Of a stretch of DNA of 64,000 bases, positions 1 through 64,000 are shown one piece after another (position 1 is the stretch's first letter; each line of letters begins with the position of its first letter). Location of the stretch: positions 868,001-932,000 of the forward strand of contig NZ_JACHMP010000001.1 in NCBI RefSeq assembly GCF_014204985.1. Reading direction: 5' to 3'. Below the pieces are notes generated by a model, which saw only the letters and a list, made by a program, of their open reading frames with translations, did not search any database and had not been told where the DNA came from. This stretch comes from Streptosporangium becharense. Its GTDB lineage: Bacteria; Actinomycetota; Actinomycetes; Streptosporangiales; Streptosporangiaceae. A program made the translations under genes and the position numbers.

Positions 1-1
1 G

Positions 2-214
2 GCCGAGACCGATGTCTCGGACGCCTCGGTGACCGCGGAGGTGGGCCTGATCTCCAAGGACGCGGCCTTCGGCCTGGAGGTGACGCTCCGCGTCGAACTG
101 CCCGACCACCTGCACGGCGAGAGCGGCACCGCCCTGGTGGAGGCGGCCCACCAGGTCTGCCCCTACTCCAACGCCACCCGCGGGAACATCCCGGTCAACC
201 TGGTCGTCGAGTAG
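2..214 (+). CDS. ohr: Ohr organic hydroperoxide peroxidase, C-terminal part
   Basis: The gene enters from the left edge, so only the last 70 residues are visible and the start is missing. The end carries the Ohr signature VCPYSNATRGN, which holds the second catalytic cysteine of the OsmC/Ohr fold, and it finishes IPVNLVVE as Ohr proteins do. Ohr enzymes reduce organic hydroperoxides in the cytoplasm through a pair of cysteines. The gene converges on the permease with 29 bases between stops. An OhrR-like regulator lies 26 kb away at 26542-26988; a link between the two is possible but unproven. Confidence 0.9.
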   Translation, partial: AETDVSDASVTAEVGLISKDAAFGLEVTLRVELPDHLHGESGTALVEAAHQVCPYSNATRGNIPVNLVVE

Positions 215-243
215 CCCCCTCGGTCGGCGCCCGCGGGGGCGGC

Positions 244-2175
244 TCAGCCGACGTGGACCAGGGGGCGGCGGGCCGCGTCGGGCTCGGCCTGGCGCAGCAC
301 CTCGCGGGTGAGCGGCGGGATGTCGCCGCCCCCCAGGACCAGGTAGCGCAGCAGCGCGCCGATCGGGTTGCCCTCGGCGGCCCAGTGGAAGTACACGTGC
401 GGCATCCTGCCGGTCTCGTCGCGCAGGTAGAGCAGCAGCGCCGCGATCGCGTTGGCGATGGTGGAGCTCTCCATGCGCAGGATGCGGAAGCCGTGGCGTT
501 CCTCGCCGACGACGCGCAGCTCCGAGGCGAACTCGGAGGCGTCCGGGACGGTGACCTCCAGGAACAGCGGGCCTTCGTTGCTGCGCAGCCGGTGCAGCTC
601 CCACGCCTCGCGCGCCTTGTCGACGTACTCCTTGCAGTCACGCGCGTTCGGCTTGTTGGCGATGAGGTGGATCTCGCCGGTCTCGTTGAGGTAGCGGCGG
701 GCCTGGTCGTCCAGGGAGACGCTGGTGACGCGCAGTTCGGTGGAGCGGGTGGCGCGGGAGATCAGCGAGGTGACGACGATGCCCAGGGCGAAGAAGGCGG
801 CGATCACCAGACCGTCGGGCCGTTCGATGATGTTGGCCACGGTGGCGTAGGCGAAGACGACGGTGACCAGCCCGAACGGGACGGCGGCCCGGATGCGGCC
901 GTCCTTCCAGGCCGACAGGGTGACGGCGACCGCGGCCGACAGGATCAGCGCCAGCACACCGGTCGCGTACGCCCCGCCCTGGGCCTCCACGTCCGCGTCG
1001 AAGACCAGCGTGATGAGGAAGGAGACCGCGGTGAAGATCAACACCATCGGCCGGGTGGCGCGCGACCAGTCCGGGGCCATGCCGTAGCGGGGCAGGTAGC
1101 GCGGCACGATGTTGAGCAGCCCGGCCAGCGCCGAGGCTCCCGCGAACCACAGGATCGCGATCGTGGACAGGTCGTAGGCGGTGCCGAACCAGTCGCCCAG
1201 GTAGGCGTGGGCCAGGTAGGCCAGGGCTCGCCCGTTGGCCTTGCCGCCCTCGGCGAACTCCTCGGCGGGGATCAGCACGGTGGTGGCGAAGCTGGAGCTG
1301 ATCAGGAAGACGCTCATGATGAGCGCCGCGGTGGTCAGCAGCTTCTTCGCCCCGCCGATCCGCCGGGGCAGGTCTCCCTTGACCAGCGGCATGACCGCCA
1401 CCCCGGTCTCGAACCCCGACAGACCCAGTGCGAGCTTGGGCATCACGTACAGGGAGACCGCGATCATCGCGACCGGGCTGGAGTACTCGGCCGTCAGCGC
1501 GGCCCGCCAGTCGCCGACCAGGCCGGGCGAGGCCAGGACGCGTTGCAGGGCGGTGGCCACCACGACCACGTTCAGCACCAGGTAGACCGCCACCAGCACG
1601 ACCGCGATGGAGATCGCCTCACTGAACCCGGCCAGGAACACCCCGCCCAGGGCCGCGATCAGCACCAGCGTCACCGGGACCTGCCAGTCGGCGAGGAACG
1701 CCGGCACGAACGGATTGTGCAGCAGGTGGGCGGTGGCGTCGGCGGCCGACAGGGTGATCGTCACGATGAACGCGGTGGCCACGAACCCGAGCAGGAACAG
1801 CACCAGCAGCTTGCCGCGCCAGCCGGGCAGCAGCCGCTCCAGCATCGACAGCGAGCCCAGCCCGTTGGGGCTCTGCTCGGCGACCGCCCGGTACGTCGGC
1901 AACGCCCCGAACAGGGTCAGCGCCACCAGCAGCAGCGTCGCGACGGGGCTGAGCGTCCCGGCGGCCAGCGCGGCGATGCCCGGCTGGTAGCCCAGGGTGG
2001 AGAAGTAGTCCACCCCGGTCAGGCACATCACCTTCCACCAGGGGTGCTGGTGTCCCGGCACCTCCCCGTGGTGCGGCCCGGTGGTCTTGGCGTCCGAACG
2101 CGGCATGCCGTGCAGCAGCCACCGCCGAACCCCCGATTCGCTCCGCTGCGGAGCCGATGTGCTCACCCGATCCAT
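244..2175 (-). CDS. APC-superfamily permease with C-terminal cytoplasmic domain
   Basis: A 643-residue membrane protein. The first 45 or so residues are hydrophilic, followed by about 12 hydrophobic segments to around residue 475 and then a soluble tail of about 165 residues. The start of the membrane part ([21 protein letters not shown]) and the overall plan fit the large APC-family permeases usually called amino acid transporters. Members with a soluble tail include the potassium importer KimA, so the substrate cannot be fixed from sequence. It is divergent from kdpD across 377 bases, which makes a role in potassium or osmotic balance worth considering (inference). The ATG at 2175 follows CAGGGG; a second ATG at 2106 is possible. 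Confidence 0.75.
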
Positions 2176-2552
2176 CCCCTGCGACGCGCTGTCGTTACCC
2201 GCCCCCTACCGGCACCTCCCCGTGGCGGCCGGCGGGTGCCGTCCCGGCCACGCGCCCGTGGCACGGGCCATGGCACGGTCACGGCACGGATACGGGGCGA
2301 CCGCGCGTCCGGTGGAGACGCGCCGCCCCGGGTCTCGGACCCTCATGCGGGGGCGGTCCGGCTTCTCGATCCTTGCGCATGAATCAGGACAACGGCATAC
2401 GGAAGGGCGTAGGAAACCCGTCAAGAAACTCGGCACGTCACGCGGCGCGTGACCGGCCGTAGCCTGGGTGCCGTAAGAAGTCGGTGCCGACGTACCGGAA
2501 CCCGGCCTGGCGTCCGGCGGTCCCGGCAGCGGTGGCGGGAAGGGGGATCTGC
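2176..2552. other. Divergent intergenic region, permease / kdpD
   Basis: A 377-base region without a credible gene. It must hold the promoters of both divergent genes. The clearest element is a 7-bp inverted repeat, GTCACGC-GGC-GCGTGAC, at 2437-2453, about 100 bases before kdpD. It could be an operator, but I know of no regulator with this exact site. Confidence 0.4.
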
Positions 2553-5234
2553 ATGCCACGCGGGAAGCTCCGCGTCTACCTGGGTGCGGCCCCGGGCGTC
2601 GGCAAGACCTTCGCGATGCTCAGCGAGGGCCGCCGGGGCCTGGAACGCGGCCGGGACGTGGTCGCGGGTCTCGTCGAGCCCCACGGCCGCACCCGCACCG
2701 CGGAGTTGCTCGACGGCATGGAGGTGCTCCCCCGCAGGACACCGGCCCACCGGGGAGGCGCCGGCACCGAGCTGGACGTCGAGGCGGTCATCGCGCGCCG
2801 CCCCGGGGTCGTGCTGATCGACGAGCTGGCGCACACCAACGCGCCCGGGTCGAGGAACGCCAAGCGCTGGCAGGACATCGAGGAGATCCTCGACGCGGGC
2901 ATCGACGTCGTCTCCACCGTCAACGTCCAGCATCTGGAGTCGGTCGGCGACGTCGTCCGGCGGATCACCGGCGTCCCGGAGCGGGAGACCGTACCGGACG
3001 AGGTGGTCCGCCGGGCCGACCAGGTGGAGCTGGTCGACATGTCGCCGGAGGCCCTGCGCAGGAGGCTGGCGCACGGCAACGTCTACCCGCCGGAGAAGAT
3101 CGACGCCGCCCTGTCGAACTACTTCCGGGCGGGCAACCTGACGGCGCTGCGCGAACTGGCCCTGCTGTGGGTGGCCGACCGGGTCGACGAACAGCTCGGC
3201 CGGTACCGGGCCGACCACGGCATCGAGGGGACCTGGGAGGCGCGTGAGCGCGTGGTGGTCGCGCTGACCGGCGGCCTCGAAGGCGACACCCTGGTGCGGC
3301 GGGCCGCGCGGATCGCCGCCCGCTCCAGAGGCGCCGACCTGCTGGCCGTCCACGTGACCACCGGCGACGGCCTGAGAACCGGTGCGGACCCGGCCAGCCT
3401 GACACGTCAGCGCACGCTGGTGGAGAACCTGGGCGGCACCTACCACCAGGTCGTCGGTGACGACGTCCCGCGCGCGCTGCTCGACTTCGCCCGCGGGGTC
3501 AACGCCACCCAGCTGGTGCTGGGCGCCTCCCGGCGGGGCCGGTTCGCGCAGGTCGTCTCCCGTGGCGTGGGCGTCACCGTCACGGCGCTGTCCGGGCCCA
3601 TCGACGTCCACATGGTCACTCACGAGGGGGCTGGCGCAGGCGCGCCGCGTCCGCCGGCCCCCCGTACCGCCCTCACCCGCACCCGGCGGCTGGCCGGGTG
3701 GGCGCTGACCGTTCTCGGGCTGCCCGCGCTCACCGTGGCGCTCATCCCGCTGCGGCGGACGCTGGCGTTGTCCAGCGACATCCTGCTGTTCCTGCTGCTG
3801 GTCGTCGGCGTCGCCCTGGTGGGCGGCATGTGGCCCGCGATCACCGCGGCGGTGGGCGGATTCCTGCTGCTCACCTGGTTCTTCACCCCGCCGCTGCACA
3901 CCTGGTCCATCGCCCCCTCACAGAACCTGCTCGCGCTGCTCGTCTTCGTCCTGGTCGCGGTCGCGGTCAGCACGGTCGTCGACGTGGCGGCCCGCCGCAC
4001 CAGGCAGGCCGCCGCCGCGAGCGCGGACGCCGAGGTGCTGTCGACCCTCGCCGGTCACGTGCTGCGCGGCCAGGCCGCACTGCCGTCCCTGCTGGCCCGG
4101 CTGCGGGAGACGTTCGCCCTGACCTCGGTCACCCTGCTGGAACGCCGTCCCGGGGTCGAGCCGCGGCCGGGGGACCTCGGCGACCCGGAGTCGTGGCGCA
4201 TCGTCGCCACCGCGGGCGGGGCCCCCTGCACCTGCCCGGGGGCGGCGGACACCGGGCTGACCGTCGACGACAACCTGGTGCTCGCCCTGCGCGGGCGCCT
4301 GATCGAGGCGTCCGGCCGCCGGGTGCTGGAGGCGTTCGCCGCCGAGACGGCCGTGGTGCTCCGGCAGCGGCGGCTGGCCGAGCAGGCCGAGCGGACCAGG
4401 CCGCTGGCCGAGGCCGACCGCATGCGCACCGCCCTGCTCAACGCCGTCAGTCACGACCTGCGCAGCCCGCTGGCCTCGGCCAGGGCCGCCGTGGAGAGCC
4501 TGGCGAACGACGAGGTGCGGTGGAGCGAGGAGGACCGTGCCGAACTGCTGTCCATGGCCGGGGAGTCCCTGGTCAAGCTGGACCGCCTGGTCGCCAACCT
4601 GCTGGACATGAGCCGCCTGCAGGCGGGCGTCCTCGGCCTCAGCGCGCACCCGGTGGCGCTGGAGGAGGTCGTGCCCCGGGCGGTGGACGACCTGGGCCCG
4701 TTGCGCGACCGCGTCGAGAGCGGCGTCTCCGCCGAACTGCCCGAGGTCGTCGCCGACCCGGCCCTGCTGGAGCGCGTCCTGGTCAATGTGATGTCCAACG
4801 CCGTACGCCACAGTCCTCCGGGGAGGAAGGTCCTGATCACCGCGAGCCACCACGGCGAGCACGTCGAGATCCGCGTCGCCGACCGCGGTCCCGGCATCCC
4901 GCCGGCCGACCACGAGCGCGTCTTCCTGCCCTTCCAGCGGCTGGGCGACCGCGACACCCACACCGGCGTCGGGCTCGGGCTGGCGCTGTCGCGCGGGCTG
5001 ACCGAGGCCATGGGGGGTACGCTCGTTCCCGACGAGACGCCCGGCGGCGGCCTCACCATGGTCCTCACCCTTCCCGCCGTCCCACCTCCGGACGGCGCCC
5101 CTCCCCCGGACGCCCTCCCCTCCCGCGACCCCCACCCGGACGCCCTCCCCTCCGGTCCCTCCGGCGACCCCCGCCCGGACGCCCTTCCCTCCGGCGCGGA
5201 CGCACCGGACGCCCCTGCCGAGGAGCACACGTGA
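2553..5234 (+). CDS. kdpD: KdpD osmosensitive potassium sensor histidine kinase
   Basis: An 893-residue sensor kinase. The N-terminal KdpD domain has Walker A GAAPGVGKT (Lys18) near residues 11-19 and DELAHTNAPG further on. A universal-stress-type domain follows at about 230-350, then four close membrane segments at about 395-495, a GAF-like linker, the phosphorylation motif AVSHDLRSPLAS and an ATPase domain with NVMSNAVRHS and ADRGPGIP. The start at 2553 is preferred over upstream ATGs because AAGGGGG lies just before it and KdpD proteins begin close to the Walker motif. The last 50 residues are a Pro/Asp-rich tail of repeated PDALPS. It overlaps kdpE by 4 bases. No kdpFABC genes are in the window. 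Confidence 0.95.
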   Translation: MPRGKLRVYLGAAPGVGKTFAMLSEGRRGLERGRDVVAGLVEPHGRTRTAELLDGMEVLPRRTPAHRGGAGTELDVEAVIARRPGVVLIDELAHTNAPGSRNAKRWQDIEEILDAGIDVVSTVNVQHLESVGDVVRRITGVPERETVPDEVVRRADQVELVDMSPEALRRRLAHGNVYPPEKIDAALSNYFRAGNLTALRELALLWVADRVDEQLGRYRADHGIEGTWEARERVVVALTGGLEGDTLVRRAARIAARSRGADLLAVHVTTGDGLRTGADPASLTRQRTLVENLGGTYHQVVGDDVPRALLDFARGVNATQLVLGASRRGRFAQVVSRGVGVTVTALSGPIDVHMVTHEGAGAGAPRPPAPRTALTRTRRLAGWALTVLGLPALTVALIPLRRTLALSSDILLFLLLVVGVALVGGMWPAITAAVGGFLLLTWFFTPPLHTWSIAPSQNLLALLVFVLVAVAVSTVVDVAARRTRQAAAASADAEVLSTLAGHVLRGQAALPSLLARLRETFALTSVTLLERRPGVEPRPGDLGDPESWRIVATAGGAPCTCPGAADTGLTVDDNLVLALRGRLIEASGRRVLEAFAAETAVVLRQRRLAEQAERTRPLAEADRMRTALLNAVSHDLRSPLASARAAVESLANDEVRWSEEDRAELLSMAGESLVKLDRLVANLLDMSRLQAGVLGLSAHPVALEEVVPRAVDDLGPLRDRVESGVSAELPEVVADPALLERVLVNVMSNAVRHSPPGRKVLITASHHGEHVEIRVADRGPGIPPADHERVFLPFQRLGDRDTHTGVGLGLALSRGLTEAMGGTLVPDETPGGGLTMVLTLPAVPPPDGAPPPDALPSRDPHPDALPSGPSGDPRPDALPSGADAPDAPAEEHT
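5080..5220. repeat. Degenerate repeats encoding the KdpD tail
   Basis: Irregular copies of a roughly 18-39 base unit containing CGGACGCCCT(C/T)CC encode repeated PDALPS blocks. This makes the KdpD C-terminus proline- and aspartate-rich and probably disordered. Confidence 0.6.
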
Positions 5235-5920
5235 CACGCGTTCTCGTCGTCGACGACGAACCCCAGATCCTCCGCGCGCTGCGGATCAACCTTCTCGCCC
5301 GCGACTACGAGGTGGCGGTCGCCGCCGACGGGGGGTCGGCGCTGCGCCAGGCCGCCGACTGGCACCCCGACCTGGTCATCCTCGACCTGGGCCTGCCCGA
5401 CCTCGACGGGGTGGACGTCATCCGCGGCCTGCGCGGCTGGACCGCCGTCCCGATCATCGTGCTGTCCGGGCGGACGGACAGCACCGACAAGGTCGGCGCG
5501 CTGGACGCCGGGGCGGACGACTACGTCACCAAGCCCTTCGGCGTCGACGAACTGCTCGCCCGCGTCCGCGCCGTCACCCGCCGCACCGCGTCCCAGGAGG
5601 CGGAACCCACCCTGGTCCGCGTCGGCGGCCTCGAGGTCGACCTCGTCGGCAAGACCGTCTCCGACGGCACCAGACTGACCCGCACCGAGTGGCACCTGCT
5701 GGAGATCCTGCTGCGCAACCCCGGCAAGCTCATCACCCAGCGGCAGCTGCTGACCACGGTGTGGGGTGAGGCGTATCTCAAGGAGACCCACTACCTGCGC
5801 CAGTACATGGTCCAGCTGCGCAGGAAGCTGGAGCCCGACCCCGCCAACCCGGTCCATCTGCTCACCGAACCGGGCATGGGGTACCGGTTCCAGCCCCGGC
5901 CGGGGTCCGCGAACCCGTGA
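5231..5920 (+). CDS. kdpE: KdpE response regulator, OmpR/PhoB type
   Basis: A 229-residue response regulator starting at a GTG that overlaps the kdpD stop (GTGA), so the two are translationally coupled. The receiver domain has acidic pair Asp8-Asp9, phospho-acceptor Asp52 in ILDLGLPD, Thr/Ser in VLSGR and the conserved Lys in VTKPF. A winged-helix DNA-binding domain follows from about residue 130, ending HLLTEPGMGYRF as in KdpE. In characterised bacteria KdpD phosphorylates KdpE, which then activates the kdp potassium pump genes. Here the target operon is not adjacent, so the regulon must lie elsewhere or include the divergent permease. Confidence 0.95.
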   Translation: MTRVLVVDDEPQILRALRINLLARDYEVAVAADGGSALRQAADWHPDLVILDLGLPDLDGVDVIRGLRGWTAVPIIVLSGRTDSTDKVGALDAGADDYVTKPFGVDELLARVRAVTRRTASQEAEPTLVRVGGLEVDLVGKTVSDGTRLTRTEWHLLEILLRNPGKLITQRQLLTTVWGEAYLKETHYLRQYMVQLRRKLEPDPANPVHLLTEPGMGYRFQPRPGSANP

Positions 5921-6094
5921 CCCCGCCGATGCCCGGCCCCGGGCCGGTGTCCGCCCGTTCCCGCTCCGGTCCCGTACAGACGCCCACCGTTCCGGCCCCG
6001 CGCAGGGTCCGCTCCGGTCATGCGCGGGTGCCCGCCGCGGTTCCGTCCCGTTCCCGCCGGGGCACACCGCGGCGACCGTCGCAGGGCCACGCGC

Positions 6095-7123
6095 TCAGGC
6101 GTCGTACGGCGGGGCCGTCGACCGGCGGACGATCAGCTCGATGGGGCCGTCCAGGACCTCCTCGACGCTCTCGTCCGGCCTGAGGCCGCCGAGCAGGGCC
6201 ACCCCCCTCCTGCCGAGCTCCTCCAGGGGCATCCGGACGCTGGTGAGGGGCGGGGCCAGGTAGCTGGCGAGGTCGAGATCGTGCACGGCGACCATGGAGA
6301 TCTGGCGGGGGATCTCCAGCCCGGCCGCCCGGACCGTGTCCATCGCGCCGATGGCGGAGGCGACGTTGGCGACGAAGACCGCGGTGGGCGGTTCGGGGGC
6401 GGCGAGCAGCGCGGCCATCGCGGCGGCGCCGCCCGCGGGGGTGTAGTCGGCCGCGACGACCGGGCCGACGGGCAGGCCCGCGTCGCGCATCGCCGCGGAG
6501 TACCCCGCCGAGCGGCGCAGCGCGGTGTCGGCGCCGACGGGCCCGGCGAGATGGGCGACGCGCCGGTGCCCGAGCCCCACCAGGTGCTCGACGGCGAGCC
6601 TGGCCGCGCGCTCGTCGTCGAGGATCACGTAACGCTTGACCGAGGGGCTCCTGCGGTTGAGCATGACCCACGGCACGGTGGTCCGGTCGAGCTGCTCGAT
6701 CAGCCCGGCCTCGTCCTCGGCCCCGGCCAGGAGCAGGCCGTCGATGCGGCCCTGCCCGAGCAGGTCCATGTAGCCGCCGAGACCCGCCCCGGTGGAGCTG
6801 CCGGTGACGAGCACGTAGCCGAGCGCCGCGGCGGCGGCCTCGGCACCCTTGATGATCTCCGCGTAGACGGGGTTGGCGAAGTCGGGGATGAACAGGCCGA
6901 ACATGTGAGCGCGGGCCGTGCGCAGGCTCCGCGCCGCCACGTTGGGCCGGTACCCGAGTTCGGCGACCGCGGCGAGGACCCGCTGCCTGGTCTCGGGCCG
7001 GATGTTCAGCGAGGGGTCGTTGTTGACGACGCGCGACACCACGGCCCGGTCGACCTTGGCCGCCGCCGCGACGTGGGCCAGGGTGACGCGGACCGGCCTG
7101 CCCCCGGTCGCCTGCCGGGTCAT
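6095..7123 (-). CDS. LacI-family transcriptional regulator of the catabolic locus
   Basis: A 342-residue LacI-type repressor. The N-terminal helix-turn-helix (VTLAHVAAAAKVDRAVVSRV, about residues 13-32) and hinge helix (PNVAARSLRT) precede a periplasmic-binding-protein-like effector domain from about residue 73. It is the last gene of the minus-strand operon, and its ATG overlaps the oxidoreductase stop by 4 bases. Twelve-base palindromes with a central CG, typical of LacI operators, precede each unit of the locus at 9070, 13429 and 17544. It is therefore the obvious regulator of the whole region. The inducer is probably the transported substrate or a breakdown product. Confidence 0.93.
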   Translation of the reverse strand: MTRQATGGRPVRVTLAHVAAAAKVDRAVVSRVVNNDPSLNIRPETRQRVLAAVAELGYRPNVAARSLRTARAHMFGLFIPDFANPVYAEIIKGAEAAAAALGYVLVTGSSTGAGLGGYMDLLGQGRIDGLLLAGAEDEAGLIEQLDRTTVPWVMLNRRSPSVKRYVILDDERAARLAVEHLVGLGHRRVAHLAGPVGADTALRRSAGYSAAMRDAGLPVGPVVAADYTPAGGAAAMAALLAAPEPPTAVFVANVASAIGAMDTVRAAGLEIPRQISMVAVHDLDLASYLAPPLTSVRMPLEELGRRGVALLGGLRPDESVEEVLDGPIELIVRRSTAPPYDA

Positions 7124-8205
7124 CCCTCCCCCAGCCGTGAACTCTCCCCGGTCTCCATGGAACGGTAGAGAGCGTGGAGCAGGGCGAGGGTGCCGAGGTT
7201 GTCGGCGCCCGACGTCTCCGGCTCTCCACCCTCGGCGACCGCCGCGAGCAGGGACCCCATGGGGCCGGCGACCGCGTCGGGCAGCCAGCGGGTGGTCACC
7301 GGGTAGGGCAGCCAGCCGTCGGTCGGCAGGGTGCGGCTGTTGACCTGGAGGGTGTCGGGGCGGCCGTGCGGGTAGTCGTACAGCAGGCCGAGGGTGCCCT
7401 TGATCGCCCCCTCCGTCCCGTCGATCCGGAAGGCGGCCTCGTAGTCGCCGGTGCGGTTCTCGTGCGTCACGTGGACCAGCGCCCGCACGTCGCCCGGGTA
7501 GACCAGGGTGCTCATGGTGCGGGTCTCCCCCTTGGGGAGCTGGCCGGGCGTGCGGCTGCCGGTGCAGAAGACGGTCACCGGGTCGCCGAGGATCGACCGG
7601 ATCGCGTCCAGGTAGTGGATCGAGTGGTAGACGATCTCCAGGCGGTCGGTGGAGACCAGCCAGTCCCAGGCGCTCCAGTCGGTGGCGATGTTCACGGTGA
7701 ACGTCATCGTCGTCGGCTCACCGATCCAGCCGGCCCGGACCATGGCGCGGGCGGCGGCGATGCCCTCGTCGAAGCGGAGCTGCTGGTTGACGGCGATCTT
7801 CAGCCCGTGGGCGGCGGCCAGCTCGACCAGCTCGCGGCCGGTCGCGACGTCGGGGGCGAAGGGCTTCTGGCACAGCACGTGCCGGCCGGCCGCGAGGACC
7901 TCCCGCGCGATTCCGGGCTGGGCCTGCGGCGCGACGGCGATGTCGACCACGGCGACCCGGTCGTCGGCGAGCAGCTCCGCGAGGGAGCCGTACACCCTCC
8001 CGACGCCGTGCCGGGCGGCCACCTCACGTGCCCGCCCTTCGTCCAGGTCGTACAGCCCGGCGACGTGGAGCCCGGCCGCGCGGTAGGCGGGCAGGTGGGC
8101 GACGTCGACGATGGCGCCCGCCCCGACCACCGCGATCGGGAGCCGGTGCTCCGCGGGGATGGTCAGGTCGGCGGCGGCGGCGATCGGAGCGAGCAGGTCG
8201 AGCAC
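7120..8205 (-). CDS. Gfo/Idh/MocA-family NAD(P)-dependent oxidoreductase
   Basis: A 361-residue sugar-dehydrogenase-like protein. The Rossmann fold shows GAGAIV at about residues 28-33. The usual EKP motif is present as QKPFAP, and the C-terminal alpha/beta domain has YHSIHYLDAIR, where the family places its catalytic histidine. Relatives oxidise sugars, inositols or sugar acids, often giving a lactone. It sits three bases after a lactonase-type hydrolase and overlaps the LacI gene, so sugar-to-lactone oxidation followed by hydrolysis is plausible (inference). The exact substrate cannot be read from the sequence. Confidence 0.85.
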   Translation of the reverse strand: MLDLLAPIAAAADLTIPAEHRLPIAVVGAGAIVDVAHLPAYRAAGLHVAGLYDLDEGRAREVAARHGVGRVYGSLAELLADDRVAVVDIAVAPQAQPGIAREVLAAGRHVLCQKPFAPDVATGRELVELAAAHGLKIAVNQQLRFDEGIAAARAMVRAGWIGEPTTMTFTVNIATDWSAWDWLVSTDRLEIVYHSIHYLDAIRSILGDPVTVFCTGSRTPGQLPKGETRTMSTLVYPGDVRALVHVTHENRTGDYEAAFRIDGTEGAIKGTLGLLYDYPHGRPDTLQVNSRTLPTDGWLPYPVTTRWLPDAVAGPMGSLLAAVAEGGEPETSGADNLGTLALLHALYRSMETGESSRLGEG

Positions 8206-8208
8206 GGG

Positions 8209-9051
8209 TCAGACCTCGATCCCGTAGAAGCGGGCGGCGGTGCCGCCGAGGATCGCGGCCCGGTCGGCCTCGCCGAGGCCCGCCAGCAGCACCCCGGTCT
8301 CCTTCCACACCTTGGCGTAGTCGCCCGCGAGGATCGCCACCGGCCAGTCGCTGCCGAACATCAGCCGGTCGGGACCGAAGACCTCCAGCGCGTGCTCGAC
8401 GTACGGCCGCAGGTCCTCGGCGGTCCAGGTGCCGGGGTCGGCGGCGGTGTTGAGGCCGGAGAGCTTGGCGTGGACGTTGGGGTGCTCGGCGGCGCGGGCG
8501 ATCAGCGACGCCCACGGCTCCCACCCCCTCTCCCTGATCGGCGGCTTGGCCAGGTGGTCGATCACCAGTCGCAGGCCGGGCACGCGCTCGGCGAGGACGG
8601 GCACGTGCTCCAGGTGCCGGGGCAGCACCGCGACCACGTCGAAGGGCAGCCCCGCCTCGGCGAGCAGGCCGAGGCCCTCGATCACCGAGTCCTGGACCAC
8701 CCAGTCGGGGTCGGGGTCGTCGTGGATGAGGTGCCTGACCCCGGCGAAGGCGGGGTGCCGCCGGTAGCGTTCCAGGGCCTCGGCGGCCTCGGCCGGGCGG
8801 TTCAGCGGCACCCAGCCGACCACGGCGGCGACGACGTCGTAGGTGTCGGCCTGCGCCAGCATCGCGTCGGTGTCGGCGTAGGTGTCGGCGGCCTGGACCA
8901 GCACGGTCCGCTCGACGCCGGCCGCGGCGAGCTGCGGGAGGAGCTCCTCGGGCTCGAAGGTGCGGTGGATGGGCCCGGCCTCGGGCGTCAGCCAGGGGTA
9001 GGAACCCGTCTGGAGGTTCCAGAAATGCTGGTGGGCGTCGATCACGGCCAT
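8209..9051 (-). CDS. COG3618-type amidohydrolase / sugar lactonase
   Basis: A 280-residue TIM-barrel metal hydrolase. It begins VIDAHQHFW, the HxH metal motif and following Trp of the family that includes L-fuconolactonase, L-rhamnonolactonase and 2-pyrone-4,6-dicarboxylate lactonase. Other expected residues are His in LVIDHLAKPP, Lys in HAKLSG and Asp in MFGSDWPV. It is first in its operon, with a good AAGGAGG site. A TTGACA-N17-TAGTTT promoter lies upstream with a LacI-type operator just after the -10. Lactone hydrolysis is the most likely chemistry. Confidence 0.85.
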   Translation of the reverse strand: MAVIDAHQHFWNLQTGSYPWLTPEAGPIHRTFEPEELLPQLAAAGVERTVLVQAADTYADTDAMLAQADTYDVVAAVVGWVPLNRPAEAAEALERYRRHPAFAGVRHLIHDDPDPDWVVQDSVIEGLGLLAEAGLPFDVVAVLPRHLEHVPVLAERVPGLRLVIDHLAKPPIRERGWEPWASLIARAAEHPNVHAKLSGLNTAADPGTWTAEDLRPYVEHALEVFGPDRLMFGSDWPVAILAGDYAKVWKETGVLLAGLGEADRAAILGGTAARFYGIEV

Positions 9052-9069
9052 CCGCGCCTCCTTCTTCGA

Positions 9070-9081
9070 TCAATCGTTTGA
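9070..9081. promoter_or_regulatory. LacI-type operator O1
   Basis: TCAATCGTTTGA, a near-perfect palindrome with central CG, 18 bases before the hydrolase start and directly downstream of the predicted -10. It is the reverse complement of the copies at 13429 and 17544. Confidence 0.8.
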
Positions 9082-9089
9082 GCCTGCAC

Positions 9090-9118
9090 AAACTAGGACG
9101 ACCCCGCGGGGGTGTCAA
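9090..9118 (-). promoter_or_regulatory. Promoter of the lactonase-oxidoreductase-lacI operon
   Basis: On the minus strand, TTGACA (9118-9113), a 17-base spacer and TAGTTT (9095-9090). Operator O1 covers the expected transcription start, so repressor binding would block initiation. Confidence 0.7.
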
Positions 9119-9165
9119 CGCCGCCGGCGGCCCGCTCCGGCCCTGGTGGAGCGCGACCGGCCGGG

Positions 9166-9624
9166 TCAGCGTGACGGCGGCTGGACCAGCTCCAGGGTGA
9201 TCTCGTCGGGGTCGAGGAAGTAGCAGGCGAAGCCGCCCGCGTTGATCCCGGCGGTGATCTCGTTGGGCGGCGAGACGAAGCGCACCCCGGCCGCCGTCAG
9301 CCTCGCGTGCTCGGCGCGCGCGTCCTCGACGGTGAGCGCCAGGTGGGCGGCGCCCGGCAGGTGCCGGGAGGGGTCGCGGGCCTCGCCGCGCGGGACGACG
9401 TACTCGACGAGCTCCAGGTCGTGGGTGGAGACCCCGCGCGGCTGGCCGGGTACGGCGAGCTGCGCGATGCGCAGGACGGCGTCGGGGTAGCCGACGAGCC
9501 TGCGGGTGTAGTCGTTGTCCTGGTCCTGCCGGTGCACGAGCGTGAAGCCGAGCAGGTCCCGGTAGAAGGCCACGGACCGGTCGAGGTCGGCGACGGTGAA
9601 GGAGAAGTGCCAGACGCCTCTCAT
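9166..9624 (-). CDS. VOC-family (glyoxalase/dioxygenase fold) protein
   Basis: A 152-residue protein with two beta-alpha-beta-beta-beta modules. It begins VWHFSFTVADLDRSVAFYRDL, with a probable metal-binding His, and has AAHLALTVEDARAEHARL in the second half and a C-terminal Glu in ITLELVQP. Such proteins are metal-dependent lyases, isomerases, epimerases or ring-cleaving dioxygenases. The ATG overlaps the permease stop (ATGA), so it is cotranslated with the importer and probably acts early on the imported compound (inference). The exact reaction is unknown. Confidence 0.85.
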   Translation of the reverse strand: MRGVWHFSFTVADLDRSVAFYRDLLGFTLVHRQDQDNDYTRRLVGYPDAVLRIAQLAVPGQPRGVSTHDLELVEYVVPRGEARDPSRHLPGAAHLALTVEDARAEHARLTAAGVRFVSPPNEITAGINAGGFACYFLDPDEITLELVQPPSR

Positions 9625-10922
9625 CGCAGTGCCTCCTGCTTTCCCGCCTGCTCCGGTTCCGGCGCCGCCTGCGGCGGCTGGGGTGTCTGTGACTCGCGCA
9701 CCCGGCGGACCTGCCGTTGCCGGCCGGCGATGGTGTAGATGGCGGCGGCCACGATGACCACGGTGCCGACGATCAGGCCCTGGTAGTTGGCGCCAAGGTT
9801 GAGCACGTTGAACCCGTTGTCCAGGGTGAACAGGATGAGCGCGCCGACGACGGACTTCAGCACGCTGCCGAGACCGCCGAACAGGGATGTGCCGCCGAGG
9901 ATGGCGGCGGCGAGCACGGTCAGCTCGGTGCCCTGCAGGCCGGTCGGGTTGATGGCGAGCAGCTTGGCGGCGAACAGCACGCCGACGAAGCCGGAGCCGA
10001 GGCCGTTGAGCACGAACGCGCCGATCTTGTAGCGGTCGACGTTGATGCCGGCCAGGCGGGCGGCCTCCGCGTTGCTGCCGACCGCGTACAGGCGGCGGCC
10101 GATCACGGTGTAGCGCAGCACGGCCCAGGTGATCGCGACGATCACCAGCAGGTAGTAGGTGGGCTTGCTCAGCCGCAGCTCGAAGCCGAGCACGGGGCTG
10201 AGCGCGAGGAGGACCACGCCGGCCGCCGCGACGACGGCGCCGCGCAGCGGGCTGCCGCCGGACCGGCGGGCCAGCAGGGCGAGCACGGCCCCGGTGACCA
10301 GGGCGGCCACCCCGGCGACCGCCAGGATGTGCGGGATCGTCCAGTAGCCGGCCTGCAGCGCGATCAGCGCCTGCTGGGCCTCGGGGTCCTTGGCGGTGAT
10401 CGTGCGGCCGTCGGTGACGATGAGCACCAGGCCGCGCACGGCCGTCATGGTGCCCAAGGTGACGATGAAGGCGTTGATGCCGACCCGCTGGACGATCACG
10501 CCGTTGACCGCGCCGCACACCAGGCCGGCGCCCAGCGCGATCGCCATGGCCAGCGGCAGCCCGAGCGAGCTGACCAGGCTGAGCACGGTGGCCGCGGAGA
10601 AGGCGGAGACCGAGGCGACCGACAGGTCGAAGTTCCCGCTGATCAGCACCACCGTGGTGAACACCGCGAGGATGGCCACCAGCGACGACTGGTCGAGGAT
10701 GTTGGTGATGTTGGTCGCGGACAGGTAGTTCGGCCTGCCCAGCTGGGCCGAGAGCAGCGTCAGCACGGTGACGATCAGTATGAGGGCGTAGACCACGCCC
10801 GCGTTGCCGGGCCGCAGCGCGGCGGTCAGCCGCGAGCGCCGCGCGGCCGCGGCGCCGGCACCGGCGGGTGTCCGGGCGGCCGGGGCGCCGGTGGCGGGGT
10901 TCTCAGGCGGCACCCTGCGCAC
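9621..10922 (-). CDS. Ribose-type ABC importer permease
   Basis: A 433-residue integral membrane protein of the RbsC/BPD_transp_2 family with about ten hydrophobic segments. The motif GRRLYAVGSNAEAARLAGI is typical of RbsC-type permeases and contacts the ATPase. It starts with GTG inside the ATPase gene (20-base overlap) and overlaps the VOC gene. The first 35 residues are an Ala/Pro-rich cytoplasmic extension. Together with the ATPase and lipoprotein it makes a complete carbohydrate uptake system. Confidence 0.92.
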   Translation of the reverse strand: MRRVPPENPATGAPAARTPAGAGAAAARRSRLTAALRPGNAGVVYALILIVTVLTLLSAQLGRPNYLSATNITNILDQSSLVAILAVFTTVVLISGNFDLSVASVSAFSAATVLSLVSSLGLPLAMAIALGAGLVCGAVNGVIVQRVGINAFIVTLGTMTAVRGLVLIVTDGRTITAKDPEAQQALIALQAGYWTIPHILAVAGVAALVTGAVLALLARRSGGSPLRGAVVAAAGVVLLALSPVLGFELRLSKPTYYLLVIVAITWAVLRYTVIGRRLYAVGSNAEAARLAGINVDRYKIGAFVLNGLGSGFVGVLFAAKLLAINPTGLQGTELTVLAAAILGGTSLFGGLGSVLKSVVGALILFTLDNGFNVLNLGANYQGLIVGTVVIVAAAIYTIAGRQRQVRRVRESQTPQPPQAAPEPEQAGKQEALR

Positions 10923-12420
10923 CTCCCTCGCCGAATCCGTTGGCCAGCATCAGCAGTTCCTCCTCGGATGTCTCGTGCGCCGGTCGTTCGGCGACGATCC
11001 GGCCCTCGCGGACGACGAACACTCGGGTCGCCACCGCGAGGATCTCCTCGAACTCGCTGCTCGCCACGAGCACGGCGCCGCCCTGGGCGGCGAACCGGCG
11101 GACGAGTTCGAGGATGTCGGCCTTGGCGCCGACGTCGACCCCGGCCGTGGGCTCGTCGAGCATGAAGACCCGGGTCCCGCCGTGCAGCCACTTGCCGAAG
11201 ACGACCTTCTGCGCGTTGCCGCCGGACAGTTCGGTGACCATGGCCTCGGGGCCGGGGCAGACGATGCCGAGGTCGGCGATGACCCGTTCGGCGCGCTCGG
11301 CCTCGGCGCGTTCCCTCGGCAGGGCCCGGCCCGACGCCAGGGACGGCAGGTCGGGCAGGGAGATGTTCTTCCAGATGGGGAAGGTGCCGATCAGGCCCTG
11401 GGCGTTGCGGTCCTCGGGGACCAGGGCCATCCCGGCGGCGACCGCGGCGCGGGGGGTGCGCCGTACCGCCTCGCCGTCGACCAGCACCTCGCCCCGGGCG
11501 CGGGCGTCGGCGCCGTAGACCGCGTGCAGGATCTCCGAACGGCCGGAGCCGAGCAGGCCGGCGAAGCCGACGACCTCGCCGGCGCGCACCTCGAAGGAGA
11601 CGTCCCGCACGCCCGCCGGGGAGCGCAGGTCCCGCACGGTGAGCAGCACGGGGGCGGCGGCGTCGACCGGCGGGGCCGTGCGGCGCTCCACGGCGAGCAG
11701 GTCCCGGCCGACGATCGCCTGCACCAGGCGGTCCTCGTCGTAGGAGGCCGTCTCCCCCTCCTCGACGACCGTGCCGTCGCGCAGGACGGTCACCCGGTCG
11801 GTGAGGGAGAGCACCTCGTCGAGGAAGTGCGAGACGTACAGGAACGCGGTGCCCTGCGCGCTGAGCCGCCTGACCACGTCGAAGACGACCCGGCGCTCGC
11901 CCTCGGCGAGGGAGGCGGTCGGCTCGTCCATCACGACGAGTTCGGCGCCGGTGGCCAGGGCCTGGAGGATGGCGACCATCTGCCGTTCGCCGATGGCCAG
12001 GTCCATCACCTCGGCGTCGGGGTCGATGTCGTAGTTGACGCGCTCCAGCAGCCGGGCGAACTCGGCGCGGCGTGCGCGCGGCAGCCGCCACGGGCCCCGG
12101 GAGCCGAGGAAGACGTTCTCCAGCACGGTGAGGGTCGGCGCGAGCGGCACGTGCTGCATGATCGTCGCCACGCCCGCGTCGCGGGCGGCCCCGGGGGTCC
12201 GCCAGACGACCTCCTCGCCCTTCCACCGCACGGTGCCGGTCGTCGGCGCGTGCGCTCCGGCGATGACCTTGATCATCGTGGACTTCCCGGCGCCGTTGGC
12301 GCCCACCAGGCCGTGCACGCTGCCGGGCAGCACGTTCAACCGCGCACCCCGGAGGGCGACGGTGCCGTTGGGGAACGACTTGCCGACGCCTTCCAGGGAG
12401 AGCAGCGGGGTGGTCACCAT
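10903..12420 (-). CDS. Ribose-type ABC importer ATPase (two nucleotide-binding domains)
   Basis: A 505-residue RbsA-like protein with two fused ATPase domains. The first has Walker A GANGAGKST, signature LAIGERQMVAI and Walker B LVVMDEPTASL. The second has the usual altered P-loop (GLLGSGRSE), signature LSGGNAQKVVFGKWL and VFMLDEPTAGVD. The ATG overlaps the binding-protein stop by 7 bases. It powers import by the adjacent permease. The degenerate second P-loop is normal for this family. Confidence 0.93.
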   Translation of the reverse strand: MVTTPLLSLEGVGKSFPNGTVALRGARLNVLPGSVHGLVGANGAGKSTMIKVIAGAHAPTTGTVRWKGEEVVWRTPGAARDAGVATIMQHVPLAPTLTVLENVFLGSRGPWRLPRARRAEFARLLERVNYDIDPDAEVMDLAIGERQMVAILQALATGAELVVMDEPTASLAEGERRVVFDVVRRLSAQGTAFLYVSHFLDEVLSLTDRVTVLRDGTVVEEGETASYDEDRLVQAIVGRDLLAVERRTAPPVDAAAPVLLTVRDLRSPAGVRDVSFEVRAGEVVGFAGLLGSGRSEILHAVYGADARARGEVLVDGEAVRRTPRAAVAAGMALVPEDRNAQGLIGTFPIWKNISLPDLPSLASGRALPRERAEAERAERVIADLGIVCPGPEAMVTELSGGNAQKVVFGKWLHGGTRVFMLDEPTAGVDVGAKADILELVRRFAAQGGAVLVASSEFEEILAVATRVFVVREGRIVAERPAHETSEEELLMLANGFGEGGAQGAA

Positions 12421-13406
12421 TGCGGGGTGCACTCGGTGACGTTCTCCTTCGTGATCGACGGGGTGTCGTAGGTCACAAAGGCGGCGTCCTGCTTCTGCTC
12501 GCCGGTCAGGTGCTTGTAGAGGGTGGTGAGGGCGAGCTTGCCGAGGTCCTCGGGCTTGAAGCAGACCGTGCCGGCCACGTCGCCCGCGTTGATCGCGTCG
12601 ATGCCGAGCTTGCTGCCCCCGATGCCGATGACCTTGGCCTTGGAGCCGGCGGCCTTGACGGCCTTGGCGCAGCCGACCGACATGTCGTCGGACTGGGCGT
12701 AGAACAGCTCCACTCCGGGGTTGGACGCCAGCATGTTCTGGCAGGCCGACTGGGCCTTGTCCTGCACCCAGTCGCCGGGCTGCCTGGCCACGACCTCGAA
12801 CTTCGCCCCCTTGGCCTCGGCCGACTTGGGGAACTCCTGCCAGCGGTTGACGACCTCGGCGAAGCCGGCCGCACCCTCCACGATGGCGATCTTGCCGCCG
12901 CCGGGCAGGACCTGGGCGGCGATCTCGCCGGCCTTGCCGCCGGCGGCGTACTCGTCCTGGGTGACCAGGGCGACCAGCCCGGGGTAGACGTCCTTGAGCT
13001 GGCGGGTCTTGGGGTCTCCGACCTGGGAGGCCACCGCGACGGTGGGGATGCCCGCGGCCTTGAGCTTGTCGGCCAGGCCCTGCGCGACGCCGGAGTCGAC
13101 CGGCAGGATCAGCACGCCGTCCGGCTGCTGGGCCATCAGGTCCTGGACGTCGTTGCTCTGCTTGTCGGCCTTGCCCTGCGCGTCCAGCTCGACGATCGTG
13201 ACGCCGAGCTTGGCGGCCTCGTCCTTGATGCCCTTGCCGATGGCGGCGGGGAAGGGGAAGCTCAGCCCGAGGTTGGAGACACCGATCGTGTACTGCTTCT
13301 TCCCGCTCTCCTGCGCGGCGCCGTCGGTGCCGGCGGAGCCGGTGGAGCTCGCGCAGGCGGTCGCGCCGACTGCGAGGGCAGCCATCGCGAAGATTGCCTT
13401 CTTCAT
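12414..13406 (-). CDS. Sugar-binding lipoprotein of the ABC importer
   Basis: A 330-residue periplasmic-binding protein of the ribose/autoinducer type. A short signal peptide ends in a lipobox with Cys18 (VGATAC), so the mature protein is membrane-anchored outside the cell. Two Rossmann-like lobes follow, with IGVSNLGLSFPFPAAIGKG at the start and QQPDGVLILPVDSG in the first lobe. A strong AGGAGAAAC site precedes the ATG. It is first in the transport operon and has operator O2 22 bases upstream. Ligand unknown; a sugar, polyol or related small molecule is expected. Confidence 0.92.
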   Translation of the reverse strand: MKKAIFAMAALAVGATACASSTGSAGTDGAAQESGKKQYTIGVSNLGLSFPFPAAIGKGIKDEAAKLGVTIVELDAQGKADKQSNDVQDLMAQQPDGVLILPVDSGVAQGLADKLKAAGIPTVAVASQVGDPKTRQLKDVYPGLVALVTQDEYAAGGKAGEIAAQVLPGGGKIAIVEGAAGFAEVVNRWQEFPKSAEAKGAKFEVVARQPGDWVQDKAQSACQNMLASNPGVELFYAQSDDMSVGCAKAVKAAGSKAKVIGIGGSKLGIDAINAGDVAGTVCFKPEDLGKLALTTLYKHLTGEQKQDAAFVTYDTPSITKENVTECTPQW

Positions 13407-13428
13407 TGTTTCTCCTGGTCACACATGA

Positions 13429-13440
13429 TCAAACGATTGA
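13429..13440. promoter_or_regulatory. LacI-type operator O2
   Basis: TCAAACGATTGA, identical to the copy at 17544, lies 22 bases before the binding-lipoprotein start in the 75-base gap after the E1-beta gene. It implies a separate regulated promoter for the importer. A small ATGG/CCAT hairpin followed by Ts on the minus strand (13459-13442) may partly end the upstream transcript. Confidence 0.78.
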
Positions 13441-13481
13441 CTAAAAAATGGTGATCCATACGCTGCCCGTCCGCGGGACCG

Positions 13482-14477
13482 CTAGCGCGCGCCGCCGCGG
13501 ACGAGCGTTCGCACCTCCCCCGCGATGCGATGGGCGTCCGGGACGAGCGCCTGCGCCAGGATCGGCGCGGCGGGCATCCGGACGTCCGGCGTGCCGATCC
13601 GGATCGGCGGCGCCTGCAACGGCACCCCCGCCCCGGCCACCCGGGCGACGACCTCGGCGCCGAAGCCGCCGGTGACGTTGGCCTCGTGGACCACCGCCAG
13701 CCTGCCGGTGCGGCGGACGCTCCCGACGACCGCGCCGGTGTCGAACGGGTTGAGCCAGGGCGTCTCGATCACCTCGACCCCGATGCCCTCCCCGGCCAGG
13801 GTCCGGGCGGCCTCCACCGCCCGCCAGGTCATCGCACCCCAGGTGACCACGGTGGCGTCGGAGCCCTCGTGACGGAGCCGCGAGCCGCCCGCCGGCGGCA
13901 CCGGGCCGCCGACGGTCACCTCCTGTTTGGCCCCGAAGTAGAGCGTCCTGTTCTCGACCACCAGGACCGGGTCGTCGCTGTGCACCGCCGCGACCAGCAG
14001 GTCGTGGGCGTCCTGCGGGGTGGACGGCATGCACACCCGCAGCCCGGGGACGTGCAGGAAGAGCGCCTCCAGGCACTGGGAGTGCTGCGCGCACGCACCC
14101 GGCCCGTTGCCCTGCTGGGTGCGGATCGTCAGCGGCGCGGTGAGCCGGCCGCCGGAGACGTAGCGGACGTTGGCCGCCTGGTTCACGATCTGGTCGAGCG
14201 CGACGAGTGAGAAGTCGGCCCACATGATCTCGACGATCGGGCGGCGGCCCATCATGGCGGCACCCACGGCGCTGCCGAGGATCGCCGACTCGCTGATCGG
14301 GGTGTCGAACACGCGCTCGCCGTACTGCTTGCGCAGGCCCCGGGTGACGCCGAAGACGCCGCCGGGCACGCCCACGTCCTCGCCGTAGACCAGGGTCTCC
14401 GGCAGTTCCTCCATCAGCCGGTGCAGCGCCGCGTTGACGGCCTCACCGTACGACAGCTTGCGGGTGGTCTCAGGCAT
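13482..14477 (-). CDS. 2-Oxoacid dehydrogenase E1 component, beta subunit
   Basis: A 331-residue protein of the transketolase-like pyrimidine-binding family. GEDVGVPGGVFGVTRGL carries the conserved acidic residue that activates thiamine diphosphate, and the C-terminal transketolase domain starts near residue 200. It overlaps the E1-alpha gene by 8 bases, so the pair should form an alpha2-beta2 enzyme of the acetoin/pyruvate/branched-chain type. No E2 acyltransferase or E3 reductase gene is nearby. The complex may borrow an E2/E3 or use another acceptor. Confidence 0.9.
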   Translation of the reverse strand: MPETTRKLSYGEAVNAALHRLMEELPETLVYGEDVGVPGGVFGVTRGLRKQYGERVFDTPISESAILGSAVGAAMMGRRPIVEIMWADFSLVALDQIVNQAANVRYVSGGRLTAPLTIRTQQGNGPGACAQHSQCLEALFLHVPGLRVCMPSTPQDAHDLLVAAVHSDDPVLVVENRTLYFGAKQEVTVGGPVPPAGGSRLRHEGSDATVVTWGAMTWRAVEAARTLAGEGIGVEVIETPWLNPFDTGAVVGSVRRTGRLAVVHEANVTGGFGAEVVARVAGAGVPLQAPPIRIGTPDVRMPAAPILAQALVPDAHRIAGEVRTLVRGGAR

Positions 14478-15417
14478 ACAGGTGCTCCATGACGGTCGCG
14501 GGGTCGGCGAGCGGGGCGGCCAGCGCGGCCGCGGCGGCGGCCTCGGTCTCGGTCCTGGCCCGGGTCTCCACCGCGTCGATCTCGGCGGCCGGGACGCCGT
14601 CGGCGAGCAGCCCCTCGCGCAGCCGCGCGATCGGCTCCCGGCGCAGGATCCGCTCCATCTCGCCGGGCTGCCGGTAGGCCTCGGCGTCGCCGATGTAGTG
14701 GCCGACGATGCGTTCCGTCATGCACTCCAGCAGGGTCGGGCCGCCGCCCTCGCGGGCGACCTCCACCGCGTCGCGCACGTGGAAGCGGACCGACTCGGCG
14801 TCGTTGCCGTCGATGCGGTAGCCGGGCATGCCGTAGGCGGCGGCCCGGTCGGCCAGCCGCCCGCCCCGGACCATGTCGGCGATCGGGGTCAGCTCCGAGT
14901 AGCGGTTGTTCTCGCAGACGAAGACCACCGGCAGGTCGAAGGCCGCGGCGAAGTTCATCGCCTCGTGGACCGCACCCTGGTTCATCGCGCCGTCACCGAA
15001 GACGGTCACCGCCACCCGGTTGGAGCCGTCGTGGCGACCGGCGAGCGCCGCGCCGCACGCGATCGGGGCACCGGCGCCCACGATGGAGTTCTCGCCGTGG
15101 AAGCCGTACTCGGCGGCGGTGAAGTAGGCCGAGCCGCCCCGGCCGCCGTTGACGCCGGTGGCGCGGCCCAGCAGTTCGGCGAAGAGCGGCTCGGCGGGCA
15201 CGCCGCGGGCGAGCGCCCAGCCGTGGCCCCGGTAGGTCGCGAACAGCGCGTCCTCGGGCTCCAGGGCGTCGCAGGCGCCGACCGGGATGGCCTCCTGCCC
15301 GATGCACAGGTGGACCGAGCCGACGATCGGCCCCTCAAGGCGCAGCTGGCGCACCTTCTCCTCGAAGGCGCGGATGCGCCACATGGCCAGCAGGTCCGCG
15401 AGCCGTCGCTCACTCAT
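14470..15417 (-). CDS. 2-Oxoacid dehydrogenase E1 component, alpha subunit
   Basis: A 315-residue thiamine-diphosphate-binding subunit. The cofactor motif runs from FGDGAMNQGAVHEAMN to CENNRYS, and GGRGGSAYF and FHGENSIVGAGAPIACG are present as in acetoin dehydrogenase and pyruvate dehydrogenase E1-alpha. The start at 15417 overlaps the lyase stop by 8 bases; the longer reading frame upstream lies inside the lyase gene. With the beta subunit it should decarboxylate a 2-oxoacid or cleave an alpha-hydroxyketone. The substrate is unknown. Confidence 0.9.
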   Translation of the reverse strand: MSERRLADLLAMWRIRAFEEKVRQLRLEGPIVGSVHLCIGQEAIPVGACDALEPEDALFATYRGHGWALARGVPAEPLFAELLGRATGVNGGRGGSAYFTAAEYGFHGENSIVGAGAPIACGAALAGRHDGSNRVAVTVFGDGAMNQGAVHEAMNFAAAFDLPVVFVCENNRYSELTPIADMVRGGRLADRAAAYGMPGYRIDGNDAESVRFHVRDAVEVAREGGGPTLLECMTERIVGHYIGDAEAYRQPGEMERILRREPIARLREGLLADGVPAAEIDAVETRARTETEAAAAAALAAPLADPATVMEHLYA

Positions 15418-16759
15418 TGTCGTTCTCCTCCGTCCGCCACGCCGCGAGCGCGACGGCACAGATCGTCTCGGCGTCGCCGATGTAGGACTCGGGGGGAAGC
15501 GGGAGCGGCCCGAGGCTCGCGAGGTCGTCGGGCCCGGCCACCTCCCGCAGGGTGTCGGCGAGCGCGCGGCGGTCCGCCCGCGCCCGGTGGGCGGCCTGGT
15601 AGACGAGGTCGTGCGCCTGCTCGCGGCCCAGCGCGGGGGCCAGGCGCATCATGTACGCCTCCGCCATGATCAGCCCGCCCTCGGCGTCGAGGTTGCCGCG
15701 CATCGCCTCGGGGAAGACCTGGAGTCCCACGGCGACCTCGGCGGCGGTGACCAGGGCACCGGCGGCGAGTTCGGCGAGCTGCGGCACCACGTACCACTCC
15801 ACCTGCCACTCGCCCGCGGCCCGCTCGTGGCCGGCCTCCATCGCCCGGAACACCGCCGAGCTGAGGGCGCCCGCCGTGCCGGACATGCCGATGATCGCCT
15901 CGCAGCCGATCGGGTTGGCCTTCTGCGGCATCGTGGAGGACGCCCCGCGGTGGTGGCCGCCGGCCTCGCGGACCTCGCCGACCTCGGTCCTGGACAGGTC
16001 GACGACCTCCCGGGCGAACCTGGCGGCGGTCGCCGCGACGCTCGCGCAGGCGACGCCGAACTCGGCGATCCCGTCCCTGGCCACGTGCCAGGGCACGTCC
16101 GTCTGGACGAGCCCGAGCCGGGTGGCGACGCCCTTCCTGACCACCGCGGCCTGCTCGCCCATGGCGGCGGAGGTTCCTCCGGCGCCGAAGAGGGAGACGG
16201 CCGGGACGTGCCGCAGCGCGTCGCGCAGCCGCCGCCGCTGGCGGGTGACCTCGGCCAGCAGCACGGCCAGCTTCGCGCCGAACGTGGTGGGGACGGCCTG
16301 CTGGGCGTGGGTGCGCGCGGCCACCACGGTGCCCGCGTGCTCCTCGACCAGGCGGGCGAGGGCGTCGCCGAAGGACTCCAGCAGGACGACCAGGCGCTCC
16401 AGCGCCTCCCTCATCTGCAGGGACAGGCCGCTGTCCATGATGTCCTGCGTGGTCGCGCCGTAGTGGACGCGGCCGTTGGGCCCCTCGGGCAACGCGGCGG
16501 CGATCATCCGCACCAGCGGGAGGATGGGGTAGCCCACGTTCACGGCCTCCCGCCACAGGCGGTCGAGGTCGATGGTGGCGGGCACGCACGCGGCGGCGAT
16601 GGCCTCGGCGTCGCTCTCGTCGATCACTCCGGCCTCGGCCTGGGCCAGGGCGAGGGCGGCCTCGACCCGCAGCCAGGAGAGCACGGTGCTCTCGGCGGAG
16701 AAGATCCCGGCCATCCCGGCGTCGCCGAAGAGGGCGGGGAGCAGCTTGAAGGTCTGCAC
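15410..16759 (-). CDS. Fumarase/aspartase-superfamily lyase (PurB/PcaB-like)
   Basis: A 449-residue helical lyase. The superfamily signature GASSTMPQKANPIG is intact near residues 270-285. HYGATTQDIMDSG and HAQQAVPTTFG, the other two conserved regions, are also present. Its closest look is to 3-carboxy-cis,cis-muconate cycloisomerase and adenylosuccinate lyase-like proteins rather than true PurB of purine synthesis. A GTG start at 16759 lies two bases after the SDR stop and gives the usual family length. It should eliminate or cycloisomerise a succinyl- or carboxylate-containing intermediate of this pathway (inference). Confidence 0.85.
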   Translation of the reverse strand: MQTFKLLPALFGDAGMAGIFSAESTVLSWLRVEAALALAQAEAGVIDESDAEAIAAACVPATIDLDRLWREAVNVGYPILPLVRMIAAALPEGPNGRVHYGATTQDIMDSGLSLQMREALERLVVLLESFGDALARLVEEHAGTVVAARTHAQQAVPTTFGAKLAVLLAEVTRQRRRLRDALRHVPAVSLFGAGGTSAAMGEQAAVVRKGVATRLGLVQTDVPWHVARDGIAEFGVACASVAATAARFAREVVDLSRTEVGEVREAGGHHRGASSTMPQKANPIGCEAIIGMSGTAGALSSAVFRAMEAGHERAAGEWQVEWYVVPQLAELAAGALVTAAEVAVGLQVFPEAMRGNLDAEGGLIMAEAYMMRLAPALGREQAHDLVYQAAHRARADRRALADTLREVAGPDDLASLGPLPLPPESYIGDAETICAVALAAWRTEENDNE

Positions 16760-16761
16760 GG

Positions 16762-17520
16762 TCAGTTCATCTCCAGTCCGCCGTCGACGTTCAGCGCCTG
16801 GCCGGTGATGAACGAGGCGAGGTCGCTGGCGAGGAAGAGGACGGCGGCGGCGAGTTCCTCGGCGCGGCCGGGACGCCGGAGCGGGGAGCGTCCGCTGACC
16901 TCCTGGAGGTAGTTCGCCCCGGCGTCCGGGCCGAAGCGGGCGTCGCGGTCGGCGATGATCTCCTCCCACATGGGGGTGAGGAAGATCCCCGGGCAGACCG
17001 CGTTGACCCGTACCGGGGCGAGCGCCTCGGCGGCCGACTTCGTCAGCGACAGCAGCGCGGTCTTGGTCGCCGAGTAGTGCGCGGCGTTGGGCCGCCCGGA
17101 CCTGGCCGCGACGGAGGCGAGGGTCACGATCGATCCGCCGCCCTGCTCGACCATGCGGCGGCCGACCGCCTGGGTGATCCAGAAGGAGCCGTTGAGGTTG
17201 ACGTCGATGATCCGGCGCCACTCCTGCGGGGTCACCTCCAGCAGGGGCGTGGTGCGCATGACGCCGGCGCAGTTCACCAGGATGTCGATGCGGCCGATCT
17301 CCTCGGCCAGGGCCACCGCCTGCTCGGGGTCGGTGAGGTCGGCGGCCCGGTCGCGTGCCCCCAGGGCGGTCGCGGCCTCGGTCAGCCGCGGTCCCTCCAG
17401 GTCGGAGACGACGAGATCGGCACCGGCGTCGGCCAGCGCGCGGGCACATGCGAGCCCGAGCCCTCCCGCGGCCCCGGTGACGAGCGCCGTACGCCCCGCC
17501 AGGTCGATCGTGACAGCCAT
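16762..17520 (-). CDS. Short-chain dehydrogenase/reductase
   Basis: A 252-residue classical SDR. It has cofactor motif TGAAGGLG near residues 12-19, NCAGV, and the catalytic Ser and YSATK. It ends FITGQALNVDGG, typical of sugar-alcohol and 3-oxoacyl dehydrogenases. The ATG at 17520 is chosen because the longer frame would start at a TTG inside operator O3. It is first in the SDR-lyase-E1 operon. It probably oxidises a hydroxyl group of the imported compound. Confidence 0.9.
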   Translation of the reverse strand: MAVTIDLAGRTALVTGAAGGLGLACARALADAGADLVVSDLEGPRLTEAATALGARDRAADLTDPEQAVALAEEIGRIDILVNCAGVMRTTPLLEVTPQEWRRIIDVNLNGSFWITQAVGRRMVEQGGGSIVTLASVAARSGRPNAAHYSATKTALLSLTKSAAEALAPVRVNAVCPGIFLTPMWEEIIADRDARFGPDAGANYLQEVSGRSPLRRPGRAEELAAAVLFLASDLASFITGQALNVDGGLEMN

Positions 17521-17543
17521 CCCCGGTGTTCCCCCTCGGTAGG

Positions 17544-17555
17544 TCAAACGATTGA
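17544..17555. promoter_or_regulatory. LacI-type operator O3
   Basis: TCAAACGATTGA, within the wider GTCAAACGATTGAC, 23 bases before the SDR start and just downstream of the predicted -10. Confidence 0.8.
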
Positions 17556-17560
17556 CTGGG

Positions 17561-17590
17561 AATGTAGCAGCGTGCTCACAAAGCGGACAA
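17561..17590 (-). promoter_or_regulatory. Promoter of the SDR-lyase-E1 operon
   Basis: On the minus strand, TTGTCC (17590-17585), an 18-base spacer and TACATT (17566-17561). Operators O3 and O4 lie on either side, about 55 bases apart centre to centre, an arrangement suited to repression by a bivalent LacI protein. Confidence 0.65.
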
Positions 17591-17598
17591 GAGGTCGG

Positions 17599-17610
17599 TC
17601 AATCGTTTTT
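17599..17610. promoter_or_regulatory. LacI-type auxiliary operator O4
   Basis: TCAATCGTTTTT matches the consensus TCAA(T/A)CG(A/T)TTGA at 10 of 12 positions. It sits just upstream of the -35 of the SDR promoter. Confidence 0.6.
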
Positions 17611-17769
17611 ATTACGAAGTTCTTCTTCCGTTAACACGCCCCGCGCCGCGCACCGGGGACCGCGTGAGGGCGGAGCAGGGCCACTCCGACCTGGCCGGAC
17701 GTCCGGCCGCCGGGCGGGGAGGCGACACCGGGCGGTCATCCCCGGGTCACCCCGGGGCGTCCCCGGGTG

Positions 17770-17813
17770 GACGCCGGGACGCCGGGACGCCGGGACGCCG
17801 GAACGCCGGTCCC
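17770..17813. repeat. GACGCCGGG short tandem repeat
   Basis: About five head-to-tail copies of a 9-base unit in the gap before the cobalamin riboswitch. No coding role is apparent. Confidence 0.7.
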
Positions 17814-17867
17814 GGCCGGTGAGACCCGCACCCGGCTGCGCTAGAGTCGCGTCCGGCACGAACTGAC

Positions 17868-18040
17868 GCGAGGTGCCTCCCCGTGGGGAGGAGAATCGGG
17901 AAGCCGGTGCGATTCCGGCACGGGCCCGCCGCGGTGATCGGGGAGCCGCCGTCCATGCACTCACGTGCGGCCACTGGCCTTTCGGGCTGGGAAGGCGGAC
18001 GGTGCAGGCGTTGATCCGAGAGTCCGAAGACCGGCCTCGC
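17868..18040 (+). ncRNA. Cobalamin (B12) riboswitch
   Basis: The order of conserved blocks matches actinobacterial adenosylcobalamin riboswitches. They are GGTGCC, GGGAAGCCGGTG with its paired CCGGCACGG, CCCGCCGCGGTGA, then CCACTGG ... CTGGGAAGGCGG. The final B12-box-like segment is GAGTCCGAAGACCGGCC at 18020-18036. It lies just upstream of bluB on the same strand. Ligand binding normally lowers expression of the downstream gene. A hairpin at 18047-18065 and the ribosome-binding stretch GCGGGAGCC before bluB form a likely expression platform. Confidence 0.93.
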
Positions 18041-18046
18041 TCCATC

Positions 18047-18091
18047 TGCCACCGCCCGGGTGGCATGACGCAGCGGGAGCCTGCCCTGTGA
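18047..18091 (+). promoter_or_regulatory. Riboswitch expression platform with short upstream reading frame
   Basis: TGCCACC-GCCCG-GGTGGCA forms a hairpin at 18047-18065. A short frame starts at its end (ATG at 18065) and encodes MTQREPAL. Its TGA at 18089-18091 overlaps the GTG of bluB. This could couple bluB translation to a leader peptide, or be chance. Confidence 0.45.
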
Positions 18092-18720
18092 GCACCGACA
18101 TCCAGCCCGACATCTACCAGGTCATCCACCGCCGCCGTGACGTGCGGTCGCAGTTCACCGGTGAGCCCGTCCCCGGCGACGTCCTCGAACGCGTGCTGGA
18201 GGCCGCGCACGCGGCACCCAGTGTCGGACTGTCCCAGCCCTGGGACTTCATCCTCGTCCGGGACCTCGGCACCCGCCGCGCGTTCCACCGCCACGTCCAG
18301 GAGGAGCGGACCCGTTTCGCGGCGTCCCTCACCGGGAGCGCGGCGGAGCGGTTCGCCCGGATCAAGGTCGACGGCGTGCTGGAGTCCAGCCTCTCGGTGG
18401 TCGTCACCTACGACGCCGCCCGGGGAGGTCCCGCGGTGCTGGGCCGGCACGCCATCGCCGACGCCGGCCTGTACTCGGTCTGCCTGGCCGTCCAGAACCT
18501 GTGGCTGGCGGCCACCGCGGAGAACCTGGGAGTCGGCTGGGTCTCGTTCTACCGCGAGCCGTTCGTCCGGAGCCTGCTCGGCATCCCCTCCGGCATCCGC
18601 CCGGTGGCCTGGCTGTGCCTGGGGCCGGTCACCCATGTGGAGGCGGTGCCCGATCTGGAGCGGCACGGGTGGCGCCGGCGCGTCCCGCTGGACGCGGTGG
18701 TCCGTCACGAGCGCTGGTGA
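18088..18720 (+). CDS. bluB: BluB 5,6-dimethylbenzimidazole synthase
   Basis: A 210-residue flavin-destructase of the nitroreductase fold. It starts with a GTG (STDIQPDIYQVIHRRRDVRSQF), and RRRDVRSQF, APSVGLSQPWDFI and VGWVSFYRE are typical of BluB. The enzyme consumes reduced FMN and oxygen to make 5,6-dimethylbenzimidazole, the lower ligand of vitamin B12. The cobalamin riboswitch upstream supports the assignment and predicts repression when B12 is plentiful. The only other plus-strand gene nearby encodes the DsbA-like protein 226 bases downstream. Confidence 0.93.
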   Translation: MSTDIQPDIYQVIHRRRDVRSQFTGEPVPGDVLERVLEAAHAAPSVGLSQPWDFILVRDLGTRRAFHRHVQEERTRFAASLTGSAAERFARIKVDGVLESSLSVVVTYDAARGGPAVLGRHAIADAGLYSVCLAVQNLWLAATAENLGVGWVSFYREPFVRSLLGIPSGIRPVAWLCLGPVTHVEAVPDLERHGWRRRVPLDAVVRHERW

Positions 18721-18837
18721 CGGCAAAGGACGCGCACGCCGTACGGTGACGGGGAACCGGGCGCGGGTACGACGGCCGGAGTCCGGGCACGACGGACAGG
18801 GCACAGGTCCGGGCCGGGCGGGGCTTCGGGGCCGGAT

Positions 18838-18905
18838 CAGGCTCCGGGGTTGAGTCCGGCGCCGGGGTTGAGTCCGGCTCCGGGCCGGGCTTCGAGTCCG
18901 GGGCC
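18838..18905. repeat. Short degenerate repeats between bluB and dsbA-like gene
   Basis: Imperfect copies of GAGTCCGG(C/G)GCCGGGGTT-like units, GC-rich. No function is evident. Confidence 0.5.
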
Positions 18906-18946
18906 GGGCCCGGCGCGGGCACGGCGATCGAAGGAGCATCGAGACA

Positions 18947-19612
18947 GTGGGCAGAGCGACGAGCGGGGCGGCGGACAGGATGATCGCGGACTTCTGGTTC
19001 GACCCGTCCTGCCCCTACACCTGGATCACCTCCCGTTGGCTGCTGGAGGTGGAGAAGGTCCGGCCGGTCGAGGTGCGCTGGCACGTGATGAGCCTGTCGG
19101 TGCTCAACGAGGGCCGGGACGACGATCCCGAAGGCGACCCCGAGGGTTACCTGTGGGTGCCCGTGCGCGTCTGCGCCGCCGTGCTCCGGGAGCACGGTCA
19201 GCAGGCGCTCGGCAGGTTCTACACCGCCCTGTGGACCCGCGGGGACGACCGCGACGAGCAGGACTGGATCGGTTCCCTGCACGACGCGCTGGCCGCCGCG
19301 GGGCTCCCGCGGGAACTGGCCGAGGCCGGGACGTCGACGGCCTACGACGAGGCGGTGCGCGCCTCGCACGCCGAGGGCATGCGCCTGATCGGCGGGGACA
19401 CCGGCGGACACGTCGGCACCCCGGTGGTCGCCGTCACCGGCGCCGATGACGAGCGTGTCGTGTTCTTCGGCCCCGTCCTCTCCAGGATCCCCACCGGGGA
19501 GCGGGCGGGCCGCCTGTGGGACGGGACACTGCTGGTGGCCGGCACCCCGGGCTTCCATGAGCTCAAGGGCCCCCCGCACGAGGAGCCCCGGCTCCGCCCC
19601 GACGGGGCCTGA
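18947..19612 (+). CDS. DsbA-family protein, mycothiol-dependent nitroreductase-like
   Basis: A 221-residue thioredoxin-fold protein with an inserted helical domain. It resembles the actinobacterial Rv2466c group (mycothiol-dependent reductase): DFWFDPSCPYTWITSRWL near residues 15-32 and VGTPVVAV with the cis-proline near 145. The active site is CPYT, so only the first cysteine of the usual CxxC remains, which suits a monothiol mechanism using mycothiol. A GTG start at 18947 is preferred because AAGGAG lies 10 bases upstream. ATG at 18980 would remove 11 residues only. Confidence 0.8.
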   Translation: MGRATSGAADRMIADFWFDPSCPYTWITSRWLLEVEKVRPVEVRWHVMSLSVLNEGRDDDPEGDPEGYLWVPVRVCAAVLREHGQQALGRFYTALWTRGDDRDEQDWIGSLHDALAAAGLPRELAEAGTSTAYDEAVRASHAEGMRLIGGDTGGHVGTPVVAVTGADDERVVFFGPVLSRIPTGERAGRLWDGTLLVAGTPGFHELKGPPHEEPRLRPDGA

Positions 19613-19733
19613 CGGCTCCGCGGCGGAGCGCGGCCGGGGAAACGGCCGCCGGATCCACGTCACGGGATCGCGCCGGCCCGGCGGCGCGATCCCGGTACTT
19701 GACCGGGGAACGTCTCGATGGTCCCATCTCTCA

Positions 19734-19756
19734 TAGTTAGGAACCCTTCCTAACTA
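19734..19756. promoter_or_regulatory. Perfect palindrome upstream of secreted sugar dehydrogenase
   Basis: TAGTTAGGAA-CCC-TTCCTAACTA: two perfect 10-base arms with a 3-base centre, ending 44 bases before the start codon. Similar TTAGGAA/TTCCTAA palindromes occur upstream of secreted carbohydrate-active genes in actinomycetes (from memory), so an operator is likely. Confidence 0.65.
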
Positions 19757-19800
19757 GATCTCCTCGCCCTCTTCCCCCCGAGACAACAGCAGGAGAACCG

Positions 19801-21837
19801 ATGAGACCTTCCATCCGAGCGCGCTCGCTGGCCGGTGCGCTCGTGGCCGGGTTACTGCTCAGCCTTCCGGTGACGTCACCCGCCGCCGCGGCACCGACCC
19901 GGTACGAGGCGGAGAACGCCACCATCTCCCAGGGCACCGTGGACACCAGGCACGCCGGGTTCACCGGGACGGGCTTCGTCGACTACGCCAACGTCGCCGG
20001 CTCCCACGTCGAGTTCACCGTCAACGCGGCGACCGCCGGCAACTACCGTCTGGCGTTCCGTTTCGCCAACGGCACCACCACGGACCGGCCGATGGACATC
20101 TCCGTCAACGGCACGACGGTCTCGGCCGGACTGTCCTTCCCCGGCACCGGTGCGTGGACCACCTGGGTGGAGAAGTCGGTCACCGCGGGTCTCATCGCGG
20201 GCGCCAACAAGGTCCGCGCCACCGCCACCACCGCGAACGGCGGCCCCAACCTCGACCGGCTGAGCGCGTCCGCCCCCGCCGACACCCAACCGCCGACCGC
20301 CCCGGCCGGCCTGCGCGTCGTCGGCGAGATCAGGCCCACCTCCGTGGGCCTGGCCTGGAACGCGTCCACCGACGACGTCGGCGTCTCCCAGTACAGGATC
20401 TACAACGGCGGGAACGTGCTCGTCACCGTGGGCGGCAACATCACGAGCCTCACGGTGCCCGGTCTGACACCCAACACGCGGTACGTGTTCAGCGTGCTGG
20501 CCTACGACGCCGCGGGCAACCCCTCCCAGGGCAGCAACAGCGTCGACCTCACCACACCGCCGGGCGGCGACACCACGCCGCCGAGCACGCCCGCCGGCCT
20601 GCACGCCACCGGCGTCACGGCGAACACCGTCACGCTGGGCTGGAACGCCTCGACCGACGACGTCGGCGTGACCGGCTACAACGTCTACCGCGACGGCACG
20701 AGGATCGCCACGGTGCCGGACCTCACCGCGACCGTGGACGGGCTGACGCCCGACACGGCCTACTCCTTCGAGGTCGAGGCGTTCGACGCCGACGACAACG
20801 TCTCGCCCCGCACCGCACCGCTGCCGGTGAGGACGACCGGTACCGCGGGCGGCGGCGACCCCGTCTACGACCGGGACGTCACCAAGCTCGACCTGGCGTG
20901 GGGCGTCACGTTCCTGCCGGACGACAGCGCGCTGGTCGCCGAGCGCGACCGGTTCGAAATCGTACGGGTCACCCCGAACGGGCAGAAGACGGTGGTCGGC
21001 AAGATCACCGAGGCGACGACCACCGGCGGCGAGGGCGGCCTCCTCGGCCTGGCCGCCTCCCCGAACTTCGCCGCCGACCGCTACGTCTATGCCTTCCACA
21101 CGGCCTCGTCCGACAACCGGGTCGTCCGGTTCAAGTACGAGAACGGGCGGATCGGCGCTCGCGAGCCGATCGTCACCGGCATAGCCAAGAACCGGTTCCA
21201 CAACGGTGGGCAGATCAAGTTCGGCCCCGACGGCTACCTGTACATCACCACCGGTGACGGCCAGGACGGCAACCGGGCACAGAACCTCGGCTCGCTCAAC
21301 GGCAAGATCCTGCGCGTGACGCCGACGGGCGCCGGCGCCCCGGGCAACCCGTTCCCGAACGCGCCGCGCGTCTACTCCCTGGGGCACCGCAATCCGCAGG
21401 GCATCGCCTGGGACTCCAGGGGACAGCTGTGGGAGTCCGAGTTCGGCAACAGCACCTGGGACGAGCTCAACCTGATCCAGCCGGGCAAGAACTACGGTTG
21501 GCCCAACTGCGAGGGCAGGTGCGACAACACGGCCTACGTCAACCCGGTCCGGCAGTGGGATGTGGCTTCCGCCTCGCCGAGCGGCATCGAGATCGTGAAC
21601 GACTGGATCTACATGGCGGCGGTCCGCGGCCAGCGGCTCTGGGTCATGAGGATCGACGGCAGCACGACCGACACGCCCAGGGCGTTCTTCAGCGGCCGGT
21701 GGGGCCGCCTGCGCACGGTCGTCAGGACGCCCGACGGCGGGCTCTGGCTGACCTCCACCAACAATGACAAGAACGGCGGCACGCCGTCGGTGCTCGACAA
21801 CGTGATCGTGCGGCTGAAGTTCGCCCCGCCGGCGTGA
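19801..21837 (+). CDS. Secreted CBM-FN3-FN3-PQQ-dependent sugar dehydrogenase
   Basis: A 678-residue exported protein. Residues 1 to about 31 are a signal peptide ending SPAAAA. A carbohydrate-binding module of the CBM6/35 type (YEAENATISQG ... GFTGTGFVDYAN) spans about 35-155. Two fibronectin type III domains follow at about 165-255 and 260-345. A six-bladed glucose/sorbosone dehydrogenase domain covers about 355-675, with WGVTFLPDDSALVAERD, FHNGGQIKFGPDGYLYITTGD and GHRNPQGIAWD. It probably oxidises sugars at a polysaccharide surface and may feed electrons to partner oxidases. AGGAGAA precedes the ATG. A strong terminator follows. Confidence 0.88.
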   Translation: MRPSIRARSLAGALVAGLLLSLPVTSPAAAAPTRYEAENATISQGTVDTRHAGFTGTGFVDYANVAGSHVEFTVNAATAGNYRLAFRFANGTTTDRPMDISVNGTTVSAGLSFPGTGAWTTWVEKSVTAGLIAGANKVRATATTANGGPNLDRLSASAPADTQPPTAPAGLRVVGEIRPTSVGLAWNASTDDVGVSQYRIYNGGNVLVTVGGNITSLTVPGLTPNTRYVFSVLAYDAAGNPSQGSNSVDLTTPPGGDTTPPSTPAGLHATGVTANTVTLGWNASTDDVGVTGYNVYRDGTRIATVPDLTATVDGLTPDTAYSFEVEAFDADDNVSPRTAPLPVRTTGTAGGGDPVYDRDVTKLDLAWGVTFLPDDSALVAERDRFEIVRVTPNGQKTVVGKITEATTTGGEGGLLGLAASPNFAADRYVYAFHTASSDNRVVRFKYENGRIGAREPIVTGIAKNRFHNGGQIKFGPDGYLYITTGDGQDGNRAQNLGSLNGKILRVTPTGAGAPGNPFPNAPRVYSLGHRNPQGIAWDSRGQLWESEFGNSTWDELNLIQPGKNYGWPNCEGRCDNTAYVNPVRQWDVASASPSGIEIVNDWIYMAAVRGQRLWVMRIDGSTTDTPRAFFSGRWGRLRTVVRTPDGGLWLTSTNNDKNGGTPSVLDNVIVRLKFAPPA

Positions 21838-21875
21838 GACCGGCGACGGCTCGGACACCGGCATCCGACGGAACG

Positions 21876-21913
21876 GGTCCGGGCGGGACGGAGTGATCCG
21901 TCCCGCCCGGACC
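21876..21913 (+). terminator. Terminator after the sugar dehydrogenase gene
   Basis: A perfect 17-bp stem (arms 21876-21892 and 21897-21913) with a GTGA loop, 38 bases after the stop. No T-run follows, as is common in this GC range. Confidence 0.75.
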
Positions 21914-21996
21914 GGACCCGCCCTCCTCCCCCGCCGCCGGGTGGGACGGCCCGCCTTCCTCACGTCGCCACGCGAGGCAGGCCCGGCGCCTTCGCG

Positions 21997-22035
21997 TCGC
22001 CGTCGAATGTCGCCGTCGAATGTCGCCGCCGAATG
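21997..22035. repeat. Three tandem 13-bp repeats
   Basis: Three copies of TCGCCGTCGAATG (the third with one change) between the terminators of the convergent genes. Confidence 0.75.
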
Positions 22036-22042
22036 AGGACGA

Positions 22043-22089
22043 CTCCGCGGCGGGCGTCCGCTCCCCCGAGCCGGACGCCCGCCGCGGAG
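22043..22089 (-). terminator. Terminator of dctA
   Basis: A perfect 18-bp inverted repeat (arms 22043-22060 and 22072-22089) with an 11-base loop, ending 15 bases from the dctA stop on the minus strand. Confidence 0.75.
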
Positions 22090-22104
22090 CCGGTCGGCTC
22101 CGTA

Positions 22105-23481
22105 CTACGCCGGTGACATGACCTCCCTGTCCCGGTCCGCCCCCCTGCCGTCCTGCTCGGCGGACGGCGGGGACGCGGGCGGCGAGTCGTCGTGCTCGTC
22201 GAGGAGGGTGGTCTCGTCGAACGGCGCCCGCCCCGACAGCACCTCGGTGGCGCGTGTCCGGTCGAACTCGCCGGTCCAGGTGCCGATCAGCACGGTGGCG
22301 ACCGCGTTGCCGGCGAAGTTGGTCAGTGCCCGCGCCTCGGACATGAAGCGGTCGATGCCGACGATCAGGCCGACGCCGTCGACGAGGTCGGGACGGTGCG
22401 ACTGCAGGCCGCCGGCGAGCGTGGCCAGGCCCGCGCCGGTGACCCCGGCGGCGCCCTTGGAGGCGATCATCATGAAGACCAGCAGGGAGAGCTGCTCGCC
22501 CATGGCGAGCGGGGCGCCCGTGGCGCTCGCGATGAACAGGGTGGCCATGGTGAGGTAGATGGCGGTGCCGTCCAGGTTGAAGGAGTAGCCGGTCGGCACG
22601 GTGATGCCGACGACGGGCCGGCTCACGCCCAGGTGCTCCATCTTGGCGATCAGGCGGGGCAGGGCCGACTCCGAGGAGGAGGTCGACAGGATCAGCAGGA
22701 ACTCCCGGCCGAGGTAGCGGAGCAGCGAGAACAGGCTGACCCGCGCCACCAGCCAGAGCATCGGCCCGAGGACCGCCAGCACGAAGATCAGGCAGGTCAC
22801 GTAGAAGGCGAGCATGATCACGCCGAGGCTCTTGAGCGCGTCCACGCCGGTGGCGCCGACCACCGCGGCGATCGCGCCGAGGGCACCGACCGGGGCCGCC
22901 CACATGATCATGGAGAGGATCCGGAAGACGAGCCGCTGGATGTGCCCGATGCCGTTCAGGATGGGCGTGGCCCGTTCCCCCATCGCCTGCAGGGCGAACC
23001 CGGCGAGCAGCGCGACGAGGAGGGTCTGCAGCACCTGCCCCTCGGTGAACGCCGACACCAGCGTGGTGGGGATGATCCCGAGCACGAACGTCACCGTGTC
23101 GCTCTCGCCGCCCTTGGCGGCCTCCGCCGCGGCGGCCTGGCGCAGCTCGTCGGTGAGCTGGAGACCCTGGCCGGGGTCGATCAGGTTGCCCACCACCAGG
23201 CCGATGCCCAGCGCGACGGTCGACATGGCCAGGAAGTAGCCGAGCGCGAGGCCGCCGACCCGGCCGACCTTGGCCGCCTTGGTGACCGACCCGACCCCGA
23301 GCACGATGGTGCAGAAGATGATGGGGCTGATCATCATCTTGATGAGCGCGACGAAGGCCGTGCCCAGCGGCTTCAGCGCCTGGCCGAGATCGGGTGCCGC
23401 CAGGCCGATCACGACGCCGACGACCACGGCGGCGATGACGGCTATGTAGAGGTAGTGTGTTCGATCTCGCCTCACGGACAT
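22105..23481 (-). CDS. dctA: DctA-type C4-dicarboxylate/cation symporter
   Basis: A 458-residue membrane carrier of the DAACS family. It shows KMMISPIIFCTIVLGV, the serine-rich re-entrant loop STSSSESALPRL, and GYSFNLDGTAIY, which form the substrate and cation sites. The C-terminal 60 residues are charged and cytoplasmic. It imports succinate, fumarate or malate using protons or sodium; glutamate/aspartate carriers are the other possibility. It is divergent from a DcuS/DctS-like sensor kinase and regulator, the classical pairing that induces dctA in response to dicarboxylates. A Crp-type box lies between. Confidence 0.9.
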   Translation of the reverse strand: MSVRRDRTHYLYIAVIAAVVVGVVIGLAAPDLGQALKPLGTAFVALIKMMISPIIFCTIVLGVGSVTKAAKVGRVGGLALGYFLAMSTVALGIGLVVGNLIDPGQGLQLTDELRQAAAAEAAKGGESDTVTFVLGIIPTTLVSAFTEGQVLQTLLVALLAGFALQAMGERATPILNGIGHIQRLVFRILSMIMWAAPVGALGAIAAVVGATGVDALKSLGVIMLAFYVTCLIFVLAVLGPMLWLVARVSLFSLLRYLGREFLLILSTSSSESALPRLIAKMEHLGVSRPVVGITVPTGYSFNLDGTAIYLTMATLFIASATGAPLAMGEQLSLLVFMMIASKGAAGVTGAGLATLAGGLQSHRPDLVDGVGLIVGIDRFMSEARALTNFAGNAVATVLIGTWTGEFDRTRATEVLSGRAPFDETTLLDEHDDSPPASPPSAEQDGRGADRDREVMSPA

Positions 23482-23534
23482 GCGCTCTCCCCGTCCTGGA
23501 TGGGAACTCCGGTCAGGCGACTATGGGCCTCTTC

Positions 23535-23550
23535 TGTGACCCACGTCACC
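23535..23550. promoter_or_regulatory. Candidate Crp/GlxR-type site
   Basis: TGTGA-CCCACG-TCACC matches TGTGA-N6-TCACA at nine of ten arm positions. It lies between the divergent dctA and sensor kinase genes. Control of dicarboxylate uptake by a cAMP-type regulator would be sensible. Confidence 0.5.
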
Positions 23551-23568
23551 ATTGCGTACATTTCGTTC

Positions 23569-25194
23569 GTGAACTTGAAGAAACTGTCCAGTCACATACG
23601 CGGCTGGAGCCTGGCCAGGCAGATGCTGGCGTTGCAGATCGTCGTGGTGGGGGTCACCGTGGCGGGCGGCGCGACCCTGGCCTTCCTTCAGGCGGGAGAC
23701 CTGCTCCGCGACGAGGCCGCCGGCACCGCCAGGGCGGTCGCCGTCAGCGTGGCCGACTCCCCGTCGGTCCTCGCCGCCATGGGCGACTCGGCCGTCCTGC
23801 AGCCGTACGCGGAACGGGTCCGGCGGGAGACGGGCGTCGACTTCGTCACGATCATGGGCGTTGACGGCGTGCGCTACACCCACCCCAACCCGGCGCAGAT
23901 CGGTCACCGTTTCCTCGGCACCATCGCACCCGCGCTGGCCGGTCGGACCTTCACCGAGACCTACACCGGCACGCTCGGCCCGTCGGTGCGCGCCGTCGCC
24001 CCGGTGCGCGACGCGCGGGGCCGGGTGACGGGCCTGGTCAGCGCGGGCATCACGATCGACAGGATCAGCGCCAGGCTCCGCGAGCAGATCGCCGGCGCGG
24101 CGCTGATCGGGGTGCTCGGCCTGTCCGTCGGCGGAGCCGGCACCTACCTCGTCGGCAGCCGGCTGCGCCGCCAGACCCACGGGATGGGCCCGGCCGAGCT
24201 CAGCCGGATGTACGAGTACCACGACGCGATCCTGCACGCCGTGCGGGAAGGGCTGCTGCTCGTCGACCCCTCGGGCACGGTCACGCTCTGCAACGACGGC
24301 GCCCGCGAGCTGCTGGGCCTGGACGGGGAGGTGGCCGGACGGCGCATCACCGCGCTGGGGCTGCCCGCCTCCCTCGCGGAGCGGCTGTCGACCGGCGAGA
24401 ACCGTACCGACGAGATCCACATGACCGGGGAGCGGACGCTCGTGGTGAACGCCGCGGTGGTGCGCTCGGGCTCCCGCTCGCTCGGCACGGTGGTCACCCT
24501 GCGCGACCACACCGAACTGCAGTCGCTGGCCGGGCAGCTCGACGCCGAGCGCGGCTTCGCCGACTCGCTGCGCGCCGCCGCGCACGAGGCGGCCAACCGG
24601 CTGCACACCGTCATCGCCCTCGTCGAGCTGGGCCGCACCGAGCAGGCCGTGGCCTTCGCGACCGAGGAGATCAGGGCGGCGCAGCGGCTGACCGACCGGG
24701 TGGTGGACGCCGTGCGCGAACCGGTGCTCGCCGCGCTGCTGCTGGGCAAGAGCGCCGAGGCCGGGGAACGGGGGGTGGAACTGGTGATCACCCCGGACAG
24801 CGGGCTCGACGACATCGGCCTGGACTCACGGGATCTGGTGACGATCCTCGGCAACCTGATAGACAACGCGGTGGACGCGGCCATGACGGGCGCGCCGCCC
24901 GCACGGGTGGAGGTGCGGCTGCGGGTCGACGAGACGGCCTTCCTGATCAGTGTGGCCGACAGCGGCCCGGGGCTGGACCCCGCCACGGCGGGTGAGGCGT
25001 TCCGGCGCGGCTGGACCACCAAGGGCGACGGCCGCGGCCTCGGTCTGGCCATGGTCGGCCAGGCGGTCCGCCGCCTGGGCGGGACGATCGACGTCGGCCC
25101 GCCGGCCGGGACCGCCGGTCCGGGCATCGGGGAGACCGGGACGGGTGCGGTGTTCACCGTACGACTGCCGCTGCGCGGGAAGGAGGGGTCATGA
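23569..25194 (+). CDS. DcuS/CitA-family sensor histidine kinase
   Basis: A 541-residue sensor kinase. A first membrane segment (about 15-37) and a second (about 176-198) enclose an extracytoplasmic PAS-like domain with FVTIMGVDGVRYTHPNPAQIG, as in citrate and C4-dicarboxylate sensors. A cytoplasmic PAS domain (about 215-330) follows. The phospho-acceptor region AAHEAANRLHTVIAL is of the DcuS/CitA type. The ATPase has GNLIDNAVDAA and DSGPGLD. The GTG at 23569 is the best start I can see; another GTG at 23536 is in frame, and neither has a clear ribosome site. It overlaps the regulator gene by 4 bases. Confidence 0.88.
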   Translation: MNLKKLSSHIRGWSLARQMLALQIVVVGVTVAGGATLAFLQAGDLLRDEAAGTARAVAVSVADSPSVLAAMGDSAVLQPYAERVRRETGVDFVTIMGVDGVRYTHPNPAQIGHRFLGTIAPALAGRTFTETYTGTLGPSVRAVAPVRDARGRVTGLVSAGITIDRISARLREQIAGAALIGVLGLSVGGAGTYLVGSRLRRQTHGMGPAELSRMYEYHDAILHAVREGLLLVDPSGTVTLCNDGARELLGLDGEVAGRRITALGLPASLAERLSTGENRTDEIHMTGERTLVVNAAVVRSGSRSLGTVVTLRDHTELQSLAGQLDAERGFADSLRAAAHEAANRLHTVIALVELGRTEQAVAFATEEIRAAQRLTDRVVDAVREPVLAALLLGKSAEAGERGVELVITPDSGLDDIGLDSRDLVTILGNLIDNAVDAAMTGAPPARVEVRLRVDETAFLISVADSGPGLDPATAGEAFRRGWTTKGDGRGLGLAMVGQAVRRLGGTIDVGPPAGTAGPGIGETGTGAVFTVRLPLRGKEGS

Positions 25195-25862
25195 TCTCGG
25201 TACTGGTCGTGGAGGACGAGGAGATCACGGCCGAGGCGAACCGGCTCTTCGTGGAGCGGGTGCCGGGCTTCCGGGTGGTGGGGGTGGCCCGGTCGGGCGG
25301 GGAGGCGTTGCGGTTCCTCCGGCGGGAACCCGCCGACCTGGTCCTGCTCGACCTCTACCTGCCCGACATGCACGGGCTGGACGTGTGCCGGGCGCTGCGG
25401 GCCGCGGGGGTGATGTCGGACGTCATCGCGGTCACCTCGGCGCGTGACCTGTCGGTGGTGAGATCGGCGGTCTCGGTCGGGGTGGCCCAGTACCTGCTCA
25501 AACCGTTCACGTTCGCCACGCTGAGCGAGAAGCTGACCCGCTACGCGGAGTTCAGGTCGTCGGTCGCGGGCTCCGGGGAGGCCAGCGGGCAGGGCGAGGT
25601 GGACCGGGCGCTGGCGGCCCTGCGCGGCCCGGCGCGGACCCCCCTGCCGAAGGGGATGACACAGGCGACCCTGGACGCGGTGCTCACGGAGCTGCGCAGG
25701 GCCCCCGGCGGCCTGTCGGCGCAGACCGCCGGGGCGGCGATAGGGGTCTCCCGGGTGACGGCCCGCCGTTACCTGGAGCACCTGACCGAGATCGGGATCA
25801 CCAGCAGGATCCCCCAGTACGGCGGGGTCGGGCGCCCCGAGTTGCTCTACCGCATCACCTGA
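25191..25862 (+). CDS. DcuR/CitB-family response regulator
   Basis: A 223-residue regulator starting inside the kinase stop codon (ATGA). The receiver domain has Glu8-Asp9, phospho-acceptor Asp54 (LLDLYLPDMHG), Thr in AVTSAR and Lys in LLKPFTF. The C-terminal part has SAQTAGAAIGVSRVTARRYLEHL, the helix-turn-helix typical of DcuR/CitB rather than OmpR or LuxR types. With the kinase it probably activates dctA when dicarboxylates are present outside the cell. Confidence 0.9.
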   Translation: MISVLVVEDEEITAEANRLFVERVPGFRVVGVARSGGEALRFLRREPADLVLLDLYLPDMHGLDVCRALRAAGVMSDVIAVTSARDLSVVRSAVSVGVAQYLLKPFTFATLSEKLTRYAEFRSSVAGSGEASGQGEVDRALAALRGPARTPLPKGMTQATLDAVLTELRRAPGGLSAQTAGAAIGVSRVTARRYLEHLTEIGITSRIPQYGGVGRPELLYRIT

Positions 25863-25942
25863 CGGCTGTGGCGTCACGAGGCCCGTGGAACTGGTAGGAA
25901 AAAGGCAGCCCGCCCTGCCACCCGCGGGCGAAGGAGCGAAGC

Positions 25943-26287
25943 ATGACCCTTTTCACGGTCTCAGCGAACATGCTCGGCACGACACTCGTCGTACGGGCGT
26001 GCGGGGAGCTCGACTACCGGAACGCCCCGGTGTTCCGCAGCGAGCTGACCAGGGCGTGGGAGGCCACGACGCCTCCCACGGTCGTCATCGACCTCGCCGG
26101 ACTCACCTTCTGCGACTCCACGGGCATGGCGGAGCTGATCCTGGGGCTCCAGCGCAGCCGCGCGCTGGGCACGCGTCTGGTGCTCGCCGGCGTGCACGGC
26201 ACGCTGGAGCGGATTCTCGCCATCACCGGCCTGCGCTCCGCGTTCGAGGTGTTCGACTCCGCCGAGGAGGCCGTGCAGGGCGCCTGA
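25943..26287 (+). CDS. STAS-domain anti-sigma factor antagonist
   Basis: A 114-residue single-domain protein of the SpoIIAA/RsbV type. VIDLAGLTFCDSTGMAELI carries the DSTG motif with the regulatory Ser59. Such proteins bind an anti-sigma kinase and release a sigma factor when unphosphorylated. No sigma factor or anti-sigma kinase is adjacent, so its partner is elsewhere. The SpoIIE-type phosphatase at 62288-63514 is of the class that dephosphorylates such proteins, but 36 kb separates them. Confidence 0.9.
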   Translation: MTLFTVSANMLGTTLVVRACGELDYRNAPVFRSELTRAWEATTPPTVVIDLAGLTFCDSTGMAELILGLQRSRALGTRLVLAGVHGTLERILAITGLRSAFEVFDSAEEAVQGA

Positions 26288-26518
26288 TCAGCTTCTGCCG
26301 CCCTGGTCGATCGGCACGCGAGGCGCGTCCACGATGACGTCGGAGAAGATGTCGACGGCCAGGGCGATCACACCGCCGACCGCGATGATCCCGGCGCCCG
26401 CCCAGAACAGCGTCCAGTTGGGGCCGAGGCACAGGGCCACACCCCCGACGGTGAACCCCACCAGGATGACGATCACCGCGAGCCAAGACTTGGGACTTCC
26501 TCCGTGGCTTCCAGCCAT
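26288..26518 (-). CDS. HGxxPAAW-like small membrane protein
   Basis: A 76-residue protein with two membrane segments (about 12-31 and 36-58). The N-terminal HGGSPKSWLAV resembles the actinobacterial HGxxPAAW family of unknown function. Its stop lies directly against the STAS gene stop, the two being convergent. GGAAAGG precedes the ATG. It may share a transcript with the MarR gene 23 bases upstream. Confidence 0.75.
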   Translation of the reverse strand: MAGSHGGSPKSWLAVIVILVGFTVGGVALCLGPNWTLFWAGAGIIAVGGVIALAVDIFSDVIVDAPRVPIDQGGRS

Positions 26519-26541
26519 GAGCCTTTCCTCTCCCGTACGGA

Positions 26542-26988
26542 TCAGTGATGCGTGCCGTTCGCCGCGGCGATCACCCGGGTCAGCGAGCGGTGGAGCTCTT
26601 CCAGCTCCTCCAATTCCATACCCAGGCGCTTGACGATCATCGGCGGGATCGCCTCGGCCTCGTCCCGCAGCGCGCGGCCCTCCGGCGTGAGCGATACGGC
26701 CAGGACACGCCCGTCCTGGCCGTCACGCTGCCGCCGGATGTAGCCGATCACCTCGAGACGCTTCAGCAGCGGGGACAGCGTACCGGGGTCGAGTCTCAGT
26801 AGCTTGCTCAGCTCCTTGACGGACAGCGGCGCGTGCTCCCACAGGGCGAGCATCACCAGATACTGCGGGTGGGTCAGCCTCATCGGCTCCAGCAGCGGCC
26901 GGTAGAGCCCGATGACGTTACGCGAGGCGACCGCCAGGGCGAAGCACACCTGACGCTCCAGGCGCAGGGCATCCGTCATATCACTCAT
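26542..26988 (-). CDS. OhrR-like MarR-family regulator
   Basis: A 148-residue winged-helix regulator. RQVCFALAVASRNVIGLYRPLLEPMRLT matches the OhrR subgroup. The peroxide-sensing cysteine is at residue 15, as in Bacillus OhrR, and Tyr29 is kept. The second Tyr that holds this cysteine is His40 here. SVKELSKLLRLDPGTLSPLLKRL is the recognition helix region. The start at 26988 is favoured by GGAGG five bases upstream; longer frames run into the promoter. It is divergent from a tiny membrane protein and probably controls it and itself. Confidence 0.88.
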   Translation of the reverse strand: MSDMTDALRLERQVCFALAVASRNVIGLYRPLLEPMRLTHPQYLVMLALWEHAPLSVKELSKLLRLDPGTLSPLLKRLEVIGYIRRQRDGQDGRVLAVSLTPEGRALRDEAEAIPPMIVKRLGMELEELEELHRSLTRVIAAANGTHH

Positions 26989-27068
26989 ACAGACCTCCAC
27001 CCTGACATAGTATGATAGTTGGTACGCAAAACGTTGCCGCCCCAAGTATCGGCACGCGAAGGAGCCAC
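26989..27068. promoter_or_regulatory. Divergent promoter, MarR gene / small membrane protein
   Basis: An unusually AT-rich patch (CATAGTATGATAGTTGG) at 27006-27022 contains TATGAT, and on the other strand TACTAT. It probably holds overlapping divergent -10 elements and the MarR operator, though no clean palindrome is visible. Confidence 0.5.
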
Positions 27069-27251
27069 ATGTTTCACAGCAAGCCGATCGAGGAGCGAAT
27101 CGCCGAGCGTCAGGCCAACCGCCCCGACCTCAAGGAGGGCAAGCACTTCGAGCACGGGCCCGCGAAGTTCATCTTCATCTTCGTCATCGTCTTCGTGGTC
27201 ATCGGCCACCTGGCGGGCCTGCTCCTGCTGATGGCTCTGGACCTGCACTAG
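27069..27251 (+). CDS. Small single-span membrane protein
   Basis: A 60-residue protein. The first 30 residues are charged (FHSKPIEERIAERQANRPDL), followed by one hydrophobic segment at about 33-58. The ATG at 27069 is chosen because GAAGGAG lies just upstream; the longer frame from 27012 runs through the promoter. I do not recognise a family. Divergence from an OhrR-like regulator suggests expression under peroxide or related stress (inference). Confidence 0.65.
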   Translation: MFHSKPIEERIAERQANRPDLKEGKHFEHGPAKFIFIFVIVFVVIGHLAGLLLLMALDLH

Positions 27252-27369
27252 GACCCCGCCCGGGTGGTGCCCTTGCCCGCCCTCCGTCAACCGGATCGCC
27301 GTTCCCGGCATGAGAAGATGATGATCCGGTTGGTGGGGGCCGGACGGCCGCCCAGATCAGGAGGTCCGC

Positions 27370-27570
27370 ATGTCTGACGTTTCCGACGTCGCCCAGGAGC
27401 CCGAGAATTCCGACGACGAGCTGAAGCGCAAGTTCCGCGAGGCCCTGGACCGCAAGAAGCAGGCCCAGGCGGACGCGGTCGCGGGAGGCAAGGGGAAGAA
27501 CTCCTCGAAGATCCACGGCGCCCACGGCCCGGCCGCGGCCAGGCGCTCCTTCCGCCGCAAGAGCGGCTGA
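27370..27570 (+). CDS. DUF5302 small protein
   Basis: A 66-residue highly charged protein. DDELKRKFREALDRKKQ and the end HGPAAARRSFRRKSG are the hallmarks of the actinobacterial DUF5302 family, whose function is unknown. It has no membrane segment. The C-terminal half is basic and may bind nucleic acid (inference only). It is a stand-alone gene. Confidence 0.8.
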   Translation: MSDVSDVAQEPENSDDELKRKFREALDRKKQAQADAVAGGKGKNSSKIHGAHGPAAARRSFRRKSG

Positions 27571-27607
27571 GCCCGGTCCGACCGGGTGCGGGCGGCCCCG
27601 GGCCGGG

Positions 27608-28186
27608 ATGCCCGTGGCGCCGCCCGGCCGCCCGCCGACCCGCACAATGGGGGCGGAGGTGCTCACGGCCGTGGTGATCGTGCAGAGGGTTGTCGTCCGC
27701 TGGGGCAAGCAGGGGCGTGGCGCCGCCGAGGCGACGCGGCGCCGGTCGCTTCCCGAGGCGTTCCCGCTGCCCCCCGCGCTGCCCGGGGGGCCGCTGGTCC
27801 TGCACGACGTGACCCTCGACGAGGCCGATGGATACACCCCGGTCACCGCCGTCGGCGCGCACCCGCTGCCGCACCGGGCGATCGGGCTGCGTTTCTCCCC
27901 CGGCCCGCCGGACGACGGGAACCTTCGGATCCGAGTCGAGCGGATGCCCGTCGGCGCCTCCTATCCGCGCCACGGCCGCATCGGCCGGCTCTTCCTGCTC
28001 GATCCCGGGCAGCGGGCCCGTTACCGGGCCAATTTCCGCTTCACCGGCTGCCAGTGCGCCGCGGCCTGGCACTTCGAACAGTGGACGATCAGCATCGGCC
28101 ACACCGGGCCGTCGCCGGATCTCTTCTGTTCCGGCGGCTTCGACGCCGAGGTCGACGACCGGGTCTCCCTGTACGGCGGGCGGTAG
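27608..28186 (+). CDS. Conserved-looking protein of unknown function
   Basis: Up to 192 residues. The ORF-like start at 27608 has no ribosome site. ATG at 27647 or GTGs at 27671/27674 after GGAGG are more likely starts and would give about 170-179 residues. The middle is beta-rich (DDGNLRIRVERMPVGASYPRHGRIGRLFLLD). The end has CQC and WHFEQWTISIGH. There is no membrane segment. I do not recognise the family, and codon use is typical of real genes here. Confidence 0.5.
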   Translation: MPVAPPGRPPTRTMGAEVLTAVVIVQRVVVRWGKQGRGAAEATRRRSLPEAFPLPPALPGGPLVLHDVTLDEADGYTPVTAVGAHPLPHRAIGLRFSPGPPDDGNLRIRVERMPVGASYPRHGRIGRLFLLDPGQRARYRANFRFTGCQCAAAWHFEQWTISIGHTGPSPDLFCSGGFDAEVDDRVSLYGGR

Positions 28187-28210
28187 GCGCACCGGCCACG
28201 GCACACCGAG

Positions 28211-28350
28211 GCGGACCGGGCGGACCGGGTCGGGCGAAGGCGGACCAGGACGAGCGCAGGCAGACCGGGGCGAACCGGAGCGGACCGGGGCGGACAGCCA
28301 CCGCAGACCGGGCGGACCGGGGCCAGCCGGGGCGGACCGGGCGGACCGGG
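28211..28350. repeat. GCGGACCGG-type minisatellite
   Basis: About ten imperfect copies of a 9-10 base unit such as GCGGACCGGG fill the gap between two convergent genes. Slippage is the likely origin. Confidence 0.7.
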
Positions 28351-28355
28351 GGCCG

Positions 28356-29246
28356 TCAGACGGCGGGCATCTCCGAGATCATCTGGAAGGCCGCGGCGGA
28401 CCCGGCGGCGGCCGACTCGATCGCCCCCTGTTCCTGGGTGGTGAGGTCCCCGGCCGCGTAGAGACCCGGCACGCTGGTCCTGCCCGAGGCGTCGGCCTTG
28501 ACGTAGCCGTCCTCGCCGACGGCCAGGCCAAGACGCTCGGCGAGACGGGAGACCAGCGGAACGGGCCGCTGGTCGGGCTGCCAGAACAGGGTCTGCCGGT
28601 CGATGACCGTGCCGTCGGCCAGTTCCACCGCGTACAGGTGACCGTCGGTGTGCCGCAGCCTCCGCACCCTGCTCGCGAACATCTCCGCCTCACCGCACTT
28701 CTCCGGGGCGGTGCCGTCGAACAGCACGACGACGTCGCGGCTCCAGGCCGAGAACCCCGTGGCCGCCTCCCGCGCGAACTCCGGATCGCAGGTCACCACA
28801 CCCCAGGTGCGGTCGCGGTTCTCCCAGCCGGCGCAGAGGGGGCAATGGACGACCGTCTTCCCCCAGCACTCGGCGAACCCCTCGACATCGGGGTGGACGT
28901 CGACCACCCCCGTGGCCAGCAGGACCTGCCGGGCCCGGACCGGCTCGCCGCCGTCGTCGGCGGTGACGGTGAAGCCGCCTTCTCCGGTGGCGACCACGTC
29001 GGTGGCGACGGCCTCGCGGCGCTCGGCCATGCCGTACCTCGCCAGGTCCGCCCAGGCGCGGCGGCGGTACTCCCCGGGGCTGACGCCGTCGAGGCCGACG
29101 ATGCCGTGGACGCCCGCGGAGGCGGCGTTGCGCGGGGGCCGGGGGTCCTCCACGACCAGCACGTGGCGCAGGGACCGGCTGAGCACCAGGGCCGCCGTCA
29201 GCCCGGCCGGTCCGCCGCCGATGATCACAGCGTCGTAGTGCCGCAC
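28356..29246 (-). CDS. Thioredoxin-reductase-like flavoprotein
   Basis: A 296-residue FAD/NAD(P) oxidoreductase. It starts with GTG (RHYDAVIIGGGPAGLTAAL). GGGPAG binds FAD, HCPLCAGWE at about residue 133 holds a CxxC pair like the redox site of thioredoxin reductases, and GLYAAGDL is the second FAD motif. The NAD(P)-domain glycine motif is poor, so cofactor use is uncertain. Relatives include thioredoxin reductases and the dithiol oxidases of natural-product pathways. AGGAG lies 12 bases before the start; the longer frame upstream has no support. Confidence 0.85.
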   Translation of the reverse strand: MRHYDAVIIGGGPAGLTAALVLSRSLRHVLVVEDPRPPRNAASAGVHGIVGLDGVSPGEYRRRAWADLARYGMAERREAVATDVVATGEGGFTVTADDGGEPVRARQVLLATGVVDVHPDVEGFAECWGKTVVHCPLCAGWENRDRTWGVVTCDPEFAREAATGFSAWSRDVVVLFDGTAPEKCGEAEMFASRVRRLRHTDGHLYAVELADGTVIDRQTLFWQPDQRPVPLVSRLAERLGLAVGEDGYVKADASGRTSVPGLYAAGDLTTQEQGAIESAAAGSAAAFQMISEMPAV

Positions 29247-29506
29247 CGCGGCCCCCTTCTCCTCTGCGCGCCGTCCGGTACCGGGCCCACTGCGGGAGTG
29301 AGCCCTCCGCGTCCCGCATGCCCTACCCCCGGGGAGGTGCGGTAACCAGGGGGAACGTCGCCGGATGGGAGTCGTCACCGCTGAGGGCCGCGGGCCGCGA
29401 CCGACCGGGAGAGGTGACCCGGCGGCCGGATCCGCCCCTCTCCACCCCAGGCCGCGACCTGGGGTTTTTCGTGCCCACTCCCGGCGGGGCGGCCGGACGG
29501 CGGCCA
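29247..29506. other. Structured leader region before the polyol PTS operon
   Basis: The gap between two divergent genes. It contains an intrinsic terminator on the plus strand (29445-29469). GGGAGAGG (29407-29414) can also pair with CCCTCTCC (29436-29443). Nothing protein-coding is convincing. See the finding on an orphan terminator. Confidence 0.5.
29445..29469 (+). terminator. Orphan intrinsic terminator
   Basis: CCCCAGG-CCGCGA-CCTGGGG followed by TTTTT: a textbook intrinsic terminator reading rightward. No plus-strand gene precedes it in this gap, so it must end a short RNA or act as an attenuator. Confidence 0.8.
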
Positions 29507-29535
29507 TTGACTTCCCACACATTCGGGTTTAAATA
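29507..29535 (+). promoter_or_regulatory. Promoter of the polyol PTS operon
   Basis: TTGACT (29507-29512), a 17-base spacer and TAAATA (29530-29535), about 40 bases before the DeoR start. Two GAAAC direct repeats at 29541-29545 and 29552-29556 may be the DeoR-type operator. Confidence 0.7.
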
Positions 29536-29573
29536 AATACGAAACAACATGGAAACGGCGGTGAACCAACAGC

Positions 29574-30335
29574 ATGTACGCGGAGGAGCGGCAGCAGGAG
29601 ATCCTGCGCCGGGCGAGGTCCGTCGGCCGGGTGGACGTGGTGACCCTGGCGGAGGAGTTCGCCGTCACCACCGAGACCATCCGCCGCGACCTGACCGCGC
29701 TGGAGCGCTCGGGGGTGCTGCGGCGCGTACACGGAGGGGCGATCCCGGTCGAGCGGCTGGGGTTCGAACCCGAGCTGGCCGCCCGTGACGCGGTGCTGAC
29801 CGCGGAGAAGGAGCGGATCGCCAAGGCCGCGCTCGCCGAACTCCCCGAAGACGGCGCGATCATCGTCGACGCCGGGTCGACGACCGCGAGACTGGTGCAG
29901 GCGCTGCCGCTGGACCGGGAGCTCACCGTGGTCGTGAACTCCCCGCCGCACGCCGCGCTGCTGGCCACCCGCGCCAACCTGACGGTGCTGATGCTGGGCG
30001 GCCGGGTGCGCGGGCGGACGCTGGCCACCGTCGACGACTGGGCCCTGCGGCCCCTGGCGGACCTGCACGTGGACGTGGCGTTCATGGCCGCCAACGGGTG
30101 CTCGGCCGCCAAGGGGCTGACGACTCCGGACCCGGCCGAGGCCGCCATCAAGCGGGCGATGATCGGCGCGGCGCAGCGCAGCGTGCTGCTCGCCGACCAC
30201 ACCAAGTTCACCAGCACCTACCTGTCGCGTTTCGCCACGATCCAGGAGATCGACGTCGTGATCAGCGACGCCGGGCTCGACGCGGAGATCGCGACGGAGC
30301 TGGCCGCCGCCGGACCCGAGGTGGTACGGGCGTGA
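29574..30335 (+). CDS. DeoR-family regulator of the PTS operon
   Basis: A 253-residue sugar-phosphate-responsive repressor. The N-terminal helix-turn-helix runs VDVVTLAEEFAVTTETIRRDL, with LRRVHGGAIP after it as in GlpR/FruR/LacR. The sugar-phosphate-binding domain carries DAGSTTARLVQALP and the final LADHTKF. It is the first gene of the operon and its stop overlaps the kinase start (GTGA), so it is probably an autoregulated repressor released by a sugar phosphate of the pathway. Confidence 0.92.
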   Translation: MYAEERQQEILRRARSVGRVDVVTLAEEFAVTTETIRRDLTALERSGVLRRVHGGAIPVERLGFEPELAARDAVLTAEKERIAKAALAELPEDGAIIVDAGSTTARLVQALPLDRELTVVVNSPPHAALLATRANLTVLMLGGRVRGRTLATVDDWALRPLADLHVDVAFMAANGCSAAKGLTTPDPAEAAIKRAMIGAAQRSVLLADHTKFTSTYLSRFATIQEIDVVISDAGLDAEIATELAAAGPEVVRA

Positions 30336-31273
30336 TCGTCACATTGACCCTCAACCCCAGCCTGGACCGCACGATCGAGATCGGCTCGCTGAGCCGCGGC
30401 GCCGTCATCCGGGCCGCCGCCACCCGCCTCGATCCCGGCGGCAAGGGGGTGAACGTCTCCCGGGCGCTGCTCGCCAACCGGATCCGTTCCCGCGCGGTCG
30501 TCCCCTTCGGCGGCGACGAGGGACGGCAGCTGGTGAGCCTGCTCTCGGCGGAGGGCATCGACATGGTCACCGTCCCGGTCTCCGGGCCGACCCGCTCCAA
30601 CGTCGCCCTGGCCGAACCGGACGGCACCGTCACCAAGATCAACGAGCCGGGGACGGCCCTGTCGCCCGCCGAGCTCGACACCGTCGCCGAGGTCGTGCTC
30701 AGCGCCGCCGGCTCGGCGGACTGGGTGGTCGCCTCCGGCAGTCTCCCGCCCGAGGTGCCCTCCGACGTCTACGCCCGGCTGTGCCGCCGCTTCGGCGGCG
30801 CCGGGATCAACGTCGCGGTGGACACCAGCGGGCCCGCGCTCGCCGCGGCCGTCGCCGCGTCCCCCGCGCTCGTCAAGCCGAACCGGGAGGAGCTGGGCGA
30901 GGTGACGGGGATGGCCATCATGTCGCTGGGCGACGCGATCGAGGCCGCGCGGAGGCTGCGGGACCGCGGCGCCCGCACCGTCCTGGCCAGCCTGGGCCCG
31001 GACGGCGCGGTCCTCCTCCAGGACGACCGGGTCTGGTACGGCGAGTGCCCGGTGGCCGAGCCGCGCAGCACCGTCGGCGCGGGCGACGCCATGCTCGCCG
31101 GATTCCTCGCCGCCGGGGCCCGCGGCGAGGCCGCGTTCGTCGAGGCGCTGGCCTGGGCGACCGCCGCGGTGGGGCTTCCGGGCAGCCGGATGCCCTCCCC
31201 CGGTGACATACGGCGCGATGACGTCCGCGTCACCGGAGCCGACCCCGCCCTGCCGCTGAGGTCCGGGGGCTGA
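30332..31273 (+). CDS. fruK: 1-Phosphofructokinase / tagatose-6-phosphate kinase family
   Basis: A 313-residue PfkB-family kinase. It begins with GTG and VTLTLNPSLDRTIEI, characteristic of the FruK/LacC group. GGKGVNVSRALL binds the sugar phosphate, and STVGAGDAMLAGFLA carries the catalytic Asp and anion hole. It phosphorylates fructose-1-phosphate, or by analogy with LacC tagatose-6-phosphate, to the bisphosphate. Since the operon has a mannitol-type PTS and a sugar-alcohol dehydrogenase, the exact ketose phosphate is uncertain. It is translationally coupled to the DeoR gene. Confidence 0.88.
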   Translation: MIVTLTLNPSLDRTIEIGSLSRGAVIRAAATRLDPGGKGVNVSRALLANRIRSRAVVPFGGDEGRQLVSLLSAEGIDMVTVPVSGPTRSNVALAEPDGTVTKINEPGTALSPAELDTVAEVVLSAAGSADWVVASGSLPPEVPSDVYARLCRRFGGAGINVAVDTSGPALAAAVAASPALVKPNREELGEVTGMAIMSLGDAIEAARRLRDRGARTVLASLGPDGAVLLQDDRVWYGECPVAEPRSTVGAGDAMLAGFLAAGARGEAAFVEALAWATAAVGLPGSRMPSPGDIRRDDVRVTGADPALPLRSGG

Positions 31274-31338
31274 CGGCGGCGCGGATCCACCCCCCAGGCC
31301 GGCTGGGCCGCCGGCCACCCCGGAAGGAGCAGCACCAC

Positions 31339-32493
31339 ATGTCCACCGACTACACTCCGGCCGTCACCGGAACAGGTGTACGGGCGAGCATCCAGCGATT
31401 CGGCGGATACCTCGCCGGAATGATCATGCCGAACATCGGCGCGTTCATCGCGTGGGGACTGATCACCGCGCTGTTCATCCCGACCGGCTGGCTGCCGAAC
31501 GAGGACTTCGCAGCCCTGGTCGACCCGGTCATCAAGATGCTGCTGCCCGTCCTGATCGGTTACACCGGCGGGCGGATGGTCCACGGCCAGCGCGGCGCGG
31601 TGGTCGGCGCCGTCGCCACCATGGGCGTCGTGGTCGGCGCGGACATCCCGATGTTCCTCGGCGCGATGATCATAGGACCGCTGGCGGCGTACCTGCTGAA
31701 GCTCGTCGACGCCTTCACCTCCGAGCGGACCGGGGCCGGCTTCGAGATGCTGGTGGACAACTTCACCGCCGGCATCGTCGCAGGCGCGATGGCCCTGGCC
31801 GGGATGAAGGCCATCGGTCCCGTGGTCGGCGAGGTCACCGCCGTCGCGGGCAGGGCGGTCGGCTGGCTGGTCGGCAACAACCTGCTGCCGCTGGCCTCGG
31901 TCCTGATCGAGCCCGCCAAGGTGCTGTTCCTCAACAACGCCGTCAACCACGGGGTGCTCAGCCCGCTGGGCATCGCCCAGGCCGTCCAGGAGGGCAAGTC
32001 CGTCCTGTTCATGCTGGAGTCGAACCCCGGCCCCGGCCTCGGGCTGCTGCTGGCCTACCTGTTCTTCGGCCCCAGGCCGCTGCGGTCCAGCACCCCCGCC
32101 ACGATCATCATCCATTTCCTCGGCGGCATCCACGAGATCTACTTCCCCTACGTGCTGATGAAGCCCCGCATGATCGTCGCGGTGATCGCCGGCGGCGCGG
32201 CGGGCATCCTCGTCTTCATCGTGACCGGCGCCGGCCTGGTGGCCACGCCGTCGCCCGGCAGCATCTTCGCCTACCTCGCCGTGACCCCCAGGGGCGGGTG
32301 GGCCGGCGTGCTCGCCGGCGTCCTCGCCGCCACGGCCGTCTCCTTCGCCGTCGCCTCCGCGCTGCTGGGTTTCGGCCGCGGCAGGGACGAGGACGCGGGT
32401 GACGGCGAGGGGAACCCGGAAGAGACCGCCGAGGAGATCCCCGCGGGCGACCGCGTGGAATCCGACACCGCACCCGCCGCCAAGGAGGCGTGA
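31339..32493 (+). CDS. Mannitol-type PTS permease, EIIC
   Basis: A 384-residue membrane component. VRASIQRFGGYLAGMIMPNIGAFIAWG and GGIHEIYFPYVLMKPRMI are signatures of the mannitol EIIC family. About eight to ten membrane segments are followed by an acidic tail of about 40 residues. IIB and IIA are separate genes downstream rather than fused. AAGGAG precedes the ATG. It transports and, with IIB, phosphorylates a hexitol or pentitol. Confidence 0.9.
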   Translation: MSTDYTPAVTGTGVRASIQRFGGYLAGMIMPNIGAFIAWGLITALFIPTGWLPNEDFAALVDPVIKMLLPVLIGYTGGRMVHGQRGAVVGAVATMGVVVGADIPMFLGAMIIGPLAAYLLKLVDAFTSERTGAGFEMLVDNFTAGIVAGAMALAGMKAIGPVVGEVTAVAGRAVGWLVGNNLLPLASVLIEPAKVLFLNNAVNHGVLSPLGIAQAVQEGKSVLFMLESNPGPGLGLLLAYLFFGPRPLRSSTPATIIIHFLGGIHEIYFPYVLMKPRMIVAVIAGGAAGILVFIVTGAGLVATPSPGSIFAYLAVTPRGGWAGVLAGVLAATAVSFAVASALLGFGRGRDEDAGDGEGNPEETAEEIPAGDRVESDTAPAAKEA

Positions 32494-32497
32494 TCCG

Positions 32498-32806
32498 ATG
32501 GCCAGCATCGAGAGCAAGGACATCCGCAAGATCGTCGTGGCCTGCGACGCCGGCATGGGCAGCAGCGTCATGCTCGCCACCCAGCTCCGCAGGCAACTGA
32601 AGGACCAGAGCATCGAGGTGGAGCACACGCCGGTCAACTCCATCCCGGCGGACGCCGACGTGGTCGTCTGCCACGCCGGCCTGGCGGGCCGGGCGAGGGC
32701 GACCGCCCCGGGCACCGTGCTGATCCCCTTCCAGGTCTTCATCGGCGACCCGGCGGTGATCCGCCTGGTCAGCACGATCAAGAACGGCGGGACCGTCGAT
32801 GCCTGA
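32498..32806 (+). CDS. Mannitol-type PTS phosphotransferase, EIIB
   Basis: A 102-residue cytoplasmic domain. The phospho-cysteine is Cys16 in VVACDAGMGSSVML. It accepts phosphate from IIA and passes it to the sugar alcohol during transport. AAGGAGG just before the EIIC stop serves as its ribosome site, and it overlaps the EIIA gene by 8 bases. Confidence 0.92.
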   Translation: MASIESKDIRKIVVACDAGMGSSVMLATQLRRQLKDQSIEVEHTPVNSIPADADVVVCHAGLAGRARATAPGTVLIPFQVFIGDPAVIRLVSTIKNGGTVDA

Positions 32807-33257
32807 GACCGCGCCACTGCCGCTCGACCCGCGCGCCGTGCGCCTGTCCGCCGCGGCGAGGGACCGGGAGGACGCGATCCGCCAGTGCGGGCAGGCCCTG
32901 GTCGCCGTCGGCGCCGTGGACAGCCCGTACATCGACACCATGCTGGAGCGGGAGCGTTCGATCTCCACCTATGTCGGAGAGGGCGTCGCCATCCCGCACG
33001 GGACCCTCGCCGCCAAGGACTCCGTCCGGCACGACGCCGTCAGTGTGGTGCGCTTCCCCGACGGCGTCGACTGGGACGGCGAGCGGGTGACCGTGGGCAT
33101 CGGCATCGCGGCCCGCGGGGACGGCCATGTGCGGCTGCTCGCCGAACTCGCCCAGGTCCTGATGGACCCCGACCGGGCACGGCTCCTGCGTGAGGCGACG
33201 GACGTCGCCGAGGTGATCCGGCTGCTGCAACCCGACGAGGAGGACAGAAGACTGTGA
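32799..33257 (+). CDS. Mannitol/fructose-type PTS EIIA
   Basis: A 152-residue protein of the fructose/mannitol IIA family. The active histidine is His67 in EGVAIPHGTL, and the arginine in ERERSISTYVGEGV is also kept. It receives phosphate from HPr, encoded two genes downstream. Its stop overlaps the GTG of the dehydrogenase gene. Confidence 0.92.
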   Translation: MPETAPLPLDPRAVRLSAAARDREDAIRQCGQALVAVGAVDSPYIDTMLERERSISTYVGEGVAIPHGTLAAKDSVRHDAVSVVRFPDGVDWDGERVTVGIGIAARGDGHVRLLAELAQVLMDPDRARLLREATDVAEVIRLLQPDEEDRRL

Positions 33258-34285
33258 AGGTCGCCCGTTTCCACGCCCCCGGCGACATCCGGATCGAGGA
33301 GGCCCCGGAGCCCGTCGCCGGACCGGGCGAGGTCAAGATCCGTGTACGCAACTGCTCGACCTGCGGCACCGACGCGAAGATCCTCAGGCACGGCCACCAC
33401 CACATCAGGCCGCCCCGCGTGATGGGCCACGAGATCGCCGGAGAGGTGGTCGAGGCGGCCGGCGTCGCGGGATGGGCTCCGGGCGACCGGGTGCAGGTGA
33501 TCGCGGCCATCCCCTGCGGGACGTGCGGTGAGTGCCGCCGGGGCAGGATGACCGTCTGCCCGGACCAGGAGTCGATGGGCTACCACTACGACGGCGGCTT
33601 CGCCGAGTACATGACGGTCCCCGCCAAGGTCCTGGCGGTGGGCGGCCTCAACCGCGTCCCGGACGGGGTGGGCTTCGCCGAGGCGTCGGTGGCCGAGCCG
33701 CTGGCCTGTGTGCTCAACGGCCAGGAGCTGGCGCGCGTCGGCGACGGGGACGACGTGGTGGTCATGGGGTCGGGCCCGATCGGCTGCCTGCACGTTCGGC
33801 TGGCGCGCTCGCGGGGTGCCGCCCGGGTCTTCCTCGTCGACGTCAACGCAGGGCGGCTGGAGATGGCCGCCGGGCTGGTCCGCCCGGACGCGGCCGTGCA
33901 CGGCGAGGACGTCGTCGAGCAGGTGCTCAAGCTGACCGAGGGCCGGGGCGCCGACGTGGTCATCACCGCGGCGGCCTCCGGCGCCGCCCAGGAACAGGCG
34001 CTGCGGATGGCGGCCCGCCGGGGGCGGATCAGCTTCTTCGGCGGCCTGCCCAAGGACGACCCGGTCATCCGCTGCGACTCCAACCTGGTGCATTACCGGG
34101 AGTTGACCGTGGTCGGGGCCAACGGATCCAGCCCCGCGCACAACGCCCGGGCGCTGCGGCTCATCGCCGACGGCTCGGTGCCCGTCTCCGACCTGATCAC
34201 CCACCGGCTGCCGCTCCCCGAGGTCCTCGCGGGGATCGGCATCGTCAGCAGGGGCGAGGCCATCAAGGTGACCGTCGAACCCTGA
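33254..34285 (+). CDS. Zinc-dependent sugar-alcohol (phosphate) dehydrogenase
   Basis: A 343-residue medium-chain dehydrogenase. Catalytic-zinc ligands are Cys37 and His59-Glu60. The structural-zinc cysteines are 88, 91, 94 and 102. The NAD-binding motif is GSGPIG. It is closest in layout to sorbitol and galactitol-1-phosphate dehydrogenases. Sitting in a PTS operon with no classical mannitol-1-phosphate dehydrogenase, it is the likely enzyme that oxidises the imported polyol phosphate to a ketose phosphate (inference). GTG start coupled to EIIA. Confidence 0.85.
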   Translation: MKVARFHAPGDIRIEEAPEPVAGPGEVKIRVRNCSTCGTDAKILRHGHHHIRPPRVMGHEIAGEVVEAAGVAGWAPGDRVQVIAAIPCGTCGECRRGRMTVCPDQESMGYHYDGGFAEYMTVPAKVLAVGGLNRVPDGVGFAEASVAEPLACVLNGQELARVGDGDDVVVMGSGPIGCLHVRLARSRGAARVFLVDVNAGRLEMAAGLVRPDAAVHGEDVVEQVLKLTEGRGADVVITAAASGAAQEQALRMAARRGRISFFGGLPKDDPVIRCDSNLVHYRELTVVGANGSSPAHNARALRLIADGSVPVSDLITHRLPLPEVLAGIGIVSRGEAIKVTVEP

Positions 34286-34326
34286 CCCCCGCACGATCCC
34301 CAGAACGCGTGGAAGGAGAACCGGAG

Positions 34327-34671
34327 ATGCCGGAGAGGACAGTGGTCATCGCCTCCAGTACGGGCCTGCACGCCCGGCCCGCGAAGATCTTCGTGCAGGC
34401 CGCGGCCAGGCAGGGGACGCCCGTCCGCATCCGGGTCGGGGACGGCAGGCCCGTACCGGCCTCCAGCATGCTCGCCGTGCTGGCACTGGGTGCGACGCGG
34501 GGCACCGAGGTCACGCTCGACGCGGAGGGGCCGGGCGCCGACGAGGCCCTCGACCTCCTCGCCGGGTTGCTCTCGCGCGACCTCGACGCCGAAGACGCGG
34601 CCCGAGACACGACCCAGGACACGGCCCGAGACGCGACCCAAGACGCGGCCCGAGACGCGGCCGATGCCTGA
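34327..34671 (+). CDS. ptsH: HPr phosphocarrier with extended C-terminus
   Basis: A 114-residue HPr. Phospho-histidine His15 lies in STGLHARPAK, and Ser46 is present in the region phosphorylated in Gram-positive HPr. Normal HPr ends near residue 88. Here an extra tail of about 25 residues repeats DAARD/DTARD/DATQD. Enzyme I overlaps it by 8 bases. It carries phosphate from Enzyme I to EIIA. Confidence 0.92.
   Translation: MPERTVVIASSTGLHARPAKIFVQAAARQGTPVRIRVGDGRPVPASSMLAVLALGATRGTEVTLDAEGPGADEALDLLAGLLSRDLDAEDAARDTTQDTARDATQDAARDAADA
34604..34668. repeat. Repeats encoding the HPr tail
   Basis: Five or so degenerate copies of a 12-base GACGCGGCCCGA-like unit at the 3' end of ptsH, giving the D-x-x-(R/Q) pattern. 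Confidence 0.7.
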
Positions 34672-36364
34672 GCGGCTGCGGGGCCTGGGGGTCAGCCCGG
34701 GTCGCGCCGCGGGGCGGGCCCACCGGATGGCGGACCCGCCGGCGCTGCCCGCCCCCGTCCCGGTCTCCGACCCCGGCCGGGAGCTCGACCGGGCGCTGCG
34801 CGCGCTGGAGGCCACCGCGACGGACCTCGCGGCGCGGGCGGCGAAGACGTCCGACGCCGAGGCCGGGGCGATCCTGGAGGCGCAGTCCCTCATCGCCGGC
34901 GACCCGGTCCTGCGCGAGTCCGTCGAGGCGAACGTCAAGTCCGGCGCGGACGCCGCGCACGCCGTCGACGCCGCCTGCGCACACCACCGGCGGGCGCTGG
35001 AGGCCGTGGGCGGTTACATCGCCGAGCGGGCCGCCGACCTCGACGACATCCGCAACCGGGCCGTCGCCGCCGTGCTGGGGCTGCCTGTGCCCGGAGTGCC
35101 CGACCCCGGGTACCCGTTCGTCCTGGTGGCCGGCGACCTCTCCCCCGCCGACACGGCCGGCCTCGCCCCCGCCTCGGTCGTCGCCCTCGTCACCGAGCGG
35201 GGCGGCCCGACCAGCCACACCGCGATCCTCGCCCGCGCTCGCGGCCTGCCCGCCGTGGTCGCCTGCCGCGGCGCGGCCGGGATCGAGGAGGGGACGTGGG
35301 TGTCGGTCGACGGCGGCCGGGGGGAGGTGGAGACCGGCATCGGTGAGGAGGAGGCCGCCGGTATCCGGCGGCGGGCCGCCGCCGAGCGCCGCCGGACGGC
35401 CGGCGTCCGCGGCCCCGGCCGTACCTCCGACGGCCACCCGGTCAAACTCCTGCTGAACGTCGGCTCCGCCGCGGACCTGCGACCGCCGCGGGGTCTGCCG
35501 GCGGTCGACGCCGAGGGGGTGGGGCTGTTCCGCACCGAGTTCCTGTTCCTGGACCGGCGTGAGGAACCGGGGTACGAGGAGCAGGTCGCCGCGTACGAGG
35601 CGGTCTTCCGGGCCGCCCCCGGCGGGCACGTCGTGGTCCGCACCCTCGACGCGGGGACGGACAAGCCGCTGCCGTTCCTCGATCTGCCCGGCGAGGCCAA
35701 CCCGGCCCTGGGCGTTCGCGGCCTGCGGGTCTCCCGGGTCAGGCCGCGGGTGCTCGACACCCAGCTCGACGCCGTCGCCGAGGCCGCGCGGGCGAGCGGG
35801 ACCGAGCCGTGGGTGATGGCACCCATGGTGACCACGGTGGAGGAGGCCGCCGACTTCGCCCGGCGGGCCCGTGCCCGGGGCATCACACGGGTCGGCGCGA
35901 TGGTGGAGGTCCCCGCCGCCGCGCTGCGCGCCGCGCGACTGCTGGACGAACTCGACTTCCTCAGCATCGGCACCAACGACCTCAGCCAGTACGCCTTCGC
36001 CGCCGACCGGCAGCACGGTGACCTCGCCGACCTGCTCGACCCCTGGCAGCCCGCGCTGCTCCGGCTCGTCGCCGACTGCGCGGCGGCCGGGCGGGCGGCG
36101 GGCAAACCCGTCGGCGTGTGCGGGGAGGCCGCCGCCGACCCGCTGCTGGCGGGCGTGCTGGTCGGCCTGGGGGTCACCAGCCTGTCCATGTCGGCCCCGA
36201 GCGTCGCCCCGGTCCGGGAGAGCCTCGCCGCCCTCTCCCTGGAACGGTGCCGCGACAACGCCCGGCTCGCGCTGGACGCCGACGGCCCGGCCCAGGCCAG
36301 GGACATGGTCATCCCCGGCTCGGCCGCGGGCTCTTGCAGCTACGACGAGCCGCGAGGCGGCTGA
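34664..36364 (+). CDS. ptsI: PTS Enzyme I
   Basis: A 566-residue phosphotransferase. It begins GLGVSPGRAAG. The active His185 lies in ERGGPTSHTAILARARGLP. The PEP-binding C-terminal barrel has GLFRTEFLF and the motif SIGTNDLSQYAFAADR. A Cys in GVCGEAA completes the site. It takes phosphate from phosphoenolpyruvate and passes it to HPr. As the last gene it makes this operon a complete phosphorelay. Confidence 0.94.
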   Translation: MPERLRGLGVSPGRAAGRAHRMADPPALPAPVPVSDPGRELDRALRALEATATDLAARAAKTSDAEAGAILEAQSLIAGDPVLRESVEANVKSGADAAHAVDAACAHHRRALEAVGGYIAERAADLDDIRNRAVAAVLGLPVPGVPDPGYPFVLVAGDLSPADTAGLAPASVVALVTERGGPTSHTAILARARGLPAVVACRGAAGIEEGTWVSVDGGRGEVETGIGEEEAAGIRRRAAAERRRTAGVRGPGRTSDGHPVKLLLNVGSAADLRPPRGLPAVDAEGVGLFRTEFLFLDRREEPGYEEQVAAYEAVFRAAPGGHVVVRTLDAGTDKPLPFLDLPGEANPALGVRGLRVSRVRPRVLDTQLDAVAEAARASGTEPWVMAPMVTTVEEAADFARRARARGITRVGAMVEVPAAALRAARLLDELDFLSIGTNDLSQYAFAADRQHGDLADLLDPWQPALLRLVADCAAAGRAAGKPVGVCGEAAADPLLAGVLVGLGVTSLSMSAPSVAPVRESLAALSLERCRDNARLALDADGPAQARDMVIPGSAAGSCSYDEPRGG

Positions 36365-36654
36365 GCGTGGCGGGCGGGTCTGTAGGGGTCACGATCCCGT
36401 GCGTCACGCCGGCGGTGCGACCGGGGGATCGACTGGTCGCAGCGCTCGGCATCCTGTTCGGTGCCGCACAGGGGCGTGAACGGCCGGTGCCGCCCCAGAA
36501 CGGCAGACCGCACCCGAATAACGATGATCGCGGACACCTGATCCCGCCCCCTTCGAGGCGGCACGGGGTGGCCCGCATAAGCCCGAGCTCGCCCGGTTCG
36601 CCGGGAGGGCTCGCGGTGGAGTGTGCCGGCCATCCGACTGACTGTGAGGGACGG

Positions 36655-37788
36655 TCAGCGGTCACCGGCGGTGGCGAAGTCGGGTAGCTCGGTGGACAGC
36701 AGCTCGTCGGCGGCCCCGTCGAGGAGCCGGGCCATCTCCGTGGAGCGGGGAAGCATGGTCTTCTCGTAGGCGTGGACGGCTTCGTCGAGGGTGTCGTGGT
36801 GGGCGATGGCGAGGGCGAGTTCGCACGCGTCCAGCATGGCGAGGTTGACGCCGACGCCGAGCGGGGGCATGAGGTGGGCGGCGTCCCCGAGCAGGGTCAC
36901 CGTGGGGTTGTGCTTCCAGGCGTGTGGGACGGGCAGGGCGAAGATCGGGCGGTCGACGTAGGGGCCGTCGTTGTCGGTGATCAGCTGGCGCAGGCGGGGC
37001 GACCAGTCGCGGTAGCGCTCCAGGAGGAGGTCGCGGATGCCGTCGGTGGCCTGGGGGGTGAGACCGCCGGCGGTGATCCAGTCGGCCGGGACGCGCTGGA
37101 TGATGTAGACGCGGATGTGGTCGCCGCTGTTGCGCTGGGCGAACAGGCCGCGGTCACCGTCGGCTGCGGCGGCGCCGCCTTGGCCGACGAGCTCGGCGAT
37201 GTCGGGGTGCTGGGTCGTGACGTCGTGGAACCAGGCTTCCAGGAAGCTTACGCCGCTGTAGCGGGGGGTGGCGGAGGAGACGGCGCGGCGGACCTTGGAC
37301 CAGGCGCCGTCGGCGCCGACGACGAGGTCGGCTTCGATGGTGGTGCCGCCCGTGAAGTGCAGTTTCCGGGGGCCTTCAGCGGGGCCGCTGACGGTCTGCA
37401 GGGCGTGGCCCCAGCGCACGGTGCCGGGCTGGAGCGAGTTGAGCAGCAGGTCGCGCAGCCGGCCGCGGTCGATTTCCGGTTTGAACCGCTCATCTTGCTC
37501 GGGGACGTGGTGGAAGAGGATCGTGCCGGCCGGGTCCATCTGGCGCATCTCTTGGCCCTCGAGCCGGGCCAGTTGGAAGAACTCCTCCAGGAGGCCGGCT
37601 TCACGTAGGGCGATCTGGCCGTTGTCGGCGTGCAGGTCGAGGGTGCCGCCCTGGTCGCGGGCGGCGGGGCCGGCGTCGCGGTCGTAGACGGCGGCGGTGA
37701 TGCCGTGCTGCTGGAGGATGCGAGCGCAGATCAGGCCGCCCGGGCCGGCTCCGATGATGGCGATGCGGGGTGTCTGAGTGATGTTCAT
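36655..37788 (-). CDS. TetX-like FAD-dependent monooxygenase
   Basis: A 377-residue class A flavin monooxygenase. GAGPGG near residues 13-18 binds FAD, GGTLDLHADNGQIAL resembles TetX and related aromatic hydroxylases, VVGADGAWSKVR is the DG motif, and LLGDAAHLMPP is the GD motif. It hydroxylates an aromatic or polycyclic substrate using NAD(P)H and oxygen; inactivation of a drug is possible but not shown. The ATG at 37788 is chosen from the FAD motif position. It is divergent from a TetR gene that probably represses it. Confidence 0.85.
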   Translation of the reverse strand: MNITQTPRIAIIGAGPGGLICARILQQHGITAAVYDRDAGPAARDQGGTLDLHADNGQIALREAGLLEEFFQLARLEGQEMRQMDPAGTILFHHVPEQDERFKPEIDRGRLRDLLLNSLQPGTVRWGHALQTVSGPAEGPRKLHFTGGTTIEADLVVGADGAWSKVRRAVSSATPRYSGVSFLEAWFHDVTTQHPDIAELVGQGGAAAADGDRGLFAQRNSGDHIRVYIIQRVPADWITAGGLTPQATDGIRDLLLERYRDWSPRLRQLITDNDGPYVDRPIFALPVPHAWKHNPTVTLLGDAAHLMPPLGVGVNLAMLDACELALAIAHHDTLDEAVHAYEKTMLPRSTEMARLLDGAADELLSTELPDFATAGDR

Positions 37789-37922
37789 GGTGGTGCTCCG
37801 TTCGTTCCACGCGGCAGTGCCTGACTGCCGTGCTGAAGGGATGCCTGGGTCGGGGGATGGAGGGGCCTCGCCGAGGAGGAAGGGCGAGCCGGGCGGCGCC
37901 CGGAACCGCCGCCCCAGAAAAA

Positions 37923-37967
37923 CACACCGATTCAATAAGTGCAACAAGACAACTTTTGAAGTCGATT
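37923..37967. promoter_or_regulatory. AT-rich divergent promoter and candidate TetR operator
   Basis: A local AT-rich island between the monooxygenase and TetR genes. TTCAATAAGT (37931-37940) and AACTTTTGAA (37951-37960) form an imperfect inverted repeat with a 10-base spacer, a plausible TetR site. Confidence 0.45.
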
Positions 37968-37990
37968 AACTGAGGAGGTAGGGTACCGGT

Positions 37991-38614
37991 ATGCCCAGCA
38001 CCACGACCGACACTGCGACAGGACCCTCTCCCGCGCCGGTGGGACGCCGCGAGCGCAAGAAGGCCGCCACCCGCCAGGCCATCGCCGACGCCGCGCTGCG
38101 CCTGTTCCTGGAGCGCGGATACGACGAGGTCGGCATTCGCGAGATCGCGGACGCCGCCGACGTGTCCACCACCACGCTGTTCAAGCACTTCCCGGTCAAG
38201 GAAGCCCTCGTCTTCGACGAGGACTCCGAACAGGAGACCCGCCTGCTCGCCGCCGTCCGAGAGCGGCCCAAGGGCCAGTCCATCCCCGCCGCGCTGCGCG
38301 AACACGCCCTGACCACCCGGCTGGCCGCCGACAGCGACGCCGGCTTCACCGCCTTCACCAACCTGGTGGCCAGTACTCCCGCGCTGCGCGACTATGCCCA
38401 GAACATGTGGCTGCGCCACACCGCCGCACTCGCCCAGGCCATCGCCGAGGAGAGCGGCCTCGCCGCGGGCGACCCCGGCTGCGCCGCCCTGGCCCACTTC
38501 GCCCTCGAAGCCCCCCGCGCGGCCTACGCCCACGACAACCCCCGCGAAGCCATCACCCGGGCCTTCGACCTTCTGGAACACGGCTGGAGCGCGCTCGCCC
38601 GGATCAAGGCGTGA
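37991..38614 (+). CDS. TetR-family regulator
   Basis: A 207-residue repressor. The helix-turn-helix VGIREIADAADVSTTTLFKHF is near residues 47-67, followed by a variable ligand-binding helical domain. GAGGAGG lies upstream of the ATG. Being divergent from the monooxygenase gene across 200 bases, it probably represses that gene and itself until a substrate binds. Confidence 0.92.
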   Translation: MPSTTTDTATGPSPAPVGRRERKKAATRQAIADAALRLFLERGYDEVGIREIADAADVSTTTLFKHFPVKEALVFDEDSEQETRLLAAVRERPKGQSIPAALREHALTTRLAADSDAGFTAFTNLVASTPALRDYAQNMWLRHTAALAQAIAEESGLAAGDPGCAALAHFALEAPRAAYAHDNPREAITRAFDLLEHGWSALARIKA

Positions 38615-38836
38615 GCAGCGGATCCGAGGAAGCCCGCCGCCGCTTCGCGGCTCGGCGTAGTTGTAGGAGTTCAGGGTCGTCTCCGGCCGGTGACCGCCCC
38701 GGCCTCCCGCTCTCCTGCGACCGGCCCCCGCGACCGGCCCGGGCACCGTCCCCGGACGCCCGGGAGAAGCGAGGGCCAGGTGCCGGGGCCGTCATCCGTT
38801 CTTTCCAGAGGCGACATCTCGGCGTAACACTGAGGC

Positions 38837-41596
38837 ATGGCCTCCCCCACCGCCGTCCCGTCACCGGCGCTGCACGGCCGTGACGCGGAGCTGACCGCGC
38901 TGCTGCGACTCCTCGACGCCGCCCGCGGCGGATCGGGGGGCACGATGGTCCTGCGAGGGGCACGGGGAACGGGCCGGAGCGCGCTGCTCGGCGCGGCGGC
39001 CGGTCTCGCGGACGGCTTCGCCGTGCTCACGACGCGCGGCACGGTGGCGGAGTCGCGGCTGCCGTACGCGGGACTGCACGGGCTGCTCCGCCCGTTCGCC
39101 GACCGGCTGGCCGTGCTCCCTGCGGCGCAGGCCGCGGCGCTGGCCGCGGCACTGGAGCTGGGCACGGCGGACGGCGGGCTGGCGCTGCCCGCGGCGGTGC
39201 TCAACCTGCTCGCGTCCGCCGGCCGCCCGGTGCTGGCCTGCGTCGACGACGTCCACCACCTCGACCCGCCCAGCCGTGAGGTGATCTTCTTCGTGGCCCG
39301 GCGGCTGGCCGGAGAGCCGATCGCGCTGCTGATCGGGGCCGGCGACACCCCTTCCGGTGCCGGTGACGGCCCCGCCGTCCCCGACGACGTGCCGGTGCTG
39401 GAGCTGGGGCCCCTCGACGCGGCGGCGGCCCGGCGGCTGGCCGGAGACCTGGCGCCGGAGCTGGCCGAGGACGTGCGGGCGTCGCTGCTCGAGGTCGCCC
39501 GCGGCAACCCGCTGGCGATCGTGGAACTGGTCGGGTCGCTGACCCCCGAGCAGATGTCCGGCGCCGCCGCCCCGCCGGAGACCCCGCCGCGGGACGGACG
39601 GCTCTGGCGGGCCCACACCGCCCGGCTGGCGGCCCTGCCCGGCGCCACCGCCGACGTGCTCCTGCTGCTGGCGGCCGACCCCGACCTGGACACGGCCACC
39701 CTGCTGCGGGCCGTCCGGCCGGGCTGCGCGCTCACCGCGCTCGAACCGGCCGAGCGGGCCGGCGTGATCGTCCGCCTGGCCGGCGACCGGTACGACTTCC
39801 GGGACCCGCTGATGCGCGCGGTGGCCTACTCGGCCGCCTCCCCGGCCCGGAGGCGCGCGGCGCACCGGCTGCTCGCCGGTCTGCTGGACTGTGAGCACCG
39901 GCGGCTGAGGCGGGCCTGGCACCGGGCCGCCGCGCTGGACGGCCCGGTCGAGGAACTGGCCGGCGAACTGGCCGGCGCCGCCGCGGCGGCCGGCCCGCGC
40001 GACGGCCACCCGGCACCGTACCTCGCCCTGGAGCGGGCCGCCGAGCTGACCGCGCACGACGACGTGCGGGCCGCCCGGCTGGCCGCGGCGGCCGACCGGG
40101 CCTGGCACGCCGGGCTGCCGTGGCGGGCCAGGTCGCTGCTCGCCCGGCTGCGCTCGGTGACGGTCCCCGAGGAGGTGCGCGACCAGGCGGAGCTGGTGCG
40201 CGGCAACCTGGAACTGCGCAGCGGGAGGACCACCAGCGCCGGAGAGGGCCTGCTCGCGGCGGCCGAGGCGCTGCTCCCCCGCGACCGGGACCGGGCCGTG
40301 CGCGTGCTCATCCGCGCCGGCGAGGCCAGCTACCTGGCCGGCGACGACCGCCGGTTCCTGGCCATCGCCCGGCGGGCCGCCGCGCTGCGCCGCCCGGACG
40401 ACCCGGCGGCCGTCCGGTTGATGTTCGAGTACCTGGCCGGGACGGCGGCGACCTTCCGCGGCCGGCACCGGGAGGCGACCGGCCCGCTCCTGCGGGTGCT
40501 GGAGCTCGCCCCCCTGGTGCGCGACCCCTCGGTGCTGGTGTGGGCGGGGGTGGCCAGCCTGCTGCTGGGCGACGACGTGCGCGCGCTGCGGCTGGCGACG
40601 CGGGCGGTGGAGACCGCGCGGGCACGGGCGATGCCCGCCACGGTGCCGCAGGTGCTGGAGCTGATGATCCAGGCGGAGATCTGGATGGGCCGGTACGCCT
40701 CAGCCGCCGCCAACGCCGTCGAGGGGCTCCGGCTGGCCCGGGAGTCGGGACGGCTCAACAGCGCCGGCCAGCATCTGGCGTGGCTGGCCCTCACCACGGC
40801 GGTCGAAGGTGACGAGGAGACGTGCCGGATCAGGGCGGCGAGCGCCATCGCACTGGCCGGCGCCCACGGCCTGGGCCTCGCCGGGGCGGTCGGCCACTGG
40901 GCCCTGGCCCAGCTCGACCTGGCCGCGGGACGCCACGCCGACGCGGCCGAACGGCTGCGGGCCACGGCCAGGCCCGACGGCGCCAACGGACACCTGGTCG
41001 TGCGGGTGATGGCGACCCCCCACTTCGTCGAGGCGGCGGTGCGCACCGGCGACCGGGAGCGGGCACGAGCGGCGCTGCGGGTTCTCGACGGCTGGGTGAG
41101 CAGCACCCGCAGTCCCGACCGGCGCGCGCTGGCCGAACGCTGCCACGCCCTGCTGGCCGGTCCCGGTGAGGCCGAGGAGCGTTTCGCCGCCGCGCTCGAC
41201 CTGCACCGCGGGGGCTGCTGCGAGTTCGAGACGGCCCGCACCCAGCTGCTGTTCGGCGGCGCGCTGCGCAGGAACCGCCGTCCCGGCGCGGCCAGGGAGC
41301 ACCTGCACGGTGCCCTGGAGACGTTCGAGCGGTCCGGCGCGCGGCTCTGGGCCGCCCGGGCCCGCGCCGAACTGCGCGCCGCCGGGGAGTCCGTCCGCTC
41401 ACCCCGCCCCAAGGTCGCCGAGAAGCTGACCGCCCAGCAGTACGAGATCGCACGGATCGTCGCCGCCGGCGCCACCAACCGGGAGGTCGCGGCCCGGCTC
41501 TTCCTGAGCCCGCGCACCGTGGAACACCACCTGAGGAACATCTTCACCAGGCTCGGCGTCCGTTCCCGGGTGGAGCTGGCACGCCTGATGTCCTGA
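38837..41596 (+). CDS. Large ATP-binding LuxR-family (LAL/MalT-like) regulator
   Basis: A 919-residue protein. An AAA ATPase domain occupies about 10-300, with GRDAEL, then the P-loop RGARGTGRSALL in which the usual Lys is Arg, and Walker B LACVDDVHHLD. A long tetratricopeptide-like helical region covers about 340-840. The C-terminal LuxR helix-turn-helix is NREVAARLFLSPRTVEHHL with NIFTRLGVRSRVELARL. LAL regulators activate degradative or antibiotic genes. The cutinase gene lies 281 bases downstream on the same strand and is a possible target. Confidence 0.9.
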   Translation: MASPTAVPSPALHGRDAELTALLRLLDAARGGSGGTMVLRGARGTGRSALLGAAAGLADGFAVLTTRGTVAESRLPYAGLHGLLRPFADRLAVLPAAQAAALAAALELGTADGGLALPAAVLNLLASAGRPVLACVDDVHHLDPPSREVIFFVARRLAGEPIALLIGAGDTPSGAGDGPAVPDDVPVLELGPLDAAAARRLAGDLAPELAEDVRASLLEVARGNPLAIVELVGSLTPEQMSGAAAPPETPPRDGRLWRAHTARLAALPGATADVLLLLAADPDLDTATLLRAVRPGCALTALEPAERAGVIVRLAGDRYDFRDPLMRAVAYSAASPARRRAAHRLLAGLLDCEHRRLRRAWHRAAALDGPVEELAGELAGAAAAAGPRDGHPAPYLALERAAELTAHDDVRAARLAAAADRAWHAGLPWRARSLLARLRSVTVPEEVRDQAELVRGNLELRSGRTTSAGEGLLAAAEALLPRDRDRAVRVLIRAGEASYLAGDDRRFLAIARRAAALRRPDDPAAVRLMFEYLAGTAATFRGRHREATGPLLRVLELAPLVRDPSVLVWAGVASLLLGDDVRALRLATRAVETARARAMPATVPQVLELMIQAEIWMGRYASAAANAVEGLRLARESGRLNSAGQHLAWLALTTAVEGDEETCRIRAASAIALAGAHGLGLAGAVGHWALAQLDLAAGRHADAAERLRATARPDGANGHLVVRVMATPHFVEAAVRTGDRERARAALRVLDGWVSSTRSPDRRALAERCHALLAGPGEAEERFAAALDLHRGGCCEFETARTQLLFGGALRRNRRPGAAREHLHGALETFERSGARLWAARARAELRAAGESVRSPRPKVAEKLTAQQYEIARIVAAGATNREVAARLFLSPRTVEHHLRNIFTRLGVRSRVELARLMS

Positions 41597-41703
41597 CCCG
41601 CCACACCGGGCCAGACGGACGACGGCGGCGGCGAAGGCTGGAGACCCGGGGCACCGGACACACCCGGACAGGACCGGTGATTTCACCGATGCGCACCGCG
41701 CCT

Positions 41704-41721
41704 GACAACGAGAAAGTTGTC
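41704..41721. promoter_or_regulatory. Inverted repeat upstream of the cutinase gene
   Basis: GACAAC-GAGAAA-GTTGTC, with flanking CTGACA (41702-41707) and TGTCAG (41724-41729) forming a second overlapping pair. It is a candidate operator 157 bases before the cutinase start. Confidence 0.5.
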
Positions 41722-41877
41722 GCTGTCAGAACCTCCCGGGCACCGCGGAACGGCGTCGGCGCCCGACGGCCGTGAGCGGCGGGCGCGTGCGCCGCTCGGT
41801 CGTCGTTCCCGGCGCCGTGGCACCGTGATCCCGGCGGGTTCCCGTGGTTCCTCCCCCCAGGAACGGAGTACAGCACC

Positions 41878-42795
41878 GTGCAGCCGTACCGGACCACCCC
41901 CCAGGCTCCCGCGTCCAGGCGTTCCCGCCGGGCGACGGCGGTCGCCACGCTGACCCTGGCCCTCACCCTGACCGGCACCGGCGGGGCGTTCACCCCCGCG
42001 GCGCAGGCCGCCGCCAACCCGTACGAGCGCGGCCCCAACCCGACCAACGCCCTCATCGAGGCGGTCAGGGGTCCGTTCGCGACCTCCCAGACCGACGTCT
42101 CCTCGCTCCGCGTGACCGGCTTCGGCGGCGGGACGATCTACTACCCGACGACCACGAGCGCGGGCACGTTCGGCGGGGTCGCCATCGCACCCGGCTACAC
42201 CGCGAGCAAGTCGAGCATGGCCTGGCTGGCCGAGCGGCTGGCCTCCCACGGCTTCGTGGTCTTCAACATCGACACCATCACCCGTTCCGACCAGCCCGCG
42301 AGCCGCGGACGTCAACTGCTGGCCGCGCTCGACTACCTGGTGGAGGACAGCTCGGTCGCGAGCCGCGTCGACGGCGGCAGGCTCGGCGTCATGGGTCACT
42401 CGATGGGCGGCGGCGGCAGCCTGGAGGCCGCCGACGACCGGCCGCAGCTCCAGGCCGCGATCCCGCTGACCCCGTGGAACCTGACCAAGACCTGGTCCGG
42501 CGTGCGGGTGCCCACGATGATCATCGGTGCCGAGAACGACTCGGTCGCCTCGGTGACCACGCACTCCAAGCCGTTCTACAACAGCCTCCCGGCCTCGTCG
42601 GAGAAGGCGTACCTGGAGCTCGACGGCGCCAGCCACTTCGCCCCCAACACCTCGAACACGACGATCGCCAAGTACAGCCTCTCCTGGCTCAAGCGGTTCA
42701 TCGACGACGACACCCGCTACGAGCAGTTCCTCTGCCCCGCCCCGCAGGGTGACCGGGCCATCTCCGAGTACCGGGACACCTGCCCCCACTCGTAG
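41878..42795 (+). CDS. Secreted cutinase / polyester hydrolase (PET hydrolase-like)
   Basis: A 305-residue exported alpha/beta hydrolase. The signal peptide ends AQA, with the mature protein starting near Ala45 ([12 protein letters not shown]). Triad: Ser175 in GHSMGGG, Asp221 in GAENDS, His253 in ASHFAPN. The oxyanion residues would be Tyr107 (PGYT) and Met176, with Trp200 at the subsite. Cys286 and Cys302 match the C-terminal disulfide. Motifs [24 protein letters not shown] and KPFYNSLP match Thermobifida cutinases, which cut cutin and also PET. GTG start with AACGGAG upstream. Confidence 0.93.
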
Positions 42796-42809
42796 ACCCG
42801 GCACACGCA

Positions 42810-42840
42810 CCGGCGACGGCCGCCGCGCGGCCGTCGCCGG
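42810..42840. terminator. Shared terminator between cutinase and methyltransferase genes
   Basis: A perfect 13-bp stem (arms 42810-42822 and 42828-42840) with loop CCGCG, 15 bases after the cutinase stop. The methyltransferase converges from the other side, so it may serve both. Confidence 0.75.
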
Positions 42841-42983
42841 CACGCCGTCGCAGGGGACGGCGGGCCGGACGGCGGCACCGGGTGAGACCACCGCCGGCGT
42901 GCCGTCGTCCCCCCGGCGGCCGTCGCTCCCGGCCGCGGACGGCCACCGGAATCGTCCGGGTGCTCCGGGCCGCCGGGAGCGCG

Positions 42984-44024
42984 TCAGGGCAGCAGCCGGT
43001 AGAAGCGCCAGAAGCCGAAGTCCTCGATCGGCAGGACCTCGATGTCGCGGAACCCGGCCTCGACGGCGTAGCGGCGCAGGGTCGCGGGACGCATCACGGT
43101 GCCGGTGCCGGCCGAGGGCCGGTGGGCCAGGCCGTCGGGGAGGCAGATCAGCAGGCTGAAGCCGTACAGCAGCCGCTCGGTGTCGTCACCCGGGGCCTCG
43201 AAGGTCTCGGCGGCGGCCTCGTCCATGACGACGACCGTCCCACCCGGCCTGATCGCCCGCCGGGCCGCGGCCAGCGTGTCGACCGGCCGGGGCATGTCGT
43301 GGAGGCACTCGAAGGCGAAGACGACGTCGTAGGCGTCCTCCTCGAGCGAGTCGGCGTCGCCGTGGCGGAAGCCCACCCGCACTCCCGCCTCCTTGGCGTT
43401 GCGCTCGGCCAGCTCGATCGAGGGCCGGTCGATGTCCACCCCCTCGACGGACGCCTGCGGGTAGGCCCTGGCCAGCGCCACGGTGGACCAGCCCCCGCCG
43501 CAGCCGACGTCGACGACGCGGGCACCGGGCCGCGCCAGCACGGCGTCGAGGTCGGCGACCCCGGCCAGGGCTCCGGGCAGGGCGTGCTCGTACCAGGGCC
43601 GGTTCATCTCGGCCTGCGACTCGCGCAGGTCCGGGCCGAACGCGGGCCAGGCGACGCCGCCGCCCGTCCGGTACGCCTGCACCAGGGCGGGCATCTGCGT
43701 CGCGGCACCGGTGAGCATGCGGGCCAGCGGCGCGAGGTAGGAGAGGCTGGACTCGTCGGTCAGCACCTCGGCCGCCGCCTCGGGCAGGGCGAAGCGGCCG
43801 TCCTCGCCGACCGTGAGGATGCCGCAGACGGCCTGCTGCTCCAGCCACTCGCGGGCGTAGCGTTCGTGGCCGCCGGCGCGGGCGGTCAGCTCGGCGGCAT
43901 CGGCGGGTCCGTGCCGGGCGAGCGCCCGGTACCAGCCCAGCCGGTCGCCCAGGTGTATCGAGAGCACCTCCAGGGTGCCCAGCGCGGAGCGGAACACACG
44001 GTCCGCGAACTCGTCCGTGGTCAT
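42984..44024 (-). CDS. SAM-dependent methyltransferase
   Basis: A 346-residue protein. An N-terminal winged-helix-like part (about 1-100; REWLEQQAVCGILTV) precedes a class I methyltransferase domain with VVDVGCGGGWSTVALA near residue 168 and the acidic GVDID loop. This layout resembles the O-methyltransferase-like family with a dimerisation domain. The start at 44024 has AAGGAGACC upstream. The substrate is unknown, and no pathway genes are beside it. Confidence 0.85.
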   Translation of the reverse strand: MTTDEFADRVFRSALGTLEVLSIHLGDRLGWYRALARHGPADAAELTARAGGHERYAREWLEQQAVCGILTVGEDGRFALPEAAAEVLTDESSLSYLAPLARMLTGAATQMPALVQAYRTGGGVAWPAFGPDLRESQAEMNRPWYEHALPGALAGVADLDAVLARPGARVVDVGCGGGWSTVALARAYPQASVEGVDIDRPSIELAERNAKEAGVRVGFRHGDADSLEEDAYDVVFAFECLHDMPRPVDTLAAARRAIRPGGTVVVMDEAAAETFEAPGDDTERLLYGFSLLICLPDGLAHRPSAGTGTVMRPATLRRYAVEAGFRDIEVLPIEDFGFWRFYRLLP

Positions 44025-44398
44025 GTGGTCTCCTTCCGAAGCCGGTCGCGCGGGCCGCCGGCGGTCCGGGTGACCTGGGTGAGCGAACATTCCGGCCGGT
44101 CGGAGCGGAACGGCCGGTCGGCACGGAACGGCCGGCCCGTCCGGTCCGGTCCGGGTGATCCGGGTGATCCGGCCGGAGCGGCCGGAGCGGAGCGGACCCG
44201 CGCCGGGGCCGGGCCACGTTGCGGGGGCACGGCCCGGACACCGGTCACGAGGCGGCGGATACGGCCATCTCCCCGGATCCCGGCGGATCGCGACACGATC
44301 CGCGGCAATGCTGTCAATACCCCAGTACCGTGCTGGCGTATGATCAGGTATTCCCAGTCTGATCAAAAACGGCGACGGGGTAATAAGGTTTACGGCCT
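44025..44398. other. Divergent intergenic region, methyltransferase / DUF3152
   Basis: A 374-base region with no credible gene. The left part has GC-rich repeats (AACGGCCGGTCGG-like, 44088-44140). The right part is AT-richer and contains TATGAT at 44339 and a perfect inverted repeat TGATCAG-N11-CTGATCA at 44341-44365, a likely promoter/operator for the DUF3152 gene. Confidence 0.5.
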
Positions 44399-45259
44399 AT
44401 GCTCAGCACCAACAACGGACATGACCGTAAGCCCCTTTTGTGGTTCCTTGCCTTCAGTGTCGCAGCCACCTTCACGGTCGGTCTCGCCACCCTGCTGAGC
44501 GGTGCTCTCGACCCGTCCCCGGGTATGCCGGCATCCCCGCCGGCCGCGCTGCCCGACGTCGCGGTGACGCCCACCCCACCGCCGGTTCCGACGGCGACCC
44601 CGGGGCCGGAGAACCCCGCGGACACGGCCGCCCCCGACCGGCCGCTCCTGATGGCCAACGGACGCCGGCAGCCGCTGAGGGTGAAGGTGCCCCCGGCCGC
44701 CCGGGGCCGTTACGCCGTCGCGCCGGGCGTGGCCCAGCCTCCGCGCAGCCGGAAGAAGGGCAAGGTGATCCGGTACATCGTCGAGGTCGAGCGCGGGCTG
44801 CCGTTCGACGTGGCGGAGTTCGCCGACGAGGTGCACCGCATCCTCAACGACCCCCGCGGGTGGGGGTTCCGCTTCAAGCGGGTCTCCCGCGGCCCGGTGA
44901 AGATCCGGGTCTCGCTGTCGAGCCCCGCGATGACCGACCGGCGCTGCCTGCCCATGCAGACGGTCGGCGTGCTGTCGTGCTGGAACGGCGGGCGCGCGGT
45001 CATCAACGCGATGCGCTGGAACTCGGGTACGGAGGGGTACGGCCGGGACGTGGCCTCCTACCGGGAGTACGTCATCAACCACGAGGTCGGCCACGGGCTC
45101 GGCCATGGGCACGTCTCCTGCCCCGGTCCGGGCAGACGGGCGCCGGTGATGCTGCAGCAGACCAAGTCCCTGTACGGCTGCCGCCCCAACCCCTGGCCCT
45201 TCCCCCGCGCGGGCGCCCCCGCCCGCGACGACACCGCCCGCAGGAACGCCTCCCGGTAG
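44399..45259 (+). CDS. DUF3152 secreted metallopeptidase-like protein
   Basis: A 286-residue membrane-anchored or exported protein. One hydrophobic segment at about 12-35 is followed by a Pro/Ala/Thr-rich linker to about residue 80. The C-terminal domain has NHEVGHGLGHGHVSCPG, an HExxH zinc motif (His228, Glu229, His232) extended by His236/His238, as in zincin metallopeptidases. Cysteines at 183, 194, 241 and 261 may form disulfides outside the cell. The family function is unknown; an extracellular protease role is inference. Confidence 0.82.
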   Translation: MLSTNNGHDRKPLLWFLAFSVAATFTVGLATLLSGALDPSPGMPASPPAALPDVAVTPTPPPVPTATPGPENPADTAAPDRPLLMANGRRQPLRVKVPPAARGRYAVAPGVAQPPRSRKKGKVIRYIVEVERGLPFDVAEFADEVHRILNDPRGWGFRFKRVSRGPVKIRVSLSSPAMTDRRCLPMQTVGVLSCWNGGRAVINAMRWNSGTEGYGRDVASYREYVINHEVGHGLGHGHVSCPGPGRRAPVMLQQTKSLYGCRPNPWPFPRAGAPARDDTARRNASR

Positions 45260-45420
45260 GGCGGTGTGCGTCGAGGGCCTGTGCGTGAAAGGTCTTGCCC
45301 GCGACGCTTCCCGGATCGTCCTCGCCGCCGGACGGGCGGAGAGACCGAACCACCGGGAAGTGGATCAGAGCGCGAACCGTCCCGGGGCGGGCCGGAGCCG
45401 GCCTCCGGGACCGGGGAGGA

Positions 45421-46080
45421 CTACCCCTTCTCACCGCCGGCTCGGGCGGCGAGAACGTCGCGGGCGTCCATGAGGGCGAAGCCGAGCAGGTTGAGGCCCC
45501 GCCAGGTGGCGGCGGAGGCCACCCGCTCGTCGCCGGCGGCCAGGCCGATGCCCCAGATCCGGTCGTAGGGGCTGGCCTCGACGAGGACGCGGTCGCGGGT
45601 GCCGAGCAGGAACTCCCGTAGGTCCGGGTGGGCACCGAACTTGGCGACGTTCCCGCGCACCACGATGTCGTAGCGGTGTTCCCGCCACACGGCCTCGTCG
45701 AAGCCCCGGACCTCCCGGCCCAGCTTCTTGGCCTCGCCGGGATGACCGGCGGCGAGGATCCTGCCCGCGGTCTCGCCGTCGCCGAACAGCCACGCCTTGT
45801 GCGCCATCATGTAGTGCTCGGCCGTGGCGAAGACGTGGCCGTCGGCGGCGAAGCCGGCCTCCCACCACTGGCTGAGGCACCCCGTCCCGGCACCGCCGCC
45901 GCGCGGCGGCCGGTTCCCCCAGAAGAACACGTAGCGCGGCGGCCGGTCCCCCCGCTCGGCGGCCACGGCCTCCTCGACGGAGCGGGGCAGCCGGGCGGCA
46001 CCGGAGCCACCGCCCCGGGCGCCGGCGCCACCGGTTCCGGACACCGCACTGAGAGCGGGCATATCGCTGAGATCGGACAC
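45421..46080 (-). CDS. NADAR-family (YbiA-like) protein
   Basis: A 219-residue protein with the NADAR fold. Typical blocks are FFWGN near the start, ATAEHYMMAHKAWLFGD, KFGAHPDLREFLLGTRDRVLVEASPYDRIWGIG, and GLNLLGFALMDARDVL at the end. NADAR proteins act on ADP-ribose derivatives; some remove ADP-ribose from guanine and pair with DarT toxins, others act in riboflavin-intermediate repair. No DarT partner is adjacent. A GTG at 46080 is chosen because longer frames run into the 34-bp tandem repeat. Confidence 0.82.
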   Translation of the reverse strand: MSDLSDMPALSAVSGTGGAGARGGGSGAARLPRSVEEAVAAERGDRPPRYVFFWGNRPPRGGGAGTGCLSQWWEAGFAADGHVFATAEHYMMAHKAWLFGDGETAGRILAAGHPGEAKKLGREVRGFDEAVWREHRYDIVVRGNVAKFGAHPDLREFLLGTRDRVLVEASPYDRIWGIGLAAGDERVASAATWRGLNLLGFALMDARDVLAARAGGEKG

Positions 46081-46124
46081 GGTCCTACGGTGGCACGACC
46101 CGCCGCCGCCCGGCCACCGGGTTT

Positions 46125-46293
46125 CCGGCCGCCGTGCTTCACCGTCCGGCAGAACCATCCGGCCGCCGTGCTTCACCGTCCGGCAGAACCATCCGGCCGC
46201 CGTGCTTCACCGTCCGGCAAAACCATCCGGCCGCCGTGCTTCACCGTCCGGCAAAACCATCCGGCCGCCGTGCTTCACCGTCCGGCAAAACCA
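46125..46293. repeat. Five tandem 34-bp repeats in a divergent promoter region
   Basis: Head-to-tail units start at 46125, 46159, 46193, 46227 and 46261. The units are nearly identical; the first two have GCAGAACC where the rest have GCAAAACC. Each contains GCCGTGCTTCACCGTCCGGC. The 34-base length is not a multiple of three, so the array is not coding. It lies between the NADAR gene and the epimerase gene. Confidence 0.93.
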
Positions 46294-46338
46294 CGGCGCC
46301 GGGTGGTTCACCGGTCCTCGCCGGGGCAGGCGATAGGC

Positions 46339-47388
46339 ATGCGCGTAGTAGTCGTCGGCGCGACCGGCAATGTGGGCACCAGTGTGGTGTCCGCCCTCGC
46401 GGCCGATCAGAACGTCACATCCATCCTGGGGCTGGCCCGCAGGCTGCCGGACTGGCACCCACCCAAGACCACCTGGCGCACCGCGGACGTCGTCACCGGC
46501 GACCTGGAGCCGTATTTCGCCGGGGCCGACGCGGTCGTCCACCTGGCGTGGCTGTTCCAGCCCACCCGCGACTCGATCACGACCTGGCGGACCAACGTCA
46601 TCGGCAGCAGCCGGGTCTTCGAGGCCGCGGCCCGGGCGGGGGCCGGCGCGCTCGTGCACGCCTCGTCGGTGGGCGCCTACTCCTCCGGGCCCAAGGATCC
46701 CGCGGTCGCCGAGGACTGGCCCACCCACGGGTGGCCGGGTGCCTCCTACGGCCGGGAGAAGGCCTACGTCGAGCGGCTGCTCGACGTGTTCGAGCGCGAC
46801 CACCCCGGCGTCAGGGTGGTGCGGATGCGGCCGGGCTTCATCTTCAAGCGGGAGGCGGCGAGCGAGCAGCGGCGGTTGTTCGGCGGGCCGTTCCTCCCGC
46901 AGCGGCTCATGCGGCCGGGCCTCATCCCCTTCGTCCCCGACACGCCGGGGTTGACGTTCCAGGCGGTGCACAGCGCGGACGCGGCCGAGGCGTACCGCCT
47001 GGCGGTCACCCGGCCGGTGTCGGGGGCCTTCAACATCGCCGCGGATCCCGTGATCACGCCTGCCGTGCTGGCCGACCTGCTCGGTGCCCGGCTGCTGCCC
47101 GTCTCGGCGTGGACGCTCAGGAGCACCGTCGCCGCCGCCTGGCGCATGCGGCTGGTCCCGGCCTCGCCCTACCTGGTCGATCTGGTGCTCAGGATGCCGG
47201 TGATGGACACCGGCCGTGCCCGCGCCGAGCTGGGCTGGGAGCCGCGCCACACGGCGGTCGAGGCGATGCGGGAGCTGTTCGAGGGTCTGCGCAACGTGGA
47301 CGGCATGGACACCCCGCCGCTCGCACCCCGTACCGGCGGGCCCGGCCGCCTCGGTGAACTGGTCACCGGCGTCGGGAAGCGGCCGTAG
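46339..47388 (+). CDS. NAD-dependent epimerase/dehydratase family protein
   Basis: A 349-residue extended SDR. It begins MRVVVVGATGNVGTSVV (TGNxG cofactor motif). ASYGREKAYVERLL carries the YxxxK catalytic pair near residue 138, preceded by HASSVGAYSSG. The C-terminal half differs from true nucleotide-sugar epimerases, so the substrate may be another sugar or a carbonyl compound. Its start lies 45 bases after the 34-bp repeat array. Confidence 0.85.
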   Translation: MRVVVVGATGNVGTSVVSALAADQNVTSILGLARRLPDWHPPKTTWRTADVVTGDLEPYFAGADAVVHLAWLFQPTRDSITTWRTNVIGSSRVFEAAARAGAGALVHASSVGAYSSGPKDPAVAEDWPTHGWPGASYGREKAYVERLLDVFERDHPGVRVVRMRPGFIFKREAASEQRRLFGGPFLPQRLMRPGLIPFVPDTPGLTFQAVHSADAAEAYRLAVTRPVSGAFNIAADPVITPAVLADLLGARLLPVSAWTLRSTVAAAWRMRLVPASPYLVDLVLRMPVMDTGRARAELGWEPRHTAVEAMRELFEGLRNVDGMDTPPLAPRTGGPGRLGELVTGVGKRP

Positions 47389-47494
47389 CGGAGGCGGAGA
47401 CACCCGCGGAGGCGTCGGCCGCGGCCGGCGCCTCCGTCGCGCGGATCACCGGAATCAGTCGAACCCCGTCGAACTCGCCAGGGAGGGCACGAGC

Positions 47495-48418
47495 ATGGGC
47501 AGAATCCTCGTGGGCACGGCCTCGTGGACGGACCGGTCGCTGCTGGAGTCGGGCTGGTACCCACCTCAGGCGTCCACCCCGGCGGCGCGACTGGCCTTCT
47601 ACGCGTCGCGGTTCCCGCTGGTCGAGGTGGACGCCACCTACTACCATCCGCCCGCGCGGCGCACGGCGGAGGCGTGGCGCGACCGCACCCCGCCCGGTTT
47701 CACCTTCGACGTCAAGGCGTTCTCACTGCTGACCGGGCATCCGACCCGGCCCGAAGCCCTCTACAAGGACCTGCGGGAGCGGCTCGGCGCCCCGCCGAAG
47801 CGCAGTCTCTATCCCAAGGACGTGCCCGGGGAGATCCTCGACGAGGTGTGGGACCGGTTCGTCGACGCGCTCGTGCCGCTGCACGAGGCGGGGAAGCTGG
47901 GGGCGGTCCTGCTGCAGTTCCCGCCGTGGTTCCCGTCCGGGGCGGGCAACCGGCGCCGCATCGTGGAGTGCGCCCGGCGCTGCCGGCCGATGCGGGTCAG
48001 TGTGGAGTTCCGCAACCACACCTGGATGAACGAGCAGAACCGTGAGGCGACGCTGGCCTTCCTCGCCGAGCACGACCTGGCCTACGTGTGCGTCGACATG
48101 CCGCAGGGGCATCCGTCGTCGGTCCCCCCGGTGCCGGTGGCGACCTCCGACCTCGCCGTGGTGCGTCTGCACGGGCACTCCGACCGGTGGACCAGCAAGA
48201 AGATCGAGGAGCGCTTCGGCTACCTCTACCGGGAGGACGAACTGCGGGAGTGGGCGGCCAGGACAGCCGGGCTCGCCGAGCACGCCGAGGTCACCCACGT
48301 GCTGTTCAACAACTGCTGCGCGGACAACTCCCAGCGGAACGCGGCGCGGCTGCGCGTCCTTCTCGACGAGGCGGGCGACCTCGTCGAGGTCGGCAAGGGC
48401 GTCGGGGCGGTCACCTGA
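47495..48418 (+). CDS. DUF72 family protein
   Basis: A 307-residue TIM-barrel protein. It begins ILVGTASWTDRSL, with EVDATYYHPPARRTAEAWRDRTP and VEFRNHTWMNEQN, the conserved parts of DUF72 (YecE-like). The biochemical role of the family is not established. GGGAGGG lies before the ATG. Its last 8 bases overlap the convergent whiB gene. Confidence 0.88.
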   Translation: MGRILVGTASWTDRSLLESGWYPPQASTPAARLAFYASRFPLVEVDATYYHPPARRTAEAWRDRTPPGFTFDVKAFSLLTGHPTRPEALYKDLRERLGAPPKRSLYPKDVPGEILDEVWDRFVDALVPLHEAGKLGAVLLQFPPWFPSGAGNRRRIVECARRCRPMRVSVEFRNHTWMNEQNREATLAFLAEHDLAYVCVDMPQGHPSSVPPVPVATSDLAVVRLHGHSDRWTSKKIEERFGYLYREDELREWAARTAGLAEHAEVTHVLFNNCCADNSQRNAARLRVLLDEAGDLVEVGKGVGAVT

Positions 48419-48683
48419 CCCGGCGGCGCTGCCGCGCCAGGGCCGCTCTGCGCTCGTCGGGGGTGGTGCCTCCCCAGACGCCGTACACCTGCTGGGTGCT
48501 CAGCGCGTACTCCAGGCAGCGTCCGACGACCGGGCACCGGCGGCAGACCGCCTTGGCCCGCTCGTACTGCTCCCGGCCGGGCCCTTCGGAGGATACGGGG
48601 AAGAAGAGCTCCGGGTCCTCCGTGAGACAGGAGGAGCGGCGGGACCAGTGGATGATCGGTATGACGTTGTTCTGAGCAGACAT
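48411..48683 (-). CDS. WhiB-family iron-sulfur regulator
   Basis: A 90-residue WhiB-like protein. Four cysteines bind the iron-sulfur cluster: Cys19, Cys47, Cys50 and Cys56 (CRRC then GRC). GVWGG at 68-72 is the turn that contacts the sigma factor, and RRAALARQRRRVR is the basic DNA-binding tail. WhiB proteins occur only in actinobacteria and work with the primary sigma factor in redox and developmental control. The ATG at 48683 gives the usual length. Confidence 0.93.
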   Translation of the reverse strand: MSAQNNVIPIIHWSRRSSCLTEDPELFFPVSSEGPGREQYERAKAVCRRCPVVGRCLEYALSTQQVYGVWGGTTPDERRAALARQRRRVR

Positions 48684-48846
48684 GGCGATCCAATGGGAAT
48701 GGAGGCGGCTGGACACGTGCGGATCGGCTTGTGGGTCGCGTGCCCGCTGCAATGTCATTCATACCTTTTAGGCGGAAAAATCGGGCGGCCTTGACCCTGG
48801 GTTTCTGACCAGGCGGAACCTGTGCCGTGAACGGGTCCGCCGGCCG

Positions 48847-49392
48847 TCAGCCACCGGGCAGGCACCGCTCCGCGGTGGTGATCTCCGCCCCCATGTTCCG
48901 CTCCATCATCCGCAGCGCCGCCTCCCCCAGGTCGTCGTGGATGTGGGCGACGCAGTCGCGCGGTATCCGGATCGCGAAGTGGCGGACGTAGGCGTCCAGC
49001 GCGCTGTACAGCACGCACTGCTCGGTCACCTGGCCGGTCAGCACCACCGTCTCGATCTCCCGGCGGTGCAGCAGGTACTCCAGCGAGGTGCCGAAGAAGG
49101 CGCTGTGCCGCACCTTCGTCAGGAAGGCGCAACCGGGCGGCGGCAGCAGGGGATTCACCAGGTCGGGGCGTCTCCCCTTGCGCGCGAGCGCCTCGATGTC
49201 GTCCCGGGTGGCCGAGAAGTCGCCGTGGTTGTCGTTGACGAAGACCAGCTCGACGTCCTCGCGTTCGTGTGCCCGCCCGATCAGACCGCCCAGCGGATCC
49301 ACGATCTTCGCGACGTTGCGCTCCAGGAGGTCGGCGTCCTCGTGGTCGTACGGGTTCAGCATGTCGATGACGATCACCGCGGTCTTCCCCAT
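48847..49392 (-). CDS. Isochorismatase-like cysteine hydrolase
   Basis: A 181-residue enzyme with the expected triad: Asp10 (VIVIDMLNPY), Lys93 (FLTKVRHSAF) and Cys126 (GQVTEQCVLYSA). The cis-peptide GQVTEQC is typical of nicotinamidase/isochorismatase relatives. Many are amidases of unknown substrate. It lies downstream of the catalase gene on the same strand, but a strong hairpin separates them. Confidence 0.85.
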   Translation of the reverse strand: MGKTAVIVIDMLNPYDHEDADLLERNVAKIVDPLGGLIGRAHEREDVELVFVNDNHGDFSATRDDIEALARKGRRPDLVNPLLPPPGCAFLTKVRHSAFFGTSLEYLLHRREIETVVLTGQVTEQCVLYSALDAYVRHFAIRIPRDCVAHIHDDLGEAALRMMERNMGAEITTAERCLPGG

Positions 49393-49408
49393 GTTCTTTC
49401 CCTTCCCT

Positions 49409-49471
49409 CTTCCCCACGCGACGCCGGGGCTTCCCCACGCGACGCCGGGGCTTCCCCACGCGACGCCGGGG
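49409..49471. repeat. Three tandem 21-bp repeats
   Basis: Three exact copies of a 21-base unit (CTTCCCCACGCGACGCCGGGG) just upstream of the isochorismatase-like gene. The third copy forms the left arm of the adjoining terminator stem. Confidence 0.9.
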
Positions 49472-49495
49472 CGGCTCCGCGAGCCGCCCCGGCGT
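49463..49495 (-). terminator. Terminator of the catalase gene
   Basis: A perfect 15-bp stem (arms 49463-49477 and 49481-49495) with a 3-base loop, 23 bases beyond the catalase stop on the minus strand. Confidence 0.75.
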
Positions 49496-49517
49496 GGGGA
49501 GACGTCATCGGGGGGCG

Positions 49518-51176
49518 TTACCGGCCGCCCTCCGCGCGCTCGTTGGGAACGCAGTGGGTCATCTTCAGCCCGGCCACGTCGCGCGGGCCGTTCTTGCCCA
49601 GCTTCGACAGCCGTTCCCGGTCCTCGTCGGTCAGGTCCTGGCTGGCCAGCGGCTCCAGGTGGGCCACGTCCTCGGGACCGATCCCGAGACCCTCGCCGAC
49701 GCGCAGGCCGAGCTCGTCCTCGACCAACAGGAAGTGCCAGACCATGCGCTCCTGGATGGGACGGTCGCACCCGGACAGCAGGGTGACGAAGTTGTGCACC
49801 AGGTCGTCCCGCTCCCACTGCTCCATCAGCAGGTAGCGCTGACCGGCCTGCTTGTAGTCGTTGGTCCGGGGGATGCGCTTGCGGGTCAGCCGCCCGGAGA
49901 CGACCGGGCCCTGCTCGTCGTGGGTCGGGTACTGCCCCTCGCGGAGCCCGCCGGTGATGGACGGCTCGTAGTTGACGTGCGGGTTCTCCCCCGCCCAGTC
50001 GACGTGGTAGGTCATCAGGCCGTCGCGCTGGTTGGTGCGCACCTGGGCGTTCTTCGCCTGGTTGACCGGGAGCTGCAGGTAGTTGGGACCCACCCGGTAG
50101 CGCTGGGTGTCGCTGTAGGAGAACGTCCGGCCCACGAGCATCTTGTCGTCGGAGAAGTCGAGGCCGTCGACCAGGACGCCGGTGCCGAAGGAGATCTGCT
50201 CGTTCTCGGCGAAGTTGTTGGCGACGTTGCGGTCCAGCACCATCCGGCCGACCGGCAGGGCCGGGAACTCGTTCTCCGGCCACACCTTGGTGTCGTCGAG
50301 CGGGTCGAAGTCCAGCTCCGGGTGCTCGTCGTCACTCATGATCTGCACCAGCAGCTCCCACTCGGGGTGGTCGCCGCGCTCGATCGCCTCGTGCAGGTCC
50401 TTGGTGGCGTGCCCGAGCTCGTGCGCCTGCACGGCCGCCGCGTCCTCGGCGGTCATGCTCCGCACGCCCTGCTTGGGCATCCAGTGGTACTTGACCAGGT
50501 GCGTCTCCCCCCGGTCGTTCACCCACTTGTAGGTGTTGACCCCGAAGCCCTGCATGTGCCGGTAGTCGGCGGGGATGCCGCGCGGGCTGAAGAGGTTCAC
50601 CAGCATGTGCATGGCCTCCGGCGTCTGCGACATGAAGTCGAAGATCCGGTTGGGCTCCTGCCGGAAGGTCACCGGGTCCGGCTTGAGGGCGTGGATGACG
50701 TCGGGGAACTTGATGGCGTCCCGGATGAAGAAGACGGCCAGGTTGTTGCCGACCAGGTCCCAGTTGCCGTCCTCGGTGTAGAACTTCACCGCGAACCCTC
50801 GGGGGTCGCGCGCGGCCTCGGAGGAGTCCCTGCCGCCGATGACGGTGGAGAAGCGGAGGGCGACGTCGGTGCGCTTGCCGGCCTCCTGGAAGAGCTTGGC
50901 CCGGGTGTAGCGGCTGATCGGCTCGTCGCCGAGCTTGCCGTACGCCTCGAAGAAGCCGTAGGCGGTGACGCCGCGGGCGTGGACCACCCGCTCGGGGATG
51001 CGCTCGCGGTCGAAGTGGCTGATCTTCTCGAGGAACTGGTAGTTCTCCAGCGTGGCCGGGCCCCGGGCGCCCACCGTGCGCTGGTTCTGGTTGTCGTAGA
51101 CCGGGTGCCCCTGCCGGTTGGTCAGCACCGGGCGGTCATCGCCCGGCCGGGGCCCCATGCTCGACACGTCCGTCAT
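49518..51176 (-). CDS. Monofunctional heme catalase
   Basis: A 552-residue catalase. The distal His lies in [13 protein letters not shown], the distal Asn in [12 protein letters not shown], and the heme-ligand Tyr in [14 protein letters not shown]. It degrades hydrogen peroxide. The length fits mid-size clade catalases, not the large 750-residue type. The ATG at 51176 follows GGAAGGAA. Upstream lies a perfect 10-bp hairpin (51210-51235) in the leader. No catalase regulator is adjacent. Confidence 0.94.
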
Positions 51177-51209
51177 GATGACGTTCCTTCCCTGCGGCGG
51201 TCGCTTCCG

Positions 51210-51235
51210 GTGTGCCGGGTTTCTTCCCGGCACAC
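51210..51235. promoter_or_regulatory. Hairpin in the catalase leader
   Basis: GTGTGCCGGG and CCCGGCACAC form a perfect 10-bp inverted repeat around a 6-base loop, 34 bases before the catalase start. With no T-run it is not an obvious terminator, so a regulatory or stabilising structure is likelier. The rest of the 51177-51479 gap holds an AT-rich promoter-like patch near 51250-51300 and no gene. Confidence 0.55.
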
Positions 51236-51479
51236 GAGCCTCCTTTTCCGACAAAGACCGCCTTATAGCGAATTCAGCGAAGAATCTCCATAAAAAGGGG
51301 TGGAATCTGAGCGCGCGCTGTTCTCCGCTCCGCCTCGCCGGACGGACGGGCCTGCCCCGGGCGGGGGCACCCCGGGAACACCGGAGCGCCGGGAGCGCCG
51401 GGTCCGCGTACACCCGGCGGGCGGGCGGCTCCGGAAGCCGCCGCGCCGGGCGTCCGGCGGGCCGGCCCGGGGCGGGCGG

Positions 51480-51881
51480 TCAGCGGGCCTTCGCCGTCGC
51501 CCTGCGGTTGGCCTTCTTGATCGCGTCGACCAGCTGCTGCTTGGTCATCGTGGAACGCCCGGGGACGTCCAGGCGCCTGGCCACGTCGTACAGGTGCTGC
51601 TTGGAGGCGTTGGCGTCCACCCCCTCGGCGGTTTCGGCCCCGCCCCGCCGCCCCGGCCCGCCCTGGGCCGCGCGGGCGTCGGACGGGCCCTTGCGGCCCT
51701 TGGGCTCCCAGTGGTCGCCGACCTTCTCGAAGGAGTGCTTCAACGCGGCGAACGCGGTGCGGTGCGCGCGCTCACCCTCCCCGTAGGTCTCCACCGCGGA
51801 GTCGTGGGCCTTGATCCAGGTCTCCTGGGCCTTCTTCGGCGAGCGCCGCAGGGTGGACGGCAGCTCTTCGCGTGCCGGCAT
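51480..51881 (-). CDS. ChaB-domain protein with Rho-N/SAP-like end
   Basis: A 133-residue protein. The ChaB domain begins LPSTLRRSPKKAQETWIKAHDSA. The second part, KQHLYDVARRLDVPGRSTMTKQQLVDAIKKANRR, resembles Rho-N/SAP-type nucleic-acid-binding helices. The start at 51881 has GAGGAGAGG upstream. In E. coli ChaB is named for a cation-transport locus, but the actinobacterial role is unclear. Nucleic-acid binding is inferred from the basic C-terminus. Confidence 0.82.
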   Translation of the reverse strand: MPAREELPSTLRRSPKKAQETWIKAHDSAVETYGEGERAHRTAFAALKHSFEKVGDHWEPKGRKGPSDARAAQGGPGRRGGAETAEGVDANASKQHLYDVARRLDVPGRSTMTKQQLVDAIKKANRRATAKAR

Positions 51882-51975
51882 GTCGTGATCACCTCTCCTC
51901 ACGTGTCGGAACCTCTCCCGGGGCCATGCCCGCCCGATCACCGATCATGCCGGGCACCGGCCCGGCGGGCGGTGG

Positions 51976-52983
51976 TCATCCGCGGGCGCGGCGCAGCAGC
52001 GAGATGACCGCCCGCTCCACACCGCCGTGCGTGGCCAGCTGCCCGTACCCGGCGTCGGCTCCCAGCGCGCCGAGCGCTCCCGCGACGGTCCGGCCCCGCT
52101 CGAACGCCTCCACGACCCGCGGGTCCACGTAGGAGGCGCGCGCCACGGCCGGGGTGTTGCCCAGGTAGCCGGCCACCTCCTTGATCACCCGGTTGACCGC
52201 CCGTTTCCTGCCGCTCCTCGACCGCGCCCGGAGGGAGACCGCCAGCCCGACGGCGGCCAGCACCGTGGCGTGCCAGGTCCGGAAGTCCTTGGCCGACGCC
52301 TCCATCTCCAGGGTCTCGCGCAGGTAGGCGTTGATGTCGTCGCTGCGCACGTCCGTCCACCGGTCGCCGTCCCGGTAGCGCAGCAGTTCGCCCTCGTCGG
52401 CCGACCGGCGCAGCGCGGTCACCACCTTGCACACGTCCGCGTCGACGATCTCCAGCTCCCGGAACTTGCCGCCCTTGGCCGGGTAGGCGCAGCTGACCCG
52501 GCCGCCCGAGCAGGTGACGTGCTCCATCCGGAGCGTGGCGAGGCCGAAGGACTCGTACGACTCGCCGCCCACCCGGAAGAACCCGATGTCGAGCATCCGC
52601 GCCGCCGCGGCCAGGACCCGCTCCCGGGTCAGCCCCCGCTGCTCCAGGTGCTCGGCCACCCGCTCGCGGAACTTCGGCAACCGCTCGGCCATCTCCAGCA
52701 CCCGGTCGAACTTGGCGCGGTCCTGCTCGCGCCGCCACACGTCGTGGTAGCGGTACTGCCGCCGCCCCGCCGTGTCGGTGCCGACGGCCTGGATGTGCCC
52801 GTCCGGTGACCGGCAGATCCACACGTCGGTCCACGCGGGCGGTATGGCCAGTGCCCTGATCCGGGCGAGGGTGCGGCTGTCGCGGACCTGCGCGCCGCCG
52901 GGACGGTGGTAGCTGAACCCCCTCCCCCTGCGCCGTCGTACGATGCCGGGCTCGGCCGGGTTGCTCTGCCGTAGTTCGCTCAC
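51976..52983 (-). CDS. DNA topoisomerase IB (eukaryote-like)
   Basis: A 335-residue type IB topoisomerase. The catalytic tyrosine is Tyr285 in ARASYVDPRV. Arg137 (GFFRVGG), Lys172 (KGGKFRELE), and Arg235 and His238 (KDFRTWHATV) fit the active site. It relaxes supercoiled DNA through a 3'-phosphotyrosine intermediate. Bacterial members are scattered and non-essential. The start is a GTG. It stands alone upstream of chaB. Confidence 0.9.
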   Translation of the reverse strand: MSELRQSNPAEPGIVRRRRGRGFSYHRPGGAQVRDSRTLARIRALAIPPAWTDVWICRSPDGHIQAVGTDTAGRRQYRYHDVWRREQDRAKFDRVLEMAERLPKFRERVAEHLEQRGLTRERVLAAAARMLDIGFFRVGGESYESFGLATLRMEHVTCSGGRVSCAYPAKGGKFRELEIVDADVCKVVTALRRSADEGELLRYRDGDRWTDVRSDDINAYLRETLEMEASAKDFRTWHATVLAAVGLAVSLRARSRSGRKRAVNRVIKEVAGYLGNTPAVARASYVDPRVVEAFERGRTVAGALGALGADAGYGQLATHGGVERAVISLLRRARG

Positions 52984-53065
52984 AGGCCGCCCCTACCCAG
53001 GTGAGCGGCTCACATGATGCGGACGCCGCGGTCGCGCGCCGGACCGCCGTCGGAGCCGGGCGGCG

Positions 53066-53830
53066 TCAGATCGGTTCTCCCTCGTTCTCGTCGCCCTGAT
53101 CGGGCCCCGGGGTGCCGGTCCCGCTCCGGCTGGGGGACGGCGCCGGGGTCGGCCGGCCGGGCTCCGGCGTACCCGGCACCGGAGGCGGGGTCGGCACGAA
53201 CACCGTCGGCAGCAGCGGCCTCGGCAGCGGCTCGGTCTCGTCGTCCCCGCGCAGCAGGAACCAGACCATCAGCACCAGCAGCACGGTCAGCACGGTCAGC
53301 ACCGCGCCGGCGGCGGCCACCGCCCGCCGGGTCTCGGTCGGCGGTGGTGCGGGCGCGGGCGGCGCGGGCAGCGCGGGCGACCGGTCGCCCACCCAGTGCG
53401 GCGCGAAGTCGGGACCGTGCCGCTCACCGATCAGCGTGCCGCTGACCAGCACGGGTTCGAGGAACCGCTCGGCGCCGGCCCGGCCCGGCTCGTACGGGGT
53501 GACCACCCACGGGGCGCTGCCGCCGTCCATGGCCAGCACCTGCGGGGTCGCGTCGACCACCGCGGTGCGTCCGCGGGTGGCCCTCGCCACCCAGCCGCGC
53601 ACACCGGAGCGGCCGGCCGTGGCCTCGCGCACCCCGGTGACGAACCGGTCGCGGGCCGCCGGGTCGAGGGCGGCTCCCTTGGTCAGCACCGCGACCGAGA
53701 CCGCCCGGCCGTCGGGGGCCCGCCCGAGGTACACCAGCCCCGCGGGCCCCACGCGCAGGCGGGCCTGCAGCAGGAAAGGCCCGAGCTGGGGCGGATCACC
53801 GAACTGGAGCGGAGTGGCCACGTCTGTCAT
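53066..53830 (-). CDS. Membrane protein with degenerate kinase N-lobe
   Basis: A 254-residue protein. Residues 12-70 look like the N-lobe of an actinobacterial Ser/Thr kinase (LGPFLLQARLRVGPAGLVYLG, then RAVSVAVL). The glycine loop is broken and the ATP lysine is Ala. No catalytic or activation loop exists, so it cannot be a kinase. A Pro-rich linker leads to one membrane segment at about 168-193. The C-terminal 55 residues are Pro/Thr-rich and probably outside the cell. It is divergent from the moxR operon. Confidence 0.65.
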   Translation of the reverse strand: MTDVATPLQFGDPPQLGPFLLQARLRVGPAGLVYLGRAPDGRAVSVAVLTKGAALDPAARDRFVTGVREATAGRSGVRGWVARATRGRTAVVDATPQVLAMDGGSAPWVVTPYEPGRAGAERFLEPVLVSGTLIGERHGPDFAPHWVGDRSPALPAPPAPAPPPTETRRAVAAAGAVLTVLTVLLVLMVWFLLRGDDETEPLPRPLLPTVFVPTPPPVPGTPEPGRPTPAPSPSRSGTGTPGPDQGDENEGEPI

Positions 53831-54027
53831 GAAAGCACACCCCGGTGGTCGGGCGGCGTCACCCGCCGGGCCGGGCTCCGGGAGGCCGCGGACCCGGGCG
53901 CCGTACGGCGGGCAGGCCGGGACCGGGTGGCCGGGGCCCGGGGGTCCCGGGGGTGCTGGGGGTACTGTCAGGGAATACGGAGCCGACCCGCCGTGCGACC
54001 CGGCATTTCATTTGGTGGAATATCAAC

Positions 54028-55032
54028 ATGACCGTCGCGGAAGAACTGCCGAGCGAAATCGACACCGGACTGCTGCGCGACGCGCTGAACGAGGTCCGGC
54101 GGGTCATCGTGGGGCAGGAGCACATGGTGGAGCGGCTCCTCGTGGCGCTCCTCGCCCGGGGGCACTGCCTGCTGGAGGGGGTGCCGGGCGTCGCCAAGAC
54201 CCTCGCCGCCTCCACCCTGGCCACCGTGGTCGGCGGCGAGTTCGCCCGCATCCAGTTCACCCCCGACCTGGTCCCCAGCGACATCGTGGGCACCCGGGTC
54301 TACCACCCCTCCCGGGAGGCGTTCGACGTCGAGCTGGGCCCGGTGTTCGTCAACTTCCTGCTCGCCGACGAGATCAACCGGGCTCCGGCCAAGGTGCAGT
54401 CGGCGCTGCTGGAGGTCATGGCCGAACGCCAGGTGACCCTCGCCGGGCAGACCCACCCGCTGCCCAGGCCCTTCATCGTGCTCGCCACCCAGAACCCGAT
54501 CGAGTCCGAGGGCGTCTACCAGCTCCCGGAGGTGCAGCGCGACCGGTTCCTGTTCAAGGTCCGCGTCGGCCACCCCAGTGCCCACGAGGAGCTGGAGATC
54601 CTGCACCGGATGAGCGTGGCCCCGCCGACCCCGAGGGCGGTGCTCGACCCCGCCCGGCTGGCGGCGTTGCAGGCCATGGCCGACCAGGTCTCGGTGCACC
54701 AGCTCGTCGCCGACTACGTGGTCAGGCTGGTGATGGCCACCCGCTCCCCCGCCGAGTACGGCCTGACCGAGCTGGAGGAGAACATCGAGATCGGGGTCAG
54801 CCCCCGCGCCACCCTCGGCCTGGTCGCCGCGGGGCGAGGTCTGGCCCTGCTCCGGGGCCGCGACTACCTGCTGCCCGACGACGTGCGCGACGTGGCGGTG
54901 GACGTGATGTCCCACCGGTTGATGCTCACCTTCGACGCCCTGGCCGACGGCGTCGACCCGGAGGACATCGTCCGGCAGATCCTCGCCGCCGTCCCGCCTC
55001 CGCTGGTCGTCTGGAACCAGGGCCCCCGATGA
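54028..55032 (+). CDS. MoxR-family AAA+ ATPase
   Basis: A 334-residue chaperone-like ATPase. It has Walker A EGVPGVAKT, Walker B LLADEINRAPAKVQSALLE, and sensor 1 VLATQNPIESEGVYQLPEVQRDRF. MoxR proteins work with DUF58 and VWA proteins, here encoded directly downstream with 4-base overlaps. GGTGGA is the only ribosome-like site before the ATG. The complex is thought to assemble or remodel protein complexes at the membrane. Confidence 0.93.
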   Translation: MTVAEELPSEIDTGLLRDALNEVRRVIVGQEHMVERLLVALLARGHCLLEGVPGVAKTLAASTLATVVGGEFARIQFTPDLVPSDIVGTRVYHPSREAFDVELGPVFVNFLLADEINRAPAKVQSALLEVMAERQVTLAGQTHPLPRPFIVLATQNPIESEGVYQLPEVQRDRFLFKVRVGHPSAHEELEILHRMSVAPPTPRAVLDPARLAALQAMADQVSVHQLVADYVVRLVMATRSPAEYGLTELEENIEIGVSPRATLGLVAAGRGLALLRGRDYLLPDDVRDVAVDVMSHRLMLTFDALADGVDPEDIVRQILAAVPPPLVVWNQGPR

Positions 55033-56006
55033 CGCCGGGCATCCCCCCGGGCATCCCCCTGGGCACCGCCGAACAGGCGCTGCGCCGCCTGGAGCTGACC
55101 ATCGTGCGCCGCCTCGACGGGTTGCTGCACGGCGCCTACCAGGGGTTCCTGCCCGGCCCCGGGACGGAGTTCGGCGACAGCCGGGTCTACGTGCCCGGTG
55201 AGGACGACATCCGGCGGATGGACTGGGCGGTGACGGCCCGCACCACCGTGCCGCACGTGCGTGACCTGATCGCCGACCGGGAGCTGGAGACCTGGGCGCT
55301 GGCCGACCTGTCGCCCAGCATGGACTTCGGCACCGCCCGGCTGGAGAAACGCGACCTGGTGGTGGCCGCGATCGGCGCGGTCGGCTTCCTCGCGGCCCGG
55401 ATCGGCAACCGCTTCGGCGCCTACGTCCTGCATGACGAGTACGTCCACCGGATGCCCGCCAGGGGAGGCCGCCCGGCCCTGCACGGCCTGCTGCACTCGC
55501 TGATGGCGGCCCCCCGGAGCCGCGCGGTCGCCGACGCCCCCGGCCTGGCGGAGGGGATCGAGCTGCTGGCCTCGGCGCGGCGCAGGCACGGCCTGCGCGT
55601 GATCGTCTCCGACTTCCTCGACCCCGCGCCGACCCTCGACGCGGACGTGGAGCCACCCTGGGAGCGGCCGATCCGCCGCCTGGCCGCCCGCCACCAGGTG
55701 CTGGCCGTCGAGGTGATCGACCCACGCGAGCTGGAGCTGCCGCCGGTGGGACTGGTCAGCCTGACCGACCCGGAGACGGGGCGGGGCCGGGAGGTCCGGC
55801 TCACCCCGAAGCTCCGCGGCGCGTACGCGGAGGCCGCCGCCGCGCAACGGGCGGCGACCCGGCTGGCGCTGCGCCGCTGCGGGGTGGCCCACCTGGTGCT
55901 GCGCACCGACCGCGACTGGGTCTTCGACATCGCCCAGTTCGTGCTGCGGCAGCGGCGGACGGCGCACCTGGTGCATCGGCCTTCAAGGGCAGGAGCGACA
56001 CGTTGA
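55029..56006 (+). CDS. DUF58 domain protein
   Basis: A 325-residue partner of Mox[23 protein letters not shown] is the DUF58 core, followed by a VWA-like region ([15 protein letters not shown]). It starts inside the moxR stop (ATGA) and ends overlapping the VWA gene. It has no clear membrane segment. The family function is not established beyond the MoxR association. Confidence 0.9.
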
Positions 56007-56950
56007 CCTTCCTCTCTCCGGCCTGGCTGTGGCTGTTCACCGCACTGGTCCTGCTCGTGGCGGGCTACGTGGCCGCGCAGTTCGCCCGGCGCCGTCACGC
56101 GCTGCGCTTCACCAACCTGCCGCTGCTGACGCTGGTGGCCCCGCCGGGGCCCGACTGGCGCCGGCACGTCGCACCCGCCCTGTTCCTGCTGATGATGAGC
56201 CTGCTGATCGTCGGCGCGGCCCGTCCGGCCGACTCTGTGCGCGTCCCCCGCGACCGGGCGACGATCATCATCGCGCTGGACGTCTCACTGTCGATGGAGG
56301 CCGACGACGTCCCGCCCAACCGGCTCGCCGCGGCCAAGGAGGCGGCCCAGAAGTTCGTCGCGGACCTGCCGGAGCGGTTCAACGTCGGGCTGGTCGCCTT
56401 CGCCCGCTCCGCCTCGGTCGTGGTCTCCCCCACCACCGACCACCAGGCGGTGGCGACCTCGCTGGGCAACCTGAACACCCGGGCGGGCACCGCCATCGGC
56501 GAGGCGGTCTTCAGCTCCCTCGACTCGGTGCGCTCCTTCGACCAGCAGGCGGTCACCGACCCGCCCCCCGCGGCGATCGTGCTGCTGTCCGACGGTGACA
56601 ACACCTCGGGCCGCTCGGTGTCCGAGGCGATCGAGGCGGCGACGGCCGGGCGGGTCCCGGTCTCCACGATCGCGTACGGCACCCAGGAGGGCACCGTCTC
56701 GATCGAGGGCCGCGAGGTGAACGTCCCGGTGAACAAGGAGACCCTGCAGACCCTGTCGGAGGGCACCGGCGGCCGGGCCTACGAGGCGGAGTCGGGCAGC
56801 CAGCTGCGTGAGGTGTACGAGCAGATCGGCAGCTCGCTGGGCTACCGGACGGTCGAGCAGGAGGTCACTCAGTGGTTCGTGGTGGCGGCGGTCCTGGTCG
56901 GGCTGGTGACGGCGGGGGCGGCGCTGCTGCTGGGGACGCGGCTGCCCTGA
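56003..56950 (+). CDS. VWA-domain membrane protein (BatA-like)
   Basis: A 315-residue protein. Membrane segments at about 5-25, 52-72 and the C-terminus ([18 protein letters not shown]) flank a von Willebrand A domain. The metal-ion site is seen in DVSLSMEAD and [10 protein letters not shown]. It starts with a rare TTG overlapping the DUF58 stop (TTGA), with AGGAG seven bases upstream. BatA-like proteins work with MoxR at the envelope. Confidence 0.9.
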
Positions 56951-56982
56951 GCCGGTCATGACCGTTGGTAACGTTCTACGGT

Positions 56983-57597
56983 GTGGCACATTACTTCGAG
57001 GAGCGTCCGGAGGTCGCCGGCCGTCCCGGCTCGGTCACGCTCGTCCTGCCCGACCTGCATCTGAGGCTGGAGACCGACAGCGGGGTCTTCTCGCCCGAGC
57101 GCGTCGACCAGGGCACCCGGATCCTGCTGGAGAGCGTGCCCGCGCCGCCGTCCCGCGGTGACCTGCTGGATCTGGGGTGCGGCTACGGGCCGATCGCGCT
57201 GACCATGGCCTCCCGTGCCCCGGAGGCGAACGTCTGGGCGGTGGACGTCAACCGCCGCTCGGTGGAGCTGTGCGCCAGGAACGCCAGGGCCGCCAGCCTC
57301 GGCGGGGTCAGGGCACTGCATGTCGACGAGGTTCCGCCCGAGGTGCGCTTCTCGGCGATCTGGTCCAACCCCGCCATCCGCATCGGCAAGGCGGCGCTGC
57401 ACGAGATGCTGACCCGCTGGCTGTCCCGGCTCACCCCGGACGGCGTGGCCCATCTGGTCGTGCAGAAGCACCTGGGCTCCGACTCCCTGCAGCGCTGGCT
57501 GAACGAGCGGGGCTGGCCCGCCGAGCGCGCGGCCTCCCGGTCGTCCTACCGGATCCTCCGGGTGGGTGCGCGGGCGGACGCCCCCGGCGACGGGTGA
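56983..57597 (+). CDS. RsmC-like class I methyltransferase
   Basis: A 204-residue SAM methyltransferase. DLLDLGCGYGPIALTMA is motif I and AVDVNRRSVELCARNA motif II. The usual NPPF catalytic tetrapeptide is NPAI (SNPAIRIGK). Relatives methylate guanine in 16S rRNA. GTG at 56983 gives VAHYFEERP, the usual family start; a TTG at 56965 is in frame but without support. It starts 32 bases after the VWA stop, so cotranscription is possible. Confidence 0.82.
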   Translation: MAHYFEERPEVAGRPGSVTLVLPDLHLRLETDSGVFSPERVDQGTRILLESVPAPPSRGDLLDLGCGYGPIALTMASRAPEANVWAVDVNRRSVELCARNARAASLGGVRALHVDEVPPEVRFSAIWSNPAIRIGKAALHEMLTRWLSRLTPDGVAHLVVQKHLGSDSLQRWLNERGWPAERAASRSSYRILRVGARADAPGDG

Positions 57598-57714
57598 CGC
57601 GGCGGCGCGGACAGGGGCAGGCGCCGCGCGGGGCACCCGCGCGGCGGAGCGCGCGACGGCCGGGGAACGGCCCCGCGCGACGGACGAGGAACGGCGAGGA
57701 ACGGTGAACGACCG

Positions 57715-58275
57715 ATGACGGCAAACCCGCGCAGGCAGCTGCGTCCGACCGACGTGAAGCGGCTCAACCGCACCTGGCGGAGGAACACCGAGGGACGGCT
57801 CGCCCTGATCGTGGAGTCGGTGACCGGCCCGTTCAACATCGGTTCCATCTTCCGCACGGCCGCCGCCTTCGGGGTGGACCGGATCTGGCTGGCGGGCAAC
57901 GCCACTCCCCCGACCAATCCCAAGGCGCAGAAGACCGCGCTGGGCACCGACCGCCTGGTGGCCTGGGAGGAGCCGGTCCCCGCGCCGGAGGCCGTACGCG
58001 CCGCCAAGCGGGAGGGGTTCACGGTGGTCGCCGTGGAGCTGACCGGTGACGCGCTCCCCCTGCACGAGGCCGAGCTGGGCGGCGACGTGTGCCTGGTGGT
58101 GGGCAGCGAGGACCACGGCTGCTCCCCCGCGCTGCTGGAGGCCGCCGACGGCGTCTGCTACATCCCGCAGGTCGGCCGGGTGGGGTCGTTCAACGTCGCG
58201 ACCGCGGCGGCGATCGCGGTGGCCGAGGTCCGGCGCCGGGAGTGGGCGGGCAAGGAGCTTCCCGCCGACGGGTGA
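57715..58275 (+). CDS. TrmH/SpoU-family RNA 2'-O-methyltransferase
   Basis: A 186-residue SPOUT methyltransferase. It has the three signature motifs: GPFNIGSIFRTAAAFGV, LVVGSEDHGCSP and IPQVGRVGSFNVATAAAIA, which form the knotted SAM site. It probably methylates a ribose in tRNA or rRNA; TrmH and TrmL are the closest named types, but the target cannot be assigned. Confidence 0.9.
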   Translation: MTANPRRQLRPTDVKRLNRTWRRNTEGRLALIVESVTGPFNIGSIFRTAAAFGVDRIWLAGNATPPTNPKAQKTALGTDRLVAWEEPVPAPEAVRAAKREGFTVVAVELTGDALPLHEAELGGDVCLVVGSEDHGCSPALLEAADGVCYIPQVGRVGSFNVATAAAIAVAEVRRREWAGKELPADG

Positions 58276-58512
58276 GCCCCCGGCCCTCCGGCGGCGCGGG
58301 CCGTCGTTCTCCGGGAGGGCGGCGGGTCCCCGCCCCCTCCCGCGGCGGGCGGGTTCCGCGGCTGGCGGCGCGGGAGGGGGCGGATCGCGGGAGACCACCC
58401 GGCGGCGCGGGAGGGGGCGGAGCCCGGGGAAGACCGTCCGTCGGCGCCCGTGATCCAAACGTTCACCCCGCCGCGATGACGAGTCCGCCTCCGAGGAGGC
58501 ATACTCCTGCAC

Positions 58513-59310
58513 GTGCAGCGTCGTTACGCCTTTCTCGACCATCCCGCCCCGCTGGCCTTCGCACACCGGGGCGGAGCCGCCGAGGGCAGGGAGAACACCG
58601 TTCCCGCCTTCACGCGGGCCGTGGAGCTCGGCTACACCTACCTGGAGACCGACGCGCACGCCACGTCCGACGGCGTCCTGCTGGCCTTCCACGACCACAC
58701 CCTCGACCGGGTGACCGACCGGCGGGGCCGCGTCTCCGAGCTGCCGTACCGCCTGGTGCGCCAGGCCCGCATCGGCGGGGTGGACGAGATCCCGCTGATG
58801 GAGGACCTGCTGGGCTCCTGGCCGCAGGCGCGCTTCAACATCGACGTCAAGGAGGCGTCGGCCATCGCGCCGCTCGCCGAGGTGATCAGGCGGACGGCCG
58901 CCTACGACCGGATCTGCCTCACCTCCTTCTCCGAGGAGCGGCTGGCCCGCGCCCGTGCCGCGCTGGGCCGCGACGTGTGCTCCTCGCTCGGGCCGCGCGG
59001 CGTGGCGACCCTGCGCGCCGCCGCCAGCACCTCCGGGTACGGCCGGCTGCTCGCCCGCCTGGCCGGCGCCGGTGTGCCGTGCGCGCAGGTGCCGGTGGGC
59101 TTCCGCGGCCTGCGGATCACCACCCCCGCCCTGATCCGCACCGCGCACGCCCTCGGCATGCAGATCCACGTATGGACCGTCAACGACACCCGGGTCATGG
59201 AGCGCCTGCTCGACCTCGGTGTGGACGGTGTGATGACCGACAACATCTCCGGCCTCCGCGCCGTGCTGGAGTCCCGCGGCCAGTGGCACCCCGGCAGCCT
59301 CGCCGCGTGA
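58513..59310 (+). CDS. Glycerophosphodiester phosphodiesterase
   Basis: A 265-residue GDPD-fold enzyme. AHRGGAAEGRENTVPAF holds the first catalytic His. ETDAHATSDGVLLAFHD gives metal ligands and the second His. NIDVKEA and HVWTVNDTRVMERLLDLGVDGVMTD close the barrel. It releases glycerol-3-phosphate from deacylated phospholipids. The start is a GTG with GAGGAGG 14 bases upstream. The preceding 237 bases hold two copies of a 21-bp unit (58364-58384, 58401-58421). Confidence 0.9.
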   Translation: MQRRYAFLDHPAPLAFAHRGGAAEGRENTVPAFTRAVELGYTYLETDAHATSDGVLLAFHDHTLDRVTDRRGRVSELPYRLVRQARIGGVDEIPLMEDLLGSWPQARFNIDVKEASAIAPLAEVIRRTAAYDRICLTSFSEERLARARAALGRDVCSSLGPRGVATLRAAASTSGYGRLLARLAGAGVPCAQVPVGFRGLRITTPALIRTAHALGMQIHVWTVNDTRVMERLLDLGVDGVMTDNISGLRAVLESRGQWHPGSLAA

Positions 59311-59371
59311 ACGCGCGCCCGCCGCGTGCGAGCACCGTCCCCCACCACCCCCAGCGAACCGAGGACCGCCC

Positions 59372-60727
59372 ATGACCTCCCGACAGGTCGCCGAGGAAAC
59401 CGTCCGGGCCCGCCGCCGCGAGCAGCGCGGCTGGTACTTCTACGACTGGGCCAACTCCGCCTTCCCCACCACGGTCCTGACGGTCTTCCTGGGCCCGTAC
59501 CTGACGACGATCGCGGAGAGCGCCGCCCGGGGCCGCCCGTACGTGGACGTGCTCGGGTTCGACGTGCGGCCCAGCGCCTACTACTCGTTCGTGGTGGGCT
59601 TCGCGGCCGTCCTGCAGATCGTCCTGATGCCCGTGGCGGGGGCCCTGGCCGACCACACCGGCCGCAAGAAGGAGCTGCTGGGCCTGTTCGCCTACCTCGG
59701 CGCCGGGGCGACCCTGTGCTTCTGGTTCGTCGCCGACGGGCGTTACCTGCTGGGCGGCGCCCTGTTCGTGGTGGCCAACACGGCCTTCGCCGCCGCGTTC
59801 GTGATCTACAACTCGTTCCTGCCCGAGATCTCCACGGCGGACGAGCGCGACCGGGTCTCCTCCATGGGGTGGGGCTTCGGCTACCTCGGCGGCGGTCTGC
59901 TGCTCGCCGTTCACCTGGCGCTCTTCCTGCGCCACGAGTCGTTCGGCATCACCGAGGCGGAGGCGGTGCGCCTCGCCCTGGCGTCGGCCGGCCTGTGGTG
60001 GGGCGGGTTCACGGTCATCCCGCTGCTGCGGCTGCGCAACCGCCGGGCGCTCCCCTCCGGGGCGGAGAACGCCGTCCAGGCCGTGACGGGCACCTTCCGC
60101 CAGCTCGGCCGCACGGTCAGGGAGCTGCGGCGGTACCCGCTGACGCTTGCCTTCCTGATCGCGTACCTCATCTACAACGACGGCGTGCAGACCGTCATCT
60201 CCTTCTCGGCCACCTACGCCGACAAGGAGCTGGGACTGGACCAGACCGTCCAGATCGGGGCGATCCTGATGGTGCAGTTCGTCGCCTTCTTCGGCGCCGT
60301 GCTGCTCGGCAGGGCCGCCGCCGCCTACGGGGCGAAGCGGATCGTGATGATCGCGCTGGTCGCCTGGATCGCGGTGGTGGCCGTGGCGTACTTCCTGCCC
60401 AGGGGCTCGGCGCCGGCGTTCTTCGCGCTGGGGTTCGCCATCGCGATCGTCATGGGCGGCACCCAGGCCCTGTCGCGGTCGCTGTTCTCCCACGTGATCC
60501 CGGCCGGTAAGGAGGCGGAGTACTACAGCCTCTACGAGATCAGCGACAAGGGTTCGACGTTCCTCGGCTCGTTCACCCTCGGCCTCGCGCTCCAGCTGAC
60601 CGACAGCTACCGGCTGGGCATCGTCTCCCTGGTGATCTTCTTCGTGCTGGGCCTGGCGCTGCTCGCGCTGATCGACCTGCCCAAGGCCATCAGGGCCGCC
60701 GGGAACCGGGTGCCGGAGCGCCTCTGA
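59372..60727 (+). CDS. UMF1-family MFS transporter
   Basis: A 451-residue transporter with about 11-12 membrane segments. WYFYDWANSAFPTTVLTVFLG is the signature of the UMF1/Atg22-like branch of the major facilitator superfamily. Charged motifs AGALADHTGRKKELLG fit the loop between segments 2 and 3. Substrates of this branch are poorly known; the yeast homologue exports amino acids from vacuoles. It is 61 bases after the GDPD gene on the same strand and may be cotranscribed. Confidence 0.85.
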   Translation: MTSRQVAEETVRARRREQRGWYFYDWANSAFPTTVLTVFLGPYLTTIAESAARGRPYVDVLGFDVRPSAYYSFVVGFAAVLQIVLMPVAGALADHTGRKKELLGLFAYLGAGATLCFWFVADGRYLLGGALFVVANTAFAAAFVIYNSFLPEISTADERDRVSSMGWGFGYLGGGLLLAVHLALFLRHESFGITEAEAVRLALASAGLWWGGFTVIPLLRLRNRRALPSGAENAVQAVTGTFRQLGRTVRELRRYPLTLAFLIAYLIYNDGVQTVISFSATYADKELGLDQTVQIGAILMVQFVAFFGAVLLGRAAAAYGAKRIVMIALVAWIAVVAVAYFLPRGSAPAFFALGFAIAIVMGGTQALSRSLFSHVIPAGKEAEYYSLYEISDKGSTFLGSFTLGLALQLTDSYRLGIVSLVIFFVLGLALLALIDLPKAIRAAGNRVPERL

Positions 60728-60796
60728 CGGACGCCTCCCGCGGAACGCCGCCCCGCGGACCCGGTCGAGAAGACGCGGTTGGATCACGCCGTCTGT

Positions 60797-60823
60797 GGGA
60801 ATCCACACACGGTATCAAGCGTT
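60797..60823 (+). promoter_or_regulatory. Sigma-R type promoter of rbpA
   Basis: GGGAAT (60797-60802), exactly 18 bases, then GTT (60821-60823): an exact match to the sigma-R/sigma-H consensus GGGAAT-N18-GTT. In Streptomyces rbpA is a known thiol-stress target of sigma-R. Confidence 0.85.
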
Positions 60824-60877
60824 GTACGCCGTGGGAGACGAACCCCTCACGACGGGGCCCTCAGGAGGCATTCAGAC

Positions 60878-61222
60878 ATGGGCGAGCGTGCGCTACGCGG
60901 TACCCGGCTCGGGGCGACCAGCTACGAGAACGACCGCAACACCGATCTGGCCCCGCGCCAGGAGGTGTCCTACACCTGCCCGAAGGGCCATCGATTCGAC
61001 GTTCCGCTTGCCGCCGAAGCCGAGATCCCGGCGACCTGGGAGTGCCGGATGTGCGGTGCGACCGCCCTGCGGGTCGACGGAGAGGTGCCGGAGGCCAAGA
61101 AGGCCAAGCCCCCGCGGACACACTGGGACATGCTGCTGGAGCGCCGCACCATCGAGGACCTGGAGGAGGTGCTCAACGAGCGCCTGGCGATTCTCCGCGC
61201 CCAACGGCGCAAGAGCGCCTGA
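60878..61222 (+). CDS. rbpA: RbpA RNA-polymerase-binding protein
   Basis: A 114-residue actinobacterial transcription factor. Zinc ligands Cys34, His38, Cys56 and Cys59 (YTCPKGH, WECRMCG) form the core. The C-terminal THWDMLLERRTIEDLEEVLNERL is the sigma-interacting domain. It stabilises the primary sigma factor on RNA polymerase and supports open-complex formation. AGGAGG precedes the ATG. The sigma-R promoter upstream links it to thiol stress. A strong terminator follows. Confidence 0.96.
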   Translation: MGERALRGTRLGATSYENDRNTDLAPRQEVSYTCPKGHRFDVPLAAEAEIPATWECRMCGATALRVDGEVPEAKKAKPPRTHWDMLLERRTIEDLEEVLNERLAILRAQRRKSA

Positions 61223-61245
61223 CCGGGTCGGAGAAACTCGACGCG

Positions 61246-61286
61246 ACGGAGACCTCCGGCATCCTCGGGATGCCGGAGGTCTCCGT
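61246..61286 (+). terminator. Terminator of rbpA
   Basis: A perfect 19-bp stem (arms 61246-61264 and 61268-61286) with a TCG loop, 24 bases after the rbpA stop. Confidence 0.8.
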
Positions 61287-61387
61287 GTTCGCGGGGCGGG
61301 GCGATACGGCCCGGCCGAAGTGGTTCATGGATTCCGCCCGGAACTGGCTCTTCCCCGCCGGTCCGCGTCCCTCCTAGGGTCGCTGCC

Positions 61388-62206
61388 ATGACGACGCGTA
61401 CCACCACCGGGAAGACTGCGGACACGGCGGACGGGCGGGGAGCGGCGGCGCTGCGGGCGTTGCACGTGCCGGGCCGTCCTCTCGTGCTGCCCAACGTGTG
61501 GGACGCGGCCTCGGCCCGCGCGGTCGAGGCGGCCGGTTTCCCGGTGGTCGCCACCGGCAGCGACGCGGTGGCCGCGGCGCTCGGCTACGACGACGGCGAG
61601 TGGACGCCGGCCGGGGAGATGCTGGCCGCGATCGCCAGGATCTCCCGCGCGGTCGCGCTCCCCGTCACCGCCGACGTCGAGCGCGGCTACGGGCTGGAGC
61701 CCGCCGAACTGGTCGCGCGGCTCGCCGAGGCGGGCGCGGCCGGCTGCAACCTGGAGGACTCCGACCCGCGGACGGGTGAGATGATCGACGTGGCCGAGCA
61801 GGCCGCGTTTCTGGGAGCGGTCCGCGCCGCCGCCGACGACGCGGGCCTCGACCTGGTGATCAACGCTCGCGTCGACACCTACATGAACGGCTCGGGAGAC
61901 TCCGGGGAACGGCTCACCGAGTCGGTGCGGCGCGGGCGCCGTTACCTGGAGGCGGGGGCCGACTGCGTCTACCCGATCATGGCGACCGAACCGGAGACGA
62001 TCAGCGCGCTGGCCGAGGGGATCGGCGGCCCCGTCAACGTCCTGTTCCGCCCCGGTATGCCCTCGCTGGAGGAGCTGGCGGAGCTCGGGGTGGCCCGCGT
62101 CAGTTTCGGCCCCGGTCTGCACCGGGCCGCGCTGGCGCACACGGGGCTGCTGCTCTCGGCGATCCGGGACGGCCGTGACCCCTTCGAGCCGGTCGCCGCT
62201 TCCTGA
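61388..62206 (+). CDS. Isocitrate lyase/PEP mutase-family enzyme
   Basis: A 272-residue TIM-barrel protein. LVLPNVWDAASARAVEAAGF begins the domain, ATGSDAVAAALGY replaces the usual TTS block, and TADVERGYG and CNLEDSD carry the magnesium ligands. The family cleaves or rearranges C-C or C-P bonds of oxaloacetate-like acids. It lacks the KKCGH loop of true isocitrate lyase, so another 2-hydroxy- or phosphono-acid is likely. It is converging on the phosphatase gene. Confidence 0.85.
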   Translation: MTTRTTTGKTADTADGRGAAALRALHVPGRPLVLPNVWDAASARAVEAAGFPVVATGSDAVAAALGYDDGEWTPAGEMLAAIARISRAVALPVTADVERGYGLEPAELVARLAEAGAAGCNLEDSDPRTGEMIDVAEQAAFLGAVRAAADDAGLDLVINARVDTYMNGSGDSGERLTESVRRGRRYLEAGADCVYPIMATEPETISALAEGIGGPVNVLFRPGMPSLEELAELGVARVSFGPGLHRAALAHTGLLLSAIRDGRDPFEPVAAS

Positions 62207-62287
62207 GGCGGCCCCGCTCCCGGAGAACGTATAACGAAGGGCTGTCACTCCGGAAGCGTCCCTCCGCGGAGGTCCGCCGGCTGCTGT

Positions 62288-63514
62288 TCACAGGGACAGT
62301 TTCCGCTGGGCGGACCCGCGCCACTCCACGAACAGGACGGTCGCGTCGTCCTGCAACCGGCCGTCGTGGTAGTCCAGCACGCTGTGGACCAGGCGGCGCA
62401 GGGTTTCGGGCACGGGCAGGCCGTCGGCGTGCCGCCGGATGACGAAGTCGACGAAACGCTCCAGTCCGAACTCCCGGCCCTCCCGGTTGCGGGCCTCGGT
62501 GACGCCGTCGGTGTACAGCAGCACCCGGTCTCCGGGTTCGAGCTGCTCCTGGCAGACGGTCACCGGCAGGCCGAGGTCGAGGCCCAGGGGATGGGCGGGC
62601 GGGCACCGCAGGGCGGCGACCCAGCGCCCGCCCCTGATCACCACCGGCGGATGGTGGCCGCGGTTGACCCAGCGGAACACACCGGTGTGGACGTTCAGCT
62701 CGGCCAGGACCGCCGTGACGAACCGGGTGCCCCGGCCGAACTCCTTGACGAGCACCTTCTCGGCTCCCTCGCTGACCGCGGCGAGGTCGAGCCCCTCACG
62801 CCTGAGGTTCCGCGAGGCGGCGACCGCGAGGTTCGCGGTCAGCCCGGCGGACACGTCGTGACCCATCGCGTCGAAGACGGCCAGCTGGACGACGTCACCG
62901 GCCAGCGCGTAGTCGAAGGCGTCACCGCCGACCGTGTACGCGGGTTCCAGCGCGGCGCTGATCACCACGTCGTCGTTGGCGAAGGTGAGCGGCGGCAGCA
63001 GGTTCCACTGCATCTCCGCGGCGACGTTCATGGATCGGGTCCGCACCAGGCGGGCGTAGGAGTCGCTGTGGACGCGCTTGCTCGCCACCAGCAGCGCCGT
63101 GATCGAGGCCAGGTGCCGCATGTTCTCCTGCGCGTCCTCGTCATCGGGCTGGACGGTGACGCGCAGCACCCCCAGCCGCTCGGTACCGTCCAGCAGCGGC
63201 ACCCAGCACTGGTTCCCGCCCTCGCCCGAGCCGCGGTGCAGCACCCGCAACTCCTGGAAGGCGCGGCCGGCCAGGGTGCCGTCGATGCGCAGCTCGGCCG
63301 GTTCCGGGTCCGCCTCCCGCCCGGCGTCGGGGCCCCGGCCGGTCAGCAGGCGGAGCATCTTCTCCTGGATGTCGGACAGGTAGATCAGCACGTCGTCCAG
63401 GCCGGCGTGGGCGGCGTGCTCACGGACCATGGCCGGCAGCTGCTGGAGGCTGGTCAGGTGACTGGCGTCCAGCAGCCCCGAGAGCATGCGAGCGCGTCCT
63501 TCGAAGGAGTCCAT
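62288..63514 (-). CDS. GAF-domain SpoIIE-type PP2C phosphatase
   Basis: A 408-residue protein. An N-terminal GAF-like sensory region spans about 15-145. The phosphatase domain follows, with GGDAFDYALAGDVVQLAVFDAMGHD (metal Asp residues), GHHPPVVI, LLYTDGVTEAR and the final Asp in LQDDATVLFVEW. Such enzymes dephosphorylate STAS-type anti-sigma antagonists in stress signalling. The only STAS gene in the window is far away at 25943, so the partner is unknown. Confidence 0.9.
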   Translation of the reverse strand: MDSFEGRARMLSGLLDASHLTSLQQLPAMVREHAAHAGLDDVLIYLSDIQEKMLRLLTGRGPDAGREADPEPAELRIDGTLAGRAFQELRVLHRGSGEGGNQCWVPLLDGTERLGVLRVTVQPDDEDAQENMRHLASITALLVASKRVHSDSYARLVRTRSMNVAAEMQWNLLPPLTFANDDVVISAALEPAYTVGGDAFDYALAGDVVQLAVFDAMGHDVSAGLTANLAVAASRNLRREGLDLAAVSEGAEKVLVKEFGRGTRFVTAVLAELNVHTGVFRWVNRGHHPPVVIRGGRWVAALRCPPAHPLGLDLGLPVTVCQEQLEPGDRVLLYTDGVTEARNREGREFGLERFVDFVIRRHADGLPVPETLRRLVHSVLDYHDGRLQDDATVLFVEWRGSAQRKLSL

Positions 63515-63641
63515 CGTCCCGTTCCCACCCGCCTGCGACGCCCCGTACGCTCCACTCTCCGACGGGAGCCGCGGCCCGCCACCTGGCAGGCGCCTACGGG
63601 GAACCTGACATCTCCGTGGATCCCTACCCGGGCGGGGCGGT

Positions 63642-63695
63642 CCGGCACGCCGCCGGACGCGACCGGGTTTCCGGCCGCCTCCGGCGGCGTGCCGG
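63642..63695 (-). terminator. Terminator of the small gene at the right edge
   Basis: A perfect 16-bp inverted repeat (arms 63642-63657 and 63680-63695) with a 22-base loop, directly after the stop at 63698 on the minus strand. Confidence 0.65.
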
Positions 63696-63697
63696 GG

Positions 63698-63958
63698 TCA
63701 CCACTCGTCGGGCGACAGGTCGATGCCGTTGACACGGTCGTAGATCACCACGTCGTCGGCCAGCCGGAACACGCGCACCCTGCGGGCCAGGCCGGCCGTC
63801 TCCAGGCTGCGGGCCGAGTGCACGGCGTACTGCGGGAAGTGGTAGCGGTCGCGGGTGGTGCCGTGCGGGTCGTCCCGCTCGCAGACGACCTCGTAGCGGT
63901 CGTCGGGCCATATGGGAGGCAACGCCGTGTTTCGTCCCTGACCGGCGAGCATGGTCAT
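63698..63958 (-). CDS. Small protein of unknown function
   Basis: An 86-residue soluble protein (LPPIWPDDRYEVVCERDDPH, ending RVNGIDLSPDEW). GAGAGGAGG before the ATG at 63958 and a following terminator argue that it is a real gene. I do not recognise the family. No cysteine pair or membrane segment is evident. An AT-rich TTTAAAT upstream at the window edge may be its promoter. Confidence 0.6.
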   Translation of the reverse strand: MTMLAGQGRNTALPPIWPDDRYEVVCERDDPHGTTRDRYHFPQYAVHSARSLETAGLARRVRVFRLADDVVIYDRVNGIDLSPDEW

Positions 63959-64000
63959 CGGCCCGCCTCCTCTCTTCGCGTGTTCACTTTAAATGATCAG

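Follow-up and report, generated by a model that had tools for sequence, protein, structure and literature searches.

The usual breakdown of L-fucose yields two three-carbon pieces (a 3+3 split). D-apiose catabolism comprises a Gfo/Idh/MocA aldose dehydrogenase and a sugar ABC importer, while the acetoin dehydrogenase complex (Aco) joins a two-subunit E1 to dedicated E2 and E3 components. A 2026 review counts two characterised bacterial L-fucose pathways; it describes for X. campestris, B. multivorans and C. jejuni a non-phosphorylative pathway in which a dehydrogenase forms L-fuconolactone and a lactonase forms the aldonate, the B. multivorans L-fuconolactone lactonase being of the COG3618 type (PMC13406643). 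A transketolase-type cleavage of 5-ketogluconate between C4 and C5, giving tartaric semialdehyde, is discussed elsewhere, its mechanism being left unsettled (PMC12016104).

The locus analysed here lies in a 64,000-nucleotide stretch of Streptosporangium becharense DNA (the window). The open-licence literature yielded no described pathway with its gene set, a result that does not prove absence. We tentatively propose that the locus as a whole encodes an oxidative, non-phosphorylative pathway under LacI control that splits a 6-deoxyhexose 2+4, L-fucose being the likeliest substrate.

Gene set, predicted operator and conservation

The eleven genes occupy positions 6095-17520 of the minus strand (Table 1) and comprise all the families named by an earlier sequence-only reading, co-oriented and with the LacI gene last. 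Pfam was run on ten of the eleven proteins, each of which scored above the gathering score, while the permease was compared with NCBIfam only, where sugar-permease models matched below their cut-offs. Neighbouring genes overlap or almost touch inside each of three blocks, the E1 alpha and E1 beta reading frames overlapping by 8 bp; the wider gaps, of 75 bp before the binding-protein (SBP) gene and 114 bp before the COG3618 gene, each contain an operator. As the same reading had stated, the eleven proteins include no kinase and no aldolase, nor any dehydratase family for sugar acids, as judged with Pfam and NCBIfam.

Table 1. Genes and predicted operators of the locus (positions in the window)
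Feature	Position	Strand	Remarks
SDR oxidoreductase	16762-17520	-	Pfam adh_short_C2; proposed C5 (or C4) dehydrogenase of aldonate
Fumarase/ASL/PcaB-superfamily lyase	15410-16759	-	GTG start; Lyase_1 + ADSL_C; proposed dehydratase on C4 acid
Thiamin-diphosphate E1 alpha subunit	14470-15417	-	PF00676, 242 bits
Thiamin-diphosphate E1 beta subunit	13482-14477	-	Transket_pyr + Transketolase_C (PF02779, PF02780)
CUT2 sugar-binding lipoprotein (SBP)	12414-13406	-	
CUT2 ATPase	10903-12420	-	Two ABC domains (PF00005, two stretches)
CUT2 permease	9621-10922	-	AraH/GguB/RbsC-type NCBIfam matches, below cut-offs
VOC protein, glyoxalase I / methylmalonyl-CoA epimerase-like	9166-9624	-	PF00903; PDB kin
COG3618 amidohydrolase; proposed aldonolactonase	8209-9051	-	PF04909
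Gfo/Idh/MocA dehydrogenase; proposed aldose 1-dehydrogenase	7120-8205	-	PF01408/PF22725
LacI-family repressor	6095-7123	-	PF00356 + PF13377
LacI-type operator 1	17543-17556	.	0 mismatches; 23 bp before SDR
LacI-type operator 2	13428-13441	.	1 mismatch; 22 bp before SBP
LacI-type operator 3	9069-9082	.	2 mismatches, neither within the 12-bp core; 18 bp before COG3618 gene

A LacI-type palindromic operator, GTCAAWCGWTTGAC, precedes each of the three blocks. Across the whole 7.8-Mb genome the 12-bp core of this operator has exactly three copies, all at this locus, and a control with the backward pattern returned no copy; at least one site with no more than two mismatches was present in all 23 cassette loci scanned. 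Judged from these sequences, the eleven genes almost certainly form a LacI-regulated local regulon with a defined predicted operator, in agreement with the earlier description of a self-contained, LacI-controlled catabolic locus. LacI control of distant genes in this genome is not supported, the operator core having been found nowhere else there.

The gene-neighbourhood search that had been suggested returned the cassette core in 22 actinobacterial genomes, and all eleven families occurred together in 12 of them, their proteins being about 42-94% identical to those of the window; this co-occurrence indicates that the set is more than a chance assembly. Support is good both for the gene set and for its switch.

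Clues to the sugar

The best PDB match of the Gfo/Idh/MocA protein was 5uhw, which we take to be a D-apiose dehydrogenase, and the CQKPF motif is common to both. The best named NCBIfam model for the COG3618 protein was L-fucono-1,5-lactonase, and at 206 bits against an equivalog cut-off of 400 the protein is a homologue rather than an established member of this family; it also matched PDB entry 4dlf (E 3e-36). An upper half in which the Gfo protein oxidises the sugar at C1 to a lactone that the COG3618 protein opens is likely and well supported as a reaction type, and the sequence-only idea that a lactone is formed by oxidation and then hydrolysed is plausible in this position. The binding protein lacks the ribose-contact residues of RbsB with no recognisable sugar site gained, and its structure resembles RbsB-type and other sugar-binding proteins, giving no hint of the ligand.

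In all eight relatives' genomes that encode a GH95-related glycoside hydrolase, the operator was found within 300 bp upstream of its gene, with no mismatch in four of the eight, against an expectation of 0.0026 per stretch of this kind. In one genome (G299) this copy is the only exact one besides that of the cassette and lies on a different contig. The predicted operator shared by the three gene blocks and by the GH95-related gene of the relatives is new here. Two of the eight proteins were tested and passed the PF22124 gathering score of 27 (38.5 and 44.5 bits), the match being weak and covering only part of the model; the predicted structure (pLDDT 40) was unusable, and the enzyme is absent from the window's own genome. 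Moreover, an L-rhamnose-mutarotase (rhaM) domain was seen inside three of the 22 cassettes, those of N. alkalitolerans, A. craniellae and Actinomadura KC345, and is fused to the VOC protein in the last.

The rhaM domain, the L-fucono-1,5-lactonase model and the operator-preceded hydrolase together would narrow the substrate, which the sequence-only reading had called unidentified, to L-fucose or a close sugar. By a slight balance we favour a 6-deoxyhexose, with L-fucose as the first candidate. Of the 19 genomes tested, 7 encode a protein that exceeds the PF02952 cut-off for fucose isomerases, whereas the window's genome has none; all four Jiangella/Haloactinopolyspora genomes with the GH95-related enzyme also encode such a protein and may therefore use another L-fucose route.

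The same chemistry might instead act on L-galactose or another GH95-released sugar bearing a C6 hydroxyl, the E1 pair then releasing a glycolyl rather than an acetyl unit. GH95 also includes L-galactosidases, and it is a GH95-related gene that the operator precedes; however, a 6-deoxy sugar is favoured by the fuconolactonase match as well as by the rhaM mutarotase, and this alternative is distinctly unlikely. A D-apiose pathway would account for the 5uhw match with its common motif and for an apiosidase-like protein encoded divergently from the cassette in Jiangella aurantiaca, but no other cassette was recognised to have such a gene beside it, the eleven proteins include none of the later enzymes of the pathway (oxidoisomerase, RuBisCO-like proteins), and neither rhaM nor the GH95-related gene fits, which makes it very improbable. 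Aromatic or lactone catabolism akin to the PcaB/muconolactone or sulfomuconolactone routes would explain why a PcaB-like lyase and a COG3618 hydrolase occur together, and a weak match to 4-sulfomuconolactone hydrolase (18.8 bits) was also seen. Yet the set includes a CUT2 sugar importer and a Gfo protein, no ring-cleavage dioxygenase was found by Pfam among the eleven proteins, and relatives carry rhaM and the GH95-related hydrolase; we consider such a role extremely improbable.

The E1 pair, the lyase and the order of steps

The E1 pair belongs to the pyruvate dehydrogenase (PDH)/acetoin superfamily (PF00676, PF02779, PF02780) and is nearest to PDH: the best PDB matches were PDH E1 alpha, and in NCBIfam the PDH E1 models scored highest, although short of their cut-offs, with TIGR03182 at 297 bits against 394. 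Nothing in the sequence singles out acyloins. The window's cassette has no dedicated lipoyl E2/E3, and the regulon includes neither an E2 nor an aldehyde dehydrogenase, while the genome encodes three E2 catalytic domains, none of them near the cassette. In the Chloroflexi locus L115, VOC, SDR and lyase genes are followed by two other genes and then by a lipoyl E2 and E1-alpha, and E2 also stands beside E1 in L119 and L120. The cassette E1-alphas group apart from these E2-linked proteins, with plasmid E1s of unassigned role whose neighbourhoods gave no substrate clue. That the pair cleaves an acyloin-type substrate is a prediction with an appreciable chance of being right, short of probable. 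An analogy with a riboflavin-type thiamin decarboxylase was set aside (PMC12746152).

The lyase passes the Lyase_1 score and carries the SSxMPxKxN signature, present in 54/54 tree rows. Its PDB kin are 3c8t, Tad1 (trans-aconitate decarboxylase) and CMLE, and it falls below the equivalog cut-offs for PcaB, 3-carboxymuconate cycloisomerase (TIGR02426, 286.8 vs 355.75 bits; NF006554, 367.5 vs 595 bits). Lyases of the fumarase/ASL superfamily classically act on succinate-type diacids. Among 19 same-clade lyases outside cassettes, six adjoin a DASS anion symporter and five an aldehyde dehydrogenase, neighbours fitting a C4-dicarboxylate-like substrate. The lyases with these DASS or dehydrogenase neighbours fall into a clade of their own (support 100/99) with no interleaving with the cassette lyases, so that their substrate may differ; the idea that the two groups are interleaved and hence share one substrate found no support in the tree. 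In the VOC alignment, E71, H94 and E145 were present in 12/12 rows and H6 in 11/12, one row being cut at the start. A Prauserella stretch (L080) contains SDR, lyase, VOC, E1 and LacI genes with a galactonate-type MFS transporter; the SDR stays with the core there, and Gfo and lactonase were not found in the stretch read. These genes therefore look like an acid-processing core.

The sequence-only reading had placed the lyase before E1, the acid from the lactone being further oxidised, cleaved by the lyase and passed as a 2-oxoacid to E1 for oxidative decarboxylation. One concrete form takes a branched sugar acid, for example aceric acid: once oxidised at C1 and with its lactone opened, it would have a tartrate-like core for dehydration by the lyase; loss of CO2 would leave 4-hydroxy-2-oxopentanoate, which E1 and E2 would convert to 3-hydroxybutyryl-CoA. 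The diacid habit and PDB kin of the lyase, the closeness of E1 to PDH, the lipoyl E2 beside the Chloroflexi homologues and a binding protein without RbsB's neutral-sugar ligands are all consistent with this order. However, it does not account for rhaM or for the L-fuconolactonase-like enzyme, and near the cassettes read we recognised no enzyme known to release aceric acid; we regard this order as unlikely. Carbon-carbon cleavage by E1 before the lyase is our first choice because it explains more of the comparative evidence, although we infer both orders, as well as the lower-half chemistry.

Candidate pathway and known systems

With E1 acting before the lyase, the sugar would be imported by the RbsABC-type proteins, oxidised at C1 by the Gfo/Idh/MocA enzyme and, after opening of the lactone by the COG3618 enzyme, present as a 6-deoxyaldonate. 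The SDR would oxidise the C5 hydroxyl to give an acetoin analogue, CH3-CO-CHOH-R, which the E1 pair would cut between C4 and C5 in the manner of acetoin dehydrogenase, the acetyl unit passing to a housekeeping E2 and becoming acetyl-CoA. The other product would be a tetruronic semialdehyde (C1-C4). In one branch this C4 acid would be dehydrated by the lyase and the resulting 2-oxoaldehyde converted to malate by the glyoxalase-like VOC protein through internal redox; in the other, an unlinked aldehyde dehydrogenase would give tartrate, from which the lyase would form oxaloacetate. The net yield would be acetyl-CoA and a C4 acid of the TCA cycle, a 2+4 instead of a 3+3 split.

The lyase and VOC steps predicted here are doubtful. 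A third L-fucose pathway, in which a thiamin-dependent retro-acyloin split of 5-keto-L-fuconate is followed by a dehydratase and the VOC protein to give acetyl-CoA and malate, is on the unlikely side, as is, in the same reading, the entry of a 6-deoxyhexose into the TCA cycle with no need of a kinase, an aldolase or a classical dehydratase of sugar acids. An AOR-family aldehyde oxidoreductase is encoded within 10 kb of seven cassettes; it was rejected as the missing oxidation step, having no counterpart in the window's genome and, at the six of the seven loci that were scanned, no preceding operator.

If the proposal holds, actinobacteria would break a common sugar 2+4, a pattern missing from present pathway maps, and three families would gain new chemistry: the E1 pair would cut keto sugar acids, the fumarase-type enzyme would dehydrate a sugar acid and the VOC protein would serve as a glyoxalase in sugar catabolism. 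Even with another sugar, the regulon is conserved and its predicted operator defined, which makes the substrate testable at once.

Compared with known systems, the locus shares with D-apiose catabolism the Gfo-type dehydrogenase and the sugar ABC importer, whereas the specific later enzymes of that pathway are not among the eleven. It resembles Aco in that its E1 pair is predicted to cleave CH3-CO-CHOH-R, but the cassette has no dedicated E2/E3, a keto sugar acid would take the place of acetoin and the E1 proteins are nearest to PDH models. The route from 5-ketogluconate through tartaric semialdehyde to tartrate in Gluconobacter and grape also relies on a TPP-dependent C4-C5 cut of a 5-ketoaldonate, as proposed here, with the difference that it uses a transketolase towards a biosynthetic end product, while the locus would use an E1 pair in catabolism. 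Finally, the locus encodes members of families that may supply a sugar 1-dehydrogenase and a lactonase, the two activities with which the non-phosphorylative L-fucose pathway begins. The eleven genes include no fuconate dehydratase (enolase- or IlvD-type), 2-keto-3-deoxyfuconate route or FAH-type diketo-acid hydrolase; in place of these classical lower enzymes the locus encodes an SDR, the E1 alpha and beta subunits, a fumarase-type lyase and a VOC protein.

Gene set, predicted operators and regulon

The sequence-only reading had described eleven co-oriented genes, and these were borne out, with their families, by gene calls, Pfam and NCBIfam. The genes fill the cassette in three blocks (table below) and encode an SDR, a lyase of the fumarase/adenylosuccinate-lyase superfamily, the E1-alpha and E1-beta subunits (E1a, E1b), the binding lipoprotein (SBP), two-domain ATPase and permease of a CUT2 importer, a VOC protein, an Amidohydro_2 protein of the COG3618 type (a putative aldonolactonase), a Gfo/Idh/MocA dehydrogenase (Gfo) and a LacI regulator.

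A palindrome, GTCAAWCGWTTGAC, is common to the relatives 5' of the first cassette gene, and the window holds three matches versus 0.24 expected, with none of 100 shuffles scoring as high. Its 12-bp core, TCAAWCGWTTGA, has exactly three copies in the 7.8-Mb genome; the core read backward, as a control, returned none there. Since all three copies fall at the cassette, the dedicated regulon in this genome appears, as judged from sequence, to comprise the eleven cassette genes. The locus had also been claimed to be self-contained and LacI-controlled, and this held, with predicted operators before the three blocks and the core nowhere else in the genome. Among the relatives, at least one operator site with up to two mismatches was present in 23 of the 23 cassette loci scanned.

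Close to the cassette, the window encodes a protein that combines CBM35, fibronectin III and glucose/sorbosone dehydrogenase domains, and the operator core is absent at its gene. An aldehyde:ferredoxin-oxidoreductase-family gene was observed near seven cassettes of relatives (by Pfam in L075, by BLAST in L040, L041, L073, L077, L079 and L081); no operator preceded it in the six of these that were scanned, and it is absent from the window's genome.

Coordinates of the cassette, its predicted operators and features of related loci
Feature	Locus	Position	Strand	Detail
Cassette	window	6095-17520	minus	eleven genes
Block 1	window		minus	SDR-lyase-E1a-E1b; overlapping or almost adjoining
Block 2	window		minus	SBP-ATPase-permease-VOC; overlapping or almost adjoining
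Block 3	window		minus	COG3618-Gfo-LacI; overlapping or almost adjoining
Predicted operator 1	window	17543		0 mismatches; 23 bp before SDR block
Predicted operator 2	window	13428		1 mismatch; 22 bp before SBP block
Predicted operator 3	window	9069		2 mismatches; 18 bp before COG3618 block
CBM35 protein gene	window	19870-21837	plus	
Aldehyde:ferredoxin-oxidoreductase family	L075	7289-9076		
E3-binding protein	L063	16596-17348		
E3-binding protein	L066	954-1718		
Acetolactate-synthase-type enzyme	L042	12249-13418		
Variant cluster	L050	4433-19829		
SBP_bac_1-like protein	L105	16447-17718		
Putative cyclase family	L073	4666-5562		PF04199
Putative cyclase family	L087	10462-11355		

Distribution among genomes

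The lyase was used as query against 394 genomes of the class and a named genome collection (best 80 loci), so that counts from the collection are lower bounds, and cassette content was established by tblastn of the window proteins and ORF reading. The core (lyase, SDR, VOC, E1a, E1b) was found in at least 22 genomes: the window's, G299, G131, three of one genus including Jiangella aurantiaca, Haloactinopolyspora alba, Nocardioides alkalitolerans, four Nonomuraea, Thermocatellispora, two Actinomadura, Actinoallomurus, Prauserella, Amycolatopsis, Kineosporia, two Paractinoplanes, whose core genes are split over two blocks of one contig, and one MAG. This count includes N. cypriaca (L085) and the MAG (L105), in which the SDR is truncated or absent where the stretch ends, and counts once each the contigs shared by L072, L090 and L094 with L048, L043 and L046, respectively. 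At least 12 of these genomes carry all eleven families (the window, L040, L043, L044, L045, L046, L048, L075, L079, L083, L108, and L073 with L166 as two blocks). Asanoa and Actinoplanes couchii were left out: apart from the GH95-related gene in Asanoa (see below), the stretches read from them yielded just the lyase, the importer, Gfo and a protein of the solute-binding type.

The cassette is uncommon, being present in 8 of the 394 class genomes, and a Gfo match at E <= 1e-90 was returned by one of 396 phylum-sample genomes, the window's own (five candidates scored per genome). The locus is a real, conserved catabolic regulon, of which no description was found in the literature searched for the cassette.

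Probable upper pathway genes and the GH95-related hydrolase

In the Prauserella stretch read, the lyase, SDR, VOC, E1a, E1b and LacI genes are accompanied by an MFS transporter of the galactonate type (best model TIGR00893, 284 bits versus a cut-off of 395), and the Prauserella genome gave no Gfo match at E <= 1e-30. Because the other enzymes persist there with this transporter and without Gfo, Gfo and COG3618 seem to make up an upper section leading from sugar to acid, the remaining enzymes acting on an acid. COG3618 was not found in the stretches read from Kineosporia, Asanoa, Actinoplanes, Paractinoplanes and the MAGs L087 and L105; in these loci, a solute-binding-type protein with no visible signal peptide adjoins Gfo. 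This SBP_bac_1-like protein, divergent from Gfo, was seen in L105, L084, L087, L101, L109, L162 and L164, and is possibly a cytoplasmic enzyme or sensor. Separately, L073 and L087 encode between VOC and LacI a putative cyclase-family protein (tested in L073), which might be an additional lactone- or amide-opening enzyme.

In G299, the sole further exact operator copy lies on a different contig, before the gene of a GH95-related glycoside hydrolase whose N-terminus, on visual inspection, resembles a signal peptide. Of the 19 genomes examined for this enzyme (17 carrying the core, Asanoa, where it lies in the same stretch, and A. couchii), eight encode it, and it is missing from the window's genome. 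An operator with at most two mismatches lies within 300 bp upstream in all eight, exact in G299, G394, G401 and G402, against an expectation of 0.0026 per upstream interval derived from 69 author-chosen background loci (1.25 Mb). The GH95-related gene of Actinomadura KC345 (L213) has one in-frame stop codon despite the exact operator before it, reflecting either decay or an assembly error. An L-rhamnose-mutarotase domain (rhaM) lies within three cassettes.

Lyase, VOC, E1 and the proposed route

The lyase clade comprises 43 rows, 24 from cassettes and 19 others. A DASS anion symporter adjoins six of the latter (L039, L074, L078, L082, L086, L098) and an aldehyde dehydrogenase five (L092, L095, L102, L103, L104), the remaining eight having neither neighbour or being unclassified. 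Family membership was tested for the L074, L078 and L082 transporters and for the L092, L102 and L103 dehydrogenases, and the other assignments come from annotation, BLAST or visual reading; the L102 and L103 enzymes are nearest succinate-semialdehyde dehydrogenase, below cut-off. DJ-1/PfpI proteins occur near the lyases of L092, L095, L098, L102, L103 and L104 (three Pfam-tested), one having glyoxalase III as best named NCBIfam model, below cut-off. Such neighbourhoods are consistent with a substrate resembling a C4 dicarboxylate and with products that are reactive dicarbonyls. Lyases with either neighbour form one clade (support 100/99) apart from the cassette lyases, so that carrying the C4 substrate over to the latter is an extrapolation.

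VOC keeps an H/E/H/E quartet, which we take to be the glyoxalase metal ligands, and its nearest structures are glyoxalase I and methylmalonyl-CoA epimerase, with FosA-type proteins too. No aldehyde dehydrogenase gene was recognised within the cassettes read, though a fragment of one is located 4 kb away from the L087 cassette, and L050 has E1, lyase and aldehyde dehydrogenase with VOC not found, which suggests that VOC may replace the dehydrogenase. L050, sharing its family code with the Streptomyces griseoaurantiacus genome, is a variant cluster in which E1a/E1b and the dehydrogenase accompany a sugar ABC importer, a distant lyase and, as read by eye, proteins of the amidohydrolase and M24 types.

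In Chloroflexi L115, VOC-SDR-lyase is followed, after two further genes, by E2 and E1a, this E2 having lipoyl, E3-binding and acyltransferase domains, and Anaerolineae L119 and L120 carry E1b-E1a-E2 close to the lyase; this placing of E2 with E1 supports the cassette E1 as a true dehydrogenase-complex E1. Of the three E2 catalytic domains encoded in the window's genome, none lies close to the cassette, and a host E2 would presumably be recruited. In the E1a tree, cassette E1s lie near plasmid E1s (L152-L155), apart from the Chloroflexi ones. L152 (Microbacterium plasmid, E1-alpha) and L153 (Streptomyces plasmid, E1-alpha and beta) have zinc alcohol dehydrogenase, aminotransferase, IclR and acetoacetate-decarboxylase-family genes as E1 neighbours, and E2 is not listed in their incomplete annotation. 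Two Jiangella-type genomes (L063, L066) encode directly after LacI a short E3-binding protein (250 residues, no other Pfam match) that looks like a mini-E2 lacking lipoyl and full acyltransferase domains. L042 has an acetolactate-synthase-type thiamin enzyme (by eye) 1.2 kb after a stand-alone lyase.

The nearest structures and models of E1 by sequence are pyruvate dehydrogenase, so acyloin cleavage is not deducible from sequence; we propose it because SDR, lyase and VOC then gain a role. The sugar, probably a 6-deoxyhexose, would be converted through a lactone and aldonate to a 5-keto-6-deoxyaldonate, which E1 may cut at C4-C5 to acetyl-CoA and a tetruronic semialdehyde. Dehydration and internal redox could turn the latter into malate; alternatively, it might be oxidised to tartrate and dehydrated to oxaloacetate. 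For 5-ketogluconate, PMC12016104 discusses a TPP-dependent cleavage at C4-C5, the bond that the cassette E1 is proposed to cut, and terms the step enigmatic.
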